Assembly (NCBI GenBank): GCA_025361565.1
Contig: JANYKN010000042.1
Location: 1 to 64,000 of the forward strand
Source: Bacteroidota bacterium
GTDB lineage: Bacteria; Bacteroidota; Bacteroidia; Bacteroidales; NBLH01
DNA length: 64,000 nt
Direction: 5' to 3'
This document shows, one piece after another, positions 1 to 64,000 of the stretch. The notes under the pieces were generated by a model. The model saw nothing but the letters and a program-made list of their open reading frames with translations, ran no database searches and was not told the origin of the DNA. Position 1 is the first letter of the stretch; the number at the start of each line of letters is the position of its first letter. A program made the translations under genes and the position numbers.

Positions 1-431
1 AAACACATAGCCACATAGTTTTTTAATCTTAGTTATTGTGAATATTGTTCTGAAAGAAGCGTGGTGGCCATAATAGACACCATATTGTAGCACTTGGAAA
101 GATGAACAAGCCTCGGGTTATTCAACCCTTAATTCGCATAAATATAATAATCTTTGATAATTTGAAAAAATCGAATTGATAAGACCTTTAAATTTATCCG
201 TTTCTATTCTTATCAATATTTTATAGTTTCCGAGGTCGTAACCAATTTATTTCATATGAAATTGCCAATTTACTATTTAAAAATCAACTAATTGAGATTG
301 ATTTTAACTTAAAATCCCTTTTAATTTAACATCAATTCTTTAAATCAATAGGATAAGTCATTATAGAAGTGTTGTTAATATGCATATAATCAGTGTTGTA
401 AAAAATAAATAAAAAATAATTCAATAAAAAG

Positions 432-461
432 TTGCATTTAAGAATTTTCAATTTATATTTG
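432..461 (+). promoter_or_regulatory. Bacteroidota-type promoter of the YtrA-like operon
   Basis: The -7 box TATATTTG lies at 454-461 and matches the Bacteroidota consensus TAnnTTTG exactly. A TTG at 432-434 sits 19 bases upstream and fits the -33 element. The first gene of the operon starts about 40 bases downstream. Both boxes are seen directly; that they are used is inferred from the consensus. Confidence 0.7.
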
Positions 462-487
462 TAGTGTATTAGTAAAGTAGAACACTA
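462..487 (+). promoter_or_regulatory. Probable GntR/YtrA operator (inverted repeat)
   Basis: TAGTGT (462-467) and ACACTA (482-487) form a perfect 6-base inverted repeat with 14 bases between the arms, right after the -7 box. From memory, Bacillus YtrA binds AGTGTA-N13-TACACT; this site has almost the same arms and spacing. The operon it precedes encodes a YtrA-like regulator, so autorepression by binding over the transcription start is the natural reading. Binding itself is inferred. Confidence 0.6.
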
Positions 488-502
488 ATTAAATAAATAA
501 CT

Positions 503-1333
503 ATGATCGAAATTAAAAACTTGTCGTTTGGATATAAAAAGAATAAATTTCTTTTTGAAAATCTGAATTTGAGCATCCATAAAGGTAATATTTATGGCTT
601 GCTGGGCCGAAATGGAGCAGGAAAAACCACGCTGCTTAAACAAATTGTTGGGCTTTTGTTTCCTGCAAAAGGGGAATGCATGGTTTTTGACAAACCTGCC
701 AGTGAAAGATTACCTCAGGTACTTAATAATATTTATTTTATACCGGAGGAATTTCAACTTCCATCCATTTCAATGAATGCGTTTACAAAACTGCATTCGC
801 CTTTTTATCCAAAATTCGATAAGGAGTTACTAAACAAATACCTTATTGAATTTGAAATTGCCGATAATGCCAATCTATCATCAATTTCTTATGGTCAAAA
901 AAAGAAATTTCTAATTGCTTTTGGATTAGCTACACGCACACAAATATTGATACTGGATGAGCCAACAAATGGTCTTGATATTCCTTCAAAAAGCCAGTTT
1001 CGTAAGATTATGGCATCATCGATGGACGAGGAACGGAGCATCATTATTTCCACGCATCAGGTGCGCGATTTGTCAAGCTTAATTGACCATATTATTGTTC
1101 TTGAAAGTGGTAAGGCAATTTTCGATCATAGCACATTTGAGATTTCGTCAAAGCTTTCGTTTGTACAAACCAGGGAAATTGGTAATCTTGAGGTGTTTTA
1201 CAAAGAAGATGTGCTTGGAGGTCAAGCTGTTATGTGTCGTAAGAATGGTGAGGAAACCGAAATTGATTTGGAACTCCTTTTTAATGGTGTGGTATCCAAT
1301 ACCGAAAAAGTAAATAACGAATTTAAAAATTAA
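503..1333 (+). CDS. ABC transporter ATP-binding protein, YtrB-like
   Basis: This is a soluble ABC ATPase that would energise the membrane protein encoded next to it. Visible motifs are Walker A GRNGAGKT (about residues 35-42), a signature variant SYGQKKK (about 130-136), Walker B ILILDEPTNGLD (about 149-160) and the switch histidine in STHQ (about 183). Length 276 is normal for a stand-alone ATPase. The signature reads SYGQ rather than SGGQ, which is common in YtrB-type ATPases. It is the first gene of an operon with a permease (5-base gap) and a GntR regulator, the layout of Bacillus ytr and its Bacteroidota counterparts. The substrate is unknown; ytr systems respond to cell-wall stress. Confidence 0.85.
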   Translation: MIEIKNLSFGYKKNKFLFENLNLSIHKGNIYGLLGRNGAGKTTLLKQIVGLLFPAKGECMVFDKPASERLPQVLNNIYFIPEEFQLPSISMNAFTKLHSPFYPKFDKELLNKYLIEFEIADNANLSSISYGQKKKFLIAFGLATRTQILILDEPTNGLDIPSKSQFRKIMASSMDEERSIIISTHQVRDLSSLIDHIIVLESGKAIFDHSTFEISSKLSFVQTREIGNLEVFYKEDVLGGQAVMCRKNGEETEIDLELLFNGVVSNTEKVNNEFKN

Positions 1334-1338
1334 CGATT

Positions 1339-2103
1339 ATGGAAACAAATTCCTTTTTTGATATTAACCGTTTGAAATATTTGTTGTTGCGGCAACTAAG
1401 TGTTAATTATAAAACCATGTTGATAGCCACAGGTGTTGTTGTTGGATTTTTGGTATTGGTAGGTACATTGCAATTGTTTTTGGGTAATAACACCATTGAC
1501 TATGGTAATATTTTTGGAATGTTTATGCCAATCTTTTTAATCGGAGGCTTTATTTTTACGAGCATGATTTTTTCGGAACTCAATTCACCCCATCAAGGAT
1601 ATTTATACCTTACTATTCCTGCATCAGCTTTCGAAAAACTTCTTTCGGCATGGTTTGTTTCTTCCATATTTTACATGATACTTGGAGGCATAATCATCTA
1701 CTTCCTCAATTTTTATTATATGTTGATTGCAGCCATCTTTACTTCGCAAAACGTAGAGTTTATTAATCTTTTTTCGCTTGATGTTTTACAGATGTTTGGA
1801 TCTTATTTGGTTTTTCATTCGATTTTCTTTCTGGGGGCTATTTATTTCCGCAGGGTTAATTTTCTGAAAACATTACTTGCAGGTTTTGTGGTATTTATAG
1901 TACTTTCAATATATTCAGGAATTCTGGCAAAAATACTATTTAACCAATTCTCAGTTCAAAGCAATATGATGAACCGAGCGGTAGATCTTAAGTTTACTTT
2001 CGATCAACAAATTGCGCCAATTGCAAAATATTTGTTTTGGTGTGGTGTTGCGCCATTTTTCATAACAGTTTCTTATTTCCGTTTAAAAGAAAGGCAGGTA
2101 TAA
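1339..2103 (+). CDS. ABC-2 type membrane protein of the YtrA-like operon
   Basis: A 254-residue integral membrane protein with about six hydrophobic segments, among them GVVVGFLVLVGTLQLFL, MFGMFMPIFLIGG-like stretches, WFVSSIFYMILGGIIIYFL and LLAGFVVFIVLSIYSGIL. It starts five bases after the ATPase gene and ends one base before the GntR gene, so the three are almost surely co-transcribed. The motif YLTIPASAFEKLLSAW in the first cytoplasmic region occurs in related Bacteroidota permease-like proteins and may contact the ATPase. It has no periplasmic domain of note. Substrate and direction of transport cannot be read from the sequence. Confidence 0.75.
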   Translation: METNSFFDINRLKYLLLRQLSVNYKTMLIATGVVVGFLVLVGTLQLFLGNNTIDYGNIFGMFMPIFLIGGFIFTSMIFSELNSPHQGYLYLTIPASAFEKLLSAWFVSSIFYMILGGIIIYFLNFYYMLIAAIFTSQNVEFINLFSLDVLQMFGSYLVFHSIFFLGAIYFRRVNFLKTLLAGFVVFIVLSIYSGILAKILFNQFSVQSNMMNRAVDLKFTFDQQIAPIAKYLFWCGVAPFFITVSYFRLKERQV

Positions 2104-2104
2104 T

Positions 2105-2467
2105 ATGGAATTTAAAGGTAATCAACCAATTTATATGCAAATTGCAGATTATTTCTGCGAGAATATCCTAACCAGAGAGTGGAAGGAAAACGAGAAAATA
2201 CCATCGGTGCGCGAAATTGCAGTGTTGGTAGAAGTAAATCCAAATACAGCTATTCGAGCTTATACTTTCCTTCAAGACCAAGGCATTATTTATAACAAAC
2301 GTGGGATTGGTTATTTTGTGGCAGAAGATGGTTACAACAAAGCGCTGGAAATGCGAAAAGGTGAATTTATCCTTAAAGATGTACCTGTTTTTTTCAAAAC
2401 CATGAACCTTTTGAAACTCACGTTTGCCGATTTACAGCCACATTATAATTTATCAATTAACAAGTAA
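2105..2467 (+). CDS. GntR family transcriptional regulator, YtrA subfamily
   Basis: A short 120-residue GntR protein. The N-terminal two thirds form the winged helix-turn-helix: PIYMQIADYFCENIL, then KIPSVREIAVLVEVNPNTAIRAY (the recognition region), then a wing ending RGIGYFVAEDG. The C-terminal tail of about 45 residues is too short for a FadR or UTRA effector domain, which is the hallmark of the YtrA subfamily. It is the third gene of the operon. The inverted repeat at 462-487 just upstream of the first gene is the likely binding site, so it probably represses its own operon. Confidence 0.85.
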   Translation: MEFKGNQPIYMQIADYFCENILTREWKENEKIPSVREIAVLVEVNPNTAIRAYTFLQDQGIIYNKRGIGYFVAEDGYNKALEMRKGEFILKDVPVFFKTMNLLKLTFADLQPHYNLSINK

Positions 2468-2479
2468 AAATCGAAATAT

Positions 2480-2686
2480 ATGAAAACCAGTAATAAACTT
2501 TTGTTGGGATTATTTGTGTTAATATTAGTTGCAATCACCTTTGGTTTTGTTTACTTAAAAGCTGCATTAAAAGAGCCCACTTCCATTAATTCTAAACGAT
2601 TTGAAAATCAAACCAAGGAACAAATGTGTTTTGCTAATTTCAAGAGAGTTGTAGATGGATGTAAAATTTACAAAATCTATATTTAA
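2480..2686 (+). pseudogene. Truncated remnant of a head-GIN/DUF2807-type protein
   Basis: The 68-residue frame opens with a membrane anchor or signal sequence (LLLGLFVLILVAITFGFVYL) and runs into ANFKRVVDGCKIYKIYI before the stop. In Bacteroidota YtrA-type operons this position is often taken by a longer secreted protein whose domain begins with a phrase like FKxVVVxGNCxIYL. Here that phrase is visible but one residue short, and the frame stops at once, with no continuation in the next 240 bases. I read it as a gene that lost its 3' part by deletion. It could instead be a real small membrane protein. Confidence 0.5.
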
Positions 2687-2740
2687 TAATTAGTTATACT
2701 GATAAAGCATTCAATAATAATTCATAACTTTAAAAAAAAT

Positions 2741-2780
2741 AAGGTACTGTGTTTTGCATAGTACTTTATTTAATGTATTT
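2741..2780 (+). terminator. Terminator after the YtrA-like operon
   Basis: An 8-base stem with one wobble pair, AAGGTACT (2741-2748) with AGTACTTT (2760-2767), has an 11-base loop and is followed by a T-rich stretch (TTTATTTAATGTATTTTT). An A-run precedes it, so it could also work on the other strand. It separates the first operon from the transporter locus. Confidence 0.5.
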
Positions 2781-2928
2781 TTACATCAAAATATCAAGAA
2801 TTAATTAAATAATTTTGCATTGCACTCTCGGTTAATGGGTTAATTAACAATTAGATATTAGAATATTTAAGGTCTAATCAAATTTGTGTAAATTCGTAAA
2901 ATTATTGTCATTCGTGTTATATTGAAAT

Positions 2929-3813
2929 ATGAAAATCCAAATCCAAAATCTCAGCAAAATATACAGCAACCATAAAAAAGCACTTTCTGATATTAATTTG
3001 GATATTGAAAATGGCATGTTCGGTCTGCTTGGCCCTAATGGAGCAGGCAAATCAAGTTTGATGCGGATTTTGGTAACTATTATGAAACCAAGCACCGGTA
3101 AAGTAAATGTCAATGGTTATGATTTACTTAAAGATAGAGGCGAAATTAGAAAAATGCTCGGCTATTTACCTCAGGATTTTAGGTTTTTTAGTAAATTGAA
3201 GACTTGGGAATTCCTTGATTATGCTGCTGGATTAGCCGGAATTAGGAGCCAGAAACTTCGTTCTGTTAAAGTAGATGAATGGTTGGATAAAGTAGGACTT
3301 TTCGACTCGCGCGATAGAGACGCCAACCACCTTTCGGGAGGGATGAAACGCCGGCTTGGTATAGCACAGGCTTTAATTGGAGATCCACAGATTATTGTGG
3401 TGGATGAACCAACTACTGGTTTGGATCCAGAAGAGCGTATCCGTTTTAGAAACATCCTGTCGGAGCTTAGCCAAAAAGATGTGATTATCATTTTATCTAC
3501 TCATATTGTTGGTGATATTTCGAGTGTTTGTAACAATTTTGCATTGTTGAATAATGGAAAAATTTGTTTTAATGGTGCCCCGGAAGATTTGGTTAATTTG
3601 GCGCGGGGTCATGTTTGGCAAATAAGTACTTCAGGTGTTGAATATGATTTAATTAAAGCCAAATATGCAGTAATTTCAACTATTCCAGCCGAAGATGGAT
3701 GGGAAATTCAATTTGTTGGTAATGATGTTGGAGATTTGAAAAACACAATTGAAATAGAGCCAAACCTTGAACATGCCTATGTTTATTTTATGGAAACACA
3801 GGGTGGAACATAG
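2929..3813 (+). CDS. ABC transporter ATP-binding protein (partner of the large permease)
   Basis: A 294-residue ABC ATPase with Walker A GPNGAGKS (about 35-42), Q-loop LPQDF, signature LSGGMKRR (about 136-143), Walker B IIVVDEPTTGLD (about 154-165) and the H-loop STHI. The phrases GMFGLLGPNGAGKS, ERIRFRN and the C-terminal NLEHAYVYF are nearly repeated in the ATPase domain fused to the RND protein at 13966-18678, so the two are close paralogues. The gene lies 96 bases upstream of the giant permease gene and is its obvious motor. It has its own upstream gap of 240 bases after a terminator, so a promoter there starts this locus, although I found no clean -7 box. Confidence 0.85.
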   Translation: MKIQIQNLSKIYSNHKKALSDINLDIENGMFGLLGPNGAGKSSLMRILVTIMKPSTGKVNVNGYDLLKDRGEIRKMLGYLPQDFRFFSKLKTWEFLDYAAGLAGIRSQKLRSVKVDEWLDKVGLFDSRDRDANHLSGGMKRRLGIAQALIGDPQIIVVDEPTTGLDPEERIRFRNILSELSQKDVIIILSTHIVGDISSVCNNFALLNNGKICFNGAPEDLVNLARGHVWQISTSGVEYDLIKAKYAVISTIPAEDGWEIQFVGNDVGDLKNTIEIEPNLEHAYVYFMETQGGT

Positions 3814-3909
3814 AAATTGGAATTTTGAGATTTGAACTTGGAACCCGTAACCCGTAACTCAAAACTCCCAACTTGTATCTTTTTACTTTAATCTTTTGTC
3901 TTTAAAACC
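3814..3909. repeat. Low-complexity spacer made of short repeated words
   Basis: The spacer between ATPase and permease genes is built from overlapping near-copies of short words, for example AACCCGTAACCCGTAACT and CTCAAAACTCCCAACTT. It has no coding or terminator character. Similar wordy spacers occur between the his genes at 51.4 kb and 53.3 kb. Confidence 0.5.
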
Positions 3910-6900
3910 ATGTCACTCTACCTAATAAGAACCATTGCACGTTGCGAAATGAAAACCCTTCTTCGAAGTTGGTTCTTTCGGATTTTTGCTGGTTTGGCCA
4001 TTTTGGGTCTGGGCATTTTTAATGTGGCTATGAATATTGAGTCGAGCGGTGCTCCATGGATATACAGGGCATTGTCAAGTTCAATACCATATGCCAATCT
4101 AATTATTTTAAATCTCGGCCAGGCCATAGTTGCAATTTTTCTGGCTTCGGAATTTTTAAAACAAGATAGAAAAAACGATACGGTCGAAGTTATTTATGCC
4201 CGTTCAATGACTAATGGCGACTATATTCTGGGAAAAACCTTAGGAATACTCCTCGTCTTTTTTATCCTAAATATCATCGTACTTGTTTTAGGAATTGGTT
4301 TTTCATTTCTGAGTAACGATACTTCTCGCAGCTTGCTTTCATTGTTCGCATATCCATTGCTCATTAGCTTGCCAACTTTGGTTTATATATTCGGTTTGTC
4401 ATTTTTTTTAATGATTTTGTTGAAAAATCAAGCAGTAACATTCCTTGTTTTGTTGGGGTATATTGCACTTACCGTTTTTTACCTTAGCTCCAAAACCTAT
4501 CATATTTTTGATTTTATCGCCTATCATGTTCCAATGATGTATTCACCTATTGCGGGCTTTGGCAATTTATCCGAAATTCTTTTACACCGAAGTATTTTCT
4601 TTTTTGCAGGAATTGCATTGATTTTTTTCACCATTTATAAATTGCCGCGTTTGCCACAATCCCGAACTTTTGAAATATTTCCTTTATTTATGGCTTTGGT
4701 GTTTTTTGCGATAAGTGCAATATTGGCTTTTCAATATATTAATATTAAGGAAAACAACATCGGATTTAAAGAGCAGGTAATACAATTAAACAATAGATAT
4801 TCAAACTATCCCAAAGTTACAATTACGGATTGTGATATTAACCTTGAGCATATAAATGATTCAATTGTGGTAAAAGCTAAACTTAAACTTCAAAATCGGA
4901 CCACGCAAAATATCGATACAATCATATTAAGATTAAACCCTTCATTGAATGTTAGTTCAATCACGGTAAATGCCAAAAAATCGGATTTTAATCGAAATCT
5001 TCATATTATTAAAATCGCATATAATCAGCATGTTAAGCCTAATGACATTTTAGTTTTGGAAATAAATTACAATGGTAAAATCAATGAAAATATTTGTTTT
5101 ATTGATCGGGATCCTGAAGAGTTTTCTGATAACTTCACGCTTGACATGTTTAATATAAGAAAGCGATATGCTTTTATACAGCCCGATTTTGTTTGTTTAA
5201 CCAGCGAAGCACTTTGGTATCCATTGGCAGGAACAGGATATGCAAGTAATGAGCCTATGCAATATTCTCCGGATTTCACAAAATTTACGCTTCAAGTAAA
5301 AGCAGTTAAAGGAATGACGGCCATTTCGCAGGGTAAGTCCATATTGTCAAAAAACGGGACTTACTCTTTTCAGCCCGAGAACCTTCTGCCAAAAATCAGT
5401 TTGGTTATTGGTAATTATATAAAGCATTCTATCAGAGTTGATTCCGTTGATTATAATTTGTACAGTATTGCTGGGAATCAATATTATGAAGCTTATTTTA
5501 AGGATATTGGCGATACCATTTCTAATTTAATTAAAGGGTTAAGGCAAGATTTTGAAGTTCAATCCAAACTAAAATATCCATTTTCTCGGTTTTCATTGGT
5601 TGAAGTTCCTGTTCTTTTTGGTTTGGACAAACATGTTTATTCCATTGCCAGTGACGCCGTACAACCCGAAATGGTTTTGTATCCTGAAAAAGGTGTTCTT
5701 TTTGAAGAAACTGATTTTAGAAAACGAAAAAACAGGACAGAACGTGATATGAAACGCAACAACGAAGAAATTCTTCCTGAAGAAATGCAGACCAGGATGT
5801 TTCAGCGTTTTGTACGTAATAATTTTATGACTAAGTTGGGCGACAGGATTCAGTATGAGGAAATTAAAGACGGAAACACCTACACTTTGTTTCCACAATT
5901 TTATACATATATTACCAGGCTTAATTCCGAAAAATGGCCAATCCTAAATTTTGCCCTAGAAGGTTGGATGAAAGAGAAATCTGGGACATCAGGTGGTTCC
6001 AGTCGTTGGATTTTCGAAGGGATGACAAAACCTGAAAAAATTAATGTAAAACTCATAGATGCTTCATTGGAACAATTGATGAAGAACGGAATTGTAAATG
6101 AAAAGGATGACCGTAATCCTGTTTTATTAAAAGATATCATTTTAGCCAAAGGTGTTCAATTATTTGAAACCTGGAGTGTTCGTTTCGGACCGAGCGAATT
6201 TAATAAAATGATGTTTGAATTGGTGAATCGTTATAAGTTTAATGCATTAACTATAAATGAATTGGATTCCATTATTTACTGTAAATTTGGAAGGTCAATA
6301 ATGCCCGACATCGAAAATTGGTATTATCAGAAAAAACTACCCGCATTTTTGATTAAAGATTTAACAACTTATAAAATTGTTCAGAAAGAAACCACAAAAT
6401 ATCAGGTTCGTATTAAAATATCTAATCCTGAACCAGTTGATGGTTTAGTTTCCATCCAGGTTGAATTGAATGATCCGGATAGAAACAAATCTAAAAATTG
6501 GTGGGAACCCGATGAGGTAAAAGCGGATTATTCAAAATCAATATATATGGCTGCACATTCTGCGGTTGAAGTTGGAATTGTTTTTAATAGTTTGCCGGAG
6601 AGAATGGCTGTTTTGTCAAATGTATCGAAAAATCTTCCAAATGTTTTAAACTATGATTTTGCCGGATTCGACGATATAAAACGTATTCCGGAATTTGATA
6701 CCATAATGAATATACCTGTTTTTATGAGTATTGACGAGCCAAAGGAAATTATTGTCGACAACGAAGATCTAGGTTTTAGTCTAGAAGAAGCAGAAAATCA
6801 AGCCTATCTGAAATCATTGTTAAATAAAAGAACAAAAAAGAAATATGATTATACGGAACTCAGATTTTGGGATGTGCCCGGATATTGGGTTCCCGTGCTA

Positions 6901-7254
6901 CAAACAGGGTATTATGGAAAATATATTCATTCTGCTTATTATACTAGAGGAGGGTTAGGCGATCGAAAGGCAATCTGGAGAACTAAGTTGAAAGAAAGTG
7001 GTTTTTATGATATCTATTTTTATTATACAAAGATTGAGAATAATTGGCGCGAACAAAAAACTAAAGAAACTTATGTTTACCTTGTTTCACATGATGGTGG
7101 AGTTGAAAAAGTACCGGTAACAGAAATGGATAATGGTTGGAATTACCTAGGGTCGTTTTATATTTCGGCGGGGCAGGCAAAAGTTGAATTGTCGAATAAA
7201 ACGGGAGGTGAAATGGTTTTTGCCGATGCAATGAAATGGATAAAGACTAAGTAA
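3910..7254 (+). CDS. ABC permease with degenerate M1-peptidase-like exterior and golvesin-like C-terminus
   Basis: A 1114-residue protein with three parts. Residues 1 to about 290 form an ABC-2 type membrane domain with six or seven hydrophobic segments. From about 295 a large extracytoplasmic part begins with a beta-rich domain like the N-terminal saddle of M1 aminopeptidases (ITDCDINLEHINDSIVVKAK). In related Bacteroidota permease-M1 fusions a HEXXH zinc site follows; I find no HEXXH anywhere here, so it should be catalytically dead. The last 125 residues (from about 990) end in GEMVFADAMKWIKTK, preceded by a YYTKxxNNW-like beta pattern, which resembles golvesin/xanthan-lyase C-terminal domains. 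It sits between its ATPase gene and the TolC gene. The role is unknown; a substrate-binding or scaffold role is inferred. Confidence 0.75.
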   Translation: MSLYLIRTIARCEMKTLLRSWFFRIFAGLAILGLGIFNVAMNIESSGAPWIYRALSSSIPYANLIILNLGQAIVAIFLASEFLKQDRKNDTVEVIYARSMTNGDYILGKTLGILLVFFILNIIVLVLGIGFSFLSNDTSRSLLSLFAYPLLISLPTLVYIFGLSFFLMILLKNQAVTFLVLLGYIALTVFYLSSKTYHIFDFIAYHVPMMYSPIAGFGNLSEILLHRSIFFFAGIALIFFTIYKLPRLPQSRTFEIFPLFMALVFFAISAILAFQYINIKENNIGFKEQVIQLNNRYSNYPKVTITDCDINLEHINDSIVVKAKLKLQNRTTQNIDTIILRLNPSLNVSSITVNAKKSDFNRNLHIIKIAYNQHVKPNDILVLEINYNGKINENICFIDRDPEEFSDNFTLDMFNIRKRYAFIQPDFVCLTSEALWYPLAGTGYASNEPMQYSPDFTKFTLQVKAVKGMTAISQGKSILSKNGTYSFQPENLLPKISLVIGNYIKHSIRVDSVDYNLYSIAGNQYYEAYFKDIGDTISNLIKGLRQDFEVQSKLKYPFSRFSLVEVPVLFGLDKHVYSIASDAVQPEMVLYPEKGVLFEETDFRKRKNRTERDMKRNNEEILPEEMQTRMFQRFVRNNFMTKLGDRIQYEEIKDGNTYTLFPQFYTYITRLNSEKWPILNFALEGWMKEKSGTSGGSSRWIFEGMTKPEKINVKLIDASLEQLMKNGIVNEKDDRNPVLLKDIILAKGVQLFETWSVRFGPSEFNKMMFELVNRYKFNALTINELDSIIYCKFGRSIMPDIENWYYQKKLPAFLIKDLTTYKIVQKETTKYQVRIKISNPEPVDGLVSIQVELNDPDRNKSKNWWEPDEVKADYSKSIYMAAHSAVEVGIVFNSLPERMAVLSNVSKNLPNVLNYDFAGFDDIKRIPEFDTIMNIPVFMSIDEPKEIIVDNEDLGFSLEEAENQAYLKSLLNKRTKKKYDYTELRFWDVPGYWVPVLQTGYYGKYIHSAYYTRGGLGDRKAIWRTKLKESGFYDIYFYYTKIENNWREQKTKETYVYLVSHDGGVEKVPVTEMDNGWNYLGSFYISAGQAKVELSNKTGGEMVFADAMKWIKTK

Positions 7255-7280
7255 ATAATAAACATCTAGATTTAAAAAAT

Positions 7281-8789
7281 ATGAATCGATTCGGTCTCAC
7301 ACAAATTGTAAAGTTCTATGCTTTTTGTATATTATTTCTCTTTTTATCGGGAAAAGGAATTGCACAAAAAATAATCACAATCGATGATGCAATGAACGTG
7401 GCACTCAAGAATAGTCCCGAAATGATAAAGTCTGAATTAAATATGCTTGTCAGTCAGGAAAATTTGAAAACGCGCGAAGCTGCCACAAAATCGAATTTTA
7501 CTTTGCAAGTAACTCCTTTTTATTACAACCAGAACCGTACCTACGATGATTTTAATGCAGTTTGGAACACCAACGAAACCAAAAGTTCTTATGGTGATTT
7601 TATCATTTCGCAACCCATTGTAAAAACCGATGCAAAAATTAGCTTGAGAAATCATCTTGAATATCAGGATGCATATAGCGAATTTGGCAATAAATCAACA
7701 AAAGGATTTAGTAATAATTTATATCTTGAGATTTCTCAACCAATTTTTACTTATAATAAAATCAGAATGGAGTTGGATCGGCTTAAATTGGCGCTCGAAA
7801 ATTCAACTTATAATTATTCCATTCAACGCTTATTTCTCGAAAAGCAGGTTACACAATTCTTTTACAATGTTTACCAGATAAAAATGGCTTTGCAAATTGC
7901 CGAGGAAGAATATAAAAACCAGCAAGCCAGCTTTGAAATTATTAAATCAAAAGTTGAAGGCGGTTTAACTGCAAATGCCGAATTGTTGCAAGCTCAACTA
8001 AATCTTTCAAATAGTGAGTCAACTTTCAAAAACAAGCAAGTTGAATTGGAAAATGCGAAAGATGATTTTAAACAATACATTGGCTTGCCGCTCGGCGAAG
8101 ATTTTGATGTTCAGACCAATATTGATTTTGCATATGTTAAAGTTGATTCTGCCAAAGCCATACAAAATGGACTTGAAATGAGAATGGAATTAAAACAACA
8201 GGAAATTTCATTGAAAAATAGTCAGTTCGATTTAACAGTTGCCGAGTCAACCAATGAATTTGCAGGCAATGTAAATCTATCAGTCGGTGTAATTGGCGAT
8301 AATCAAAACCTGATGCATGTGTATGAAACACCTACCCGTAATCCTCAATTTATGGTAGGATTTACAATTCCAATTTGGGATTGGGGCGAAAGAAAATCAA
8401 GGATTCGGGCAAGCAAAGCAATGATCCAGATTCAGGAAATTGATCTTCAAAATGAGAAATATTCAGTTGAAATTGCTATTAGAAAATCATACAGAAGCCT
8501 TCAAAACCTTAATATGCAGATTGAAATAGCCAAACAAAACGAGAAAAACGCGCAGCTAACTTACGAAATAAATCTGGAGAAATATAAGAACAGCGATTTG
8601 ACCAGTATGGATTTGGGCAGATATCAAAATCAATTGTCAACAGCAAAAATGAACTTGGCAAACGCATTAATCAGTTATAAAATAGAATTGTTGAACATGA
8701 AAATCCAAAGCCTTTGGGATTTTGAGAAAAATATCAATTTCGTTCCGGAAGTTTTGCAGGATAATTTGAAAGATGATGGGAAAGAATAG
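7281..8789 (+). CDS. TolC-family outer membrane efflux protein
   Basis: A 502-residue protein with a signal peptide (residues 1 to about 29, cleavage after GKGIAQ), then the two-fold repeat of long alpha-helical segments typical of TolC/OprM. Each half starts with a pattern like ITIDDAMNVALKNSPEM and contains long coiled stretches rich in N, Q, A and L (EEYKNQQASFEIIKSKVEGGLTANAELLQAQ is the classic second helix). It would form the trimeric outer-membrane channel for the RND and possibly ABC components encoded around it. It begins 26 bases after the giant permease gene, so it belongs to that transcript. The adaptor gene follows only after a transposase insertion of about 950 bases. Confidence 0.9.
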   Translation: MNRFGLTQIVKFYAFCILFLFLSGKGIAQKIITIDDAMNVALKNSPEMIKSELNMLVSQENLKTREAATKSNFTLQVTPFYYNQNRTYDDFNAVWNTNETKSSYGDFIISQPIVKTDAKISLRNHLEYQDAYSEFGNKSTKGFSNNLYLEISQPIFTYNKIRMELDRLKLALENSTYNYSIQRLFLEKQVTQFFYNVYQIKMALQIAEEEYKNQQASFEIIKSKVEGGLTANAELLQAQLNLSNSESTFKNKQVELENAKDDFKQYIGLPLGEDFDVQTNIDFAYVKVDSAKAIQNGLEMRMELKQQEISLKNSQFDLTVAESTNEFAGNVNLSVGVIGDNQNLMHVYETPTRNPQFMVGFTIPIWDWGERKSRIRASKAMIQIQEIDLQNEKYSVEIAIRKSYRSLQNLNMQIEIAKQNEKNAQLTYEINLEKYKNSDLTSMDLGRYQNQLSTAKMNLANALISYKIELLNMKIQSLWDFEKNINFVPEVLQDNLKDDGKE

Positions 8790-8874
8790 TTTCATTTAGT
8801 CTAAAAAAGAATAATATTTCGAAATTATATTTATAAATCGATCCAAGGTGAATTTTCATTTAAACAAATGGAGT

Positions 8875-8957
8875 CGCCCTGAAAGGGCAAAAGCAATAGC
8901 ATAGGGCAACGCCCTATGAATAAATAAAGTTGTAAACCAGCCCTGAAAGGGCGCAAG
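8875..8957 (+). repeat. REP-like composite palindrome, copy 1
   Basis: This 83-base unit has three palindromes: GCCCTGAAAGGGC (8876-8888), CATAGGGCAACGCCCTATG (8900-8918, perfect 8-base arms) and GCCCTGAAAGGGC again (8940-8952) followed by GCAAGC. It ends ten bases before the start codon of the transposase gene. The same unit recurs inverted at 9435-9514 and as a decayed direct copy at 9600-9682. This is the layout of REP elements mobilised by RAYT transposases. Confidence 0.8.
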
Positions 8958-8967
8958 CAAAAAAAAT

Positions 8968-9420
8968 ATGTCACAATCTCTATCAAAAGTTTATGTTCAT
9001 ATTACCTTCAGTACCAAAAAACGTCAATTGTTAATTGATGATCATGTTAAGACATCACTTTTCGAATATTTAGGTGGAATTTGTAGGGGTATGGAATGTA
9101 ATCCAATTAAAGTTGGTGGACACCAAGACCACGTGCATGTGTTGTGCTTATTGTCAAAAAAAGTAGCACAAATAACATTGATGGAAGAGTTGAAAAAGCA
9201 ATCTTCGAAGTGGATAAAAACACAAGGACAAATTTATTCTAAGTTTTATTGGCAAGATGGTTATGGAATATTTTCTGTGAATCCATTCGAATCAGACGTA
9301 GTTGTTCAATATATTGAAAATCAAGAAGAACATCATCAGAAAGTTGGTTTTCAGGATGAATTTAGGGCATTTCTCAATAAGTACAAAATCGATTATGATG
9401 AAAAGTATGTTTGGGATTAG
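8968..9420 (+). CDS. REP-associated tyrosine transposase (IS200/Y1 family)
   Basis: A 150-residue single-domain Y1 (HuH) transposase. The metal-binding HuH motif is HVH (residues 55-57, in GGHQDHVHVLCLL) and the nucleophile is Tyr115 in QYIENQEEHH, the standard signature of Bacteroidota IS200-like proteins. The domain looks intact. It would nick and rejoin single-stranded DNA at palindromic ends. It is flanked by palindromic units whose orientations are opposite on its two sides, so it fits a RAYT better than a free insertion sequence. It lies inside the transporter locus, between the TolC gene and the adaptor gene. Confidence 0.85.
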   Translation: MSQSLSKVYVHITFSTKKRQLLIDDHVKTSLFEYLGGICRGMECNPIKVGGHQDHVHVLCLLSKKVAQITLMEELKKQSSKWIKTQGQIYSKFYWQDGYGIFSVNPFESDVVVQYIENQEEHHQKVGFQDEFRAFLNKYKIDYDEKYVWD

Positions 9421-9434
9421 TAAATTTTGCTTTC

Positions 9435-9514
9435 GCCCTTACAGGGCTTGTGTTTGCTTCGAGTCATCTCCATAGGGCGTTGCCCTATGCTGGTGCTGTC
9501 ACCCTTTCAGGGTG
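9435..9514 (-). repeat. REP-like composite palindrome, copy 2 (inverted)
   Basis: Read on the minus strand, this repeats the order of copy 1: CACCCTGAAAGGGTG (9500-9514), then CATAGGGCAACGCCCTATG (9471-9489), then GCCCTGTAAGGGC (9435-9447). The central palindrome is identical to that of copy 1. The outer ones differ by paired changes that keep the stem, which suggests selection for the hairpin. Confidence 0.8.
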
Positions 9515-9599
9515 AGATTATGGTTATTGTGGCAAAATGCTTTGTAATGTTATTTTTATTTTCAAAACAAATGTCGTATGAAATATTTGTTTCTTCATC

Positions 9600-9682
9600 G
9601 CCCTGAAAGGGCAAAAGCAATAGCATAGAGCAACGCCCTAAGGATTGAGGATATTCGGAAAACCAGCTCTGTAAGGGCGCAA
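9600..9682 (+). repeat. REP-like composite palindrome, copy 3 (decayed)
   Basis: The first 23 bases after GCCCTGAAAGGGC (9600-9612) match copy 1 base for base (AAAAGCAATAGCATAG). The middle palindrome is broken (CATAGAGCAACGCCCTAAG) and the last has become GCTCTGTAAGGGC. Unlike copy 2 the changes are not compensated, so this copy looks old and inactive. It ends about 55 bases before the adaptor gene. Confidence 0.75.
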
Positions 9683-9736
9683 GAATAATAATATAAAATA
9701 AATAGATCAACAAAAACACCCAAACCCAATATAAAA

Positions 9737-10786
9737 ATGAAAAAACTACTTGTGTTTATTATCTCAGTAAGCATTTTTGCAGCTTGTGGCAACCAGCAGG
9801 AGGATTTAAGCAGCGACATATCCGTACCTGTAAGTGTAACTGAACTAAAACCTCAATCCATTCAAAAGTTCATCGAAATAAATGGTTCTGTAAAGCCAAT
9901 TAAAGAAGTGAAATTGAAAGCTGAAATATCGGGGAAATATCACTTGATGAAGAGTTCTTCAGGCATTAATCCTTATACTTTGGGTGACATTGTTAAAGAA
10001 GGTGCTGAAATAATTTGGTTGGAAGACTTTGAATATGAGAATAATATCAAGCTTCCATCTCAAAAATTAAATCTTGAGATTACCAAACAAGTCTTCGACA
10101 AACAACAATCATTATTCGATAAAGGTGGCGTAACCCTCAGCGAATTGAAAAACGCTGAAATCAACTATATGAACGCAAAATATACCTATGATGATGCAAT
10201 GATTCGTTTGCAGAAAATGCATGTTAAAGCACCATTTACTGGGGCAATTGTAGATTTACCGTATTTTACTCCTTTGGCTAAAATTGATGTAAATTCCTTG
10301 CTGGTTTCGATTATGGATTATAGTAAATTGTTTATGGAAATCAATTTGGCAGAAAAAAATCTGGAATATATCAAATCTGGACAAACGGTTCAAATTACAA
10401 ATTATACCCTACTTGACGATACTTTGAAAGGAACAATTACCCAACTATCGCCTGCGATTGATCCTGAAACCAGATCTTTTAAAGGAATGATTGTAATTGA
10501 TAACCCAGGATTAAAACTGAGACCCGGAATGTTTGCCAAAGGTGAAGTGGTGGTGGCTTCGGCAGCAAATTCAATTGTAATTCCCAAAGAAATTATCGTT
10601 TCAAAACAGAAAGGAAATTATGTTTTTGTTGTCGAAAAAGGAATTGCGTATGAACGAGAAATTCAAATTGGGCTTGAAAATCCAAAACAAGTGCAGGTAG
10701 TTTCAGGACTCAAAGTGGGCGAAAATATAGTTGTAAAAGGATTTGAAACACTTAGAAATGAATCGAAAATTAAAGTAGTTAAATAG
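9737..10786 (+). CDS. RND efflux periplasmic adaptor, lipoprotein (HlyD/AcrA family)
   Basis: A 349-residue membrane fusion protein. The N-terminus ends in the lipobox FAAC with Cys17, so it is lipid-anchored. The order is a barrel-sandwich half (IEINGSVKPIKEVKLKAEISG), a short helical hairpin (KQVFDKQQSLFDKGGVTLSEL), the returning half (HVKAPFTGAIVDL, a standard MFP phrase), a beta-barrel and a membrane-proximal domain ending VVKGFETLRNESKIKVVK. It would join inner-membrane pumps to the TolC protein encoded upstream. The next gene, an RND pump, starts ten bases after it. One adaptor appears to serve two RND genes. Confidence 0.9.
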   Translation: MKKLLVFIISVSIFAACGNQQEDLSSDISVPVSVTELKPQSIQKFIEINGSVKPIKEVKLKAEISGKYHLMKSSSGINPYTLGDIVKEGAEIIWLEDFEYENNIKLPSQKLNLEITKQVFDKQQSLFDKGGVTLSELKNAEINYMNAKYTYDDAMIRLQKMHVKAPFTGAIVDLPYFTPLAKIDVNSLLVSIMDYSKLFMEINLAEKNLEYIKSGQTVQITNYTLLDDTLKGTITQLSPAIDPETRSFKGMIVIDNPGLKLRPGMFAKGEVVVASAANSIVIPKEIIVSKQKGNYVFVVEKGIAYEREIQIGLENPKQVQVVSGLKVGENIVVKGFETLRNESKIKVVK

Positions 10787-10796
10787 GATTCGGAAA

Positions 10797-13700
10797 ATGA
10801 GAAAAATTATTGAATTTGCTGTTAATTTTCCGGTAACTATTTCTATGATAGTGCTTGGAGTTCTTTTGCTTGGCTATATTTCGTTGCAGAAATTGAGTAT
10901 TGATTTGCTGCCTGAAATGAACTCTCCCCGGATTTTCATTGAATTAAAAATCGGGGAACGCCCGCCCGAAGAAATTGAAAAACAATATGTCGAAAACATT
11001 GAAAGCCAAAGTATCCGGTTAAAAGGTGTTTCAAATGTTTCGTCGGTTTGTATGGTTGGTGCTGCAAGGATAAAAGTAGAATACAATTGGGGAACCGATA
11101 TGGACGAAGCTTTTCTGGATTTGCAAAAAGCACTCACTATGTTTAGTCAAAATTCAGAAATTCAGGAATTTAATATTACTCAGCACGATCCAAATGCTTC
11201 GCCGGTAATGCTTATTGCCATGCAAAATAAAAGCATTTCGGATATGAATGAATTGCGTATGGTGGGCGAAAATTATATCAGAAATGAGCTAATTAGGCTC
11301 GAAGGAGTTGCTGATGTGGTTTTGACCGGTACAGAAGAAAAAGAAGTAGTAATTGAAACCGATCAATCCCAATTAAATGCGTATGGTTTAACCACCGATA
11401 ATATAGTACAACAGATTCAGAACATCAACCGCAATGTTTCCGGTGGTTCTATTGTTGAAATGGGCAAAAAATATATTATTAAAGGAGTTTCATTAATTAA
11501 AAACATTCAGGAACTTGAAAATATCGTAATCACTTACAAACAAAGCAATTCAAATATTCTAAATGGACAAAATTCATCAGTAGAAAGTAAAGTTCCGGTT
11601 TTATTAAAGGACATAGCCAAAGTTAGTTTTATCAATAAAAAGCCCGATAATATTGTACGTGTAAATGGAAAGCGCTGTGTTGGTTTGTCAATTTATAAAG
11701 AAACCAGCTACAATACAGTAAAAGCAGTTGAAGAATTAAATAAATCTTTAGAAAATATTAAAAAAGCCTTGCCGGGATATGAATTTACAATCGTTCAAAA
11801 TCAGGGTTACTATATTCAAAATGCAATTGATGAGCTAAAAAATACGGCATGGTTGGGAGCTTTTTTAACTGTTTTGGTACTTTATGTGTTCCTTCGCCGG
11901 ATAGGGATAACGTTGATTGTTAGCGTTGCAATTCCAGTTTCCGTAATTGCAACTTTTAATTTGATGTATTTCAATGGTTTGAGCATCAATATTATGACAC
12001 TTGGCGGTTTAGCTCTTGGAGTAGGTATGTTAGTAGACAACGCTATAGTGGTTGTTGAAAGTATATACCGAAACCTTGAAACTGGATTGCCTTTAAAAGA
12101 GGCTGTCATTAGAGGAACAGCCGAAATTGGTGGAGCAATTATATCTTCAACTTTAACTACAATTGTTGTTTTTCTTCCAATTGTGTATTTACATGGAGCT
12201 TCGGGTGCTCTTTTTAAAGATCAAGCCTGGACTGTGGCATTTTCACTAATTGCCTCTTTGTTTGTGGCTATTTTTCTTATTCCAATGATGTTTCATTCAT
12301 CTTACAAGAATTCTAAAAATACAGTTCAAACAAATAGTTACCAATTTAAATGGTATCGTGGATTCCTGTCTTCAATAATCGAAAACCGTAGATTGGTGCT
12401 CGGTGCGGCTGCAATTTTAATAGCGATATCGATAATTTTATTACCTTATATTGGCAGTGAGTTTATTCCCAAAAGTGGAACCGGGGAATTTTCATTGGAC
12501 ATAAAATTAAAAGAAGGAACGGAGATTGAACGTACGCTTGGAACTGTAAATAATATTGAATCAATGCTCCAGGAAATACTTGGAGATAAAGCTGAAATTA
12601 TATACAGCCAGATTGGTCCTACTTCAGTTGGTGCATCAGAAAAAGCAGTTTTCCAAAATGAAAACACAGCCACCATAAAAATAAAGTTGAAACCAGAGGC
12701 AATCAAATATTCAGGTTCGTTAATAAACAAAGTAGGTAGTTTAATAAGTGAAATTCCAGATGCTGAAATTTCCCTGGTGCGTGATGAAACAGCTATGGAA
12801 TCTACCATGGGAACAAATGAAGCACCGGTAATAATAGAAGTGAAAGGAAACGATATTAAAGTTCTGGAGCAATTGACCATTGATATTAAAAAAAACATCT
12901 CAGCCATTCCTGAATTATACAATGTAAAAACCAGCATAGAAGAAGGTGCGCCTGAAATTGATGTGGTTATTGATCGCTATAAAGCATCCATGTATAATTT
13001 AAACGCAGGGAGTATAACAAGCCAGCTAAAGGATATTTTAATTGGCAAAAATGCAGGGAAATATGAAAATGCAGGCGAAATGGATGATATCACCATCAAA
13101 ATGCCTGAATTAAGCTTGCTTGAATTCAATTCGATCATTTTAAAAAGTGGTGACAAAGATGTTCCATTGTATGAAATTGCAACTTTTGAAAAATCATCAT
13201 CTCCAAAACAATTACTGCGGAACAATCAAAACCGGATAGGGAATATTACTGCTGATATTCAAGGGAAACTGGCGTTTGATAAAGTGATTGAAAAAGTCAG
13301 AAAACAATTAAAGACTGTGAGTGTGCAGCCTGATTATCAAGTTTCAATAGTTGGGGAGGAATTAAAACGTGGCGAAGCTATGTCTAGCCTCGGGTTTGCC
13401 TTAATCCTTTCTGTTATATTGGTTTACATGGTTATGGCTTCGCAATTCGAATCTTTGATCCATCCATTTACGGTATTACTTACCATTCCTTTGGCTGCTG
13501 CCGGAACAATCATTACCTTCTTTTTATTGGGCCATCCATTTAACATGATGGCTTATATTGGTTTAATCATGTTGGGTGGAATTGCGGTAAACAATTCAAT
13601 TCTATTGGTTGATGCGATAAACCAGTTAAAAGAGGAAGGTTACAAGCTTAAAGAAGCAATTATTTTAGCTGGATATAAACGGATCCGGCCTATTTTAATG

Positions 13701-13895
13701 ACAAGTTTGACAACCATTTTGGCCTTAATTCCGTTAACACTTGGTATTGGTGAAAGTTCTGAGTTGCAAGCACCAATGGCAATTGCTGTAATTTCAGGTT
13801 TAACCACATCAACTATGCTCACATTGATTGTAATTCCTTGTGTTTATTATGTTTTTGACAGGAGTAAAAAAGATGAAAATTCAATTCAGATTTGA
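10797..13895 (+). CDS. RND efflux transporter permease subunit (first of two)
   Basis: A complete 1032-residue RND pump with twelve expected membrane helices and two large periplasmic loops. TM4 carries GMLVDNAIVVVES with Asp414 at the place of the first proton-relay aspartate of AcrB; the second is Asn. In TM10 the segment GGIAVNNSILLVD has Asn where AcrB has its lysine. These replacements match the SwrC-like branch common in Bacteroidota and Firmicutes. It begins ten bases after the adaptor gene and is followed 70 bases later by the second, fused RND gene, so the working pump may be a heteromer. Substrate unknown. Confidence 0.9.
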   Translation: MRKIIEFAVNFPVTISMIVLGVLLLGYISLQKLSIDLLPEMNSPRIFIELKIGERPPEEIEKQYVENIESQSIRLKGVSNVSSVCMVGAARIKVEYNWGTDMDEAFLDLQKALTMFSQNSEIQEFNITQHDPNASPVMLIAMQNKSISDMNELRMVGENYIRNELIRLEGVADVVLTGTEEKEVVIETDQSQLNAYGLTTDNIVQQIQNINRNVSGGSIVEMGKKYIIKGVSLIKNIQELENIVITYKQSNSNILNGQNSSVESKVPVLLKDIAKVSFINKKPDNIVRVNGKRCVGLSIYKETSYNTVKAVEELNKSLENIKKALPGYEFTIVQNQGYYIQNAIDELKNTAWLGAFLTVLVLYVFLRRIGITLIVSVAIPVSVIATFNLMYFNGLSINIMTLGGLALGVGMLVDNAIVVVESIYRNLETGLPLKEAVIRGTAEIGGAIISSTLTTIVVFLPIVYLHGASGALFKDQAWTVAFSLIASLFVAIFLIPMMFHSSYKNSKNTVQTNSYQFKWYRGFLSSIIENRRLVLGAAAILIAISIILLPYIGSEFIPKSGTGEFSLDIKLKEGTEIERTLGTVNNIESMLQEILGDKAEIIYSQIGPTSVGASEKAVFQNENTATIKIKLKPEAIKYSGSLINKVGSLISEIPDAEISLVRDETAMESTMGTNEAPVIIEVKGNDIKVLEQLTIDIKKNISAIPELYNVKTSIEEGAPEIDVVIDRYKASMYNLNAGSITSQLKDILIGKNAGKYENAGEMDDITIKMPELSLLEFNSIILKSGDKDVPLYEIATFEKSSSPKQLLRNNQNRIGNITADIQGKLAFDKVIEKVRKQLKTVSVQPDYQVSIVGEELKRGEAMSSLGFALILSVILVYMVMASQFESLIHPFTVLLTIPLAAAGTIITFFLLGHPFNMMAYIGLIMLGGIAVNNSILLVDAINQLKEEGYKLKEAIILAGYKRIRPILMTSLTTILALIPLTLGIGESSELQAPMAIAVISGLTTSTMLTLIVIPCVYYVFDRSKKDENSIQI

Positions 13896-13912
13896 AAATG
13901 ATGATTAGAAAC

Positions 13913-13938
13913 CTGTCAATGTCTTTCTAACCTGACAG
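13913..13938 (+). other. Stem-loop between the two RND genes
   Basis: CTGTCA (13913-13918) and TGACAG (13933-13938) can form a 6-base stem with a 14-base loop. No T-run follows directly, so it is not a good terminator. It may modulate mRNA stability between the two pump genes or be a degenerate dispersed repeat. Confidence 0.35.
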
Positions 13939-13965
13939 TGTTTAAACTGAAAATTAAAAACTAAA

Positions 13966-16900
13966 ATGAGATTTATCCTCAAACATAAAATACTAATAAC
14001 CATGCTCTTTACAGCACTCACCATGCTGGGGTACATTTCTTACAAACAATTACCTGTGGAGCTTTATCCAAATACACAATTCCCTTATTTATTCATTCAG
14101 GTTGGTTCAGCGCTCGAAGTTGACCCATCGTACATGGAAAATCAGGCTATAATCCCTATCGAAGGTGCTATTGGAACCATGAAAGGTGTTGATAAAATTG
14201 AATCAACTGCCGATCAGCAGCGGGGAACTATTCAAATCACCTATAAACCTGGCACTAATATAAAATACGCTTATCTAAAACTGGTACAGAAAATCGACGA
14301 ACTCAAAAAATCATTACCTACTGAGTTTCAAGTGCAGGTTTTTAAATTCGATATCGAACAAATCAACAACCAATTTATGACCCTTCAGGTCCGGGGTGGT
14401 GGAGGAGTTGACCGTGTAAGACAAATTGTTGATAAAGAAATATTTAGTAAGATTCAAAATATCAATGGAATTGCCAATGTTTCTGTTTTTGGGGGAAGGG
14501 AAAAATCTATCGAAATTATTCTAAATGAAGAAGTTTGCAAGTCATATAACATCACTTCGGCAACAATTAGAAACGCCATTTCAAATAATAGCAGTTCCCG
14601 CACTTTTGCAGGAAAAATTACTGAAAACAACAGGCTTCATTTTATAAATGTGATATCGGAATATTCGGATATTTCAAACATTGAAAACATTGTGGTTAAA
14701 GATTCTGGCAGAATACAACTAAAAGACGTTGCCGAAGTCCATTTTGGGGTTAAAGAGCAGGATTCTTATAGCCGTGTAAATGGAAAAGAATCGGTCACAT
14801 TGCAACTTACTCGTGATAATCAGGTCAATATGATTGAGTTAGCCAATCGTGTAAAACAATTTGTTGAAAAATTAAACACCAATCTAAAAGATAAAGACAT
14901 TGAAGTTGTAATACAGAATAATTCGGCCGAAACAATGGAAAAAAACATCGACCTGATTATTAATCTGGCTATAACAGGCGGAATTCTGGCTATTTTTATT
15001 CTTTGGATTTTCCTTAAAAACATCCGACTGGTTGTGGCTATTGCTATCGCAATTCCGATTTCGGTTTTTACGGCCTTCAATTTCTTTTATGCAGCCGATA
15101 TTACGCTAAACAGTTTAACTTTACTGGGGATGGCGCTTGCTGTGGGAATGCTGCTCGATAACAGTGTGGTTGTGATGGAAAATATTTATCGCCTCACTTC
15201 TCAAGGTGTTGATGAAGATACTGCGGTAATACAAGGCACCAAAGAAGTATGGCGTTCTATTTTGGCTTCAACTTTGACCACAGTTATGGTCTTTTTGCCT
15301 TTTGCCTTTTCCGAAAACTTTTTGGTGGGATTATTGGGTAAAAATGTTGGTATATCTATCGTTTCAACTTTGATGGTTTCGTTACTTGTGGCTTTATTGT
15401 TAGTTCCATTGATAACCCATTCTTTTTTAAAATACAAGAAAAATATACAATCGCTTGATCTTGAGATGGTGTCGAAACGTAACCGTCTTATCGAGATTTA
15501 TTTTGTCATTTTGAAATCATGCATGCGATATCCTGCCAAAACTATATTGGGAGCTCTGGCTGCTTTTTTTATTACATTACTTCTTAGTTTAGGTGTTAGC
15601 ATTATATCAAATCAAGAACCTGAAGTGACAAATCTAACACTTTATGTTACTCTGCCGGGTGGAACCACATTGGATAATACTGATATTGTCATCAGCCAAA
15701 TTGAAAAAAAGCTTATTGTTCTGCCTGAAAGAAAAGACGTCATTAGCCAGGTTTATGAAGAAGAAGGAGTACTGACCATTGAATTAGTAAAGGATTTTAG
15801 AAAAGTAAGGAATTTTTCTATCCCAAAAATTAAAAAGGAAGTATTAGAAAAGCTTAGTGAAATTAACCAGGCTAGTTTTAGCTGGGATCCACCGGCTACA
15901 GGCCGTCGATTTGGTGGAGGAAATCGAGATGGCGATGCCGACCTAGAAGGAATAATGGGCTTTGGTTCTAAAAATGAAAAAGTAATAGTTAAAGGTCAGG
16001 ATTTTAATAAAATATTGGCCCACGCCAAAAAAGTGGAATATTATCTTTCACAAATGACTTCTGTTCAAAATGTTACTATTAATATTCCATCGCCACGGCC
16101 TGAAATATCTATGAATTTTAATGCCCAGTTGATGGCATTATATAGCATTCCGCTTACATCGGTGCTTTCGGAACTAAATTCTTTTCCACGCGAGTTTTCA
16201 AGTGGTGTTAAATTTAAACAAGGAGCCGATGAATATGATATTTTAATTCGAACACCCAGTCTTGAAAAAGAAAAGGAACGTAACCTAAAAGACTTGAAAT
16301 CCTTGACTGTAAAAGGTTCAAACAATTCACAATTTGAATTGCAAAACATGGCTGATTTTAACTTTACCGAAGGAGTGCCTTCTATAAAGAGGATAAATCA
16401 GGAAAAGCAATTGGAAATAAGTTATTCCTTTATCGAAGAAATAAATGCAGATGAAGATTTGATGACCGCAGCAAGGCTTGAGGTAGAAGATCTTTTGCGT
16501 GGCATTAAGATGCCTTCTGGAATAGCCACAGAAATAGTTGAGGGCAAAGAAGATTTAAGCGATTTTACTTTCTTGATTTTTGCTGCTTTTATTCTGATAT
16601 ACATGATAATGGCTTCGGTTTTTGAATCGTTTTTTACACCAATCGTTTTATTGTTTTCAATACCGTTGGCAGCGATTGGCTCTCTAATTTTGCTCGCTTT
16701 TTCAGGAAGTTCTCTTTTTAATGCAAATACACTTACTGGATTCATTATTTTGATTGGAATTGTTGTGAATAATGGAATTATTTTAATCGATTATTCAAAT
16801 ATTCTTCAAAAGAGAGGCTATAACTTATCAAGGTCTTTGATGATGGCAGGTTTGGCCAGAGTGAGGCCAATTTTAATTACAGCTTTTGCAACAGTAATTT

Positions 16901-18678
16901 CCTTGGTTCCATTAGCGATGGGCAAAGCGGAATATGTTACACAAATTGGGACACCATTTGCCATTACAGTCATTGGAGGGTTGACTTTAAGTACGCTGCT
17001 AACATTGGTTTTTATCCCAACTTTTGATTCGGGACTTCAATCAGCAATGGGTTGGATAAGGAATCAAAAATTGTATATTAAGATAATTCAACTTGGTATT
17101 TGCATCATTGGAAGTTATTATATTTATACTGAGATTGATAGTATTGTTTGGCAGCTTATCGATTATATCTTGTTGGTTGTGGGCTTACCCGCCACTTTCT
17201 TTTTTGTTCAGAACAGTTTGCGTCGTGCCTCTGAAAAATTAATTGACGAAAAAAGTCCTTTGCATATTACCGTGCGGAACCTTGTGAAAATCTATGATCG
17301 CGACAGCAAATTTATGCGAGAGTGGAAATCAGGCATAAAAATTAGGGAAAGAATTGGTTTGGTGAGGCATTTTGATAGTTTGAAGGATTTCGACTACATG
17401 GTTTGGCAAGCTCCTCTTGCTGCTTTTTTAGTTTATTTTATTTATTTCCATCTCGAAAGTGGTTTGTGGTATTTTATTATGCCAGTTTTATTGTATTTGC
17501 TTGTACTTTATGCACTTCGACCTTTTATCATATTTACTGAAAATTTAACAGTGAACAAAAAGAAAAGATGGCCTAAAAGATTTGTTTTACTTGGTTATCG
17601 GTTATTTTTTTGGATTTTTCCGGCAGTTGCATTATTTATATTTAATAAACGTTTTAATTTAATTGGACTGGTTATTCCTGCTGCTTTTTTCTGGTATTTG
17701 GCACTGTTCGTAAAAATTACTTCTGACAAAATTGAGAAAGAGAAAATAAATATAAACCGGGTAAATGGTTGGTTTAAAGGCATTCGGAAAGCTTTTTATC
17801 GTTTTGTTCTGATAATTCCTGTAATCGGAAAGAAAAAATCTCCATTTAAAGCTTTACGTGGAGTTTCATTCGAAATTGAAAGTGGAATGTTCGGTTTGCT
17901 AGGCCCGAATGGTGCCGGAAAATCCACTTTAATGAAAATTATTTGCGGAATCCTGGAACCAAGCTACGGGAAAATTACCATAAATGGGATAGATATTCAG
18001 GAAAAGCGTGAGGAATTGCAAGGATTAATCGGCTATTTACCGCAAGAATTCGGAATGTATGAAAATTTAACTGCATGGGAATTTCTCAATTATATGGGAA
18101 TACTTAAAAAGTTGTATGACACCAAAATCAGGGAAGAACGTGTTGAATATGTGCTAAAAGCAGTGCACATGATATCGCACAAAGATGAAAAAATTGGTTC
18201 GTTTTCAGGTGGAATGAAACAACGAATTGGAATTGCTCAGATTTTATTGCACTTACCACGTTTATTGGTGGTTGATGAACCCACCGCCGGTCTTGATCCA
18301 CGCGAGCGAATCCGTTTCCGTAATTTGTTGGTAGAACTAAGCCGCGATAGAATTGTAATATTTTCAACTCATATTATCGAAGATGTGGCTAGTTCTTGCA
18401 ATATGGTAGCCGTAATTAAAACAGGGCAAGTTAAATATCTGGGAAAACCAATTGAAATGGCACAAATTGCTGAAGGAAAAATATGGATGATGGAATTATC
18501 GATTGATGATTTTGAGGAATTCAAGAACAAATATGTAATTATTCATCATATGCGTGATGGTGATAAAATAAGGGTACGTTGCCTTGCAAACGAATCGCCC
18601 ACAATGGGAGCAAGGCAGGTTAAGGCGAATTTGGAAGATGCATATTTGTATCTTTTGAGTAATAACGAAAGCTCATAA
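13966..18678 (+). CDS. RND transporter fused to an ABC ATPase
   Basis: A single 1570-residue frame. Residues 1 to about 1020 are a full RND pump: TM1 near 10-25, TM4 motif GMLLDNSVVVMEN with Asp398, second half with FESFFTPIVLLFSIPLAA and TM10 GIVVNNGIILIDY. Residues about 1025-1290 add several further hydrophobic segments (QAPLAAFLVYFIYFHLE, WYFIMPVLLYLLVLYALR, RLFFWIFPAVALFIF, IGLVIPAAFFWYLALF). Residues about 1292-1570 form a complete ABC ATPase with Walker A GPNGAGKS (about 1313), signature FSGGMKQR (about 1411), Walker B LLVVDEPTAGLD (about 1432) and STHI. A phrase like the first strand of an ABC domain, HITVRNLVKIYD, already occurs near 1099, so the extra helices may be inserted within the ATPase fold. 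The coding runs without a break through the junction, so I see no sign of an assembly artefact. Confidence 0.85.
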   Translation: MRFILKHKILITMLFTALTMLGYISYKQLPVELYPNTQFPYLFIQVGSALEVDPSYMENQAIIPIEGAIGTMKGVDKIESTADQQRGTIQITYKPGTNIKYAYLKLVQKIDELKKSLPTEFQVQVFKFDIEQINNQFMTLQVRGGGGVDRVRQIVDKEIFSKIQNINGIANVSVFGGREKSIEIILNEEVCKSYNITSATIRNAISNNSSSRTFAGKITENNRLHFINVISEYSDISNIENIVVKDSGRIQLKDVAEVHFGVKEQDSYSRVNGKESVTLQLTRDNQVNMIELANRVKQFVEKLNTNLKDKDIEVVIQNNSAETMEKNIDLIINLAITGGILAIFILWIFLKNIRLVVAIAIAIPISVFTAFNFFYAADITLNSLTLLGMALAVGMLLDNSVVVMENIYRLTSQGVDEDTAVIQGTKEVWRSILASTLTTVMVFLPFAFSENFLVGLLGKNVGISIVSTLMVSLLVALLLVPLITHSFLKYKKNIQSLDLEMVSKRNRLIEIYFVILKSCMRYPAKTILGALAAFFITLLLSLGVSIISNQEPEVTNLTLYVTLPGGTTLDNTDIVISQIEKKLIVLPERKDVISQVYEEEGVLTIELVKDFRKVRNFSIPKIKKEVLEKLSEINQASFSWDPPATGRRFGGGNRDGDADLEGIMGFGSKNEKVIVKGQDFNKILAHAKKVEYYLSQMTSVQNVTINIPSPRPEISMNFNAQLMALYSIPLTSVLSELNSFPREFSSGVKFKQGADEYDILIRTPSLEKEKERNLKDLKSLTVKGSNNSQFELQNMADFNFTEGVPSIKRINQEKQLEISYSFIEEINADEDLMTAARLEVEDLLRGIKMPSGIATEIVEGKEDLSDFTFLIFAAFILIYMIMASVFESFFTPIVLLFSIPLAAIGSLILLAFSGSSLFNANTLTGFIILIGIVVNNGIILIDYSNILQKRGYNLSRSLMMAGLARVRPILITAFATVISLVPLAMGKAEYVTQIGTPFAITVIGGLTLSTLLTLVFIPTFDSGLQSAMGWIRNQKLYIKIIQLGICIIGSYYIYTEIDSIVWQLIDYILLVVGLPATFFFVQNSLRRASEKLIDEKSPLHITVRNLVKIYDRDSKFMREWKSGIKIRERIGLVRHFDSLKDFDYMVWQAPLAAFLVYFIYFHLESGLWYFIMPVLLYLLVLYALRPFIIFTENLTVNKKKRWPKRFVLLGYRLFFWIFPAVALFIFNKRFNLIGLVIPAAFFWYLALFVKITSDKIEKEKININRVNGWFKGIRKAFYRFVLIIPVIGKKKSPFKALRGVSFEIESGMFGLLGPNGAGKSTLMKIICGILEPSYGKITINGIDIQEKREELQGLIGYLPQEFGMYENLTAWEFLNYMGILKKLYDTKIREERVEYVLKAVHMISHKDEKIGSFSGGMKQRIGIAQILLHLPRLLVVDEPTAGLDPRERIRFRNLLVELSRDRIVIFSTHIIEDVASSCNMVAVIKTGQVKYLGKPIEMAQIAEGKIWMMELSIDDFEEFKNKYVIIHHMRDGDKIRVRCLANESPTMGARQVKANLEDAYLYLLSNNESS

Positions 18679-18710
18679 ATGAACAATGCAAATTAACTTA
18701 TTGATAGACA

Positions 18711-19418
18711 ATGAACATCATCAACAAACTGAAACTTTTAACAAAAATAATCAGCTATAACCTGAAAATAATATTTGCTGGATATTTTGTCTATTTTTTA
18801 ATTGCGGCAGCAATTTTTTATCTCATTGTAATTTCCATCATGGTTTTTACCAATGTTACTCCCGATGCTGGCGGAATATACAATGCTTTGATATTCCCAG
18901 GTATGCTTATCATGTTTTATCCGGTAGTGTTTAGTATTCAGAATGATAAAGATACCCGAATGCTTGAAATTGTTTTTGGAGTACCGAATTATCGATACAA
19001 AGTTTATATGGTTCGTTTTGCAATTACTATATTGCTTTTGTTTTTTATTTTATTTCTGATGTCTTGGTTTGCGTTTTTTTCAGTCGTCCGGATACCCATT
19101 TTTAAAATGGTTTTTGAACTTATGTATCCATTGTCATTTTTAGCTTGTGTTTCGTTTCTTTTTTCTACAATTATAAAAAATGGAAATGGAACTGCAGTAG
19201 TAATGGTTATAATTGGTTTGATATTTTGGTTTTTGAGCGAATCACTTGAAAATAGCAAATGGAGCCTGTTCCTGAATCCTTTTACTATTCCGGATGAAAT
19301 GAACATTACTATTTGGACCAAAATTGTAAGTCAAAATCGTTTGATTTTATCAATTGGATCTATTATTTCTATTCTTTGGGGATTAATGAATTTGCAATCC
19401 AGGGAAAAGTTTGTCTAG
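18711..19418 (+). CDS. ABC-2 type permease, last gene of the transporter locus
   Basis: A 235-residue membrane protein with six hydrophobic segments (IFAGYFVYFLIAAAIFYLIV, LIFPGMLIMFYPVVFSI, FAITILLLFFILFLMSWFAFF, LMYPLSFLACVSFLFSTII, TAVVMVIIGLIFWFL, LILSIGSIISILWGLM). The phrase QNDKDTRMLEIVFGVPNYRYKVYMVRF after the second helix resembles the coupling region of ABC-2 permeases and the corresponding part of the large permease at 3910. It starts 32 bases after the RND-ABC fusion gene and most likely pairs with that fused ATPase. It has no periplasmic domain. Substrate unknown. Confidence 0.75.
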   Translation: MNIINKLKLLTKIISYNLKIIFAGYFVYFLIAAAIFYLIVISIMVFTNVTPDAGGIYNALIFPGMLIMFYPVVFSIQNDKDTRMLEIVFGVPNYRYKVYMVRFAITILLLFFILFLMSWFAFFSVVRIPIFKMVFELMYPLSFLACVSFLFSTIIKNGNGTAVVMVIIGLIFWFLSESLENSKWSLFLNPFTIPDEMNITIWTKIVSQNRLILSIGSIISILWGLMNLQSREKFV

Positions 19419-19520
19419 TAGATTATAATTCTATAACTTTCAAGATAATCTGCATTAAGTTTAAATGATTTATGTAGAAAAAGAATATTTTTATTTATTT
19501 TAGCAGAAAATATTAAACTA

Positions 19521-19916
19521 ATGGAACCTTTAATTATTGAAAGAGAACCAAATACTTTACAAATTGTTTTAAATAGGGAAAAAAAAGAGTTTCTTTTCGA
19601 AGGGCGTTCATTGCCTGAAAATACCGTCAAGTTTTTTGAGCCAGTTATTCAGTGGCTTGTTGAATATATTAAAGATCCTGCGGATGAAACCGTTGTTAAC
19701 ATGAATTTTGTATATTTCAATACTTCGTCTGCCAAATTGTTACTTGAAGTTTTACGTCAATTTGATAATCTTCATAAATCAGGTAATAAGGTTAAAATTG
19801 TTTGGCACTATATGGTCGAAGATTATGATATCCAAGAAGCCGGCGAAGAATATTCAACAATGATAACTGTTCCTTTTGAGTACGTTGAGCATCCTGAAGA
19901 AGATTATGAAGCCTGA
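19521..19916 (+). CDS. SiaC-family regulatory phosphoprotein (DUF1987)
   Basis: A 131-residue soluble protein of the SiaC/DUF1987 family, which has a STAS-like fold. In Pseudomonas SiaC is phosphorylated on Thr68 by SiaB and dephosphorylated by SiaA, and controls a diguanylate cyclase. The hallmark MNFVYFNTSSAKLL is present and its threonine falls exactly at residue 68. No siaA, siaB or cyclase gene is near. It lies 100 bases after the transporter locus on the same strand and may have its own promoter. The partner pathway in this organism cannot be told from the window. Confidence 0.85.
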   Translation: MEPLIIEREPNTLQIVLNREKKEFLFEGRSLPENTVKFFEPVIQWLVEYIKDPADETVVNMNFVYFNTSSAKLLLEVLRQFDNLHKSGNKVKIVWHYMVEDYDIQEAGEEYSTMITVPFEYVEHPEEDYEA

Positions 19917-19931
19917 AAAAATTGATTATTG

Positions 19932-19957
19932 ACTATCGAATAGTTTTTTAATTATTC
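19932..19957 (+). terminator. Weak terminator after the SiaC-like gene
   Basis: A short stem ACTAT/ATAGT (19932-19936 and 19940-19944) is followed at once by a T-rich stretch. It lacks G and C pairs, so its strength is doubtful, but it sits between two convergent genes. Confidence 0.35.
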
Positions 19958-19976
19958 AATAAACATTAAACAATAA

Positions 19977-20885
19977 TCATTTCTTCGCTTTCCATCCATA
20001 ATCTTTATATTCAAAACTAAGTTGTTTGTCTTTCACATTTACAACCAGAAACCCTTCTTCAAGGCCGTTTCTTTTTCCCTCCCACCATTTGGAACATACT
20101 GCTCCACCTGTCACAAAATGTATATTGTGTACAAAAATATCTTCGAAAAAATGCAAATGTCCCTGTAAAACGGCTTTTAAATTGTGATCTTTAAATAAAT
20201 TAAGAACTTCATTTGCATTTTCAACAACAAGACCATGAATATTTGTAATCATGCTTCCATTTTCAATTTGTGGCAACACAGTTACAAAAGGGATATGTGT
20301 AGAAATTATAATCGGAGTATTTTTATCAATAGAATCGAGTGTAGATTTAATCCAATCCAACTGGGTGCTGTCCACTCTCCCAATATATCCATTTTTGTGG
20401 GTATCTTCAATTCCGTCTAGGATGAAAAATACAATACCCTTATGCTTAAATGAGTAGAAACGTTTGGCAATTCTCTTTTCATACATTTTTTCTCCATATT
20501 CCTGATTCGATTTATCAACACCACTTTCTTTAAATATTCCAAATAAATCATGATTGCCCATGGTATTATAAACAGGCATTTTGAAATTTTTAGTGGTTTC
20601 CTTATACAGGGTTTCTAAGCTATCGGCTCGGTTATAGCTCACTGCCAGTGCGTCCATTACCAAATCGCCACCTGTGATTACAAAATCTGGATTTATTTTA
20701 TTTACTGAATCTATAGCTTGTTTAAATCCTTTTACTGCATTATGTTCTGGCTCAATATGAATGTCAGTCATAAATACAAATTGAAAATTGCTTGGGTTTA
20801 CTGTTTTTTCGAGATTATTTTTGCAGCTAAAAAGTAGAAAAAGGCTAAATAGTGTAAAAATGGATAGTATAGTGTATTTTTTCAT
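19977..20885 (-). CDS. Calcineurin-like metallophosphoesterase, secreted lipoprotein
   Basis: A 302-residue protein with a lipoprotein signal (LFLLFSCKNN, Cys21) followed by a metallophosphoesterase domain. Metal-binding motifs are visible in order: DIHIE (Asp and His), GGDLVMD, GNHDLFG, STHIPF and GHLHFFED. These are the five standard blocks of the family, so it should be an active metal-dependent phosphoesterase. It is anchored outside the cytoplasm. The substrate cannot be predicted; relatives cleave phosphomonoesters, nucleotides or phospholipids. It is transcribed alone from a promoter with a perfect -7 box and converges on the SiaC-like gene. Confidence 0.85.
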   Translation of the reverse strand: MKKYTILSIFTLFSLFLLFSCKNNLEKTVNPSNFQFVFMTDIHIEPEHNAVKGFKQAIDSVNKINPDFVITGGDLVMDALAVSYNRADSLETLYKETTKNFKMPVYNTMGNHDLFGIFKESGVDKSNQEYGEKMYEKRIAKRFYSFKHKGIVFFILDGIEDTHKNGYIGRVDSTQLDWIKSTLDSIDKNTPIIISTHIPFVTVLPQIENGSMITNIHGLVVENANEVLNLFKDHNLKAVLQGHLHFFEDIFVHNIHFVTGGAVCSKWWEGKRNGLEEGFLVVNVKDKQLSFEYKDYGWKAKK

Positions 20886-20907
20886 GCTTAGATTTTAAAT
20901 TATACCA

Positions 20908-20915
20908 CAAATATA
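20908..20915 (-). promoter_or_regulatory. -7 box of the phosphoesterase gene
   Basis: On the minus strand this reads TATATTTG, an exact TAnnTTTG, 22 bases upstream of the start codon. No clear -33 TTG was found at the expected distance. Confidence 0.55.
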
Positions 20916-21038
20916 ATTAATGTAGTTAAAATTTAATCAGTTACTATTTGAATAATGCTTATTCTGTATGGGAAATTATACTACTGCAATGGATGTATTG
21001 AATCACAATAATTTGGATTTTTGATTGATTTCCTATTT

Positions 21039-21947
21039 CTATTCCAATACTTCGTATTCAATTTTAAAGGGATATTTTCGAATTTCCCCGTTAACTGGAC
21101 TTTTAACCACGAAATTTCCATTCTTTGAATATATTCCAGGTTTTTCTGTTATTTTATGTGTGTAAATGCCTATACCTGAGGCTGTTTCGTGTTTTTGTCC
21201 ATCAATTTCATATAAAGGATTACTTGTGGTGTCGTAAACGGCAAGAAATATCTCAGCCCGATATTGAGTTCCGGAAAGAATTGTTAGTGAATTTGGCACA
21301 ACAAAAGCTTCAATGTTTCTAAAGGTAAAAGAATTAAAATCAACCTGATTTTGTAAATAAGTCAAAATATTAGTTTCGGCGATTGTAATATCCAATTTTA
21401 ATTTCGAAAAACAGGCCAATAATTCCACAGTTGATACCAAATGAGTATTGAACGCATTTAATGTATTTAAATGATATGAGGATAATGTCTCATTTATTTT
21501 TTTAATAAGTACATTATACTTTACGGTATCTTTGATCAATGAAATGATATTTTTTTTATATTCAAAAATACTAAGCTGGATTTGATCAATATCACCATTT
21601 TTAGCCCTTACTTTTTTATTTAATTGATAGGATCTTAATACATCGTGCTTGCGAATCTTTTTTATTATAATTGTATCGGTGCAAAGTTGAATGCTATCTA
21701 TTAAATGCAGAAGCTTGTTTTTGTTGTTTTTGACAATATAAACCTTTTTGTGCCATGGTTCTATTTTTGCTGGATAATCAAAAAAGAGATAATCGTAATC
21801 GGTATAAATGATTCCATTTTTTTGATCTAGTTTTTGAACGGATTCTTCAAACTGCCTGATATAATCTACAAAAAGTCTGGAGTTATCTTCTTTACATAAT
21901 GATAATGAGATAATTATAATCAAAATAGAACCCAATCTTTTCATCAT
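21039..21947 (-). CDS. GldM-like secreted protein, second of a pair
   Basis: A 302-residue exported protein. The N-terminus has a hydrophobic signal (LGSILIIIISLSLCKED); the cysteine may be a lipobox but the residue before it is Leu, which is unusual. The middle is alpha-helical. The last part reads like the first Ig-like domain of GldM, the T9SS motor protein: NILTYLQNQVDFNSFTFRN, AFVVPNSLTILSGTQYRAE, IFLAVYDTT and a closing YPFKIEYEVLE. GldM is about 500 residues with an N-terminal membrane helix; this protein lacks the later domains. It overlaps the upstream GldM-like gene by four bases (ATGA), so the pair is translationally coupled. Function unknown. Confidence 0.65.
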   Translation of the reverse strand: MMKRLGSILIIIISLSLCKEDNSRLFVDYIRQFEESVQKLDQKNGIIYTDYDYLFFDYPAKIEPWHKKVYIVKNNKNKLLHLIDSIQLCTDTIIIKKIRKHDVLRSYQLNKKVRAKNGDIDQIQLSIFEYKKNIISLIKDTVKYNVLIKKINETLSSYHLNTLNAFNTHLVSTVELLACFSKLKLDITIAETNILTYLQNQVDFNSFTFRNIEAFVVPNSLTILSGTQYRAEIFLAVYDTTSNPLYEIDGQKHETASGIGIYTHKITEKPGIYSKNGNFVVKSPVNGEIRKYPFKIEYEVLE

Positions 21948-22813
21948 TTATCTTTGATTTGGAAATTGATGTTAAAAGGGTAAACATATGAAAAATCAGT
22001 GTTAACATCACTGAATTTTAAAATACCTTTTTTGCTGACTTTACCTGTGTTGCTTGTATTTGTGTCAATATAAATTGCCTTGCCGTTTTTAGCCACAATG
22101 GTTTGGTTATTAACAACAACACTAATGTCTGCGCAGGTGTCTAATGAAACTAAATATAGATTTGCCTGGTAAATTTCGTTAAAATATAAATATTTAGTCG
22201 TTGGTATTACTGCTGCTTCTATCTTATTGCTTCTAATTCGCGGAGTTCCCATTTTCTGGATAAAATAATGAATGGCAAGATTACTTATGTTTTGAACTTT
22301 GTTGTTTAGCAGGTTCAATTCATAAATATTAATTATTATTAGTTTTGGTTTACTGAAACTTAATGCTTCTCTATAATTCAAGAATTCAGTAAAAGTATAT
22401 TTGTCTATAACATCTGACTGAATGATTGAATCTTTCAGGAATAAACTGTCCAATAGATCCTTAAATTCATTTATTGAGTAGTATAAGTCGATTGATTTTG
22501 AGGCTGCCGTGTTTCTTTTTAAAGTGTTTTGAGATATTGTTTTTTTTGATTTTATTTCATTGATTCTCTGTTCAATTGCTAATAAAACACATTCTGATTT
22601 TTCTTTGATTTTATCTATATTGTCTTTGTTTCGCTTGTTTTTATTGGGATTTTCGAGATAAAACTTTTCAGCATCAGAAAAATATCTTTCATTCAAAATC
22701 TCAATTTCCTGATTACAATTCTCTATCCCTGCATTTAAAAAGTCAAAAGTCTTTTCTTTGCTTGATTGGCATGAAATCAGGAAAAGGAATAATATAGAAA
22801 TCGAATATTTCAT
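21944..22813 (-). CDS. GldM-like lipoprotein, first of a pair
   Basis: A protein of 289 residues if translation starts at the ATG at 22813. I prefer that start because it gives MKYSISILFLFLISCQSSK, a clean lipoprotein signal with lipobox LISC; an upstream TTG start would lie within a terminator hairpin. The long helical middle is rich in Lys and Asn. The C-terminal third is GldM-like: NKIEAAVIPTTKYLYFNE, YQANLYLVSLDT and YPFNINFQI at the end. It is a diverged paralogue of the next gene, with which it overlaps by four bases. The pair could form a periplasmic complex; that is inference from the domain and the coupling. Confidence 0.6.
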   Translation of the reverse strand: MKYSISILFLFLISCQSSKEKTFDFLNAGIENCNQEIEILNERYFSDAEKFYLENPNKNKRNKDNIDKIKEKSECVLLAIEQRINEIKSKKTISQNTLKRNTAASKSIDLYYSINEFKDLLDSLFLKDSIIQSDVIDKYTFTEFLNYREALSFSKPKLIIINIYELNLLNNKVQNISNLAIHYFIQKMGTPRIRSNKIEAAVIPTTKYLYFNEIYQANLYLVSLDTCADISVVVNNQTIVAKNGKAIYIDTNTSNTGKVSKKGILKFSDVNTDFSYVYPFNINFQIKDK

Positions 22814-22821
22814 TAAATGCA

Positions 22822-22851
22822 AAATAAAAAAGGACAAGTAAAATGCTTGTC
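22822..22851 (-). terminator. Terminator of the rubrerythrin gene
   Basis: On the minus strand GGACAAG (22845-22851) pairs with CTTGTCC (22832-22838), a perfect 7-base stem with a 6-base loop, followed by TTTTTTATTTT. It sits about 20 bases after the rubrerythrin stop codon and directly upstream of the first GldM-like gene, so that pair is probably transcribed separately or by read-through. Confidence 0.75.
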
Positions 22852-22870
22852 CGTTATCTATTGTATTAGT

Positions 22871-23446
22871 CTAATAATTAGCTTCTTCAATTTCAAAATA
22901 GGCTTGCGGGTGATGGCAAACCGGGCATTCTTTTGGAGCTTTATCACTTTCGTGTAAAAATCCGCAAACACGGCACTTCCAAACTACCTTACCTTCGCGT
23001 TTAAAAACTTTACCTTCTTCAAGGTTATTATACAAGGTACGATACCTCTCTTCATGTGACTTTTCAATTTTCACAATCATTTTATAAAGGGCTGCAACCT
23101 CTTTGTAGCCTTCTTCTTCTGCGATTTTTGCAAATTCAGGGTACAATTCTGTCCATTCTTCATTCTCGCCATTAGCAGCTGCTTCTAAGTTTTCAAGGGT
23201 GGTACCGATAATTCCTGCAGGATAAGAGGCAGTAATTTCAACCATGCCGCCTTCAAGAAACTTGAAGAATTGCTTGGCGTGTGAACGCTCATTTTCAGCC
23301 GTTTCTTCAAATATAGCAGCGATTTGTTCCAAGCCTTCTGCTTTTGCCTGTTTGGCAAAAAAATTATATCGCATTCTTGCCTGCGATTCACCGGCAAATG
23401 ATTTTAATAAGTTTTGTTCGGTTTTTGAACCTTTTATACTTTTCAT
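22871..23446 (-). CDS. Rubrerythrin
   Basis: A 191-residue rubrerythrin of normal size. The ferritin-like di-iron domain (about residues 1-145) shows LLKSFAGESQARMRYNFFAKQAKAEG, FEETAENERSHAKQFF and IVKIEKSHEERYRTL, which carry the Glu and His iron ligands. The C-terminal rubredoxin domain has CRVCGFLHES and CPVCHHP, the four cysteines for one iron. It reduces hydrogen peroxide in the cytoplasm of anaerobes and microaerophiles, taking electrons from rubredoxin or reductases. It is a single-gene unit with its own terminator. Its presence suggests an anaerobic or oxygen-sensitive life style. Confidence 0.95.
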   Translation of the reverse strand: MKSIKGSKTEQNLLKSFAGESQARMRYNFFAKQAKAEGLEQIAAIFEETAENERSHAKQFFKFLEGGMVEITASYPAGIIGTTLENLEAAANGENEEWTELYPEFAKIAEEEGYKEVAALYKMIVKIEKSHEERYRTLYNNLEEGKVFKREGKVVWKCRVCGFLHESDKAPKECPVCHHPQAYFEIEEANY

Positions 23447-23611
23447 ATTCTTTATGGATTAAGTTTTGATTGGTAGAATTTATGATTTATCAAGTATCAA
23501 ATTTAAGGAATTATTTCTTTTGAATGATTCTAAATTACTGATGGAAATGCTTCGTTTTTAAACTCAATTTGATCCTTGTAAAGTAAAATCCAATTTGCCT
23601 ATAAAATGGTA

Positions 23612-23649
23612 CAAATGAAAAACCCGGTTTGTCCGTCTACAAACCGGGT
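23612..23649 (-). terminator. Terminator of recA
   Basis: ACCCGGTTTGT (23622-23632) and ACAAACCGGGT (23639-23649) form a perfect 11-base stem with a 6-base loop. Read on the minus strand it is followed by TTTTTCATTT. It lies about 70 bases beyond the recA stop codon. Confidence 0.85.
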
Positions 23650-23721
23650 CTAATTCATTCTGATAATTCTCCTATTCTATCATTTAATCATTCGCATATT
23701 CATGCATTCACGCCTTGAAAA

Positions 23722-24768
23722 CTAAGACTTCGGTTTCAAAATAGTCCTTATCTTAACCATCAGTTCTTCTGACAATTCTGGATTATCTTTTAAAAGAGCT
23801 TTAACAGATTCGCGGCCCTGTCCCAATTTGGTTTCACCATAACTAAACCATGAACCACTTTTCTTAATTATTTCATATTCCACACCTAAATCAACAATTT
23901 CACCTGTTTTAGAAATTCCTTCGCCATACATTAAGTCAAATTCTGCTTTTTTGAATGGTGAAGCCAGTTTGTTTTTAACAATTTTGACACGAGTTCGGTT
24001 TCCTTTAACATCTTCACCTTCTTTAATTGCTCCAATGCGGCGAACATCAACCCTTACGGATGAATAAAATTTCAATGCATTTCCACCGGTAGTAGTTTCA
24101 GGATTTCCAAACATGACACCGATTTTATCCCGCAATTGATTGATAAAAATTACACAAGTATTTGTTTTACTTATGGTTGCAGTTAGTTTACGCAATGCTT
24201 GCGACATAAGCCTTGCTTGAAGACCCATTTTTGAATCGCCCATTTCACCTTCAATTTCAGCTTTTGGAGTTAAAGCAGCAACAGAGTCAATTACAATGAT
24301 GTCAATTGCTCCTGACCGGATTAAGTGTTCTGCAATTTCAAGCGCTTGTTCACCATTATCTGGTTGCGAAATAAATAAGTTTTCTGTGTCTACACCCAAT
24401 GCTTCGGCATAAGAACGGTCAAAAGCATGTTCAGCATCAATAAAAGCAGCAACTCCACCTTCGGCTTGAGCTTCAGCAATTGCATGGATAGCAAGTGTTG
24501 TTTTACCTGACGATTCCGGTCCATAAATTTCGATAACCCTCCCTCTTGGATATCCACCAATTCCCAATGCAGCATCAAGTTCAATAGATCCGCTTTTAAT
24601 TGCAGGTACATCTTCAACTACCTCGTCTCCCATTTTCATGATAGCTCCTTTTCCGTAAGCCTTGTCAATTTTTTCAAGAGTCACCTGTAAAGCTTTCATT
24701 TTTTCTTTTGCTATGTCTTTTAGCTCTTTCACTTTGCCTGTTTCCTTTAGCTCCTTTTCTTTAGCCAT
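23722..24768 (-). CDS. recA: Recombinase RecA
   Basis: A 348-residue RecA, the ATP-dependent strand-exchange protein and co-protease for SOS repressors. Walker A is GPESSGKTT; also seen are [15 protein letters not shown], the L1-side motif [54 protein letters not shown] (L2 and the RecA signature) and the C-terminal domain. The N-terminus has about 25 extra charged residues ([19 protein letters not shown]), common in Bacteroidota RecA. The bcp gene lies 57 bases upstream on the same strand and no clean -7 box was found between them, so recA may be co-transcribed with bcp. Confidence 0.98.
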
Positions 24769-24825
24769 GTTGTTTATATTCTAATTTGTAACTTAATAAT
24801 TTTATCTTTCTGCTTTTGTCTTTAA

Positions 24826-25281
24826 CTACAATCCCATTTCACCAAGAATTTGGCTGGCATGTTCCCTGGTTTTTACTGTCGTAATGATTTTTTCAATGAT
24901 CCCTTTTTCTGAAATAACAAAGGTCATTCGGTTTACACCCAGATAAGTTCTACCATACATTTTCTTTTCGCCCCAAGCTCCAAAATCTTTTACAAGTTGT
25001 CTGTCAGTATCTGCAATTAAAGTAAAAGGTAGATTGTGTTTCTTAGTAAAATTGACATGACTTTTCTCTGAATCGGGACTGACTCCAATAACTTCAAATC
25101 CTTTAGATTTTAAAAGATCATAATTATCACGCAAATCACATGCTTCGGCAGTACATCCAGGGGTATTGTCCTTTGGGTAAAAATAAAGTATAATTTTTTT
25201 TCCTTCAATATCCGGATGCTTTAAATTTGCTTTTTCAAGCAAGGATTCAGGTGCATTATCTCCTACTTTTAAATGTGTCAT
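24826..25281 (-). CDS. bcp: Thioredoxin-dependent thiol peroxidase (peroxiredoxin, BCP type)
   Basis: A 151-residue peroxiredoxin. The peroxidatic cysteine is in YPKDNTPGCTAEACDLRD, the block that defines the BCP/PrxQ group, with the second cysteine five residues later. It reduces hydrogen peroxide and organic peroxides in the cytoplasm using thioredoxin. The length is normal. It starts an apparent bcp-recA unit with a Bacteroidota promoter 25 bases upstream of the start codon. Confidence 0.93.
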   Translation of the reverse strand: MTHLKVGDNAPESLLEKANLKHPDIEGKKIILYFYPKDNTPGCTAEACDLRDNYDLLKSKGFEVIGVSPDSEKSHVNFTKKHNLPFTLIADTDRQLVKDFGAWGEKKMYGRTYLGVNRMTFVISEKGIIEKIITTVKTREHASQILGEMGL

Positions 25282-25305
25282 ATCCTGACTTTTTTGGTTT
25301 GTTTA

Positions 25306-25313
25306 CAAATATA
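25306..25313 (-). promoter_or_regulatory. -7 box upstream of bcp
   Basis: On the minus strand this reads TATATTTG, an exact TAnnTTTG, 24 bases before the bcp start codon. The -33 position has TTA rather than TTG, so the upstream element is weak. Confidence 0.6.
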
Positions 25314-25441
25314 GGCACTAATTGAATAATCTAATCAGAAATGGAATATATTTATTAACAAAAACATAACAAGATAAATCTGCTTGATTTTCACATTTAG
25401 ATACGAGCTTCATTAAAGTGTTAAATTTTCAATTTCTACAA

Positions 25442-26626
25442 TCAAATTTCATCAAAAGCTTGTAGCATGATTTTTGCCACTTCATTTAATTGCTCTGTTG
25501 TAATAATTAGTGGTGGCGCAATCCTAATCCGATAATCACAGTGTAAAAACCAATCGGCAATAAGTCCTTGCTTTAATGCTGCTTTAATAAAATCCTGAAC
25601 TTTTTGTGCATTCGCTAATTCTATTGAATAAAATAGTCCTATTCCTCTTTTCGAAATTATTTGTTTGTGGTCCAATTGATTGATAAGGAATTCTCCCTTA
25701 GCATTTGCTTCTTGAATTAAATTGCTGTTTAAAAGTACCTTTAAATTGGCAACTGCGGCTGCTGCTGATACAGGATGTCCGCCAAATGTAGTGATATGGC
25801 CAAGAACAGGATTGTTCATTAGCGAAGCCATAATAGCTTTTGATGTTACAAAAGCACCAATTGGCATTCCTCCGCCCATTGCCTTTGCAATAGTCAGTAA
25901 ATCCGGGTGTACCTTATACTTTTGGAATGCAAATAGATGTCCAGTCCTTCCAAAACCTGTCTGAATTTCATCAAAAATTAACAAAGTACCGGTTTCTGTA
26001 CATCTTTGCCTTAATTTTTCTAAAAATTCCGAATAGGGTATAACAACGCCTGCTTCTCCTTGGACTGGTTCCACAATAGCGCAAGCAGTTTTGGTGGTAA
26101 TTTGTTCCAGTTGATTTTCATCATTAAATTCTAATATCCTAATGTCCGGCATTAATGGCCTAAATGCTTTAGTATAATATCTGTTGCTCATTAAACCCAT
26201 TAATGCCTGCGTACTGCCATGATATGCATTTTTAAATGCAACAACTTCTGTTCGGCCTGTGAATCGTTTGGCTAGCTTAATTGCCCCTTCATTTGCCTCG
26301 CTGCCTGAATTTACGAAATAAACACAATTAAGGTGAGCTGGTAATTGTTCCGAAAGTAATTTTGCATATTCCACTTGTGGTGATTGGATATATTCGCCGT
26401 AAACCATTAAGTGCATGTGCTTCTCGACTTGTTCGTGGACTGCTTTTTTTATTTCAGGATGTCCATGCCCGAGATTGCTCACAGCTATTCCTGAAATTAA
26501 ATCGATATACTTTTTCCCTTCTGTATCAAAGAGGTAAATACCTTCTGCTTTTTCAATTTCCAATGCAAGTGGGTTTTCTGAAGTTTGACCTACATGCTGG
26601 AGAAATAACTGCCTTTGCGAAATCAT
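25442..26626 (-). CDS. Class III aminotransferase (acetylornithine/ornithine-like)
   Basis: A 394-residue PLP enzyme of aminotransferase class III. Visible marks are the N-terminal GIYLFDTEGKKYIDLISGIAVSNLGHGHP, the substrate loop YFVNSGSEANEGAIKLAKRFTGR, the cofactor aspartate in LLIFDEIQTGFGRTG and the Schiff-base lysine in LTIAKAMGGGMPIGAF. It resembles acetylornithine and ornithine aminotransferases, but no arginine biosynthesis gene is near, so the substrate is open. Its start codon overlaps the stop codon of the upstream methyltransferase gene by four bases, so the two are co-translated. The partner gives no hint about the substrate. Confidence 0.88.
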   Translation of the reverse strand: MISQRQLFLQHVGQTSENPLALEIEKAEGIYLFDTEGKKYIDLISGIAVSNLGHGHPEIKKAVHEQVEKHMHLMVYGEYIQSPQVEYAKLLSEQLPAHLNCVYFVNSGSEANEGAIKLAKRFTGRTEVVAFKNAYHGSTQALMGLMSNRYYTKAFRPLMPDIRILEFNDENQLEQITTKTACAIVEPVQGEAGVVIPYSEFLEKLRQRCTETGTLLIFDEIQTGFGRTGHLFAFQKYKVHPDLLTIAKAMGGGMPIGAFVTSKAIMASLMNNPVLGHITTFGGHPVSAAAAVANLKVLLNSNLIQEANAKGEFLINQLDHKQIISKRGIGLFYSIELANAQKVQDFIKAALKQGLIADWFLHCDYRIRIAPPLIITTEQLNEVAKIMLQAFDEI

Positions 26627-27303
26627 ATAATGTTGTTCCTTCTATTAAACTCTTTTTCAATTAGTTCAGAATCTTTTACACTTGTTTTAATCCAGTTGTA
26701 TAGGATTTCGTCGCTTTCTTGTTCGCTTAAATTCCATTTTATTTGTGATTTTTTCAATTTAAATGTAAGGTGGTGAAGTATAATTGCAGCTGAAACTGAT
26801 ATATTAAAGCTTTCGGTAAAACCATACATTGGGATTTTGAGAAATTCATCTGCATTTTCCATTACAAGGTTTGACAATCCGGGTAGTTCAGAACCAAAAA
26901 AGAGAGCAAATTTCCCCATTTCTAAATTGAAATGATCCAACTCAACATTATTGGTATGCGGCGTTGTCGCTACAATTCGATAACCATTTTCTTTCAAGCT
27001 TTTGATGGTTGATAAAGTGTTGTTTTTATTGGAATTGTATTGGTACATATTAAGCCATTTAGTCGATCCCAAAACCACGTCCGGATTTATCTTGAATTGA
27101 TTTTCGTTTTCAATTACATGAACATCCTGAATCCCAAAACAATCGCAAGTTCTTAAAACTGCACTCGCATTTTGTGACTGATAAATATCTTCCAGAACAA
27201 CAGTTATATACCTGGTACGGTCATTAATAATGCTGTTAAATAGATTCCATCTGTGTTCTGTTAAAAATTCCTTAAAAAAATCTATACGCTTTTTAATCAT
27301 CAA
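26623..27303 (-). CDS. TrmH-family (SpoU) RNA 2'-O-methyltransferase
   Basis: A 226-residue SPOUT methyltransferase. The three family motifs are present: motif 1 in VVLEDIYQSQNASAVLRTCDCFG (the N and R that bind RNA), motif 2 in KFALFFGSELPGLS, and motif 3 in IPMYGFTESFNISVSAAIILHHL, which forms the knot and binds SAM. The pattern is close to TrmH, which methylates the ribose of G18 in tRNA, though rRNA targets are possible. The size fits a TrmH without a large N-terminal L30-like domain. It is the first gene of a two-gene unit with the aminotransferase. Confidence 0.88.
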   Translation of the reverse strand: MMIKKRIDFFKEFLTEHRWNLFNSIINDRTRYITVVLEDIYQSQNASAVLRTCDCFGIQDVHVIENENQFKINPDVVLGSTKWLNMYQYNSNKNNTLSTIKSLKENGYRIVATTPHTNNVELDHFNLEMGKFALFFGSELPGLSNLVMENADEFLKIPMYGFTESFNISVSAAIILHHLTFKLKKSQIKWNLSEQESDEILYNWIKTSVKDSELIEKEFNRRNNII

Positions 27304-27439
27304 AATGACTATTAATTAAAAATCCGTGCAAAGTTAATGAAAACATTTTATACAATTATCCATTTGAGATGAGTGGATTGGATTCGCATATTTAATCCTG
27401 TATAATTTTAAGGATCTTTTTGCTTGCATCAGAATGCTG

Positions 27440-27474
27440 AAAAATAAAAAAGGCCGCATTTTAAAATGCAGCCT
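27440..27474 (-). terminator. Terminator of the HU gene
   Basis: The 24-base palindrome 27451-27474 (on the minus strand AGGCTGCATTTT then AAAATGCGGCCT, with one wobble pair) is followed on the minus strand by TTTTTATTTT. It lies about 20 bases after the HU stop codon. Confidence 0.85.
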
Positions 27475-27495
27475 CTTTATAACAGGGGAAATTGC

Positions 27496-27768
27496 TTATT
27501 GAACACTTCCTGCTAATTCGCTTCCTGCTTTGAATTTTACAACTTTTTTAGCTGCGATTTTGATTTCTTTTCCAGTTTGTGGATTTCTTCCAGTTCTTGC
27601 ACTTCTATTAGAAACTGAGAAAGAACCAAATCCTACTAATGCAACGCGATCACCAGTTTTTAATGCTTTAGAGGTAGTTTCAACAAAAGCGTCTAATGCT
27701 CTTTTTGCATCAGCTTTAGTAAGATTAGCATCAGCTGCTATTGCGTCAATTAATTGAGCTTTGTTCAT
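27496..27768 (-). CDS. HU-family DNA-binding protein
   Basis: A 90-residue HU protein with the usual layout: helical N-terminal half ([27 protein letters not shown]), the core [28 protein letters not shown] that leads into the DNA-binding arm, and the closing [16 protein letters not shown]. It forms a dimer that bends DNA and packs the nucleoid. It is a single-gene unit with a strong Bacteroidota promoter and a strong terminator, as fits a highly expressed gene. Confidence 0.96.
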
Positions 27769-27819
27769 AATAATAGATTTTTAAAAGTTTATGAATTAAT
27801 TTAACTTTGATTATATATG

Positions 27820-27849
27820 CAAATATAGGCTATTTCGTGACTTTAGCAA
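27820..27849 (-). promoter_or_regulatory. Promoter of the HU gene
   Basis: On the minus strand TTG (27847-27849) is followed after exactly 19 bases by TATATTTG (27820-27827), matching the Bacteroidota -33/-7 consensus with ideal spacing. The start codon lies about 50 bases downstream. Confidence 0.75.
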
Positions 27850-28324
27850 ATGTTTCAGAGGAATTCGCATGTTTTTTTTGGAAGAAATTTAAAAATGAAG
27901 CGCTTGAATTTAAATTTTGTACAATCTAAACATAGTGGGGTTTTCCGTTGTATGGGGTGAAGATATAATTTAAGTAAAACTATATAATATTCAGATATAT
28001 AACATAGTATGTTAATTTACAGATTATGGTGATTTTCTTTTTGTGCTTTGAAAAGCGCTGTATATCTTATTAACAAAGGGTGTTAATAAAATAACCATTA
28101 TTTTTATTTATTTTTTTTCTATTTGAATAAAAAAAGCTGCAAAAAAACAAGAAAACTTGACATTGAAGAGGCTGATTTAAATGGAAAATGAATTTATTTC
28201 AAATATATCGATTTGGTAATACTTTTCATCCGCTTAGGTTTCTTCAAATCTTATTGAGCGAACCGTTTATTGAAAGACCATAAACTAATTGAAGTAACTT
28301 TTTTGGCCTAATTTCATCGGAAGG
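27850..28324. other. Long gene-free stretch between HU and rho
   Basis: I see no gene here on either strand. An AT-rich perfect inverted repeat (TTATTAAC 28067-28074, GTTAATAA 28082-28089, 7-base loop) and a run of T-rich sequence (about 28100-28125) stand out. They could be a regulatory site upstream of HU or the remains of an old terminator. Confidence 0.5.
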
Positions 28325-28352
28325 AATAAAAAAAGCAGCCATTGGCTGCTTT
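28322..28352 (-). terminator. Terminator of rho
   Basis: AAAGCAGCC (28332-28340) and GGCTGCTTT (28344-28352) form a perfect 9-base stem with a 3-base loop. On the minus strand it is followed by a T-run (TTTTTTTATTCC). It lies 27 bases past the rho stop codon. Confidence 0.85.
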
Positions 28353-28378
28353 AAAAGTATCCGGTTGATTATTGAGTA

Positions 28379-30112
28379 TTATTTACTATTCATCGAAACT
28401 AAAAACTCTTCATTCGAATTTGTTTTGCCCATACGATCTTTTAGAAATTCCATTGCTTCAACAGAATTCATATCTGCTAGGTAATTCCTCAATATCCATA
28501 TTCTGTTAAGCATTTCTTTGTCAAGAAGCAAGTCTTCTCTTCTGGTGCTTGAAGCATTAATATCAACAGCAGGATAAACCCTTTTGTTAGATAGTTTCCG
28601 GTCTAGTTGTAACTCCATATTACCGGTTCCTTTAAACTCCTCGAAGATAACTTCATCCATTTTAGAACCCGTGTCAATAAGGGCTGTAGCTATAATAGTT
28701 AATGATCCGCCATTTTCAATGTTTCTAGCTGCACCAAAGAATCGTTTTGGTTTATGAAGTGCATTTGCATCAACACCACCAGAAAGAACTTTTCCTGATG
28801 CTGGTGAAACCGTGTTGTAAGCTCTTGCTAACCTTGTTATTGAATCAAGCAGAATAACTACATCGTGGCCACATTCAACCATTCTCTTTGCTTTTTCAAG
28901 CACTATATTAGCCACCTTTACGTGTCTTTCTGCAGGTTCGTCAAAAGTAGATGAAACAACTTCTGCATTTACGCTTCTTGCCATATCAGTAACTTCTTCA
29001 GGGCGTTCATCAATAAGCAATATAATAAGGTAGGCTTCAGGATGGTTGGCTGCAATGGCATTGGCAACTTCTTTCAATAAAACTGTTTTGCCGGTTTTAG
29101 GTTGTGCAACTATCAACCCTCTTTGACCTTTGCCTATTGGTGCAAATAAATCAATTACCCTAGTTGATAATGAATCCCTACCGTTACCTGTTAGGTTAAA
29201 TTTTTCATTTGGAAAAAGTGGGGTCAAATAATCAAATGGAATACGGTCGCGAATAAAATCAGGTGTGCGTCCATTGATTTCTTCAACTTTAATAAGAGGG
29301 AAATATTTTTCACTTTCTTTAGGAGGTCTAATTAAACCTTGTACCAAATCGCCAGTTTTTAAGCCAAATAATTTAATTTGCGATTGCGAAACATAAATAT
29401 CATCGGGTGAGTTGAAATAATTATAATCTGCAGAACGTAAAAAACCATAACCTTCTGCCATTACTTCTAGAACACCGGAATTTGAAATGATACCATCAAA
29501 ATCAAAGAATCTGTCTTTTTGTTTCTTTGGACCTTTTTGATGGAAATGTTCTTTTTTCTCATTTGAATCGAAGCGGCGTCTCTCTTTGTTCAAGATTCCA
29601 GGTTCTGTCTCATTTGTTTCAATAGTTTCTGTTTTTTCAGTTTGAGCAACTTCAATCACAGTCTCAATTTCTTCTGGAGTTGTTTCAATTATTTCCGGAA
29701 CAATCTCAACTTCTTCAACTTCCATTTTTACTATAGGTCGTCTGTCCTTCCGGTCTCTGTCTTTTTGTTCCCTTTCTTTTCTCTCAAGGTCTTTTTGTTC
29801 TCTATCCTTATTTATATTGTCCTTGTTTTCTCTTTCTTTAGGCTCTCTATCCTTGTTTTCACGGTTCTTGTGTTCTATGTTTTTATGTTCCTTATCCTTG
29901 TGTTCTCTGTCCCTATGTTCTTTTTTTTCCGTTACTCTTTCAGGATCTTTAACAGCGCTTTTTTCTTTGGATTCATTAATAGCTTGTTGATCTAAAATGG
30001 TATAAATCAAATCCTGTTTTTTAATCGATTCAACTTTTTTAATCCCTAATTCGCGGGCAATGTTTCTCATATCTGAAACAAGCATTTTATTCAATTCAAG
30101 AATATCGTACAT
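28379..30112 (-). CDS. rho: Transcription termination factor Rho with long charged insertion
   Basis: Rho is the hexameric RNA helicase that ends transcription. At 577 residues it is about 150 longer than the E. coli form. Residues 1-45 are the Rho N-domain helix bundle ([18 protein letters not shown]). Residues about 48-200 are an insertion: first a K/E/D/R tract with near-repeats such as [10 protein letters not shown] and [10 protein letters not shown] (about 64-125), then an acidic stretch. The RNA-binding cold-shock domain follows ([15 protein letters not shown], about 213-226), then the ATPase with Walker A AQPKTGKT (about 336-343) and [13 protein letters not shown]. Such insertions are known in Bacteroidota Rho and may help RNA binding or phase separation. 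It is transcribed alone. Confidence 0.96.
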
Positions 30113-30486
30113 TTTTTTTGTGGTAATTAAATTTGTATTATTTGTTAGGCGAATATTATATTTGATAACTATTTCCTGTAATTCAGAAATGTTAATTTTG
30201 AAACTATTTTAAGGTAATTTGAATTGTAGCTCGATAAGCTGACGGAATTGTTTTGAAATTCGCTGCAATATTAACTAATTCATAAGAATTGGCCAAATAA
30301 TATTTACAAAATTATTATAAATCAATAAAAAAAAATCTTTTTATAGATTCAATTCAAAGCATTTCCCCAAAAATAAAGAGGTGTTTATCGTTTTTAAATT
30401 GTAAGTTATTCCAGGTGTCGATATTTAATTCTTCTACAAAAATAGACAAATTGAACAACAATTGACTGGATTTAATATTATTATTT
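30113..30486. other. Gene-free stretch between rho and the plug-domain gene
   Basis: An AT-rich stretch of 374 bases. I see no gene, repeat or clear terminator, and no exact TAnnTTTG box reading towards rho. The long 5' leader of rho may lie here. Confidence 0.45.
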
Positions 30487-31809
30487 CTAATAACGATTTG
30501 AATTTGAACTATTTGCAAGATTGTAACCTATCAATTTATCATATCCGGAACTAATATCTTTATAATAAACCAGAATATCGTAATCATTCTCGGTTTGGAA
30601 ATGATTACCTTCAACTCTATACATATATTGTTCATTTTTAAAGAGCTCATCTTCGGTTTTAAATAAATACAAATAATTGTAATAACCTTGTTTTACATAT
30701 AATTTAGCAATAAACTTTTTTAAATTGAAATCATAAAACATTTTGCTGTTTTCATCTAAATTCCAATCATTTATTGCACCATAAACATAAAAGTTGCCGG
30801 CTTCTAATGGAATTTCAGTATCAAGCTGAAAGTAAATGAAGCAATAATCAGCCATGATATCACTATGGCCATTGTTTTCGAGTTTGATAGATTTTCGCCC
30901 GTTTATATCATTATTGAAATTGTAAGGTAAATTTGAACGGTTTTCATCTGGAGTAAGAAATACCTCGTTGCCGCTTTGATCTTTTTCTATTTTCAGCAAG
31001 CGATCAGATAAAAACTTAATGCTTTTTGTATCAAAATGACGATATTCATGACCACCTGTAAAACATAATTCGGCTAAATTTTCAAATTTAATAGTACCAT
31101 CAGATATTGCAGATGGTTTTAAATTGAAAAAGGTCTTTTCAAAACCTTTATTTTTAAGTATTTTTAGAACAATTGATTCAATAGGATTCGAAATTTCTGA
31201 TTCATTGTAGTTTACCTGAATATTTACTCTCTGGTTCAATCCATCTTTGACATTCACTTTTAGTTGATCAATATTTGCCGAAACTTCTGCAAGTGCCTCA
31301 AGGACATAAAAGCGGCGAGTTAGAATTATATTTTCAGGATTATTTCGTTCAACAACTTTGACAATATAATTGCCTGACTTTACAATTTTGCTGTCTTTGT
31401 CAGGAATATCAAGGCGGTAATTGATATAATTTGTCAGTGTGTTTTGCGATAATGAAGTTTCATTGATATCTCCGGATTCATAACCAGACATGTATTCAAT
31501 AGGCTCTAAATCATCTTGTTCCCAATTTAGATTGCAATGGATGATAGACCATGAATAATCTCCTTTTGTAGTGCCTAATTCATCAAATGTCAATATGATT
31601 TGTTCATTTTTATCAAGGGCAATAATCGGAAATGAGAGTTCCCATCCTTTTTTATAAATTAAAACTGTTTTTATTCCAGGTTTATAAACTTTGTCAATCC
31701 ATTGTATTTTAGTATGAGATTTTTGAATAACCTTTTCAATTGAAATGGTTGAAGCACAATAGTTTGTGCTTGAAATTAAAATGCTGATAAAAAGGAATAT
31801 TGGTTTCAT
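30487..31809 (-). CDS. Type IX secretion system plug-domain protein (DUF5103)
   Basis: A 440-residue exported protein with an N-terminal signal (KPIFLFISILISSTNYCAS). The sequence is beta-rich and matches the DUF5103 pattern: LSFPIIALDKNEQIILTFDEL, the phrase YSWSIIHCNLNWEQDDLEPIEYMSGYE, DIPDKDSKIVKSGNYIVKV, and near the end FYVYGAINDWNLDENSKMFYD followed by KQGYYNYLYLF. Members bind the T9SS translocon (the Plug protein described on the Sov/SprA channel). It shows that this organism has type IX secretion. It is transcribed alone, divergent from apbE. Confidence 0.85.
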   Translation of the reverse strand: MKPIFLFISILISSTNYCASTISIEKVIQKSHTKIQWIDKVYKPGIKTVLIYKKGWELSFPIIALDKNEQIILTFDELGTTKGDYSWSIIHCNLNWEQDDLEPIEYMSGYESGDINETSLSQNTLTNYINYRLDIPDKDSKIVKSGNYIVKVVERNNPENIILTRRFYVLEALAEVSANIDQLKVNVKDGLNQRVNIQVNYNESEISNPIESIVLKILKNKGFEKTFFNLKPSAISDGTIKFENLAELCFTGGHEYRHFDTKSIKFLSDRLLKIEKDQSGNEVFLTPDENRSNLPYNFNNDINGRKSIKLENNGHSDIMADYCFIYFQLDTEIPLEAGNFYVYGAINDWNLDENSKMFYDFNLKKFIAKLYVKQGYYNYLYLFKTEDELFKNEQYMYRVEGNHFQTENDYDILVYYKDISSGYDKLIGYNLANSSNSNRY

Positions 31810-32035
31810 ATAAATATATCATGATAACAAAAACGGGTAAAATTAATTTTAATTATTAAATAATTAAGGGAAAATATTTTCCTTATTTTCCCTACTTGAT
31901 GAACTATAATGCTCTGCATGCAATTTGCTATCTTTGTAAAAGTTCAGAATTGCTGGAATTTGTTAATTTTGGCAGTATTATTTGCAAATCCAAATATCAC
32001 TTACTGTATTTTCTACTATTAAAGTTATTGAAAAA

Positions 32036-33028
32036 ATGAAAAAAATTAGCATTATACTTATACTATTATTTCTTTTCGCAACATGCAGTTATGAAAAATA
32101 TCAGTTTCTAGAAGGATATACCCAAGGTACTACTTTTAGAATAATATATAAAAGTTCTGAGAAATTCGATGTGGAAATATATGAAATGCTCAAAGAATTT
32201 GATATGTCTTTGTCTAATTACGAAAAGCAATCTATAATTTCGAGGATTAACAGGAATGAACCAGATGTGGAATTAAATGAAATTTTTGTTAATTTTTTTA
32301 ATAAATCACATGAAGTTTTTAAAAAATCGGATGGTTATTTTGATATAACGGTCGGACCACTGGTGAATGCCTGGGGATTTGGTGTAGATGAGAAAAGAAC
32401 TGCTGATAGTTCTAAAATCGACAGCCTTATAGAGTTAGTAGGAATGGATAAAATAAAAATTGAAAACAATAGAATTGTCAAGCAGGATTCACGTATTTTT
32501 TTGGATGCCAACGCAATAGCACAAGGCCAATCCGTTGATTATGTTTGTGAATTTTTCGAAAAAGAGAATATACACAATTATATGGTTGAGATTGGTGGTG
32601 AAGTGAGAGCAAAGGGTTTAAACGATAAAGGCGAAATCTGGAGAATTGGAATTGATAAACCTATTGAAGGTTCAAGTGTTGAAGATGCAGAATTACAAGC
32701 AATTATCAAACTTGATAATAAATCATTGTCGACTTCAGGGAATTATAGAAAATTTTATGAATACAAAGGAACCAAGTACGCTCATTCCATTAACCCCAAA
32801 ACAGGATATCCTGAACGCGATAAAATATTGAGTGCGTCAATAATTGCCAATGAATGTAGTATTGCTGATGCTTTTGCAACCGCCTGTATGGTAATGGGAT
32901 TTGAAAAAGCAATTAAAATGCTCAATGAAAACAAAGATATTGAAGGCTATTTTATTTATGCTGGTGTTGATGGCGAATTTGAAGTTTATCAGACATCTGG
33001 ATTTAAAAAATATATAAGCAACGAATAA
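32036..33028 (+). CDS. apbE: FAD:protein FMN transferase (ApbE), lipoprotein
   Basis: ApbE attaches FMN through a phosphoester to Thr or Ser of flavoproteins such as NqrB, NqrC and RnfG. I choose the ATG at 32036 because it gives a clean lipoprotein signal (MKKISIILILLFLFATC, lipobox FATC); an upstream TTG would add 18 residues without a signal character. The domain is complete: EGYTQGTTFRI, FDMSLSNYEKQSIISRINRN, GYFDITVGPLVNAWGFG, FLDANAIAQGQSVDYV, MVEIGGEVRAKG, and the metal-binding SIADAFATACMVMG. Length 330 is normal. A tiny cysteine-containing membrane protein is encoded convergently just downstream. Confidence 0.93.
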   Translation: MKKISIILILLFLFATCSYEKYQFLEGYTQGTTFRIIYKSSEKFDVEIYEMLKEFDMSLSNYEKQSIISRINRNEPDVELNEIFVNFFNKSHEVFKKSDGYFDITVGPLVNAWGFGVDEKRTADSSKIDSLIELVGMDKIKIENNRIVKQDSRIFLDANAIAQGQSVDYVCEFFEKENIHNYMVEIGGEVRAKGLNDKGEIWRIGIDKPIEGSSVEDAELQAIIKLDNKSLSTSGNYRKFYEYKGTKYAHSINPKTGYPERDKILSASIIANECSIADAFATACMVMGFEKAIKMLNENKDIEGYFIYAGVDGEFEVYQTSGFKKYISNE

Positions 33029-33358
33029 TATTGGAATTACCCGTAAATAGGCATGTCCTGAATTTTATTCAATAAAAAAACGAAACGCAATTGCTTTAAA
33101 CACAATCACATTTCGCTTTTGAAAATTTCATTGAAGAAAAGTCCGGTGCGAAACAAGAACTATCCTTTTTGATTTTTTGGACCATGCAATACAAGGCCAA
33201 ACTTACACCAAGTAATAAAACTGTAATCACAGCAAAAACAATAAGTTTCATAAGTTAAATAGTTAAATAAAACAAAATGCAAAAGTAATTGATAAATCTG
33301 CTATCTAACTTAATTTTGATGTTAATTTGTCTGTGAATCTATATGTTTGAAAACATGT
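33029..33358. other. Spacer between apbE and fabI holding one small gene
   Basis: Of these 330 bases, 33096-33251 encode a 51-residue membrane protein on the minus strand, annotated separately. The rest is AT-rich; on the minus strand TACTTTTG at 33280-33287 is a possible -7 box for the small gene, about 29 bases before its start codon. Confidence 0.5.
33096..33251 (-). CDS. Small membrane protein with C-terminal cysteines, possibly NqrM-like
   Basis: A 51-residue frame starting MKLIVFAVITVLLLGVSLAL, a single membrane helix, followed by a short cytoplasmic tail with cysteines in SSCFAP and AKCDCV. NqrM (DUF539), which helps place iron in the Na+-NQR complex, has the same build: one helix, then Ser-Cys and a C-terminal Cys pair, and it often lies beside apbE in nqr loci. 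The match is in layout only; the sequence is far from proteobacterial NqrM. The gene is convergent to apbE and has a TACTTTTG box upstream, which supports it as a real gene. Confidence 0.45.
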   Translation of the reverse strand: MKLIVFAVITVLLLGVSLALYCMVQKIKKDSSCFAPDFSSMKFSKAKCDCV

Positions 33359-34195
33359 TTAATCCAATTCTTCCGGATTATCAAAGCTTTTATTATATTG
33401 GTTCATTGCTTTAAAACTCATACCCATGCTCGAAAATCCACCATCATGGAAAAGGTTTTGCATAGTTACTTTTTTTGTCAGATCAGAAAACAAGGCAATT
33501 GTAAAATCAGCACATTCCTCCGCTGTAGCATTACCTAAAGGCGACATCCGTTCAGTAAAATCAATCAGTCCATCAAACCCTTTAACCCCACTACCAGCAG
33601 TTGTTTTAGTAGGTGATTGAGAAATAGTATTGATCCTTACATTTTTGTCTCTTCCATAAATATAACCAAAACTCCTGGCTATTGATTCGAGAAGTGATTT
33701 TGCGTCAGCCATGTCATTATAACCATATAAAGTTCTTTGTGCTGCTATATAAGATAATGCAACTACAGAACCCCACTCGTTAATGGCATCTAGTTTTCTA
33801 GCCAACTGTAACAATTTGTGAAAGGATAGGCCTGAAATATCAAGCGTTTTCATGTAATAATTGTAGTCAAGGTCATCGTAAGTCCTTCCTTTTCTGACAT
33901 TTAAAGACATTCCAATAGAATGTAAGATAAAATCGACAGGTCCTCCTAAAATTTCCATTGATTTTTCTAAAAGGTTTTTAATATCAGCTACACTTGTTGC
34001 GTCAGCTGGAATTATCTCTGAATTGCATTTTTTAGCAAGTTCGTCAAGTTCGCCAAATCGCATGGCTACAGGTGTGTTTGTAAGTGTGAAAACAGCGCCT
34101 TGTTCATGGGCTTTTTCAGCTACTTTCCATGCAATTGAACTGGAGTTTAAAGCTCCAAAAATGATTCCTTTTTTACCTTTTAATAAATCATGCAT
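33359..34195 (-). CDS. fabI: Enoyl-[acyl-carrier-protein] reductase (FabI)
   Basis: NADH-dependent reductase for the last step of each fatty-acid elongation cycle, in the cytoplasm. I choose the ATG at 34195, giving MHDLLKGKKGIIFGALNSSSIAW, because FabI proteins begin just before the LLKGKxGIIFG nucleotide-binding strand; an ATG ten codons upstream is possible. The catalytic block is YGYNDMADAKSLLESIARS, with the Tyr-x6-Lys spacing of FabI, and the RINTISQSPTKTTAGSGVKGF segment follows. Length 278 is normal. The gene stands alone. Confidence 0.93.
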   Translation of the reverse strand: MHDLLKGKKGIIFGALNSSSIAWKVAEKAHEQGAVFTLTNTPVAMRFGELDELAKKCNSEIIPADATSVADIKNLLEKSMEILGGPVDFILHSIGMSLNVRKGRTYDDLDYNYYMKTLDISGLSFHKLLQLARKLDAINEWGSVVALSYIAAQRTLYGYNDMADAKSLLESIARSFGYIYGRDKNVRINTISQSPTKTTAGSGVKGFDGLIDFTERMSPLGNATAEECADFTIALFSDLTKKVTMQNLFHDGGFSSMGMSFKAMNQYNKSFDNPEELD

Positions 34196-34496
34196 ATGCT
34201 TAAAATTAAATAAACTTTTTTGCAAATATACGATTTTGAATTTAAGACATAAAAGTATTTTATTGATTATTAGTAATGAAGTAGTTCACGAAATCATAAT
34301 TGCTTAGAGAGTCAACAGGTGCAGATTGTTTCATTATTTAATCTTAACGTTCAAATCCCGAATTTTAATCTACCGATTTTAGTTATTATATTGACTTTAA
34401 TTATGAAATTTGAGCTTTCTTAATACTATTATTTTAAATAAATTAAATATTTTGGCTTAATCAGAACAATATAGAAACCTTTAAAATGGATAAAAT

Positions 34497-35153
34497 TTAT
34501 TTACTTAACTTAAATTCTAGATAATCATAATTCATATTTCCATTATCAACTGTACAAAGCTTTAAAATATGCTTTCCTGCCGGCAATTTTATATTCGCAA
34601 TGTTTTCGGCCTTATTCCAGTGGTGCCACTGACGCCACGCAATGTTTTCGGCAAAAGAATAGGTGGAGCGGATTAAAATAGGACCAGTTAAATCTTTGCC
34701 GTCCAGTGATAGAGAAATTTTTCCATCCGCATTGGCTGTGTACATCAGTGATAATTGGTATGTTCCTTCCTTTTTAATATCGATAGTATAATTTATCCAT
34801 TCATCCGGTTCTGTCCATCCTACATATAATTGATTCATCTCGGGCAATACTATATTATATGGATTATTGTCAATTTCATTCGACTTGGTGTATGAAATGT
34901 CAACGCCTTCATTTTTTCTGAATGTATTGTAATATGTACCATCATCAGGGTTTAGTTTTCCACTGCCATTGTTAGCTATATCGGAATCGTGATAAGCTAT
35001 TCCTTGTCCACCTTCATCATAAAATTCACATTGTATTTTACCTGGAATCGATTGTGTGGAATCGTGCCAAGGGTGTCCATTGTAGTTTTGACCGAAAAGA
35101 TTTAGAGTACCTAAAATTATTGCGGATAAGAAGAATGATTTAGTTTTATTCAT
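34497..35153 (-). CDS. Secreted carbohydrate-binding protein, CBM6-like
   Basis: A 218-residue secreted protein: signal peptide (FFLSAIILGTLNLFGQ), then a single beta-sandwich like family 6 carbohydrate-binding modules. Typical phrases are PGKIQCEFYDEGGQGIAYHD near the start, NEGVDISYT, WTEPDEWINYTIDIKKEGTYQLSLMY, and the closing LPAGKHILKLCTVDNGNMNYDYLEF. There is no catalytic domain and no T9SS C-terminal sorting domain. In glycoside hydrolases this module comes at the end of a larger protein, so this may be a free binding protein or a remnant. Neighbours are unrelated. Confidence 0.75.
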   Translation of the reverse strand: MNKTKSFFLSAIILGTLNLFGQNYNGHPWHDSTQSIPGKIQCEFYDEGGQGIAYHDSDIANNGSGKLNPDDGTYYNTFRKNEGVDISYTKSNEIDNNPYNIVLPEMNQLYVGWTEPDEWINYTIDIKKEGTYQLSLMYTANADGKISLSLDGKDLTGPILIRSTYSFAENIAWRQWHHWNKAENIANIKLPAGKHILKLCTVDNGNMNYDYLEFKLSK

Positions 35154-35344
35154 AAATCAAGAATTAATAACTTTGATTTGTTTAAAAAAACATTGTACAA
35201 CATGTTAATTAATAGATATTTAAGTATTATTTAAGATTAAACTTAAAAAATAAAATACTATTTTAAGTTTTCAGAAAATACTCAAAGATATAACTTCCCT
35301 TTTTTGAATTAAAATATTTCAAATGTTTTTAATGTTTATGCATT

Positions 35345-36220
35345 TCAGTTGATATGTTTTTCAATAGCTTCTTTTGCTTTATCCATAAGCCATCTAGGCG
35401 TTGATGTTGCTCCACAAACTCCGACTGTATCGTCTTGCTTGAACCATTCCGTTTTTAAATCTTCAATTTCTGAGATAAAATAAGTACGATCGTTTACTCC
35501 TTTGCACAATTCATAAAGCGTTTTGGCATTTGAGCTTTTTTTTCCACCTACAAAAATCACAACATTGTGGTTTTTAGAAAACTCTATCAGGTTTTGATCT
35601 CTACCTGAAACCTGTCCGCAAGTTGTATTATTAACTTTCAAGCTGGCATTTTCATTCAAGGTCAACATTTTATCTGATAAACTGGCTGCTATTTTCTTAT
35701 ATGAACTCGCAGGTTTGGTGGTTTGGGAGAATAATTTTACTGGTTTATTTAAATCAAGTTGATCTAAATCTTCCTCTTTTTCAATTATAATGGCCTGGTA
35801 ACCAATTTGACCAGATAAACCGATCACTTCAGGATGATTTTTTTCGCCATATATAACAACTTGATTTTGTGAATCATCCTCTAAATGTGCCTTTATAACT
35901 CTTTTTTGGAATTTTAAAACAATTGGACAACTTGCATCAATAATCTGGATATTATTTTTTTCTGCAATTTCATAGGTTTCAGGTGGTTCGCCATGTGCGC
36001 GTATAAGAACAGTTACATCTTTAAGGGTTTTTAGTTGTTCGTGGTTTATGGTTATCATGCCCATGTCTTCCAGGCGTTTTACTTCCATGTCGTTATGCAC
36101 AATTTGGCCCAAGCAATATACTTTACCTGATTTTAAAATTTCTTCTTCAGCTTTTTTTACGGCAAGATCAACACCAAAACAAAAACCTGACTTTTCGTCT
36201 ACTTCTACTATCATATTCAT
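35345..36220 (-). CDS. ispH: 4-hydroxy-3-methylbut-2-enyl diphosphate reductase (IspH)
   Basis: Iron-sulphur enzyme of the last MEP-pathway step, making IPP and DMAPP. The three cluster cysteines are visible in GFCFGVDLAVKKAEE, DASCPIVLKF and NTTCGQVSGRD. The conserved HNDMEVKRLE, RAHGEPPETYE and the closing CGATSTPRWLMDKAKEAI are also present. Length 291 is normal. It tells that isoprenoids are made by the non-mevalonate route. It stands 300 bases from a divergent unknown gene. Confidence 0.96.
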   Translation of the reverse strand: MNMIVEVDEKSGFCFGVDLAVKKAEEEILKSGKVYCLGQIVHNDMEVKRLEDMGMITINHEQLKTLKDVTVLIRAHGEPPETYEIAEKNNIQIIDASCPIVLKFQKRVIKAHLEDDSQNQVVIYGEKNHPEVIGLSGQIGYQAIIIEKEEDLDQLDLNKPVKLFSQTTKPASSYKKIAASLSDKMLTLNENASLKVNNTTCGQVSGRDQNLIEFSKNHNVVIFVGGKKSSNAKTLYELCKGVNDRTYFISEIEDLKTEWFKQDDTVGVCGATSTPRWLMDKAKEAIEKHIN

Positions 36221-36527
36221 ATAATAAACTTATTTTTTGAATTTTGTATGATTGAAATTTTCCAAAATTATTATTTCCATAATAACGTCTGTGGATAAAT
36301 AATTGTTCAAGTTTAGAGCGTAAGTATACGTTTTTTTTTTAACATGAAGGAATCCTTATTCCCATACTTTTTTTTATCCATAATTGTAAAAAGCGTATAT
36401 GAAACAACCAATATTTTAAAAACTATTATGCAAATTGGTCCTTCTGCACATTGAAAAATATTGATAATTCTAAAGGATATTCATTTTTAGTATTTAATTT
36501 TAGGTTCACTTTTTTTAATCAAATAGT
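36221..36527. other. Gene-free stretch between divergent genes
   Basis: This AT-rich spacer should hold promoters for ispH and for the unknown membrane protein at 36528. A 12-base T-run (about 36331-36342) stands out. I found no exact TAnnTTTG box that is well placed and no small gene. Confidence 0.4.
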
Positions 36528-37634
36528 ATGAGACGAATTCTATATCTATTGATAAGCATTATTTTTAGTCAGATGGCTTTTTCCAATATGGCTTCTCCAA
36601 TAACTCGTGGTTCAATAGGTGCATCACCATTTACAAGTAAATATGTTGACATTTTGGAAGAATCCATTTTAATAATTCTCAATAAAGAATTAGGAGGAGC
36701 AAAATATATTGTTGAATATCGCATTAATTCAAGTTTAGAAGGAGTACAGATTCCTTTACTTTTCTATGCGTTCGATTATAAAAATGATTTTAAAATTTGG
36801 ATAGATGGTAAAGAAGTGGAGTTAAAGCCTCTTCCGGTTGAATTTCAGAAGGTGGACGGCGTTTTATTTAACAATTTTAATTATTTATATAAAGATACTT
36901 TAAATAATACTATTGATGCTTTTACACAGGAAACACTTGGCGGCGATTTTTATGTTAGCCTTAGCGATTTAATATATTTTGAAACTAATATTGGAAAAGG
37001 AGAACACCTGATAAAGGTTGAATACAATGCCCAGGAATGGATCAACGGAAGCGATTGGGTTAATGAATACAGCCTCAGATATGCTCTTTCGCCTGCAAAG
37101 TTTTGGAAATCATATGGAAAATTAAAGATAACATTGGATGCTAAAGGTTGCAAATATAAGATTTCAACCAATTTAGGTAATCCTACTAGTGGTTCTTTGG
37201 ATTCTATTGCAATCTGGAATTTTAATAAATTGCCGGCTGATATCATTTCTATTGATTATAACCCAGAAATAAGTGTATTTGCAAAAGCCCTGATAGATGC
37301 TGGTCCCGGAGGATTGGGACTAGTTTTTTTTGTTATATTAATCATTTTGCATGTTTTGTATATAATAAGTTATCGAAGGAAATCAATAGAGAAGCGATTT
37401 TCGTGGGTAATGATAACTGGTAGTTTTTTAGTTCCTGCGCTTGCAATTATTTCATTTATATTGTTTTATCCAATGATTGATGCTTTAATTGGCCAACATG
37501 CAAGTGAAAGGCATGGATATTATTTTCTAATCATTTTAGTCTACCCTTTTGTTGCTCCAGTTTACCTTTTAATTATGTGGCTAACTGATAGATTCTATAA
37601 AAGATATTTAGTTAGGATGAATGAAATTATTTAA
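36528..37634 (+). CDS. Unknown exported membrane protein
   Basis: I do not recognise this 368-residue protein. It has a signal peptide (LYLLISIIFSQMAFS), then about 230 residues of beta-rich extracytoplasmic sequence (VEYRINSSLEGVQIPLLFYAFDY, FKIWIDGKEVELKPLP, HLIKVEYNAQEW, WNFNKLPADIISIDY), and then three membrane helices (GLGLVFFVILIILHVLYII, WVMITGSFLVPALAIISFILF, YYFLIILVYPFVAPVYLLIMWL). The layout resembles a periplasmic sensor or decoration domain tied to the membrane. It converges with cmk, three bases apart, so their terminators must overlap or be shared. No functional hint comes from neighbours. Confidence 0.6.
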   Translation: MRRILYLLISIIFSQMAFSNMASPITRGSIGASPFTSKYVDILEESILIILNKELGGAKYIVEYRINSSLEGVQIPLLFYAFDYKNDFKIWIDGKEVELKPLPVEFQKVDGVLFNNFNYLYKDTLNNTIDAFTQETLGGDFYVSLSDLIYFETNIGKGEHLIKVEYNAQEWINGSDWVNEYSLRYALSPAKFWKSYGKLKITLDAKGCKYKISTNLGNPTSGSLDSIAIWNFNKLPADIISIDYNPEISVFAKALIDAGPGGLGLVFFVILIILHVLYIISYRRKSIEKRFSWVMITGSFLVPALAIISFILFYPMIDALIGQHASERHGYYFLIILVYPFVAPVYLLIMWLTDRFYKRYLVRMNEII

Positions 37635-37636
37635 TT

Positions 37637-38335
37637 CTATAAACTGAATTTTTCCTTTAGAATGTCCATTACCCATGTAAGTTGCTCTTCTCTTGAAAGA
37701 TAGCTGTTGTCCAACACGACAGCATCTTCTGCTTTTTTTAGTGGGCTTATTTCGCGGTTTTGATCAATATAATCCCTTTTTTCAACATTGGCCAAAACTT
37801 CTTCAAAAGATACTTTATCACCTTTTGCAATCATTTCGTCGTATCTTCTCTGAGCCCGGACCTTTGGGCTTGCAGTCATGAAAATTTTGAGTTCAGCTTT
37901 TGGAAAAACTACAGTTCCTATATCACGACCATCCATTACTATTCGTTTATTTGAACCCATTGCTTGCTGTAAAAAAACCAGTTTTTCCCTTACAAAATCA
38001 AGTTCACTGATATAGCTTACCAGGTTTGAAACCTCTATGGAACGGATTTCAGCCTCCACATTTTCATTGTTCATGTAGGTCTCCTGAATTCCCTCCTTGT
38101 TGTATTTGAAGCTGATTGTCAATGATTCGATTACTTCTTTCAATGTTGAGATATTTATGTCTTTACCTTCAATTAGTTTTTTCCTCATTGCAAGAAGTGT
38201 AACTACACGATACATAGCACCACTATCAATATAAGTAAATCCGATTTGTTTAGCTACAGCTTTGGCAACTGTGCTTTTCCCACATGATGAGTGGCCATCG
38301 AATGCAATGATGATATCTTTTATTTTTAGTTCCAT
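37637..38335 (-). CDS. cmk: Cytidylate kinase
   Basis: Phosphorylates CMP and dCMP to the diphosphates with ATP. The P-loop is FDGHSSCGKSTVAKAVA near the N-terminus; next come YIDSGAMYRVVTLLA, the CMP-binding phrase VMDGRDIGTVVFPKAELKIFMTASPKVRAQRR and the closing DRxxISPLKKAEDAVVLDNSYLS-like segment. Length 232 is normal for bacterial Cmk with the NMP-binding insertion. It lies 70 bases downstream of the glutamine synthetase gene on the same strand, but a hairpin between them suggests separate transcripts. Confidence 0.95.
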   Translation of the reverse strand: MELKIKDIIIAFDGHSSCGKSTVAKAVAKQIGFTYIDSGAMYRVVTLLAMRKKLIEGKDINISTLKEVIESLTISFKYNKEGIQETYMNNENVEAEIRSIEVSNLVSYISELDFVREKLVFLQQAMGSNKRIVMDGRDIGTVVFPKAELKIFMTASPKVRAQRRYDEMIAKGDKVSFEEVLANVEKRDYIDQNREISPLKKAEDAVVLDNSYLSREEQLTWVMDILKEKFSL

Positions 38336-38352
38336 AATATGTGTATTTAAGC

Positions 38353-38380
38353 AATAAGGCCGTCAAGAGACAGCCTTATT
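38353..38380 (-). terminator. Hairpin after the glutamine synthetase gene
   Basis: AATAAGGC (38353-38360) and GCCTTATT (38373-38380) form an 8-base stem that extends inward by a wobble pair and GTC/GAC to a 4-base loop. It follows the stop codon of the glutamine synthetase gene by about 25 bases. No strong T-run follows, so termination may be partial and allow read-through into cmk. Confidence 0.5.
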
Positions 38381-38406
38381 AAGTGTAAAAATAACAAAAT
38401 TTCTGA

Positions 38407-39912
38407 TTAATCGCAATGAATATATTCTGCTACAAGCTTTGCAATAATTTCGTTTTTGCCATATAATCTTTCGCTTAAATCTTTGTCATCGAACAATTTA
38501 AGACGATTAATGATGCGATTTATAGTGCCAGGAGGAAAAATATTGTTTTCTTCAAAAATTGCTCTTTGTTTTTCAAGACATTCAGCAGATTCAAAGCATG
38601 ATTGAGGTAAATGATTCAATCTTTTTAGAATTGCTTTGTTGGCCTCATCAAAAATATTAACATCCACATATAAATTTTTCGCTTGTTCCAGGGAATCCTT
38701 GTCCAATAATCCTTTTTTTGTACCGATGATTAAACCGGCCATTAAATGGTGCAAATCAGCTGAACCATCAGGTGCTCTGAATTCAACCGTCTGCTTACCA
38801 GGGATATATGGTATTTCGCCTTTTTCCTGTGGATTTGCATTTTTAATCATATTTGTTTTGGCAACCCAGCCAAGAGGCACCCTAACCAAAACCGAACGGT
38901 TGGTATCACCCCAGCAAACCATTGTTGGCGCTTCTTGATGTGGAACCAGTCTGAGATAGGATAGGGGTATTGTATTTCCAAATGAAGTTAGTGCAGGTGC
39001 AATACTTAGAATACCTGCCATTGTTTTTTTTGCGACATCACTCAATTGATAGTCTTCAATCATTTTGTTTTCACCGTCTTTTTCAAGCAACATATGTATG
39101 TGAAGTCCACTTCCAGCCTTTCCAACAGTAATTTTTGGGGCAAAACTAATCTGGACGTTGTATTTCTGTCCCAACATACGCAAAATCCATTTGGCAATAA
39201 TGAGTTGATCAACAGCATCTTCTGCATCAACCGGGTTAAATTCTATTTCATGTTGTTCATAATCAAGCGTATCGGTAGAAAAATTGCCAACTTCAGAATG
39301 TCCATATTTAATTTTCCCTCCTGATTGGGCTATTAGTTTCATGGCTTCAACCCTGAGAGTTTCCCATTTTGTAAAAGGCATTGAATTGTGATAGCCTTTT
39401 TGATCAGGAGTTGGATAAATAGAACCTTTTTCGCTTGATACGTAATATTCAAGCTCACCCATGGCTTTAAAAGTGAAACCTGTAGTGGCTTTAAAATCTT
39501 CGTGTGCTTTTTTAAGAATATATTCCGGGGCACTTTCAAGTGGTTGACCATCAGAAGTATAAAATGAACACAATAAATCAAGTGCCGGTGATTCTGAAAA
39601 CGGGTTAACAAATGCAGTCTTGAAACGTGGTATTACATATAAATCGCTTCTTCCTGCCTGGATGTATGAAAACAAACTTGAGCCATCAACACGTTCTCCG
39701 GTAGATAACACGGAATCAAGATATTCTTTGCTGGTAATTACAAAATTTAAAGTTTTTAATTTTCCGTCTTCACCAACATATCTGAAATTAAGCAATTCAA
39801 TTCCATTTTCATCTATAAATTGAATAATATCATGTTTAGTAAACTCTTCGGCTGGCTTTTTAATATGGCGCACCAGTTTATTAGGATTTAATAATACTTC
39901 TCTTTCTTTCAT
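38407..39912 (-). CDS. glnA: Glutamine synthetase
   Basis: Makes glutamine from glutamate, ammonia and ATP in the cytoplasm. The protein has 501 residues and the order of GSI enzymes: N-terminal beta-grasp (KTLNFVITSKEYLDSVLSTGERVDGSSLF), the catalytic core with FKAMGELEYYV, HSEVGNFSTDTLDYEQHEIEFNPVDAEDAVDQL, the ATP-site GSGLHIHMLL, SYLRLVPHQEAPTMVCWGDTNRSVLVRVP and VEFRAPDGSADLHHLMAGLIIG. It lacks the NLYDLP adenylylation motif that I would expect near the C-terminus of the GSI-beta form, so control by adenylylation is unlikely. A -7-like TACTTTTG box lies 133 bases upstream. Confidence 0.92.
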   Translation of the reverse strand: MKEREVLLNPNKLVRHIKKPAEEFTKHDIIQFIDENGIELLNFRYVGEDGKLKTLNFVITSKEYLDSVLSTGERVDGSSLFSYIQAGRSDLYVIPRFKTAFVNPFSESPALDLLCSFYTSDGQPLESAPEYILKKAHEDFKATTGFTFKAMGELEYYVSSEKGSIYPTPDQKGYHNSMPFTKWETLRVEAMKLIAQSGGKIKYGHSEVGNFSTDTLDYEQHEIEFNPVDAEDAVDQLIIAKWILRMLGQKYNVQISFAPKITVGKAGSGLHIHMLLEKDGENKMIEDYQLSDVAKKTMAGILSIAPALTSFGNTIPLSYLRLVPHQEAPTMVCWGDTNRSVLVRVPLGWVAKTNMIKNANPQEKGEIPYIPGKQTVEFRAPDGSADLHHLMAGLIIGTKKGLLDKDSLEQAKNLYVDVNIFDEANKAILKRLNHLPQSCFESAECLEKQRAIFEENNIFPPGTINRIINRLKLFDDKDLSERLYGKNEIIAKLVAEYIHCD

Positions 39913-40044
39913 ACTTTTTATTTAAATTGTTTTTACGTTAACATTGAACATCCATGTCTATGGTTTATATTTAGATCAATTTTTTTTCGACTTGGATGGA
40001 TCATTTTAATAAGATGATATTTTGAATATTATTTTATACATTGT

Positions 40045-40052
40045 CAAAAGTA
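40045..40052 (-). promoter_or_regulatory. Possible -7 box upstream of the glutamine synthetase gene
   Basis: On the minus strand this reads TACTTTTG, matching TAnnTTTG, 133 bases before the start codon. No TTG is found at the right distance upstream, so the call is weak. A 5' leader of about 125 bases would result. Confidence 0.35.
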
Positions 40053-40196
40053 TAACAAATTCGATTGTATAGATATGATTAATCTCAGTTAAGATTAATT
40101 AGTTTATAATTAGCATGATAAGTAAGTTGTTATTCATAAGATTAGCAGACTTGAAATTTTCAAATATCAAATTAATGCTTTTATATCTGAAATAAA

Positions 40197-41126
40197 TTGG
40201 ACAAGAAAAGAATTGAAAATATTGTAAAAGCTTCGTGGGTTGCTGTTGTTGGAAATGCAATACTTGCGATTACCAAAATATTTATTGGAATAATATCCGG
40301 AAGTTTGGCTGTATTAGCCGATGGCATAGATTCAGCCAGCGATATTATCACTTCATTAATTACATTGGTTACCGGTAGAATTATTTCGCGACCACCTAAT
40401 ATTAAATATCCATATGGTTATACCAGGGCTGATACCATTGCTGCAAAATTTTTATCATTTATTATTTTTTTTGCAGGTGCGCAAATGGCCATTTCCTCTA
40501 TAAAACTTTTGCTCAACCCTGTAAAATCTGAATTACCGGCTTCCATAGCACTATATGTAACAGGTTTCTCTATTTTAGGTAAACTATTATTGTCAAGATA
40601 TTTAAAAAAAGAAGGTGAACGACTCAACAGCCTTATGCTAATAGCAAATGCACGGAATATGAAAAACGATGTATTGATTTCATGCTCTGTGCTTATTGGA
40701 TTGGTCTTTACCATTTATTTAAAAATACCGGTATTGGATAGTTTAACGGCCTTGTTTGTCAGTTTCTGGATTATTAAAATTTCTTTCGAATTGTTTGGAA
40801 AAACCAATGAGGAATTGATGGAAGGAAATTCGGATCCAAAGATATATAAAGATATTTTTGGGGCAGTTTCGAAAGTTTATCATGCTTTTAATCCTCATCG
40901 TTTAAGAGTTCGCAGGCTTGGTAATTTACTTATTGTTGAAATGGATATTGAAGTAGATGCAAACATGACAGTGAAGGAATCGCACGTTATTGCAATGGAT
41001 GTTGAGAAATCAATTAAAGAAGATATACAAAATGTTTATGATATTATGATTCATATTGAGCCACTTGGCAACGAAGAGGAAGAAAGATATGGAGTATCAG
41101 AAACCGAATTAAATAAACTGAATTAA
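40197..41126 (+). CDS. Cation diffusion facilitator metal exporter (FieF-like)
   Basis: A 309-residue CDF transporter that exchanges divalent metal for protons across the inner membrane. It appears to start at the TTG at 40197; no in-frame ATG lies near. Helix 2 has LADGIDSASDIITS, the usual two aspartates. In helix 5 the expected His-x3-Asp appears as ARNMKNDVLIS, with Asn in place of His, so the transport site is DD/ND rather than the DD/HD of FieF. This points away from a typical zinc exporter, but the metal cannot be assigned. A cytoplasmic domain ends the protein (LLIVEMDIEVDANMTVKESH). A second CDF gene follows at once. Confidence 0.88.
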   Translation: MDKKRIENIVKASWVAVVGNAILAITKIFIGIISGSLAVLADGIDSASDIITSLITLVTGRIISRPPNIKYPYGYTRADTIAAKFLSFIIFFAGAQMAISSIKLLLNPVKSELPASIALYVTGFSILGKLLLSRYLKKEGERLNSLMLIANARNMKNDVLISCSVLIGLVFTIYLKIPVLDSLTALFVSFWIIKISFELFGKTNEELMEGNSDPKIYKDIFGAVSKVYHAFNPHRLRVRRLGNLLIVEMDIEVDANMTVKESHVIAMDVEKSIKEDIQNVYDIMIHIEPLGNEEEERYGVSETELNKLN

Positions 41127-41127
41127 G

Positions 41128-42066
41128 ATGAGGGAACATCAACATAATTCAAATCAGGGGCATATGCATGAACACCATAATAATATTAATGGACGTAATC
41201 TTTTTATAACCATATGTCTGAATGTGCTAATCACACTTTTTCAGGTAGTGGGAGCCATTATTTCAGGCAGTTTATCCTTGTTGTCTGACGCAATGCATAA
41301 TTTAAGTGATGTTTTTGCTTTAATTATAAGTTGGATAGCTGAAAGGCTTTCGACAAGGAAAAGTACCGGATCAAAAACATTTGGATACAAACGGGCTGAA
41401 ATTTTGGCAGCATTGATTAATTCAGCCACTTTAATTATAATTGCCGTATTTTTAATCCGCGAAGCATTTGTAAGGATAATCTACAGTTCCAATGTGATAA
41501 TTAAAGGCGAATGGGTGATCGGATTGGCTGCACTTGGAATTCTGGCAAATGGAATTAGTGCACTGGTTTTAAAAAATCATACCCATGACAGTCTGAACAT
41601 GAAATCGGCTTATTTGCATTTGTTTTCAGATATGCTTTCATCCATTGCTGTTCTGGTTGGAGGCATTTTTATAGTTTTGAAACAAATCTATTGGATTGAT
41701 TCCGTTTTGACCATACTTATAGGCTTTTATCTGCTGTATTCGAGTTGGGGCATTTTTTTCAGTAGCCTTAAAATACTCATGCAGTTTACGCCAAAAGGCA
41801 TTGATACACTTGATATCAAACATCAGCTTGAAATGATTAAAGATGTTCGAAATGTGCATCATATTCATATTTGGAACCTCAACGACAGGCAAATACATTT
41901 TGAATGTCATGCCGATTTGTGTCGAGATATTTCGATTAGTGAAATTGGTCCTATTCATGAAGAAATAAAGAAAATGCTGCAGGATAAACATGGAATCGAT
42001 CATGTTACTGTTCAGTTCGAATTTGGAAATTGTGGAGATAAGAAGTTGGATTTTATTAAAAAATAA
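41128..42066 (+). CDS. Cation diffusion facilitator, CzcD/ZitB-like zinc exporter
   Basis: A 312-residue CDF protein. The N-terminus is rich in His (EHQHNSNQGHMHEHHNN), a metal-binding tail of zinc CDFs. Helix 2 has LLSDAMHNLSDVFAL and helix 5 has YLHLFSDMLSSIAVL, giving the HxxxD/HxxxD zinc-type site. The cytoplasmic domain contains NVHHIHIWNLNDRQIHFECHADL. It starts one base after the previous CDF gene stop codon, so the two are co-transcribed but carry different transport-site residues. Zinc, cobalt or cadmium are likely substrates. Confidence 0.9.
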   Translation: MREHQHNSNQGHMHEHHNNINGRNLFITICLNVLITLFQVVGAIISGSLSLLSDAMHNLSDVFALIISWIAERLSTRKSTGSKTFGYKRAEILAALINSATLIIIAVFLIREAFVRIIYSSNVIIKGEWVIGLAALGILANGISALVLKNHTHDSLNMKSAYLHLFSDMLSSIAVLVGGIFIVLKQIYWIDSVLTILIGFYLLYSSWGIFFSSLKILMQFTPKGIDTLDIKHQLEMIKDVRNVHHIHIWNLNDRQIHFECHADLCRDISISEIGPIHEEIKKMLQDKHGIDHVTVQFEFGNCGDKKLDFIKK

Positions 42067-42217
42067 ACCATGGAGATTTCCTGGTTAACTGAAAACTTAT
42101 TATATTTCAGGGTGTTGCTTTTCATTTACATAATGTCAAGCATGTATTAATTTCCCAGTTCAAAAAAAATAACTATTTTAGTTCGATTTTAAAAATTATC
42201 ATTCATAAGCAATATTT

Positions 42218-43549
42218 ATGATTAAAATTATCGATAAATTTTTTTCTAAAAACAGAACAGAAGAGCTGTCTTTTCCTGATGAGCCCAATGTACTTTTTGG
42301 AAGATTTACAGACCAGAATAAGACCAAGGAGCAATATGAAAGTTGGGATAAATCAAAAAGTTTGTATAAAGAAAAGAAATACCTTGAAGCTTTTTATGAA
42401 TTTTTCAACTATTTAAAAGATAGAAATTTAGATAATGTAACTTATACAAAAGAGGAATCAAAAATAAGTTTTACCATCATTCAGGGATCTAAAATAGTTA
42501 CTGGTACAATTAATAATCGTGAGGTTCAGGCTGAGGCCGAGGTTGTGCGTTTCGACAAGCTGGATGTTCCCGTTATGCGAAAACTTTTACAAGAAAACTA
42601 CTATCTATATTTCAGTAAATTTGCTATTAAAAATGATATTTATACATTGAAATATTTTTCACCAATCGAAGATGCCCATCCATCCACCTTATATTATGCA
42701 TTAAAAGAGTTGGCAACTGAGGCTGATATGTATGATGATGTTTTGGTGGAGGAATTTGATTCGTTACAAGCCATTAATATCGATCATATTGAAAAAATTA
42801 CGGAAAGTGAAATAAGAATTAAGCTCAAGTACTTCAGAAAATGGATTGAGGAAACCTTGAAGCGCATCAAAGAAATTGATTCAGACCAATTTACAGGTTC
42901 AGTTTCATACAATCTGCTAAATCTGGCATTTAAAATTTATTATCTGCTTACACCCGAAGGTAAATTATTGGATGATATTCGTTATATACAAGGAATTTTT
43001 TACGAAGATGATGGAAGTACTGTCAATGAAAAGAACCATAGGATGGTTGAAGAATTCAGAAATTTTCAGCAAAAATCAGATGACGAAATTCTGAAATCAT
43101 TTTATAGGATAAAAGCTACTTTTGGTGTTGCTAGGCCAACTGCACATGAACATGTAGTGAATTTTATGCAGGATGAATTAGAAAAAGTAAAATGGTATGT
43201 TGAAAACAAACATCCTGAAATTGTAAGGCAAATGTGCGAATATATCATTTCATACACAGGTTATACTTTTGGAATGCCTTCAGTTGCAAATGATTTGTTG
43301 ATGATTGTATGGCGTGTGTTTAATCCTGAATTCTTTGCTGAATTAGGTTTTACGCATCACTTTTATGAGCCAGAAAACAATAAATTAAGCGCTGAATCCA
43401 TTAAAAAAAGAATTCACACCATGGTAAGCCATTCAAAAAAGAGGCATGTTCGTATTAGTTTTAATGCTAATAATTTGGATTTTAATAGTGTAAATGATTT
43501 TGCAATTAGCTTTATTAATGAGTTTCAAAATTTAAACTACAACTTGTAA
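42218..43549 (+). CDS. Unknown cytosolic protein with YbjN-like N-terminal region
   Basis: A 443-residue soluble protein, no signal or membrane segment. The first third (ENVLFGRFTDQNKTKEQYESWDKSKSLYKEKKYLEAFYEFF then KISFTIIQGSKIVTGTINNREVQAEAEV and MRKLLQENYYLYFSKFAIKNDIYTLKYF) resembles the type III chaperone-like fold of YbjN proteins: a strand pair, long helix and second strand pair. The remainder is alpha-helical with no motif I know. It ends one base before the HtrA-like peptidase gene, whose C-terminus has the same fold. The two proteins therefore probably act together; the task is unknown. Confidence 0.55.
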   Translation: MIKIIDKFFSKNRTEELSFPDEPNVLFGRFTDQNKTKEQYESWDKSKSLYKEKKYLEAFYEFFNYLKDRNLDNVTYTKEESKISFTIIQGSKIVTGTINNREVQAEAEVVRFDKLDVPVMRKLLQENYYLYFSKFAIKNDIYTLKYFSPIEDAHPSTLYYALKELATEADMYDDVLVEEFDSLQAINIDHIEKITESEIRIKLKYFRKWIEETLKRIKEIDSDQFTGSVSYNLLNLAFKIYYLLTPEGKLLDDIRYIQGIFYEDDGSTVNEKNHRMVEEFRNFQQKSDDEILKSFYRIKATFGVARPTAHEHVVNFMQDELEKVKWYVENKHPEIVRQMCEYIISYTGYTFGMPSVANDLLMIVWRVFNPEFFAELGFTHHFYEPENNKLSAESIKKRIHTMVSHSKKRHVRISFNANNLDFNSVNDFAISFINEFQNLNYNL

Positions 43550-43550
43550 A

Positions 43551-44639
43551 ATGAATAAACTCTACGATAATTTCAGGAACGCCATTATCCAAATTGCAAC
43601 GCCATGGGGTTCAGGAACAGGATTTTATCTTTATGAATATGATCTAATAATCACAAACTGGCATGTTGCAGAGGGAACAAAAGAAATTGTTATCAGTGGT
43701 AATAATTTTCCTAAATCAATTTCGCATTTACTTTATTCCGATCCGCTTTTTGATTTAGCGTTTATTGAAGCACCGGCAGGCATTAACACATCTAAAATTG
43801 ACCTTGGCAATAGTGATAAAATAAATGAAGGGGATAAGATAATTGCAATAGGGCATCCATATGGTTTAAAGTTTACAGCCACTCAGGGAATCATTTCAAA
43901 AGCAAAACGTAACCTGGATGGTAAAGATTATATTCAGATCGATGCTGCTATAAATCCTGGAAACAGCGGAGGCCCTCTCATTGATATAGATCAGAAAATA
44001 ATTGGTATTAATACACTTGGAATAGCCGATGGGGATAATCTTGGTTTTGCAGTGCCTGTAAATTCATTGCTACAAGCATTAAAAGATTATGCACCCTATA
44101 AAGGTAAATTTGCTTTACGTTGTCCAAGTTGTTCAAATATCACTACACGCGAAGAAGTGAAAAATTACTATTGCCCAAGTTGTGGTGATAAAATTCCTAA
44201 AGAAGAGTTGGATGGAAAAAAATATATACCGACTTCAACAGGTGAAAAGGTAGAAGAAATTATCACCAAACTGAATTATGATGTCAGGATTGCAAGGGTT
44301 GGATATAATTTTTGGGAGATTGAAGAAGGAAGTGCCATTATCCGGATTAGTTACAACGAAGAAAGTAATTACGTGATGGCATATGCAGTATTATGCCAAT
44401 TACCGAAACAGAATATTGGTCATATTTATGAATATATGCTTAAAGAAAATAATTATATCAAAGGTTTGTCCTTCAGTGTAATGCAACAAGATATTATACT
44501 TTCGATGATGCATATTTACGAAGAGGACTTGCACATTGATTCGGGAATTCAATTGTTTAAATCACTCTTTAGAAAGGCTGACGATTATGATGATATTCTG
44601 ATAGATATGGGTGCAATACCATTGAATAATGAGGATTGA
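43551..44639 (+). CDS. Cytosolic trypsin-like protease with zinc ribbon and YbjN-like tail
   Basis: A 362-residue protein with three parts. Residues 1-175 are an HtrA/DegP-type serine protease domain with the triad His38 (TNWHV), Asp68 (FDLAFIE) and Ser139 (GNSGGP). There is no signal peptide and no PDZ domain, so it should work in the cytoplasm, unlike DegP. Residues 191-211 form a zinc ribbon: CPSC, then CPSCG. The last 130 residues (VEEIITKLNYDVRIARVGYNFWEIEEGSAIIRISYNEE on) look like the YbjN chaperone-like fold. The gene starts one base after the previous gene, which shares that fold. The substrate is unknown. The triad looks intact. Confidence 0.75.
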   Translation: MNKLYDNFRNAIIQIATPWGSGTGFYLYEYDLIITNWHVAEGTKEIVISGNNFPKSISHLLYSDPLFDLAFIEAPAGINTSKIDLGNSDKINEGDKIIAIGHPYGLKFTATQGIISKAKRNLDGKDYIQIDAAINPGNSGGPLIDIDQKIIGINTLGIADGDNLGFAVPVNSLLQALKDYAPYKGKFALRCPSCSNITTREEVKNYYCPSCGDKIPKEELDGKKYIPTSTGEKVEEIITKLNYDVRIARVGYNFWEIEEGSAIIRISYNEESNYVMAYAVLCQLPKQNIGHIYEYMLKENNYIKGLSFSVMQQDIILSMMHIYEEDLHIDSGIQLFKSLFRKADDYDDILIDMGAIPLNNED

Positions 44640-44762
44640 TAAAAGGATTGAATGAAGATAAGCAAATGAATAATCATTTAAAAGGAAGCTTTATTGCTTT
44701 ATAACTTTTGCTTCAGCAATTATTCGAACCAAATTCGTTTAAGCCTTTTTAATCTCAATAGT

Positions 44763-46175
44763 CTAATATTCCTTTCCAAAGAATAAAGAAATATCAAAAT
44801 ATACGATGATAGATTCGCCATCAATGGTTTTGATATCTAAAACATCAAAAGGTTGTTTTTTATCATACATTAATGATTGTTGTATTAATTTATAGCCCGG
44901 GTAATATTGGCCCAGCCATTCATATTCCTCTGATATATTATTGACTATTACTGCATTTTTAAATGACGATCCATCTTTTTCGAGCAAAGATAGTTTATTG
45001 TTAAAGGCGCGTTTTGCCGAATTTATTTTATTGTATCCTCCAAGTACAATAATTGGTTTAACTTTGTTATTAAGTATATCCAATGTGGCATTTTTTAATT
45101 TAAGATATTCAAATTCAGTATTATATGAATAATTATGATAAATGGAAAGCGTATCGTTTTTTATCATTTTTAACATATAAGCACTGTCGCCTTGATTTAA
45201 AGCAGCTAGAGTGTCTTTTTCAGACCGGATAATAAATTCGATATTGCCTTTATTGCCCAAAATGTAGAATTTATGTTTGCAAATATAAAGTCCTTCGGAG
45301 TTTTCATCGAAGTTTTCAAAAGCCAAAACCTGTTTATCTTGCCATTTGAATTGGTCGAAACAAAACATTTGCTTCATTTGTGAGGGAAGCATCCGGTTTG
45401 AATAAGCTTTGTAAAGAATTTCTTTTAAATCAATGCTTTTGTCAAGTTCCAGCCTTTGATAATATACTTGTATTAACTTCGAAATTGCCTGATAATCATC
45501 AGAGTAAATGTTTATATACGATTCAAATGTTTTTTGTGCATCTTCGAATCGGTCTAAAAGCTGTTGAATTAAACCAATATTATAAGCACACAATTTATAT
45601 TGTTCTTCATGTGGTTCCAAATTAATCAATGCAGATTGATAGGCAGCAAGTGCATCTTCATATTTTTCTTGTTGCTGGTATATATCTGCCAAAGCCAGAT
45701 AAGCCCGAATATCGCAATTTGGTAAATGGATAGCCTTTGTAAAATATACAATGGCCGAATCCGGCTTGTTTTGAAGCAAAAATGTTTCTCCAACCAATCC
45801 ATATGTATTTGGTTCTGTTGGATTAAGTTCTATTACATACTTGAAATCCACCAGAGCCTCGTTATATTTTTTCAGGTAAAATAAAGAAAAGCCTCTGTAA
45901 AAATACATTCCTTCATCAGCTGGGCCTTTTTTTACTGCTAAATCAAAAAAACGATAGGCATTTTTATCATCTACTTTGTTGAAATAGGCCAAGCCTTTAT
46001 AATAAAGTACTTTGGAGCTAAATGATTTTATTTTTCTGGATTTATATTGGATAATTTCATCATATTTTTGCTGATCAAACAACAACTCAATTGCCAATAG
46101 ATTATCATCGATCTGAGCCGTTATTAAAGGTTTTAACGCGATGCTAAATACAAGGATTAAAATCAAATTTTTCAT
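44763..46175 (-). CDS. Tetratricopeptide repeat protein, exported
   Basis: A 470-residue protein with a signal sequence (LILVFSIALKPLITAQ) and then about seven TPR motifs between residues 20 and 260, such as KVLYYKGLAYFNKVDDKNAYRFFDLA, DEGMYFYRGFSLFYLKKYNEALVDFKYVIELNP and NTYGLVGETFLLQNKPDSAIVYFTKAIHL. The last 200 residues are a non-repeat domain I do not recognise (ending ESIIVYFDISLFFGKEY). TPR domains bind other proteins, so this is probably a periplasmic scaffold. The gene is a single unit, convergent with the protease gene. Confidence 0.75.
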   Translation of the reverse strand: MKNLILILVFSIALKPLITAQIDDNLLAIELLFDQQKYDEIIQYKSRKIKSFSSKVLYYKGLAYFNKVDDKNAYRFFDLAVKKGPADEGMYFYRGFSLFYLKKYNEALVDFKYVIELNPTEPNTYGLVGETFLLQNKPDSAIVYFTKAIHLPNCDIRAYLALADIYQQQEKYEDALAAYQSALINLEPHEEQYKLCAYNIGLIQQLLDRFEDAQKTFESYINIYSDDYQAISKLIQVYYQRLELDKSIDLKEILYKAYSNRMLPSQMKQMFCFDQFKWQDKQVLAFENFDENSEGLYICKHKFYILGNKGNIEFIIRSEKDTLAALNQGDSAYMLKMIKNDTLSIYHNYSYNTEFEYLKLKNATLDILNNKVKPIIVLGGYNKINSAKRAFNNKLSLLEKDGSSFKNAVIVNNISEEYEWLGQYYPGYKLIQQSLMYDKKQPFDVLDIKTIDGESIIVYFDISLFFGKEY

Positions 46176-46525
46176 TAAAATGAGTTATTTTTTTATGTTA
46201 GTGAACTTTAGTATTAAAATGGTCTTCGGAAAGTTAGGCATTATCCGCTTGAGAAAATTGTTTTTATTAAATAGGGATTCTATATTATTGAACGAATCTA
46301 TTATAAAGGTATCATTTTTAATCTAATACCGCAATTTTCGAATTCAAATGGATAAATGATTTTTTTCGCATACCTGATAAAATAAATCCAATCTATAATA
46401 AGTGTTGAATCAATTGAAATTTAAGACTAATAGAACAAATGTCAATAAATTTTCACGTCAGATTAAAAATAAAATTTAGATAATAAAATTAAAATGATTG
46501 ATATAATTATTAGCTTGCTTCTGTT
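46176..46525. other. Gene-free divergent spacer upstream of acs
   Basis: AT-rich sequence without a convincing gene. A 61-codon frame here has no coding character. It should contain the promoter for the TPR gene on the minus strand; the acs promoter lies at 46526-46554. Confidence 0.45.
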
Positions 46526-46554
46526 TTGAAAAAGTTTAAATCAAATTATTTTTG
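46526..46554 (+). promoter_or_regulatory. Probable promoter of acs
   Basis: TTG (46526-46528) is followed after 18 bases by TATTTTTG (46547-46554), a match to TAnnTTTG. The start codon lies 63 bases downstream. Confidence 0.6.
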
Positions 46555-46617
46555 AATATAACTGGAATTAAAAACTTTAGCTAACAGAAACATTAATAAC
46601 AAACAAATCCTGAAACA

Positions 46618-48513
46618 ATGAGCGAAAACGAAGAAAATCTAATTTTTAATCCATCCCAGCAAGTTATCGATGGTGCAATAGTTAAGGAATATGATCAGCT
46701 TTATAAGTATTCAATTGAAAATCGTGAAGCTTTTTGGGCTGAACAAGCGGAAATGCTTGGTTGGTATAAAAAATGGGACAAAGTATTGGACAGCAGTAAC
46801 CCACCTTTTTATAAATGGTTCGTCGGAGCAAAAACCAATATTATCCACAATGCCATTGACAGGCATCAGACAACTGCCAATCGCAACAAGCTGGCCTTTT
46901 TATGGGAAGGTGAGGATGGATTGGTTAGGACTTTTTCATATCATGCATTAAATAGAGAAGTTTCACAATTTGCGAGTGTTTTAAAGAGTATGGGGGTAGT
47001 AAAAGGCGATATCGTTACCATTTATATGCCTCAAATCCCTGAATTGGTTTTTGCCATGTTGGCTTGTGCCAAAATAGGAGCTGCCCACAGCGTTGTTTAT
47101 GGAGGTTTCAGTAGCGAAGCGTTGCTTGAACGAATCACTGATGCTAAAAGCCGTGTTGTGATTACCGCAGATGGAGGATTTAGGCGCGGAAAAGCAACAC
47201 AGTTGAAAGATATTGTTAATAAGGCGCTCGAAATGTGTTCAGTAGTTGAGGTGGTAATTACTGTTAGGCGCACAGGCGAAGATGTGTATATGGAAAATGA
47301 CCGTGATTATTGGTACCACGATTTGAAAGCATTACCAATTGCCAGCACTAAATGCGAAACTGAGGTAATGAATTCGGAAGATATGCTTTTCCTGCTTTAT
47401 ACATCAGGTTCTACGGGCAAACCAAAAGGTCTTGTGCATACTCATGGTGGTTATAGCGTGTATACTTCAACTACACATCGCATGGTTTTTGACATAAAAC
47501 CTGAGGATAGGTTTTGGTGTGCAGCTGATCCGGGTTGGATTACCGGACACAGTTATATTGTTTATGGCCCACTTATCAATGGATCTACTATATTTTTGTA
47601 TGAAGGTGCGCCTAATCATCCATATCCAGACAGATGGTGGAAGATGATTGACAAATATGGAATAACCATTCTATATACTTCACCAACAGCTATCAGGGGA
47701 TTGATGAGGTACGGCGAATCATGGGTTAATCGTCATGATATTAGCGGATTGCGACTTTTAGGTTCGGTTGGTGAGCCAATAAGTCCCGAGGCATGGAAAT
47801 GGTATCATAGGGTTGTTGGAAAAGGCAAAGCACCAATCATGGACACATGGTGGCAAACTGAAACCGGTGGCTTTATGATAACTCCCATACCTATCACTCC
47901 TCTTAAGCCTGGATCTGCAACAAAACCATTTTTTGGCAATGAACTAGGCGTGGTTGATGATGAGGGAAATGATGTTAAAACTGGAGAACAGGGCAATTTG
48001 GTGATAAAAGCACCATGGCCGGGTATGACTTGTTGCATTAACGAGGACAAAGAACGTTATTATGATACCTATTGGAAAAGATTTGAAAAACAAGGTTGGT
48101 ACAGTGCTGGAGATGCAGCGCGCATTGATAAAGATGGTTATTATTGGATAATTGGTAGAACCGATGATGTAATTAAAGTAAGTGGTTACAGACTCGGAAC
48201 TGCCGAGGTTGAAAGCGCACTCGCAACACATCATCTGGTTGCAGAAGCTGCCGTAATTGCGGTTCCGCATGAGCTTAAAGGCAATGCAATTCATGCATTT
48301 GTAGTACTTAGGCATGGTACGGAACAAAGCAGGGTACTGGAAGCCGAATTAAAAGAGCATGTGGGAAAAGTAATGGGCCCAATTGCTAAACCAGAAGCAG
48401 TTGTTTTTGTAGATCTCTTGCCAAAAACCCGAAGTGGAAAAATTATGCGTAGGGTATTAAAAGCCAGAGCTTTGGGTTTGGATGAAGGTGATTTGAGCAC
48501 ACTTGAAGAATAA
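46618..48513 (+). CDS. acs: Acetyl-coenzyme A synthetase
   Basis: Converts acetate, ATP and CoA to acetyl-CoA in two steps through acetyl-AMP. The 631-residue protein has the Acs pattern: N-terminal FYKWFVGAKTNIIHNAIDRH, the ATP loop YTSGSTGKPKGLVHTHGG, the acetate-site DTWWQTETGGFMITPIP, GYYWIIGRTDDVIKVSGYRLGT at the hinge, and the catalytic lysine block PKTRSGKIMRRVL near the C-terminus, the usual target of lysine acetylation. Length is normal. It is a single-gene unit with a promoter and a strong terminator. Confidence 0.96.
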   Translation: MSENEENLIFNPSQQVIDGAIVKEYDQLYKYSIENREAFWAEQAEMLGWYKKWDKVLDSSNPPFYKWFVGAKTNIIHNAIDRHQTTANRNKLAFLWEGEDGLVRTFSYHALNREVSQFASVLKSMGVVKGDIVTIYMPQIPELVFAMLACAKIGAAHSVVYGGFSSEALLERITDAKSRVVITADGGFRRGKATQLKDIVNKALEMCSVVEVVITVRRTGEDVYMENDRDYWYHDLKALPIASTKCETEVMNSEDMLFLLYTSGSTGKPKGLVHTHGGYSVYTSTTHRMVFDIKPEDRFWCAADPGWITGHSYIVYGPLINGSTIFLYEGAPNHPYPDRWWKMIDKYGITILYTSPTAIRGLMRYGESWVNRHDISGLRLLGSVGEPISPEAWKWYHRVVGKGKAPIMDTWWQTETGGFMITPIPITPLKPGSATKPFFGNELGVVDDEGNDVKTGEQGNLVIKAPWPGMTCCINEDKERYYDTYWKRFEKQGWYSAGDAARIDKDGYYWIIGRTDDVIKVSGYRLGTAEVESALATHHLVAEAAVIAVPHELKGNAIHAFVVLRHGTEQSRVLEAELKEHVGKVMGPIAKPEAVVFVDLLPKTRSGKIMRRVLKARALGLDEGDLSTLEE

Positions 48514-48520
48514 TGAAGTA

Positions 48521-48568
48521 AAAGGTGAAATCTTTCCGAAAGGTTTCACCTTTATTGTTATTTATTAA
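48521..48568 (+). terminator. Terminator of acs
   Basis: AAAGGTGAAA (48521-48530) and TTTCACCTTT (48544-48553) form a perfect 10-base stem with a 13-base loop, followed by ATTGTTATTTATT. It lies seven bases past the acs stop codon. Confidence 0.85.
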
Positions 48569-48621
48569 AATTAAATTAACTAAATTTGAATGAAGAAATA
48601 AATAAATTTAAAAAATCAACC

Positions 48622-49056
48622 ATGGGACTTTTTGATAAATTCAATAATGGCAAAAAGCTTGAATTGACAGAGGCTGAAGCAGTTTTCTGCATATTTTTAT
48701 CCATCATTTATGCCGATGGAAAAATGTCGGATGATGAAATGAGTGGATTGGGATATTATTTTAGCAAGATTAAATTGTTTAAAAAAATGACAATCAGCGA
48801 GTTATTCTCAGAATTCCAAAAAGTTTTCAAAGGTTTTGAATACAATACCGAAAAAGTAGTAGAATCATGCTGCCCTTTTATATCAGCAGAAAACAGGTTG
48901 CCAGTTTTTATTTATTGCTGCGATTTTGTTTATTCTGATTCTACCGAAAAGCCAAATGAAGAACGCATACTTGAAAAGATAATGTATGGTTTAACTTTGG
49001 ATGAAAATCTGGCAGAGAATGTAATTCAAATTATGAAGCGAAAAAGTCAGTTATAA
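48622..49056 (+). CDS. TerB-like helical protein
   Basis: A 144-residue soluble helical protein if translation starts at the ATG at 48622 (MGLFDKFNNGKKLELTEAEA), which I prefer to an upstream TTG that adds twelve polar residues. The motif AVFCIFLSIIYADGKMSDDEMSGL matches the TerB/DUF533 family, where an aspartate-rich helix pair (ADGKMSDDE) may bind metal. The second half has the matching FVYSDSTEKPNEERILEKI repeat. TerB proteins occur with tellurite or stress systems, but no other ter gene is here, so the role is open. It is followed by a perfect terminator. Confidence 0.65.
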   Translation: MGLFDKFNNGKKLELTEAEAVFCIFLSIIYADGKMSDDEMSGLGYYFSKIKLFKKMTISELFSEFQKVFKGFEYNTEKVVESCCPFISAENRLPVFIYCCDFVYSDSTEKPNEERILEKIMYGLTLDENLAENVIQIMKRKSQL

Positions 49057-49077
49057 TTAGAATAATTTAAATCATGG

Positions 49078-49121
49078 AGATCTTCCAAATTCAAAAGATT
49101 TGGAAGATCTTTTTATTTTTT
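49078..49121 (+). terminator. Terminator between the TerB-like gene and the his operon end
   Basis: A perfect 13-base stem, AGATCTTCCAAAT (49078-49090) with ATTTGGAAGATCT (49098-49110), loop of 7, then TTTTTATTTTTTATG on the + strand. It ends the TerB-like transcript and overlaps the convergent end of hisIE, so the hairpin may also slow transcription of the his operon from the other side, though no T-run follows on that strand. Confidence 0.85.
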
Positions 49122-49709
49122 ATGCCGCTCCACTAAAACTTCTACGATTTCTTCCAATTTAATATCCTTGGCTTTTAGCAAAACTAAAAAGTGAAATATT
49201 AAGTCCGCAGCTTCATTTACAAACAAATCCTTATTGTTGTCTTTGGCTTCAATAACTAGTTCAACTGCTTCTTCACCAACTTTTTGCGCAATTTTGTTTA
49301 TGCCTTTATCAAACAAGGATGAGGTGTATGATTTATCACTTGGATTTTCTTTTCGATCACTGATGATTTGCTCCAATTCAGATAAAAATCCAAAGGTGGC
49401 GTTATTTCCTTCATTCCAGCAAGTGCCACTACCTGTGTGGCATGCTGGGCCTTCAGGCTTGACCATTACCAACAAAGTATCATTATCGCAATCCAATTTA
49501 ATATCAACTAAATTCAAGAAATTATTGCTGGTTTCGCCTTTAGTCCATAATCGGTTTTTAGAACGACTAAAAAAAGTAACGCATCTGGTTTCTATGGTTT
49601 TTTTGTAAGCTTCCTCGTTCATATAGGCAAGCATTAATACTTTTTTTGTGTCGATATCCTGAATAATTGCAGGAACCAGTCCATTTGATTTGTTGAAATC
49701 TATTTTCAT
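49113..49709 (-). CDS. hisIE: Bifunctional phosphoribosyl-AMP cyclohydrolase/phosphoribosyl-ATP pyrophosphatase
   Basis: Catalyses steps two and three of histidine synthesis. The N-terminal HisI domain (1 to about 105) has VLMLAYMNEEAYKKTIETRCVTFFSRSKNRLWTKGETSNN and the zinc cysteines in DCDNDTLL and PACHTGSGTCW. The C-terminal HisE domain (about 112-198) has SYTSSLFDKGINKIAQKVGEEAVELVIEAKD, the pyrophosphohydrolase helix. Length 198 is normal for the fusion. It is the last gene of the his operon, 60 bases after hisF. Confidence 0.96.
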   Translation of the reverse strand: MKIDFNKSNGLVPAIIQDIDTKKVLMLAYMNEEAYKKTIETRCVTFFSRSKNRLWTKGETSNNFLNLVDIKLDCDNDTLLVMVKPEGPACHTGSGTCWNEGNNATFGFLSELEQIISDRKENPSDKSYTSSLFDKGINKIAQKVGEEAVELVIEAKDNNKDLFVNEAADLIFHFLVLLKAKDIKLEEIVEVLVERHKK

Positions 49710-49769
49710 TTTGTTTGATATATTTTGAATTATTTTTTAGATTTTAGTGTCCATTCAATAAAGTTGCAT

Positions 49770-50525
49770 TCAAATTCGAATAGCAATCCCCATCTTTCTC
49801 AATTCTTCTTTTAAATGTGGAATTGGAATTACATTGTCATGAAAAACACTTGCTGCCAAAGCTGCATCGGCATTTCCTACATTAAAAGCATCGGCAAAAT
49901 GCTGAATGGTTCCAGCACCACCAGATGCTATAATTGGAATATTTACTAGTTTTGACATTTTTCGTAATGCTTCGTTGGCATAACCACCTGTTGTGCCATC
50001 GTGATCCATGGAAGTAAATAAAATTTCACCAGCTCCGCGGTTTTCAGCTTCTTTAACCCATGTAAACATTTCAATTTGTGTTGGCACACGACCACCAACC
50101 AAATGAACCATCCATTTTCCATCGATGTTTTTTGCATCAACAGCCAATACAACGCATTGGCTCCCATATTTCCCGGCCAATTGGTCGATTAAGTCGGGAT
50201 TTTTAACTGCCGATGAATTGATGGAGATTTTATCGGCTCCTGATCCCAATAAAATTCCAACATCTTCGATTGAAGAAATTCCACCGCCGACTGTAAATGG
50301 GATATTTATCCTTTTGGCAATTTTAGTAACGAGCTCTGCAAAAGTTTTTCGGTTTTCTTTGGTTGCAGTAATATCTAGGTAAACCAATTCGTCAATGCCT
50401 TGTTCGGAGTAAAAATATCCTTGCTCAACGGGATCGCCCACATCGCGAAGGTTTATGAAATTTATTCCTTTTACTGTGCGTCCGTCTTTGATATCCAGGC
50501 AAGCGATTATTCTTTTTGTTAGCAT
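49770..50525 (-). CDS. hisF: Imidazole glycerol phosphate synthase subunit HisF
   Basis: Cyclase subunit that uses ammonia from HisH to make imidazole glycerol phosphate and AICAR. The (beta/alpha)8 barrel starts [20 protein letters not shown] with catalytic Asp11, and the second catalytic aspartate lies in [10 protein letters not shown]. Other marks are [24 protein letters not shown] and [13 protein letters not shown]. Length 251 is normal. It forms a complex with HisH, whose gene is two places upstream with hisA between them. Confidence 0.97.
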
Positions 50526-50652
50526 CTTTTTGTCATTTGAAATTAGTCATTTGTCAATTAGTCATTAGAACTTAGAAATTTGGTTTCGACTTACTTCGAC
50601 TGCGCTCAGTAACCGCCGCTCAACCACCAATCGATGATTTGAAATTTGAGCA
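50526..50652. repeat. Repeat-like spacer between hisA and hisF
   Basis: The 127-base spacer includes near-repeats of GTCATTTG/AGTCATT and a GC-rich patch, TTCGACTGCGCTCAGTAACC, at about 50597-50616. This patch is a word I have seen scattered in intergenic DNA of environmental Bacteroidota. It does not code and has no terminator. Confidence 0.45.
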
Positions 50653-51375
50653 TTAATAAATAAACTTCTGAAATTCTTTCAATTGAATTTTGTTTTCATA
50701 AATTGCTTTTCCTATAATAACCCCATAAACAGGCATTTGGGATAATTCTTCTACATCTTTTATGGATGAAATTCCGCCACTTGCCACCAAATTGATTTCT
50801 GGAAACTGATCTATTATTTTTTTGTAAAGATTTACAGCTGTTCCAAGTAAAGTTCCATCTTTGCTCACATCGGTACAAACCACGTATTTAATTCCATTTT
50901 GGATATAATCTTTCAGAAAATCAAAAATATCGATTCCTGAATTTTCCTGCCAACCACTCACTGCTATTTGTTCATTGATTACATCTGCACTTAGCATGAT
51001 TTTTTCCGATCCGTATTTCTGTAACCAGCTTAAAAATAATTCTTTATCTTTAACTGCAATACTGCCGATATTTAGTTGGAAGGCTCCATTTTCGAAAGCA
51101 ATTTCTAAGTCTTTATCTGATTTAATACCACCCCCAAAATCAATTTTTAATTTTGTTTGGGTACTAATGGCTTGCAATACTTTCCAGTTCACTATTCCAT
51201 TTGATTTTGCTCCATCCAAATCAACCAAGTGCAAATGTTTGATGCCTCTTGCTTCAAATTCTTTGGCCACTTCCACAGGGTTTTCGTTGTAAATTGTTTT
51301 TTGCGAATAATCGCCCTGGAAAAGCCTGACGCATTTTCCGTCGATAATGTCTATTGCTGGGATTATTTTTAACAT
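50653..51375 (-). CDS. hisA: ProFAR isomerase (HisA)
   Basis: Isomerises ProFAR to PRFAR, the fourth step of the pathway. The barrel begins MLKIIPAIDIIDGKCVRLFQGDY with the catalytic aspartate in AIDI. Then come LHLVDLDGAKSNG, LKIDFGGGIKSDKDL and INLVASGGISSIKDV. The second catalytic aspartate is in YVVCTDVSKDGTLLG. Length 240 is normal. It is homologous to HisF, the next gene. Confidence 0.96.
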   Translation of the reverse strand: MLKIIPAIDIIDGKCVRLFQGDYSQKTIYNENPVEVAKEFEARGIKHLHLVDLDGAKSNGIVNWKVLQAISTQTKLKIDFGGGIKSDKDLEIAFENGAFQLNIGSIAVKDKELFLSWLQKYGSEKIMLSADVINEQIAVSGWQENSGIDIFDFLKDYIQNGIKYVVCTDVSKDGTLLGTAVNLYKKIIDQFPEINLVASGGISSIKDVEELSQMPVYGVIIGKAIYENKIQLKEFQKFIY

Positions 51376-51443
51376 AAGAGTTTTGAGTTTAAAGTTTTGA
51401 GTTTAAAGTTTGCCTGGCGGCTGATCTTGTCGAAGCCCTAATT

Positions 51444-52028
51444 TCAAATTTCCAAGAAATTCCTCAAAATTTCATGCCCTAAAATCCCGCTTTTCTCAGG
51501 ATGAAACTGACAGGCATAAAAATTATCCTTATTCATTGCGGCCGAAAAATTTATTCCATAATCTGAATTGGCGATACTGAACTCATTTTCGGGCACATAA
51601 TAGCTGTGCACAAAATACATGAAGCTTTTTTCGTCAATTCCTTTGAACAGATCGCATTTAAGATTCCAAATCTGGTTCCAACCAATTTGTGGGACTTTTA
51701 ACTCTGAATTGAACCTTTTAACCTGAACTGGAAATATTCCAAGTGCTTCGGTGTCATTTTCTTCACTGTGAGTACACATCAACTGCATGCCCAAACAAAT
51801 GCCTAAAACCGGTTGGGTCAAAGCGGGGATTAGTTTGTTGAGCCCTAATTCAGTCAAGGCCTTCATGGCACTTTTAGCTTCGCCAACACCTGGGAAAATT
51901 ACTTTGTCGGCTTGCTTTATTTTGTTGGCCTGATTGGTTAGAAATGCATTGTGCCCAAACCTTTCCAAGGCAAATATCACCGATTGAACATTGCCTGCAC
52001 CGTAGTCTATGATTGCTATTTTTTTCAT
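51444..52028 (-). CDS. hisH: Imidazole glycerol phosphate synthase subunit HisH
   Basis: Class I glutamine amidotransferase that feeds ammonia to HisF. The catalytic cysteine is in GICLGMQLMCTHSEE and the histidine-glutamate pair in FHPEKSGILGHEIL. The N-terminus is KKIAIIDYGAGNVQSVIFALERFG. Length 194 is normal. It follows hisB by 104 bases. Confidence 0.96.
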   Translation of the reverse strand: MKKIAIIDYGAGNVQSVIFALERFGHNAFLTNQANKIKQADKVIFPGVGEAKSAMKALTELGLNKLIPALTQPVLGICLGMQLMCTHSEENDTEALGIFPVQVKRFNSELKVPQIGWNQIWNLKCDLFKGIDEKSFMYFVHSYYVPENEFSIANSDYGINFSAAMNKDNFYACQFHPEKSGILGHEILRNFLEI

Positions 52029-52132
52029 ATTTATTTTTTAATGGAACACGAATAATACAGATAATACTGATTTTCACAGATTTATTTCGTGGTAATTCGT
52101 CTCATTCGATTCATTCGTGTTCTATTTTTTGA

Positions 52133-53245
52133 TTATTCAAGAATACCCTTCGTCGTTGGCAAAACCATATGATCCACATCGCGCTTAATTGCACCTTTTA
52201 TTGCTCTACCAAGTGCTTTAAAAATGGCTTCTATTTTATGATGCTCGTTTGTGCCTTCAGCTTTGATATTCAAATTGCATTTTGCAGCATCTGAAAATGA
52301 TTTAAAAAAATGGAAAAACATTTCTGTTGGCATTTTACCTATCATTTCGCGCTTGAAATCTGCATCCCAAACCAACCAATTTCGGCCACCAAAATCAATC
52401 GCAACTTGGGCAAGACAATCGTCCATGGGTAGGCAATAGCCATATCTTTCAATGCCGGTTTTATTTCCAAGCGCTTTATAAAATGCCTCGCCAAGTGCTA
52501 TTGCGGTATCTTCGATGGTATGATGCTCATCAACTTCAATGTCCCCAATTGCCTTGATGTTTAGATTAACAAGGCTATGACGGCTAATCTGCTCCAGCAT
52601 ATGATCGAAAAAATCAATTCCTGTTGAAATTTCAGAAATTCCATTTCCATCAAGCTCAATCTGGATATTGATTTCCGTTTCTTTTGTTTTTCTTTGGACA
52701 GTTGAAATTCGTTTTCCAAGTTTCAAAAATTCATAGATGCTTTTCCAGTCATCTGTTTGCAGAACCAAAGTGTCTTTATTGATGTCAATTCGAATTTTTT
52801 TATTAAGTAAAATACCTTTTGAACCCAGATTTTTGGCCATTTGGATGTCGGTAATCCTATCTCCAATAACATATGAATTCGCCAAATCATAATCTCCTGT
52901 CATGTATTTTGTTAACATGGCTGTTCCAGGTTTTCTGGTAGGGGCATTGTCATTTGGCAAACTTCTGTCAATCAGGATTTCTGAAAAAAGGATATCTTCA
53001 TTCTCAAAAGCCTTTAACATTTTATTTTGAGCCGGCCAAAAAGTTTCTTCAGGAAAAGAAGCAGTGCCTAACCCATCTTGATTGGTTACCATAACCATTT
53101 CAAAATCAAATTCTTTGGCAATTTTGGCAAGGTTTTGAAACACCCCTGGATAAAACTCCAATTTTTCCAATAAATCCAATTGATGATCAGGTTGTGGCTC
53201 AATTACCAAAGTTCCATCTCGGTCGATAAATAATACTTTTTTCAT
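52133..53245 (-). CDS. hisB: Bifunctional histidinol-phosphatase/IGP dehydratase
   Basis: Catalyses steps seven and nine. The N-terminal HAD phosphatase (1 to about 165) has the nucleophile motif FIDRDGTLV, the loop [10 protein letters not shown] and the acidic [17 protein letters not shown]. The C-terminal IGP dehydratase (about 180-370) has the metal-binding pairs [16 protein letters not shown] and [16 protein letters not shown]. The fusion type is found in enterobacteria and in many Bacteroidota. Length 370 is normal. A separate histidinol phosphatase is therefore not needed. Confidence 0.96.
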
Positions 53246-53332
53246 CTTGTTGTCTAAATGAATGAATGCTTAAATGCTTGAATGAGTTCAATAACATTAA
53301 TTTGAGTTTTCGGTTGCTGTGCAGTCGAAGCA

Positions 53333-54388
53333 CTAATTTCCAATTTCCAAGTTCATTTCCCTTAAATATTTTACTAATACTATATTCTCCTCAGGTGTTC
53401 CAGTTGTAATCCGCAAACAATTTTCGCAATGCAATTGGTTTGAGCGGTTTCTTACTATTATTCCTTTGTTCATCAAATAGTTGTATGTTTTGTTTGCATC
53501 TTTGAATTTACAAAGCAGGTAATTTCCATCCGATGGAAAAACTTTTTGAATGGCAGGAATTTCGGAAAATTCAGAAACCAACTTGTTTCTTTCACTTTTT
53601 AAAATAGCTAGATTTTGCTCATAGATTTCGATGTTGTTCAAAGCATTTAAAGCGGTTTGTTGGGTTAAAACATTCAGATTATAAGGAAGCTTTATTCTGC
53701 TCAAAACTTCAACAATCCTTTCGGATGCAAAGCCCATTCCTAGACGAATTCCGGCTAAACCCCAAGCTTTGGAAAGTGTTTGCATCACAATAAGATTTGG
53801 AAATTCATTTAATCTTTTTGTCCAGCTCGCTTTATCGGAAAAATTGATGTAAGCTTCATCAATCACAACAATTGAATTTAAGCCAGATAAAATGCGTTCT
53901 ATATCCTTAACATCAAAAGTATTTCCGGTGGGATTGTTTGGTGAACAAACAAAGAAAACTTTCAGGTTTTCATTTGCATGGCTTAGAATTTCATCTACAT
54001 TTAACCGAAAATTATTTGTGAGATTGACTTTAATAACATCATTATCATTGGTTTGGGCAGCCACTTGATACATTCCATAAGTTGGAGGATGAATCATTAT
54101 TTTATCAATTCCGGGGCGACAAAAAGCGCGGATTATTAAATCAATCACTTCATCGCTGCCATTTCCAAGGAATATATTTTCTTTTGGGATACCTTGAATT
54201 TCGGATATTTTCTCTTTTAGTTTTATTTGATGCGGATCTGGATATCGGTTCAATGAAGTATCAAAAGGATTTTCATTCGCATCAAGAAAAATATCGACTT
54301 TAGCGCCCTTATATTCATCGCGAGCAGTGGAGTAAGGCACTATTTTTTTTATGTTATCGCGAAGGAGATCTTCTATGTTTATTTTCAT
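53333..54388 (-). CDS. hisC: Histidinol-phosphate aminotransferase
   Basis: PLP enzyme that turns imidazole acetol phosphate into histidinol phosphate. Seen are LDANENPFDTSLNRYPDP at the start, IFLGNGSDEVIDLIIRAF, CSPNNPTGNTF, the cofactor aspartate in VVIDEAYINFS, the Schiff-base lysine in TLSKAWGLAGIRLG and the C-terminal RNRSNQLHCENCLRITTGTPEEN. Length 351 is normal. It follows hisD by 54 bases. Confidence 0.96.
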   Translation of the reverse strand: MKINIEDLLRDNIKKIVPYSTARDEYKGAKVDIFLDANENPFDTSLNRYPDPHQIKLKEKISEIQGIPKENIFLGNGSDEVIDLIIRAFCRPGIDKIMIHPPTYGMYQVAAQTNDNDVIKVNLTNNFRLNVDEILSHANENLKVFFVCSPNNPTGNTFDVKDIERILSGLNSIVVIDEAYINFSDKASWTKRLNEFPNLIVMQTLSKAWGLAGIRLGMGFASERIVEVLSRIKLPYNLNVLTQQTALNALNNIEIYEQNLAILKSERNKLVSEFSEIPAIQKVFPSDGNYLLCKFKDANKTYNYLMNKGIIVRNRSNQLHCENCLRITTGTPEENIVLVKYLREMNLEIGN

Positions 54389-54421
54389 TTTTTTGTTTTG
54401 ATCGATTTATTATCTTAACCT

Positions 54422-54443
54422 GAGACGCAAGGTATTGCGTCTC
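54422..54443. repeat. Small palindrome at the end of hisD
   Basis: GAGACGCA (54422-54429) and TGCGTCTC (54436-54443) are perfect 8-base inverted arms with six bases between them. The last base overlaps the hisD stop codon. A palindrome of this type (AGAGACGCAA...TTGCGTCTCT) is, from memory, dispersed in Bacteroidota genomes. It lies between two genes of the same operon and lacks a T-run, so it is not a terminator. Confidence 0.6.
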
Positions 54444-55738
54444 TACGATTGGTTGCTTTTAATTTTTTTTAAACGAATGGTCACTGCATTTTTATGTGCA
54501 TGCAAACCTTCGGCTTCCGCCATTAATTCAATAGCTGGCCCAATATTTTGCAAACCTTGTTCGGTAATTTTTTGGAATGTGATTTTTTTAATAAAAGAAT
54601 CAAGGTTTACACCACTATATGCTTTTGCATATCCGTTTGTTGGTAAGGTATGGTTTGTTCCCGAAGCATAATCTCCTGCACTTTCAGGTGTAAAATGTCC
54701 CAGAAAAACAGAACCTGCATTGACTAGCCGTGAGGTGAAAAAATCTACATCTTTAACGGATAGAATTAGGTGCTCAGGAGCATATTCATTGATAAAATCA
54801 ATACAGTTTTGCTTATCGGGCAAACAAATCAGTTTGGATTTTTGAATGGATTGGCCAGCAATGTCCTTTCGTGGCAAATCTTCCAGTTGTTTGTATACAA
54901 TTTGATTTACCGAATTGAGCAAGGTTTGACTGGTTGAAATAAGTATAACCTGGCTGTCTTTGCCGTGTTCAGCTTGCGAAAGCAAATCTGCAGCTAAAAA
55001 CGAAGTATCCGAAGTTTCATCTGCCATTATCAAAACCTCCGATGGGCCTGCAGGTAGGTCAATTGCTATACCTAGTCGGGTAGCATATTGTTTTGCAGCT
55101 GTTACATATTGATTTCCGGGGCCGAATAATTTGTTCACCTGTGGCACACTTTTGGTGCCAAGTGTCATGGCAGCTATGGCTTGAATTCCACCAATCCTGA
55201 ATATGCGATCAACCCCAGTAATATGAGCTGCATAAAGAATTTCATTGGCAATTTTCCCATCTTTATCAGGTGGACTGCATAAAATAATTTCCTTGCAACC
55301 AGCTATCTTTGCAGGAATTCCAAGCATCAAAACAGTCGAAAATAAAGGTGCGGTGCCTCCTGGAATGTAAATTCCAACTTTTTCAATGGCGCGGCTCTCT
55401 TGCCAGCATTCAACTCCTTGCGTAGTTGTAATTATATTTGGAATCAATTCCTGCGATTTATGGAATTTCCAAATATTGTCTTTTGCAAGATGAATGGCGT
55501 TTTTGAGTTCTTCGGGAATTGATTTTACTGAATCGGTAATTTCATCCCTGCTTATTTCTATATTGTCAATATTTACCTTGTCGAACTGCAAAATGTATTG
55601 ACGGATAGCGTGATCCTTCAATTTTCCAACAGCGTTGAATACTTCTTTACACAGCGAATCTAGCTGGCTGGTGTCGATAAGTGTTCGTTTGGATATTTCT
55701 TTCCAATCGTATCGGTCGGGGTTTATTATTATTTCCAT
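54443..55738 (-). CDS. hisD: Histidinol dehydrogenase
   Basis: Zinc enzyme that oxidises histidinol to histidine in two NAD steps. I choose the ATG at 55738 (MEIIINPDRYDW), because the upstream 20 codons come from the repetitive spacer. Marks are EKVGIYIPGGTAPLFSTVLMLGIPAKIAGC, VNKLFGPGNQYVTAAKQ, IDLPAGPSEVLIMAD, LLSQAEHGKDSQVIL with the zinc-site Gln and His, and EYAPEHLILSV. The mature length is 431. It is the second gene of the operon, 81 bases after hisG. Confidence 0.96.
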   Translation of the reverse strand: MEIIINPDRYDWKEISKRTLIDTSQLDSLCKEVFNAVGKLKDHAIRQYILQFDKVNIDNIEISRDEITDSVKSIPEELKNAIHLAKDNIWKFHKSQELIPNIITTTQGVECWQESRAIEKVGIYIPGGTAPLFSTVLMLGIPAKIAGCKEIILCSPPDKDGKIANEILYAAHITGVDRIFRIGGIQAIAAMTLGTKSVPQVNKLFGPGNQYVTAAKQYATRLGIAIDLPAGPSEVLIMADETSDTSFLAADLLSQAEHGKDSQVILISTSQTLLNSVNQIVYKQLEDLPRKDIAGQSIQKSKLICLPDKQNCIDFINEYAPEHLILSVKDVDFFTSRLVNAGSVFLGHFTPESAGDYASGTNHTLPTNGYAKAYSGVNLDSFIKKITFQKITEQGLQNIGPAIELMAEAEGLHAHKNAVTIRLKKIKSNQS

Positions 55739-55819
55739 GGTTGAATGCTTAAATGAATGAATGTGTAAATGTTTAACTCGCGAGGCATTAATTTCCAATT
55801 TCTAATTTCTAGTTTCTAT

Positions 55820-56677
55820 CTAAAGCATCATCCCATCAATCGGAATTACCAAAATGCCTTGTGCCCCAGCAGCTTTTAATTTATTGATAATCTGCCAATA
55901 CGTTTTCCTTTCAATTACGGCATGCATAGAACTCCATCCTTTTTCTAATAAAGGCAATACGGTTGGACTTTTAAGTACTGGTAAAATACGGCTGATCTCT
56001 TCAATTTTTTCGTTGGGCACATTCAATAAAATGTATTTATAATTCCGAGCCATCAAAACAGATTGGATCCTGAAAACCAACTCATTGAGTATTTCCTGCT
56101 TTTGATTGTCCAAACCTGGAAATTTAACAAGGCAGGCTTCTGAAGATAAAACTACTTCTGTCTCTTTTAATCCATTTTTAAAAAGAGTACTGCCTGAACT
56201 TACCAAATCACAAATAGCATCGGCAACTCCAATATTGGGAGCAATTTCTACAGATCCTGAAATATTGTGGATGTTGCACGAAACACCATTTTTGTCTAAA
56301 AATGCCAGAAGGCTCGCAGGATAAGAAGTAGCTATGCTTTTATTGTTTAAACTGGAAATTCCTGTATATTCAAAATTGTTTGGTACTGCAATGGATAATC
56401 TGCATTTTGCAAATCCAAGTCGTTCAACAATATCAATATTTTTTTGCTTTTCGATTAATAGATTTTCGCCAATAATGGCAATATCAACTACTCCTTCATC
56501 CAAATATTGGGGGATATCGGAATTTCTGAGATAAAGGATTTCAAGTGGAAATTCGCGGGCAAAAGCCTTTAATTGATCATTGCTGTTGTCGATTGAAATA
56601 CCACAGTCTTGAAGAAGTTCTACTGAATCGTCGTGAAGGCGACCTGATTTTTGGATGGCAATTTTAAGTTTACTCAT
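55820..56677 (-). CDS. hisG: ATP phosphoribosyltransferase, long form
   Basis: Catalyses the committed first step, joining ATP and PRPP. It begins KLKIAIQKSGRLHDDSVELLQDCGI; the PRPP-binding loop is AICDLVSSGSTLFKNGL, and VDIAIIGENLLIEKQKNIDIV lies between. Length 285 and the C-terminal domain (PTVLPLLEKGWSSMHAVIE, then LKAAGAQGILVIPIDGM) mark the long form with its own ACT-like histidine-sensing domain, so no HisZ is needed. It is the first structural gene, just after the attenuator hairpin. Confidence 0.97.
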   Translation of the reverse strand: MSKLKIAIQKSGRLHDDSVELLQDCGISIDNSNDQLKAFAREFPLEILYLRNSDIPQYLDEGVVDIAIIGENLLIEKQKNIDIVERLGFAKCRLSIAVPNNFEYTGISSLNNKSIATSYPASLLAFLDKNGVSCNIHNISGSVEIAPNIGVADAICDLVSSGSTLFKNGLKETEVVLSSEACLVKFPGLDNQKQEILNELVFRIQSVLMARNYKYILLNVPNEKIEEISRILPVLKSPTVLPLLEKGWSSMHAVIERKTYWQIINKLKAAGAQGILVIPIDGMML

Positions 56678-56708
56678 TTTCTTTTTTTTATATCCGAGTA
56701 AATCCTGT

Positions 56709-56749
56709 AGAAATAAAAAATCCCGTCAGGTTAAACTCAGACGGGATTT
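56709..56749 (-). terminator. Attenuator terminator of the his operon
   Basis: On the minus strand AAATCCCGTC (56740-56749) pairs with GACGGGATTT (56718-56727), a perfect 10-base stem with a 12-base loop, followed by TTTATTTCT. It lies 22 bases after the leader peptide stop codon and about 40 bases before hisG. This is the place and shape of an amino-acid attenuator. Anti-terminator pairing partners within the leader are not resolved by eye. Confidence 0.85.
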
Positions 56750-56770
56750 GTATTTATTTAATTTTGGTCA

Positions 56771-56836
56771 CTATACAAACAGTTCGCCTGATAAAAGCAA
56801 ATGATGATGATGTATATGTGAATGTGTTTTTGTCAT
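56771..56836 (-). CDS. hisL: his operon leader peptide
   Basis: A 21-codon frame upstream of hisG begins MTKTHSHIHHHH, with six histidines in the first twelve residues, four of them consecutive, and ends with a TAG stop. It is followed by a rho-independent hairpin and preceded by a good promoter. When charged histidyl-tRNA is scarce, the ribosome should stall on the His codons and prevent the hairpin, so the operon is read. This mechanism is established in enterobacteria. Here it is inferred from the sequence layout alone, which is hard to explain otherwise. Confidence 0.85.
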   Translation of the reverse strand: MTKTHSHIHHHHLLLSGELFV

Positions 56837-56853
56837 TTTTCAACTAATCGTTG

Positions 56854-56882
56854 CAAATATAGAATAAAAATTTAGAAAACAA
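56854..56882 (-). promoter_or_regulatory. Promoter of the his operon
   Basis: On the minus strand TTG (56880-56882) and TATATTTG (56854-56861) are separated by 18 bases, matching the Bacteroidota consensus. Transcription would start just before the leader peptide, whose ATG lies 17 bases downstream of the -7 box. Confidence 0.75.
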
Positions 56883-56963
56883 GAGGAATTAAATTTAATT
56901 TCGTTATTTTTAAGTCCTTTTAAAAATTATTAACAGAAAGGTGACAAAATCAGTCAGGCATTT

Positions 56964-57650
56964 TTATTCTTTTTCAGGAGATAACATTTTATAAACCAAG
57001 CCAGCCAAAATTGCTCCAACAATTGGGGCAACCCAGAATAGCCATAATTGACCCAATGCCCAATCTCCGGCAAATATTGCCTGACTAGTACTACGTGCAG
57101 GATTTACCGATGTATTCGTAACCGGAATACTTATTAAATGTATTAAAGTTAATCCCAATCCAATTGCCAATCCTGCAAATCCCTGAGGTGCTTTTGGATG
57201 TGTGGCGCCTAAAATAATAATTAGAAACATAAAAGTCATAACTATTTCGGTTACCAGAGCAGCCAACATACTGTATCCACCTGGCGAGTGTTCGCCATAA
57301 CCATTTGCTGCAAATCCGCCAATTTCAAATCCTGGTTTTCCACTTGCAATTGTGTATAATATTCCTGCGCCGGCAATTGCACCCAATACTTGTGCAGCAA
57401 TATAAGGTAGTAATTCCTTTTTATCAAATCGGCCACCAATCCAAAGCCCAACAGATACTGCAGGATTTAAGTGGCATCCTGAAATATGTCCAATTGCATA
57501 TGCCATTGTAACAACTGTTAAGCCAAAAGCAATGGCTACACCAGCAAATCCAATTCCCAACTCGGGATATGCGGCTGCTAAAACAGCACTTCCACATCCT
57601 CCCAATACCAACCATAAGGTTCCGATAAATTCTGCGACTAATTTTTTCAT
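56964..57650 (-). CDS. aqpZ: Aquaporin Z-type water channel
   Basis: A 228-residue MIP-family channel with six membrane helices. Both NPA boxes are present: [11 protein letters not shown] (62-64) and [11 protein letters not shown] (about 184-186). The pattern [20 protein letters not shown] matches AqpZ of other bacteria closely, including the His and Arg of the narrow filter, so it should be a water channel rather than a glycerol facilitator. It is a single gene; a TATATTTA near 57741-57748 may be its -7 box. Confidence 0.93.
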
Positions 57651-57845
57651 AAGGTTTTTGGTGTTTTAAAATAAGTGTGAAAAAAATGCAGAAGAGTTGT
57701 TTTAACCAATTCTAAAACCTGTTCTTTCTGCTGTTTGATTTGTAAATATAGAAAAAGTTCTCTGAATTAATGGCGGTTTTGTAAAAGCATAAACAAGTGA
57801 ATTTAGAATTACATATTTAAACTCTGACAGTAATTTAGCAGCTAC

Positions 57846-58760
57846 CTAAAAAATTGACATTTGAGTTTCAGTTGTCAATAATTCAAGTGCTTTCATACCC
57901 ATTACCGAATTTCCCTTCAAATTTAACCTTGGGCTCCAGGTTGCCACACAATATTTCTGTGGATGAATTGCCATAATTCCGCCACCAATTCCACTTTTAC
58001 CTGGAAGCCCAACTTTATAGGCAAACTCCCCTGATTCATCATAGAAACCGCAGGTTTGCATCAGTGCATTTAATCGTTTTATTTGGCTTTCGGTTAATAT
58101 CCTTTGATTTTGCGAATAGGTATTTCCTCCATTTGCAAAGAAATAACATGATTGGGCCAATTCTTTGCAAGTCATTTCAATTGAACATTGATAAAAATAA
58201 AAGTCCAGTACTTCTTCGACACCGTTTTTCAGATTACCAAATGATTTTAGTATATTGGCCAATGCCGCATTTCTAAACCCAACTTTCTTTTCTGAAAGTG
58301 CTACTTTTTCGTTAAAATCTATGGAGTTGCAGTTGGCCAGGTTACGAACAAATGACAGAAAATCATTCTTCGGATTTTTTAAATTACTTACCAAAATATC
58401 AGCAATTACAATAGCTCCGGCATTGATAAAAGGATTTCGTGGTTTGCCTTTTTCATATTCAAGCTGAGCCAGGGAATTAAAAGGATTTCCTGATGGTTCA
58501 ACTCCAACGCGCGACCAGATATTTTCACCCAAAAATTGAAAAGCATACGATAATGAAAGGACTTTTGAAATACTTTGTATCGAAAACTTTTCATTACTAT
58601 CTCCAAAAGAATAATCCATTTTTTCGGTAGTAACCAAATGAATTCCAAACTTAGAAGGATTTATTAAAGCAAGCTCATGAATTGAATCGGAAACATTTCC
58701 TTCGTTTGCGAATGGTTTAATTTCCTTGTCTATTTTTTTTAATATCTGGTCGTAATTCAT
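57846..58760 (-). CDS. glsA: Glutaminase
   Basis: Splits glutamine to glutamate and ammonia using a serine/lysine mechanism related to beta-lactamases. The nucleophile block is FSIQSISKVLSLSYA; further marks are VGVEPSGNPFNS, KPRNPFINAGAI, LTCxELAQSCYFFANGG-like TCKELAQSCYFFANGG, and the closing GLPGKSGIGGGIMAIHP. Length 304 is normal. It stands 25 bases downstream of an unknown membrane protein gene on the same strand and may be co-transcribed with it. With the glutamine synthetase gene elsewhere in the window it could recycle nitrogen. Confidence 0.93.
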   Translation of the reverse strand: MNYDQILKKIDKEIKPFANEGNVSDSIHELALINPSKFGIHLVTTEKMDYSFGDSNEKFSIQSISKVLSLSYAFQFLGENIWSRVGVEPSGNPFNSLAQLEYEKGKPRNPFINAGAIVIADILVSNLKNPKNDFLSFVRNLANCNSIDFNEKVALSEKKVGFRNAALANILKSFGNLKNGVEEVLDFYFYQCSIEMTCKELAQSCYFFANGGNTYSQNQRILTESQIKRLNALMQTCGFYDESGEFAYKVGLPGKSGIGGGIMAIHPQKYCVATWSPRLNLKGNSVMGMKALELLTTETQMSIF

Positions 58761-58784
58761 TCAATATGATGATTGATTATAGTT

Positions 58785-59312
58785 TCAATTAGCTGTATTT
58801 TCTTCTTTTTTTGATGCAAAAAGAACAACGAAAAACTGGATTAAGGTTAAGATAATGCTAATGGGTAGCCTTATTAAAATACCCGCAAAAAAAAGTGCAA
58901 TAGTTACTACAATAGCTACAATTACACCTATTATGGAAAAGTCAAAATCAACCCCGCCAAAAGCGCCCATGCTGAACCTTAATGTACATTTTAATTGATA
59001 CAGAAAATAAGTCCAGGTAGGTAAATAGCCTTCCCACTTGGCATTTGGATTACGCAGATTGCCAAATACCCTGACCTTATAATAGCCATCCAATTGAGGA
59101 GTTGGGGCATATCTTATAAATTGTTGTGGTTTTTTACCGGCATAGCTTGAATTGAAATTGTTGTATTCATCAATTGACATATAATCTGTTTTTCTCATCA
59201 AGGCATGATATTCTGCTCTCTGCCGCACTCTTTCTTCAGAGTATTGACCTTGACCATGGTCAAATTTATCGTAAAACTGTTCTATCCGATCGGAAATCTC
59301 TTGTAAACCCAT
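58785..59312 (-). CDS. Unknown small membrane protein
   Basis: I do not recognise this 175-residue protein. The first 115 residues are soluble and polar (RVRQRAEYHALMRKTDYMSIDEYNNF, and the aromatic APTPQLDGYYKVRVFGNLRNP); then two close membrane helices follow (FSIIGVIVAIVVTIALFFAGILIRL and PISIILTLIQFFVVLFA). It ends with a charged KKEEN tail. It is 25 bases upstream of glsA on the same strand, so the two genes may share a transcript. Confidence 0.6.
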   Translation of the reverse strand: MGLQEISDRIEQFYDKFDHGQGQYSEERVRQRAEYHALMRKTDYMSIDEYNNFNSSYAGKKPQQFIRYAPTPQLDGYYKVRVFGNLRNPNAKWEGYLPTWTYFLYQLKCTLRFSMGAFGGVDFDFSIIGVIVAIVVTIALFFAGILIRLPISIILTLIQFFVVLFASKKEENTAN

Positions 59313-59493
59313 AATTATTCTCCTGAAATTAATTTGTACCTATGATATTTGTGTTTTAAATAGATTATTGAGCTTCCAAAACTAGTTTTGAATGCTTTTT
59401 AATCCTAAAAATTTCCTAAAAATAGAAAGAATATGCCACAATGTTATTGGTTGGTGAAGAATTAGCCATACCTTTTCTAATTACGTGGTTCTA

Positions 59494-60051
59494 CTATGCA
59501 CCTTTTCCTCCACGTTTTAGATAATCAGAATATGAGGTTGACAAATTTTTGAAAATATTTGGTACAAGTTTTATTATTTCTCCTATTGCCGTGTAGGAAT
59601 CAGATAATAGTTTTTGGTCTAAATTATTCTCTAATTCATATTGCAAGCGCCTCGATTTATTGGTAATGTCTTGTCTTCTTTCTCTCAATTTCGAAACAAT
59701 TTTTCTACGTTTTATTAAATTCTCTGGTTTATTCCCTTCAATGTCATTCCATGATTTATATGTGTTTAGAAAATATTCGATATTTAAGTACAATGCTTTT
59801 CCTGAAAACAAACCACCTTCGGGAACATTTGTTGCAGCGTTAACAAAATATTCCAGCGACTTTCTAATTATATTACAATGATCTTCTTCGAGTCCCTGGT
59901 TTTCTAAATCAATAATGTCATTAAGTAATCCGGTTAAAATACTAGTTCTGAAGTGATTGAAAGACCAGAGATTAGAGCCTCTCGTGTTGTCTACAGCTCT
60001 TGATTTCTGAGGCTTACTGGCTTTTTTTTGTTCGTTTTTCTTTGTTCCCAT
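59494..60051 (-). CDS. Unknown soluble helical protein
   Basis: I do not recognise this 185-residue protein. The N-terminus is highly basic and disordered (KKNEQKKASKPQKSRAVDN), followed by helices such as FRTSILTGLLNDIIDLENQ and a lysine/arginine-rich segment IKRRKIVSKLRERRQDITNKSRRLQYELE. Basic ends suggest nucleic-acid or acidic-protein binding. No membrane segment or signal is present. Neighbours are unrelated. Confidence 0.55.
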   Translation of the reverse strand: MGTKKNEQKKASKPQKSRAVDNTRGSNLWSFNHFRTSILTGLLNDIIDLENQGLEEDHCNIIRKSLEYFVNAATNVPEGGLFSGKALYLNIEYFLNTYKSWNDIEGNKPENLIKRRKIVSKLRERRQDITNKSRRLQYELENNLDQKLLSDSYTAIGEIIKLVPNIFKNLSTSYSDYLKRGGKGA

Positions 60052-60165
60052 AAGGTTTAGTTAATAAAATTAATTTTAGGAATCCCAGGTTTTATAATTA
60101 ATACAAATGACTTTGGTCCGAATGGTTTGATGTCTTGTAAATTATATTGCACCGAAATGAACTTT

Positions 60166-60987
60166 TTAGAACTTTACATCATACGAAATAAATATATGAA
60201 GAATGATCAATAAATCGGCCCCGGCATGAATAAGTGTTGGTGCAACGATGCTTTTAGTATATTGCATGGCTAATCCACAAATAATGCCCAGTGCAAAAAT
60301 ATAGCCCGAAAAAATCAGAACTTCATGAGTAAAGTTAACCATAAGATGCGGAGCGGCAAAACAAATAGATAATAAAATAATGGACCATACCGGGTGAAAA
60401 TAGGCATTTAGCTTTTCAAGGAATATACCTCTGTAAAGGAATTCTTCCATAAAGCCACTGGAAAGTACATAAATCAGGATCCATTTATAGTTCCTTTGAA
60501 TAAAACCGGGTTCCATTTTGTGCTCGGGGTTGTTAATGGCCAGATATCCAAATGCAATAAAAAAGATAAGGCCAATAATTAAACCCAAAACCAATTGTCC
60601 TTTTGCTAAAAAGATGCTATCCCAACTGTAGCCGCTAAATATAAAAGTGAGTATCAATATGGCGCTTATTATCACTGCATCACTTAATTTTAGTAATGCA
60701 AACCCTCTTGAAGTTTCATGGTTCAAATTATATATATCGGTGGGAAAAAAGGAAAAGATCAAGAAAGCCAGGTTTAAGGCCAAAAAAGCAAAAGCAAGAT
60801 CTTTGGCCTTGATATTGCCTGCCCTATGAAATATCCTCCATGATACAAAAAAAACAGCCAAAAGAACTAAACGGATAATTAATTTTAAATTTGACGATAT
60901 TGGCGGAAACAAAGTTGCGGATACAACTAGCATAATGGCTAGTATCACTGCAAATTCAAGTGTTTTGGATGTTTTAGTTTCAGTCAT
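60166..60987 (-). CDS. CPBP family intramembrane glutamic endopeptidase
   Basis: A 273-residue protein with about eight membrane helices. The CPBP/Abi motifs are intact: SGFMEEFLYRGIFLEKL gives EExxxR with the catalytic glutamate, SICFAAPHLMVN gives the FxxxH motif, and HAGADLLIILHIF the last histidine. Members cut membrane proteins (CAAX-type proteases, or bacteriocin immunity). No bacteriocin or prenylation gene is near, so the substrate is unknown. It is a single-gene unit. Confidence 0.85.
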   Translation of the reverse strand: MTETKTSKTLEFAVILAIMLVVSATLFPPISSNLKLIIRLVLLAVFFVSWRIFHRAGNIKAKDLAFAFLALNLAFLIFSFFPTDIYNLNHETSRGFALLKLSDAVIISAILILTFIFSGYSWDSIFLAKGQLVLGLIIGLIFFIAFGYLAINNPEHKMEPGFIQRNYKWILIYVLSSGFMEEFLYRGIFLEKLNAYFHPVWSIILLSICFAAPHLMVNFTHEVLIFSGYIFALGIICGLAMQYTKSIVAPTLIHAGADLLIILHIFISYDVKF

Positions 60988-61168
60988 GATTTTGCCCTTT
61001 CATCATTAAATGTTTCAGTAATATTTGGGTTTCTAGATGCTTTTTATCGACGCGTATTTGTCTTTTAATCAATTAGCTGAATATGCATAACCCGAAATAC
61101 CAACATAAATTTAATGAAGATTTTATTCAAAAGCAATCAGTTATTGACAAGAGGGATTTGATTATTTG

Positions 61169-62248
61169 TCATTCAAAAATCATTTCCACTTTTTTGTTTA
61201 TAAAGTTTTCGAAATTTTTAGCAGTGTTTTTCAATGTTTCCTTGGTATGGTGATTCCATGGCTGGAATAGTTGAGGTTCAATAATCACTTTGTCTTTCTT
61301 TGTTGTACGTTTCCAAATTCCTACAACTTGACCATCCATAACAATTATTGGTCTGAATACACCATTTTCGGAGATTGTTTTTTTATTGGCAACCAGTGAA
61401 ATGGATGCGTTCCGGTCTTTATAACTGATTAGGAATTCATCGTATGCAGGTAAAAGATGGATTTTGATATCCATGTGTTTTACATTTATGGAGGAATTAT
61501 TATAGAAGTATGTTTCTTGGCCAATTGTTTCGGAAATAAAGTTGGGTTTGATTAATTCCACTGCCTTTTTTGCTTCGACCACCGATAATCCGGACCACCA
61601 AATAAAATCACGCAAAGTGGCAGGGCAATGGCTGGTAAAATATCGGTTTGCCAATTCTGCAAGCGATTCATCCCTTGAAAGCAATTTTTTATTTGGAACC
61701 CTTTCTCTTAGCAAAGCAAATGTAAGTTTTTTGTTTTTTACAGGCCCGCTGCAAACCAGTCCTTCCAATTCGGCTTGCATCATAATGTGAGATAAGCGGT
61801 TATTGTCCGTTTTTATACCTGCTTGATTAAATAAAATGGTGAGTTCATCTCGGGTGAGATTGTTGTTTTTCAGTATTTCCTTTTCGATAATCGCGAAAGC
61901 TTTTACAAAAACAGCTTCCGTGAGCTCCAGTTCTTTGTTCCTGGGTTTTAACATCGATTTTAATTTGGGAGCCGTGAGTTCAAGCATCCAATAAATGTCT
62001 TCGGGAGTAACAAAATGCCAAGTAGGGCGCATTAAATGGGTGCGGATAATTTCGCCATTGTTATAAGCGGTTTCAATTTTTTTATCCGTTGCATTATTAA
62101 TTCTATGCCCGATAGCCCATTTGGCCATGGCATAATCCTGTGCTTGCATGGCTCCCATCCAACCCACAATTTCTTTTGCTGTTTCAAATCCTGTTTCAGT
62201 AATTTTTTGGTTGATCAAACGTATGTTTGAGATTTCCGATGAGGTCAT
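61169..62248 (-). CDS. Winged-helix DNA-binding protein, AlkZ-like (HTH_42)
   Basis: A 359-residue cytosolic protein of the HTH_42 (DUF1006) family. The first helix ends with GWMGAMQAQDYAMAKWAIGHR; the QxQ inside it corresponds to the catalytic Gln-x-Gln of AlkZ DNA glycosylases. Three winged-helix-like parts follow (IRTHLMRPTWHFVTPEDIYWML, NRLSHIMMQAELEGLVCSGP, LRDFIWWSGLSVVEAKKAVELI) and a beta C-terminal part with HLLPAYDEFLISYKDR. AlkZ removes bulky or crosslinked alkyl bases. Many homologues are uncharacterised, so glycosylase activity is an inference. It is the upstream neighbour of the AHSA1-like gene only by chance, as the spacing is 90 bases. Confidence 0.75.
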   Translation of the reverse strand: MTSSEISNIRLINQKITETGFETAKEIVGWMGAMQAQDYAMAKWAIGHRINNATDKKIETAYNNGEIIRTHLMRPTWHFVTPEDIYWMLELTAPKLKSMLKPRNKELELTEAVFVKAFAIIEKEILKNNNLTRDELTILFNQAGIKTDNNRLSHIMMQAELEGLVCSGPVKNKKLTFALLRERVPNKKLLSRDESLAELANRYFTSHCPATLRDFIWWSGLSVVEAKKAVELIKPNFISETIGQETYFYNNSSINVKHMDIKIHLLPAYDEFLISYKDRNASISLVANKKTISENGVFRPIIVMDGQVVGIWKRTTKKDKVIIEPQLFQPWNHHTKETLKNTAKNFENFINKKVEMIFE

Positions 62249-62338
62249 TGTGATTTGTTTTCGGGATAATTAATGATTGGATGTTGTAAGTGAAAAACAG
62301 GTATGTTAAATTGGAACTTCCAATAATGATAAATCCAA

Positions 62339-62731
62339 TTAATCCTGTTTAAAATAAGCCTGCATGGGTGTAAAATAGAAATCAACCCAGCCTTGTTTGT
62401 AATCGGGTTGCCCTTTTGGAATATTGATGTGTGTCAATGTCAATTCACAACCCTCTTTAACTTCATTAAGATGGATTGTTATTTCGGAATCTTCATCCGT
62501 TTCAGAAAATTCAGTGGTTCTCCAATGTTGGACTATTTCGGTGTTTGGGATTAATTTTACATTTCTACCTCTAATATAACCATCATGGGCGGTAAATGCA
62601 CCTCCTTCGTAAGTACTGCAATCAGCCTCAATTCCTGTCATTTCGGAATGTTTGTCGCTATCGAGCCATGCAAAATAAATGATTGATGGTTTTACAGGGA
62701 ATATTGCTTTTATTTGAAATGAATCTTTCAT
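62339..62731 (-). CDS. AHSA1/START-like (SRPBCC) protein
   Basis: A 130-residue single-domain protein of the SRPBCC fold. The order is typical: KAIFPVKPSIIYFAWLDSDKHSEMTG at the start, YEGGAFTAHDGYIRG, VQHWRTTEF, ITIHLNEVKEGCELTLTHINIP and the closing helix KQGWVDFYFTPMQAYFK. Such proteins bind small hydrophobic ligands or assist stress responses; the ligand is unknown. Its length is normal. A long palindromic element lies about 85 bases upstream. Confidence 0.8.
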   Translation of the reverse strand: MKDSFQIKAIFPVKPSIIYFAWLDSDKHSEMTGIEADCSTYEGGAFTAHDGYIRGRNVKLIPNTEIVQHWRTTEFSETDEDSEITIHLNEVKEGCELTLTHINIPKGQPDYKQGWVDFYFTPMQAYFKQD

Positions 62732-62816
62732 GAATGTGTACTTTCTTTTATGCTTGATTTACCATTTTATTGAAATAAAAAATCAATATTAAATGCCGTT
62801 GTGCTGAGAAGCGAAT

Positions 62817-62891
62817 CCCTTCAAGCGGTTGAAAACCCTTGAAGAGGTTGAGCGTTTCAACTGCTTCGAGGGTCTCCGACCGCTCGAAGGG
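62817..62891. repeat. Long imperfect hairpin (75 bases), REP/MITE-like
   Basis: Two 28-base arms (62817-62844 and 62864-62891) are near-perfect reverse complements; all five differences are transitions, so G-U pairs can close part of them. The outer arms read CCCTTCAAGCGGTTGA and CGACCGCTCGAAGGG. Inside, GTTGA/TCAAC (62847-62851, 62857-62861) extends the stem. It lies in a non-coding spacer and is not a terminator, as no T-run follows. Confidence 0.75.
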
Positions 62892-62926
62892 TAAATGAAA
62901 CCGAATTACTTTTATCCAAAAACGAC

Positions 62927-62972
62927 ATGAAATCAATATTTACACCGTGAAAGTAGTAAATATTGATTTCAT
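62927..62972. repeat. Perfect 16-base inverted repeat
   Basis: ATGAAATCAATATTTA (62927-62942) and TAAATATTGATTTCAT (62957-62972) are perfect inverse copies separated by 14 bases. A shorter partial copy of the arm lies near 62781. It lies 40 bases past the stop codon of the DUF6261-like gene. It is AT-rich without a T-run, so it may be an operator or mobile-element end instead of a terminator. Confidence 0.75.
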
Positions 62973-63011
62973 TTAAAACTAAGTATTTATAAAATCTGCT
63001 TTGGATTTTTG

Positions 63012-63776
63012 TTATTTAGTTGGCAATCCAGAATTAATTGTGCCAACCGTTTGTACTTCTTCTCCAGTGCCACGGGTAATCCTCGATTTGGCCAGGGTTG
63101 CTGTTTCGGAAATGATGTTGTTGATTGTATTTAATATTTCTTTATAATCGCCATTGACATTTGCATATTTTGAATCTGAATTAATACGTTCCAACAAATC
63201 GTAAAGGTTATTTACCAAATCGGGCCTTATTTTACCTATGGCTACGAAATCTTCTTTGCCAGTATCGTTTGCTTTGGATTGAAATGCATCTTCAAAATCT
63301 ATTTGTGCAGCTTTTAGTTCCAGATACCAATCAATTAATCCAAGACTTGTCAATGCTTCCTGGGCATCTTTGCGATCGAGTTCGGTAAAGAGATGGTTTA
63401 ATTCTGCCGATTCGTCCTGGTAATTGTCGGCGTATAAATCCCAACCGTTTCGAATAAATATTTCCAACAAAAGTTTGGCGTGCAGGCGGCTTGCGTCATT
63501 CAATCTGCGGCTGTTTGCCAATACTGCATCGCGGAGGGCACGGAAAGCATCATCGCGGATTTTGTCTTTGGCCTTTAATATTTCGGCATGTACGGTTTTG
63601 AGACTGCGGTTTATAATGGGTACAAACTTTTCGTAGCCTTGCTTTACCAATGCCAGGATGGTAGCCACAATGCCAGTATTTATTTTTACCGAAGCCTCAA
63701 TGGCAATCAAAATGCGCGAACAAAGGGTTATTAGTTCGTTGTGCGTTAACTTGGATAATGAGATTTTCTTAACCAT
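63012..63776 (-). CDS. DUF6261-like helical protein
   Basis: A 254-residue, nearly all-helical soluble protein that fits the Bacteroidota family DUF6261. It starts KKISLSKLTHNELITLCSRIL and contains SLKTVHAEILKAKDKIRDDAFRALRDAVLANSRRLNDA and FIRNGWDLYADNYQDESAELNHLFTEL; the tail is flexible. Family members are often multicopy in these genomes and are of unknown function. It has no signal or membrane segment. Palindromic repeats lie directly downstream. Confidence 0.65.
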   Translation of the reverse strand: MVKKISLSKLTHNELITLCSRILIAIEASVKINTGIVATILALVKQGYEKFVPIINRSLKTVHAEILKAKDKIRDDAFRALRDAVLANSRRLNDASRLHAKLLLEIFIRNGWDLYADNYQDESAELNHLFTELDRKDAQEALTSLGLIDWYLELKAAQIDFEDAFQSKANDTGKEDFVAIGKIRPDLVNNLYDLLERINSDSKYANVNGDYKEILNTINNIISETATLAKSRITRGTGEEVQTVGTINSGLPTK

Positions 63777-64000
63777 AATTTTAATTTTAGTTTAATTGTT
63801 TAATTATGGTTTAATAACGTGAGGAAATATGGAATTGTTGCAAATAGTTGAGAATGTTTGCAATTATTTAGAAATTAATTTGAATTTGAAATAGTTGTTT
63901 TTAGCATTTTAATTATCAAAGTAACTACTATAAAACAAACTTTCTTTAACTATTGTTTGAGCCTTGATATTCAAACTTAACTACAATATATCAACAATTA

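Follow-up and report, generated by a model that had tools for sequence, protein, structure and literature searches.

RND and ABC exporters count as distinct superfamilies, each with its own energy source, and several described systems each resemble some part of the locus reported here. MdtABC-TolC of E. coli is encoded by two adjacent RND genes with an adaptor and a TolC-type channel, a layout that recurs here, but it includes neither an ABC ATPase nor an ABC-2 permease. Among solved structures, MdtB (9lyq) gives the best sequence match for the RND half of the fusion protein described below, differing from it at the proton relay positions (Asp-Asp and Lys in MdtB; Asp-Asn and Asn in the fusion). 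MacAB-TolC also combines an ATPase with an adaptor and TolC, and the fused ATPase domain (NBD) aligns to that of MacB (5lj6, Z 24.8). MacB, however, carries its own MacB/FtsX-type permease domain, in place of which the present locus has an RND protein and an ABC-2 permease; neither the fusion nor the adjacent permease (PERM) matches MacB_PCD or FtsX at an E-value of 0.01, so the locus does not classify as a MacB-type pump. NosDFY offers a further likeness, in that PERM has the NosY fold and the fused NBD aligns to NosF (7o0y_B, Z 23.9), but it contains no RND protein, and NosF is a separate, unsplit ATPase. In RbbA, an ATPase is likewise fused to a membrane part, and the NBD matches part of the RbbA model (NF033858; 142.3 of 1,050 bits for the fusion, short of the cut-off); there, the fused membrane part is an ABC-2 permease, not an RND protein.

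The fusion lies in the window, that is, the whole 64,000-nucleotide stretch of Bacteroidota DNA analyzed here, which belongs to a 6.76-Mb draft genome of 199 contigs. A single uninterrupted frame of 1,570 codons (ATG at 13966, stop at 18678, plus strand) fuses a complete RND transporter with a complete ABC ATPase, as the original prediction had stated:

13966–18678, plus strand: RND-ABC fusion protein (1,570 aa; PF00873 and PF00005; relatives with the same joint)
13966–17025, plus strand: RND half, residues 1–1020 (PF00873 at 2–1020)
17071–17232, plus strand: two extra predicted helices after the RND half, residues 1036–1056 and 1060–1089 (AlphaFold helices, hydropathy peaks)

PF00873 matches residues 2 to 1020 (E 8.5e-154; profile positions 3 to 1016 of 1,021; 514.2 bits against a cut-off of 28), a full-length match that places the RND part in the RND superfamily (AcrB/AcrD/AcrF), and the proposed domain search of the C-terminal part returned PF00005 at residues 1297 to 1441 (E 4.1e-31; 108.9 bits against a cut-off of 25). 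The view that no described family has this architecture also held up. Pfam reads the protein as two separate domains; among the best 25 of 193 NCBIfam matches, the fusion reaches no curated cut-off, the highest named RND subfamily being NF033617 (452.7 of 1,250 bits); and the literature searched for an RND-ABC fusion yielded no description of one.

Other proteins with the same joint are readily found. A scan of GTDB species genomes with residues 981 to 1570 confirmed 127 relatives, of which the best 80 were kept; this choice and the use of exact peptide patterns make the sample lean toward close relatives. The whole gene is present in 67 of the 80 loci, each time as one colinear frame of 1,544 to 1,656 codons from stop to stop, and these complete relatives are 46 to 68% identical to the query, aligning nearly end to end. 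In the other 13 loci, the available DNA starts inside the gene, and these were left out of the full-length alignment; conservation counts for the fusion refer to 68 sequences. By label, the 80 comprise 69 Bacteroidota, 3 Krumholzibacteriota, 3 KSB1, and 1 each of Calditrichota, Chlorobiota, and Melioribacteraceae, with 2 unlabeled, and the isolate records include Marinifilum, Labilibaculum, Ancylomarina, and Perlabentimonas. A quick tree of the 68 sequences clusters the nine rows without a Bacteroidota label, leaving the window aside, with a support of 92 (below the 95 mark), a grouping that agrees with an old spread without proving one.

The family is sparse. A profile of the membrane insert described below matched 7 of 395 genomes of the phylum (one a 22.6-bit match with stops and one the window's own genome, leaving five others), and a second draw matched 1 of 61 genomes, which was already among the seven (G384); a single-sequence search matched 3 of 295 genomes of the class, its own genome counted. 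No unfused insert was seen in the 395 phylum genomes, every match above 100 bits lying within a frame of 1,561 to 1,640 codons. Similarly, no close unfused relative of the RND half was seen among 119 class genomes, with at most six candidates scored per genome: these contain one other fused copy, 44 to 54% identical in its two pieces, and the other matches listed reach at most 30%. No plasmid-borne copies were found at an E-value of 1e-80 with residues 1021 to 1570 as the query.

The fusion is the sixth gene of a conserved seven-gene order, whose other members in the window are as follows:

2929–3813, plus strand: ABC_a, a stand-alone ABC ATPase (PF00005)
3910–7254, plus strand: large membrane protein with a seemingly ABC-2-permease-like N terminus, a long middle part, and a Golvesin_C C terminus (PF25275, E 2.5e-15)
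7281–8789, plus strand: TolC-type outer-membrane efflux protein (PF02321, E 4.3e-46)
9737–10786, plus strand: periplasmic adaptor, MFP (TIGR01730 RND_mfp, 183.8 bits against a cut-off of 94.9; PF16576)
10797–13895, plus strand: RND1, a second, unfused RND permease (PF00873, E 2.4e-215)
18711–19418, plus strand: PERM, a NosY-like ABC-2 permease and probable partner of the fused ATPase (Pfam of relatives, AlphaFold, fold, and neighborhood)

The window and four further genomes share the same seven genes in the same order, from ABC_a to PERM, and the flanking genes differ among them, one of the four contigs ending just upstream. Across the wider sample, 79 of 80 loci have PERM after the fusion, the exception (L013) being a locus that ends 674 bases beyond the fusion. 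In 33 of 76 loci, PERM starts −4 to +15 bases from the fusion stop, and the largest such gap is 454. Where there is enough upstream DNA, the adaptor is present in 62 of 62 loci, TolC in 58 of 58, RND1 in 66 of 67 (in the one miss, L074, it is visible and overlapping), and the protein of the 3910–7254 type in 54 of 56, the two misses (L018 and L043) starting at or just before TolC. With an adaptor and a TolC-type channel in the operon, the locus has the gene content expected of a tripartite efflux system.

The 3910–7254 product (1,114 aa) has Golvesin_C as its sole Pfam match; the ABC-2 likeness of its N terminus is our own reading, as is a resemblance of its middle part to M1 peptidases. The latter was rejected as a peptidase assignment: HExxH is absent from all five copies, and no PDB sequence matches at an E-value of 0.1. 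A role as a defense system was rejected as well: PADLOC matches were confined to the two ATPases (the best being to mad3, with 100.5 bits and part of the profile covered), which we take to reflect shared ATPase motifs, and none of the other five proteins scanned matched, the fusion having been entered as residues 1021 to 1570. Between the TolC and adaptor genes, the window carries an IS200-like Y1 transposase-type ORF (PF01797, 8968–9420), and a Y1-like ORF (31% identical) occupies the same gap in L052. Ahead of the operon, positions 503–2467 encode a separate ABC ATPase, a small membrane protein, and a GntR regulator; no relatives of this trio were seen within 6 to 7 kb upstream of the operon in the three genomes covered.

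The C-terminal part of the fusion contains the following features:

17266–17295, plus strand: assigned first NBD strand with A-loop Tyr1110, residues 1101–1110, ITVRNLVKIY (conservation, model, fold, and sliding-window test)
17296–17841, plus strand: NBD insert of 182 residues with four predicted membrane helices, 1145–1162, 1166–1194, 1201–1230, and 1233–1259 (alignment, AlphaFold)
17842–18675, plus strand: rest of the NBD and C-terminal region, residues 1293–1570 (PF00005, model, fold match)
17902–17928, plus strand: Walker A, residues 1313–1321 (alignment of 68 fusions)
18202–18225, plus strand: ABC signature, residues 1413–1420 (alignment of 68 fusions)
18262–18297, plus strand: Walker B and D-loop, residues 1433–1444 (alignment of 68 fusions)
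18370–18372, plus strand: H-loop His1469 (68 of 68)

The Walker A, signature, Walker B, and H-loop motifs are intact, as predicted, and so is the Q-loop (residues 1357–1367). All 68 aligned fusions share the catalytic residues (the Lys and the last Thr of Walker A, Gln of the Q-loop, Ser-Gly-Gly of the signature, Asp-Glu of Walker B, and His of the H-loop), with variation at other motif positions (e.g., Ser1320, present in 51 of 68). By these motifs, the fused NBD is an ABC ATPase. It is not, as first described, simply attached to the RND transporter: its first strand lies some 182 residues upstream of the rest, beyond a four-helix membrane insert. In the usual ABC ATPase layout, the first strand and A-loop directly precede the strand leading to Walker A, an arrangement present in ABC_a but not in the fused NBD.

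Four lines of evidence, drawn from sequence and modeling, make ITVRNLVKIY the first strand and A-loop of a split ATPase and led us to reject a simply appended domain. Val1107, Lys1108, and Tyr1110 of this segment each occur in 68 of 68 fusions, and 164 to 185 residues (median, 182) separate it from Pro1293 and the strand leading to Walker A. First, in BLAST comparisons, the main alignment of ABC_a to the fusion begins at ABC_a residue 17, and ITVRNLVKIY aligns separately to ABC_a residues 1 to 21 (the short piece alone has an E-value of 0.33). Second, in the AlphaFold model of residues 1005 to 1570 (53 of the 68 fusions in the alignment; pLDDT 82.5; pTM 0.63), obtained by the structure prediction called for earlier, the NBD is modeled with ITVRNLVKIY as a strand set off by the helical insert; two helices are predicted ahead of this strand, after the RND half, and the insert has another four, in agreement with hydropathy peaks. 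Third, fold alignments (VIA-align) of solved ATPases, judged from range ends and aligned counts, begin at model residue 92 to 97, opposite the start of the ATPase domain; since they begin at the first strand and span the model range (LptB 6b89_B: Z 23.7, rmsd 2.9, 221 of 226 residues, model range 95–497), they must skip the insert. Fourth, when 253 sliding windows of residues 1020 to 1288 were put before the NBD core and scored with a profile built on five ABC_a proteins, the best ended at Tyr1110 with 253.8 bits (mean, 245.4; standard deviation, 1.3; core alone, 244.7), and the next five places were shifted windows over the same segment.

Because the predicted helix numbers on the two sides of the first strand are even (two and four), both NBD pieces should reside in the cytosol, and the ATPase is predicted to be membrane anchored before and after its first strand. 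A profile of the insert, built from 37 of the 68 fusions, drew no Pfam family matching more than 1 of the 37 members, and the idea that the two plus four added helices are a hidden ABC-2 permease was rejected, given this silence of Pfam and a probability of 0.4% in a profile comparison with PERM. We know of no other ABC ATPase interrupted by a membrane domain at this position, and one narrow literature search found no paper describing one.

The likely membrane partner of this ATPase is instead encoded next door. PF12698 (ABC2_membrane_3) matches 20 of 51 PERM members (best E 6.2e-8) and none of the other 31, and the PERM of the window has no Pfam match at all. Its AlphaFold model (pLDDT 86.5; 50 of 76 PERM genes plus that of the window in the alignment) best matches NosY (7znq_y; Z 15.8, rmsd 3.4, 212 residues aligned), and the 50 fold matches listed are all ABC transporters (NosY, ABCG, ABCA, and similar) at Z 13.5 to 15.8, scores to be read with the caution that helical bundles can reach Z 13 by a common arrangement. 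With PERM as a neighboring ABC-2 permease, the ATPase fits the description of an ABC-2 (type V) exporter by sequence and model, and the neighborhood makes PERM its probable partner. The ATPase thus need not be a power source for the RND half, as its fusion to an RND transporter had first implied, since it probably has a transport partner of its own.

As to origin, the fused NBD and ABC_a are 42% identical over 272 aligned positions, and ABC_a is the best relative of the fused NBD in its own genome (243.8 bits versus 168.2 for the next, among 58 matches and after the query itself). The two are paralogues, and the best relative belongs to the same operon, which suggests a duplication within the operon. 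Frames of roughly 1,025 to 1,057 codons matching the ATPase also occur in L117 and on four contigs of the window's own genome (C108, C149, C185, and C71); that of L117, the only one read, places an ABCG-like ATPase and permease behind a long N-terminal part.

For the proton relay, the register was set by alignment with MdtB, where Asp-Asp stands opposite Asp398-Asn399 and Lys opposite Asn935:

15157–15162, plus strand: TM4 Asp398-Asn399, at the AcrB D407-D408 positions (Asp in 68 of 68, Asn in 67 of 68; MdtB alignment register)
16768–16770, plus strand: TM10 Asn935, at the AcrB K940 position (Asn in 68 of 68; Lys in MdtB)

The remaining fusion has Ser at the D408 position, and Arg965 and Thr972, which we take to be AcrB R971 and T978, are invariant in the 68 aligned fusions. 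The fusion thus lacks the AcrB-like HAE-1 signature (Asp-Asp in TM4, Lys in TM10). RND1 is nearly the same: among frames of more than 950 aa and more than 40% identity (those of the window and of 62 of the 80 loci), the D407, D408, and K940 positions are aligned with Asp in 63 of 63, Asn in 63 of 63, and Asn in 60 or Ser in 3 of 63. For comparison, 42 distinct other RND frames, all from the highest-scoring loci, at least 800 aa long, and with a TM4-like motif (RND proteins without such a motif being dropped), include 37 with Asp-Asp/Lys, one with Asp-Asn/Asn (L164), and four that differ otherwise, one of them truncated. L164 (G134:C1:405026-408037) is a 1,459-codon frame with an RND part and some 400 additional codons, in which no ABC part was found by a scan scoring at most five candidates per genome. 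L002, an RND protein of the window's own genome, lacks both the D408 and K940 equivalents; we read it as metal-pump-like, and metal RND proteins work with other relay residues.

The original prediction had noted that TM4 keeps Asp398, which is so in all 68 fusions, and had concluded that both energy sources may be live, a conclusion that fares less well. In AcrB, any one of the changes D407N, D408N, K940A, and R971A abolishes both proton translocation and efflux (PMC4359379). With Asn at the D408 and K940 positions of the fusion, where single changes inactivate AcrB, Asp398 does not secure proton drive, and canonical proton drive of the RND half appears doubtful. Nor need the relay change mean a loss of proton drive, since L164 and L002 are also changed.

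Our leaning, held a little more firmly than not, is toward a tripartite RND pump that contains a mixed RND trimer and into which an ABC-2 exporter is tethered, with export in two stages. The parts of such a pump are present, RND1 and the fusion being encoded beside an adaptor and a TolC channel, and the seven-gene locus would be a self-contained export machine in which the fused NBD and PERM form an ABC-2 exporter covalently tethered to the RND pump. The ABC half would spend ATP on moving a substrate of lipophilic or envelope type across the inner membrane, or out of it, and the substrate would then be handed to the RND/adaptor/TolC duct and leave the cell. By analogy with MdtBC, RND1 and the fusion probably form a mixed trimer; speculatively, two copies of the fusion and one of RND1 would bring exactly the two ATPases that one PERM dimer needs. 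With one Asp kept and two AcrB relay residues missing, the RND half may have an altered proton coupling or may be driven partly by the work of the ATPase. Both function and substrate are inferences, the pairing of the fused NBD with PERM is read from their neighborhood, and ABC_a or the 3910–7254 protein could pair across.

A more radical view, which strikes us as rather unlikely, is that the locus represents a chimeric class of transporter, an RND pump that incorporates a membrane-split ABC ATPase as the energy source of its cycle, the relay being reduced to one Asp in both RND proteins; to our knowledge, neither an ATP-driven RND machine nor an ABC ATPase fold interrupted by a membrane domain occurs elsewhere. 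Were ATP to drive the RND protein directly, the two-stage picture would be wrong or incomplete. Such direct drive, with the fused ATPase powering the RND trimer cycle in place of much of the proton relay and PERM serving as a coupling or membrane part, is favored by the absence of D408 and K940 equivalents from both operon RND proteins when 37 of 42 other frames have Asp-Asp/Lys, by the inactivity of the AcrB mutants D408N and K940A (PMC4359379), and by the two extra helices and four-helix insert that join the ATPase to the RND bundle. We nevertheless consider it unlikely: a conserved ABC-2 permease adjoins the ATPase, Asp398, Arg965, and Thr972 are invariant, and the changes in L164 and L002 indicate that an altered relay need not mean lost proton drive. 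We are equally doubtful that the fusion merely colocalizes two independent pumps for the same substrate, each with its own energy source and with no transfer of work; parts of both pumps are present, and fusing operon neighbors is a common way to fix stoichiometry, but an NBD interrupted by a membrane insert, together with a relay change that is nearly uniform in the two RND proteins, points beyond tethering. That a misassembly or frameshift joined two genes can be dismissed, as nothing in its favor was found on this contig, one of the 199 of the draft genome, whereas the joint is conserved in one frame in 67 of 67 complete relatives and 14 of the 80 loci come from NZ_ records whose titles do not mark them as MAGs.

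Two features were absent from the original prediction, namely, an ATPase split by a membrane insert and Asn at the D408 and K940 positions of the fusion, with RND1 nearly the same. The RND-ABC fusion is open to experiment, since its records include isolates and carry five or more phylum labels. A conserved protein of this kind, with a membrane insert in its ATPase fold and a relay change shared by both RND proteins, offers a natural system in which to ask whether ATP can drive or regulate RND cycles and how a substrate is transferred from the ABC to the RND stage.
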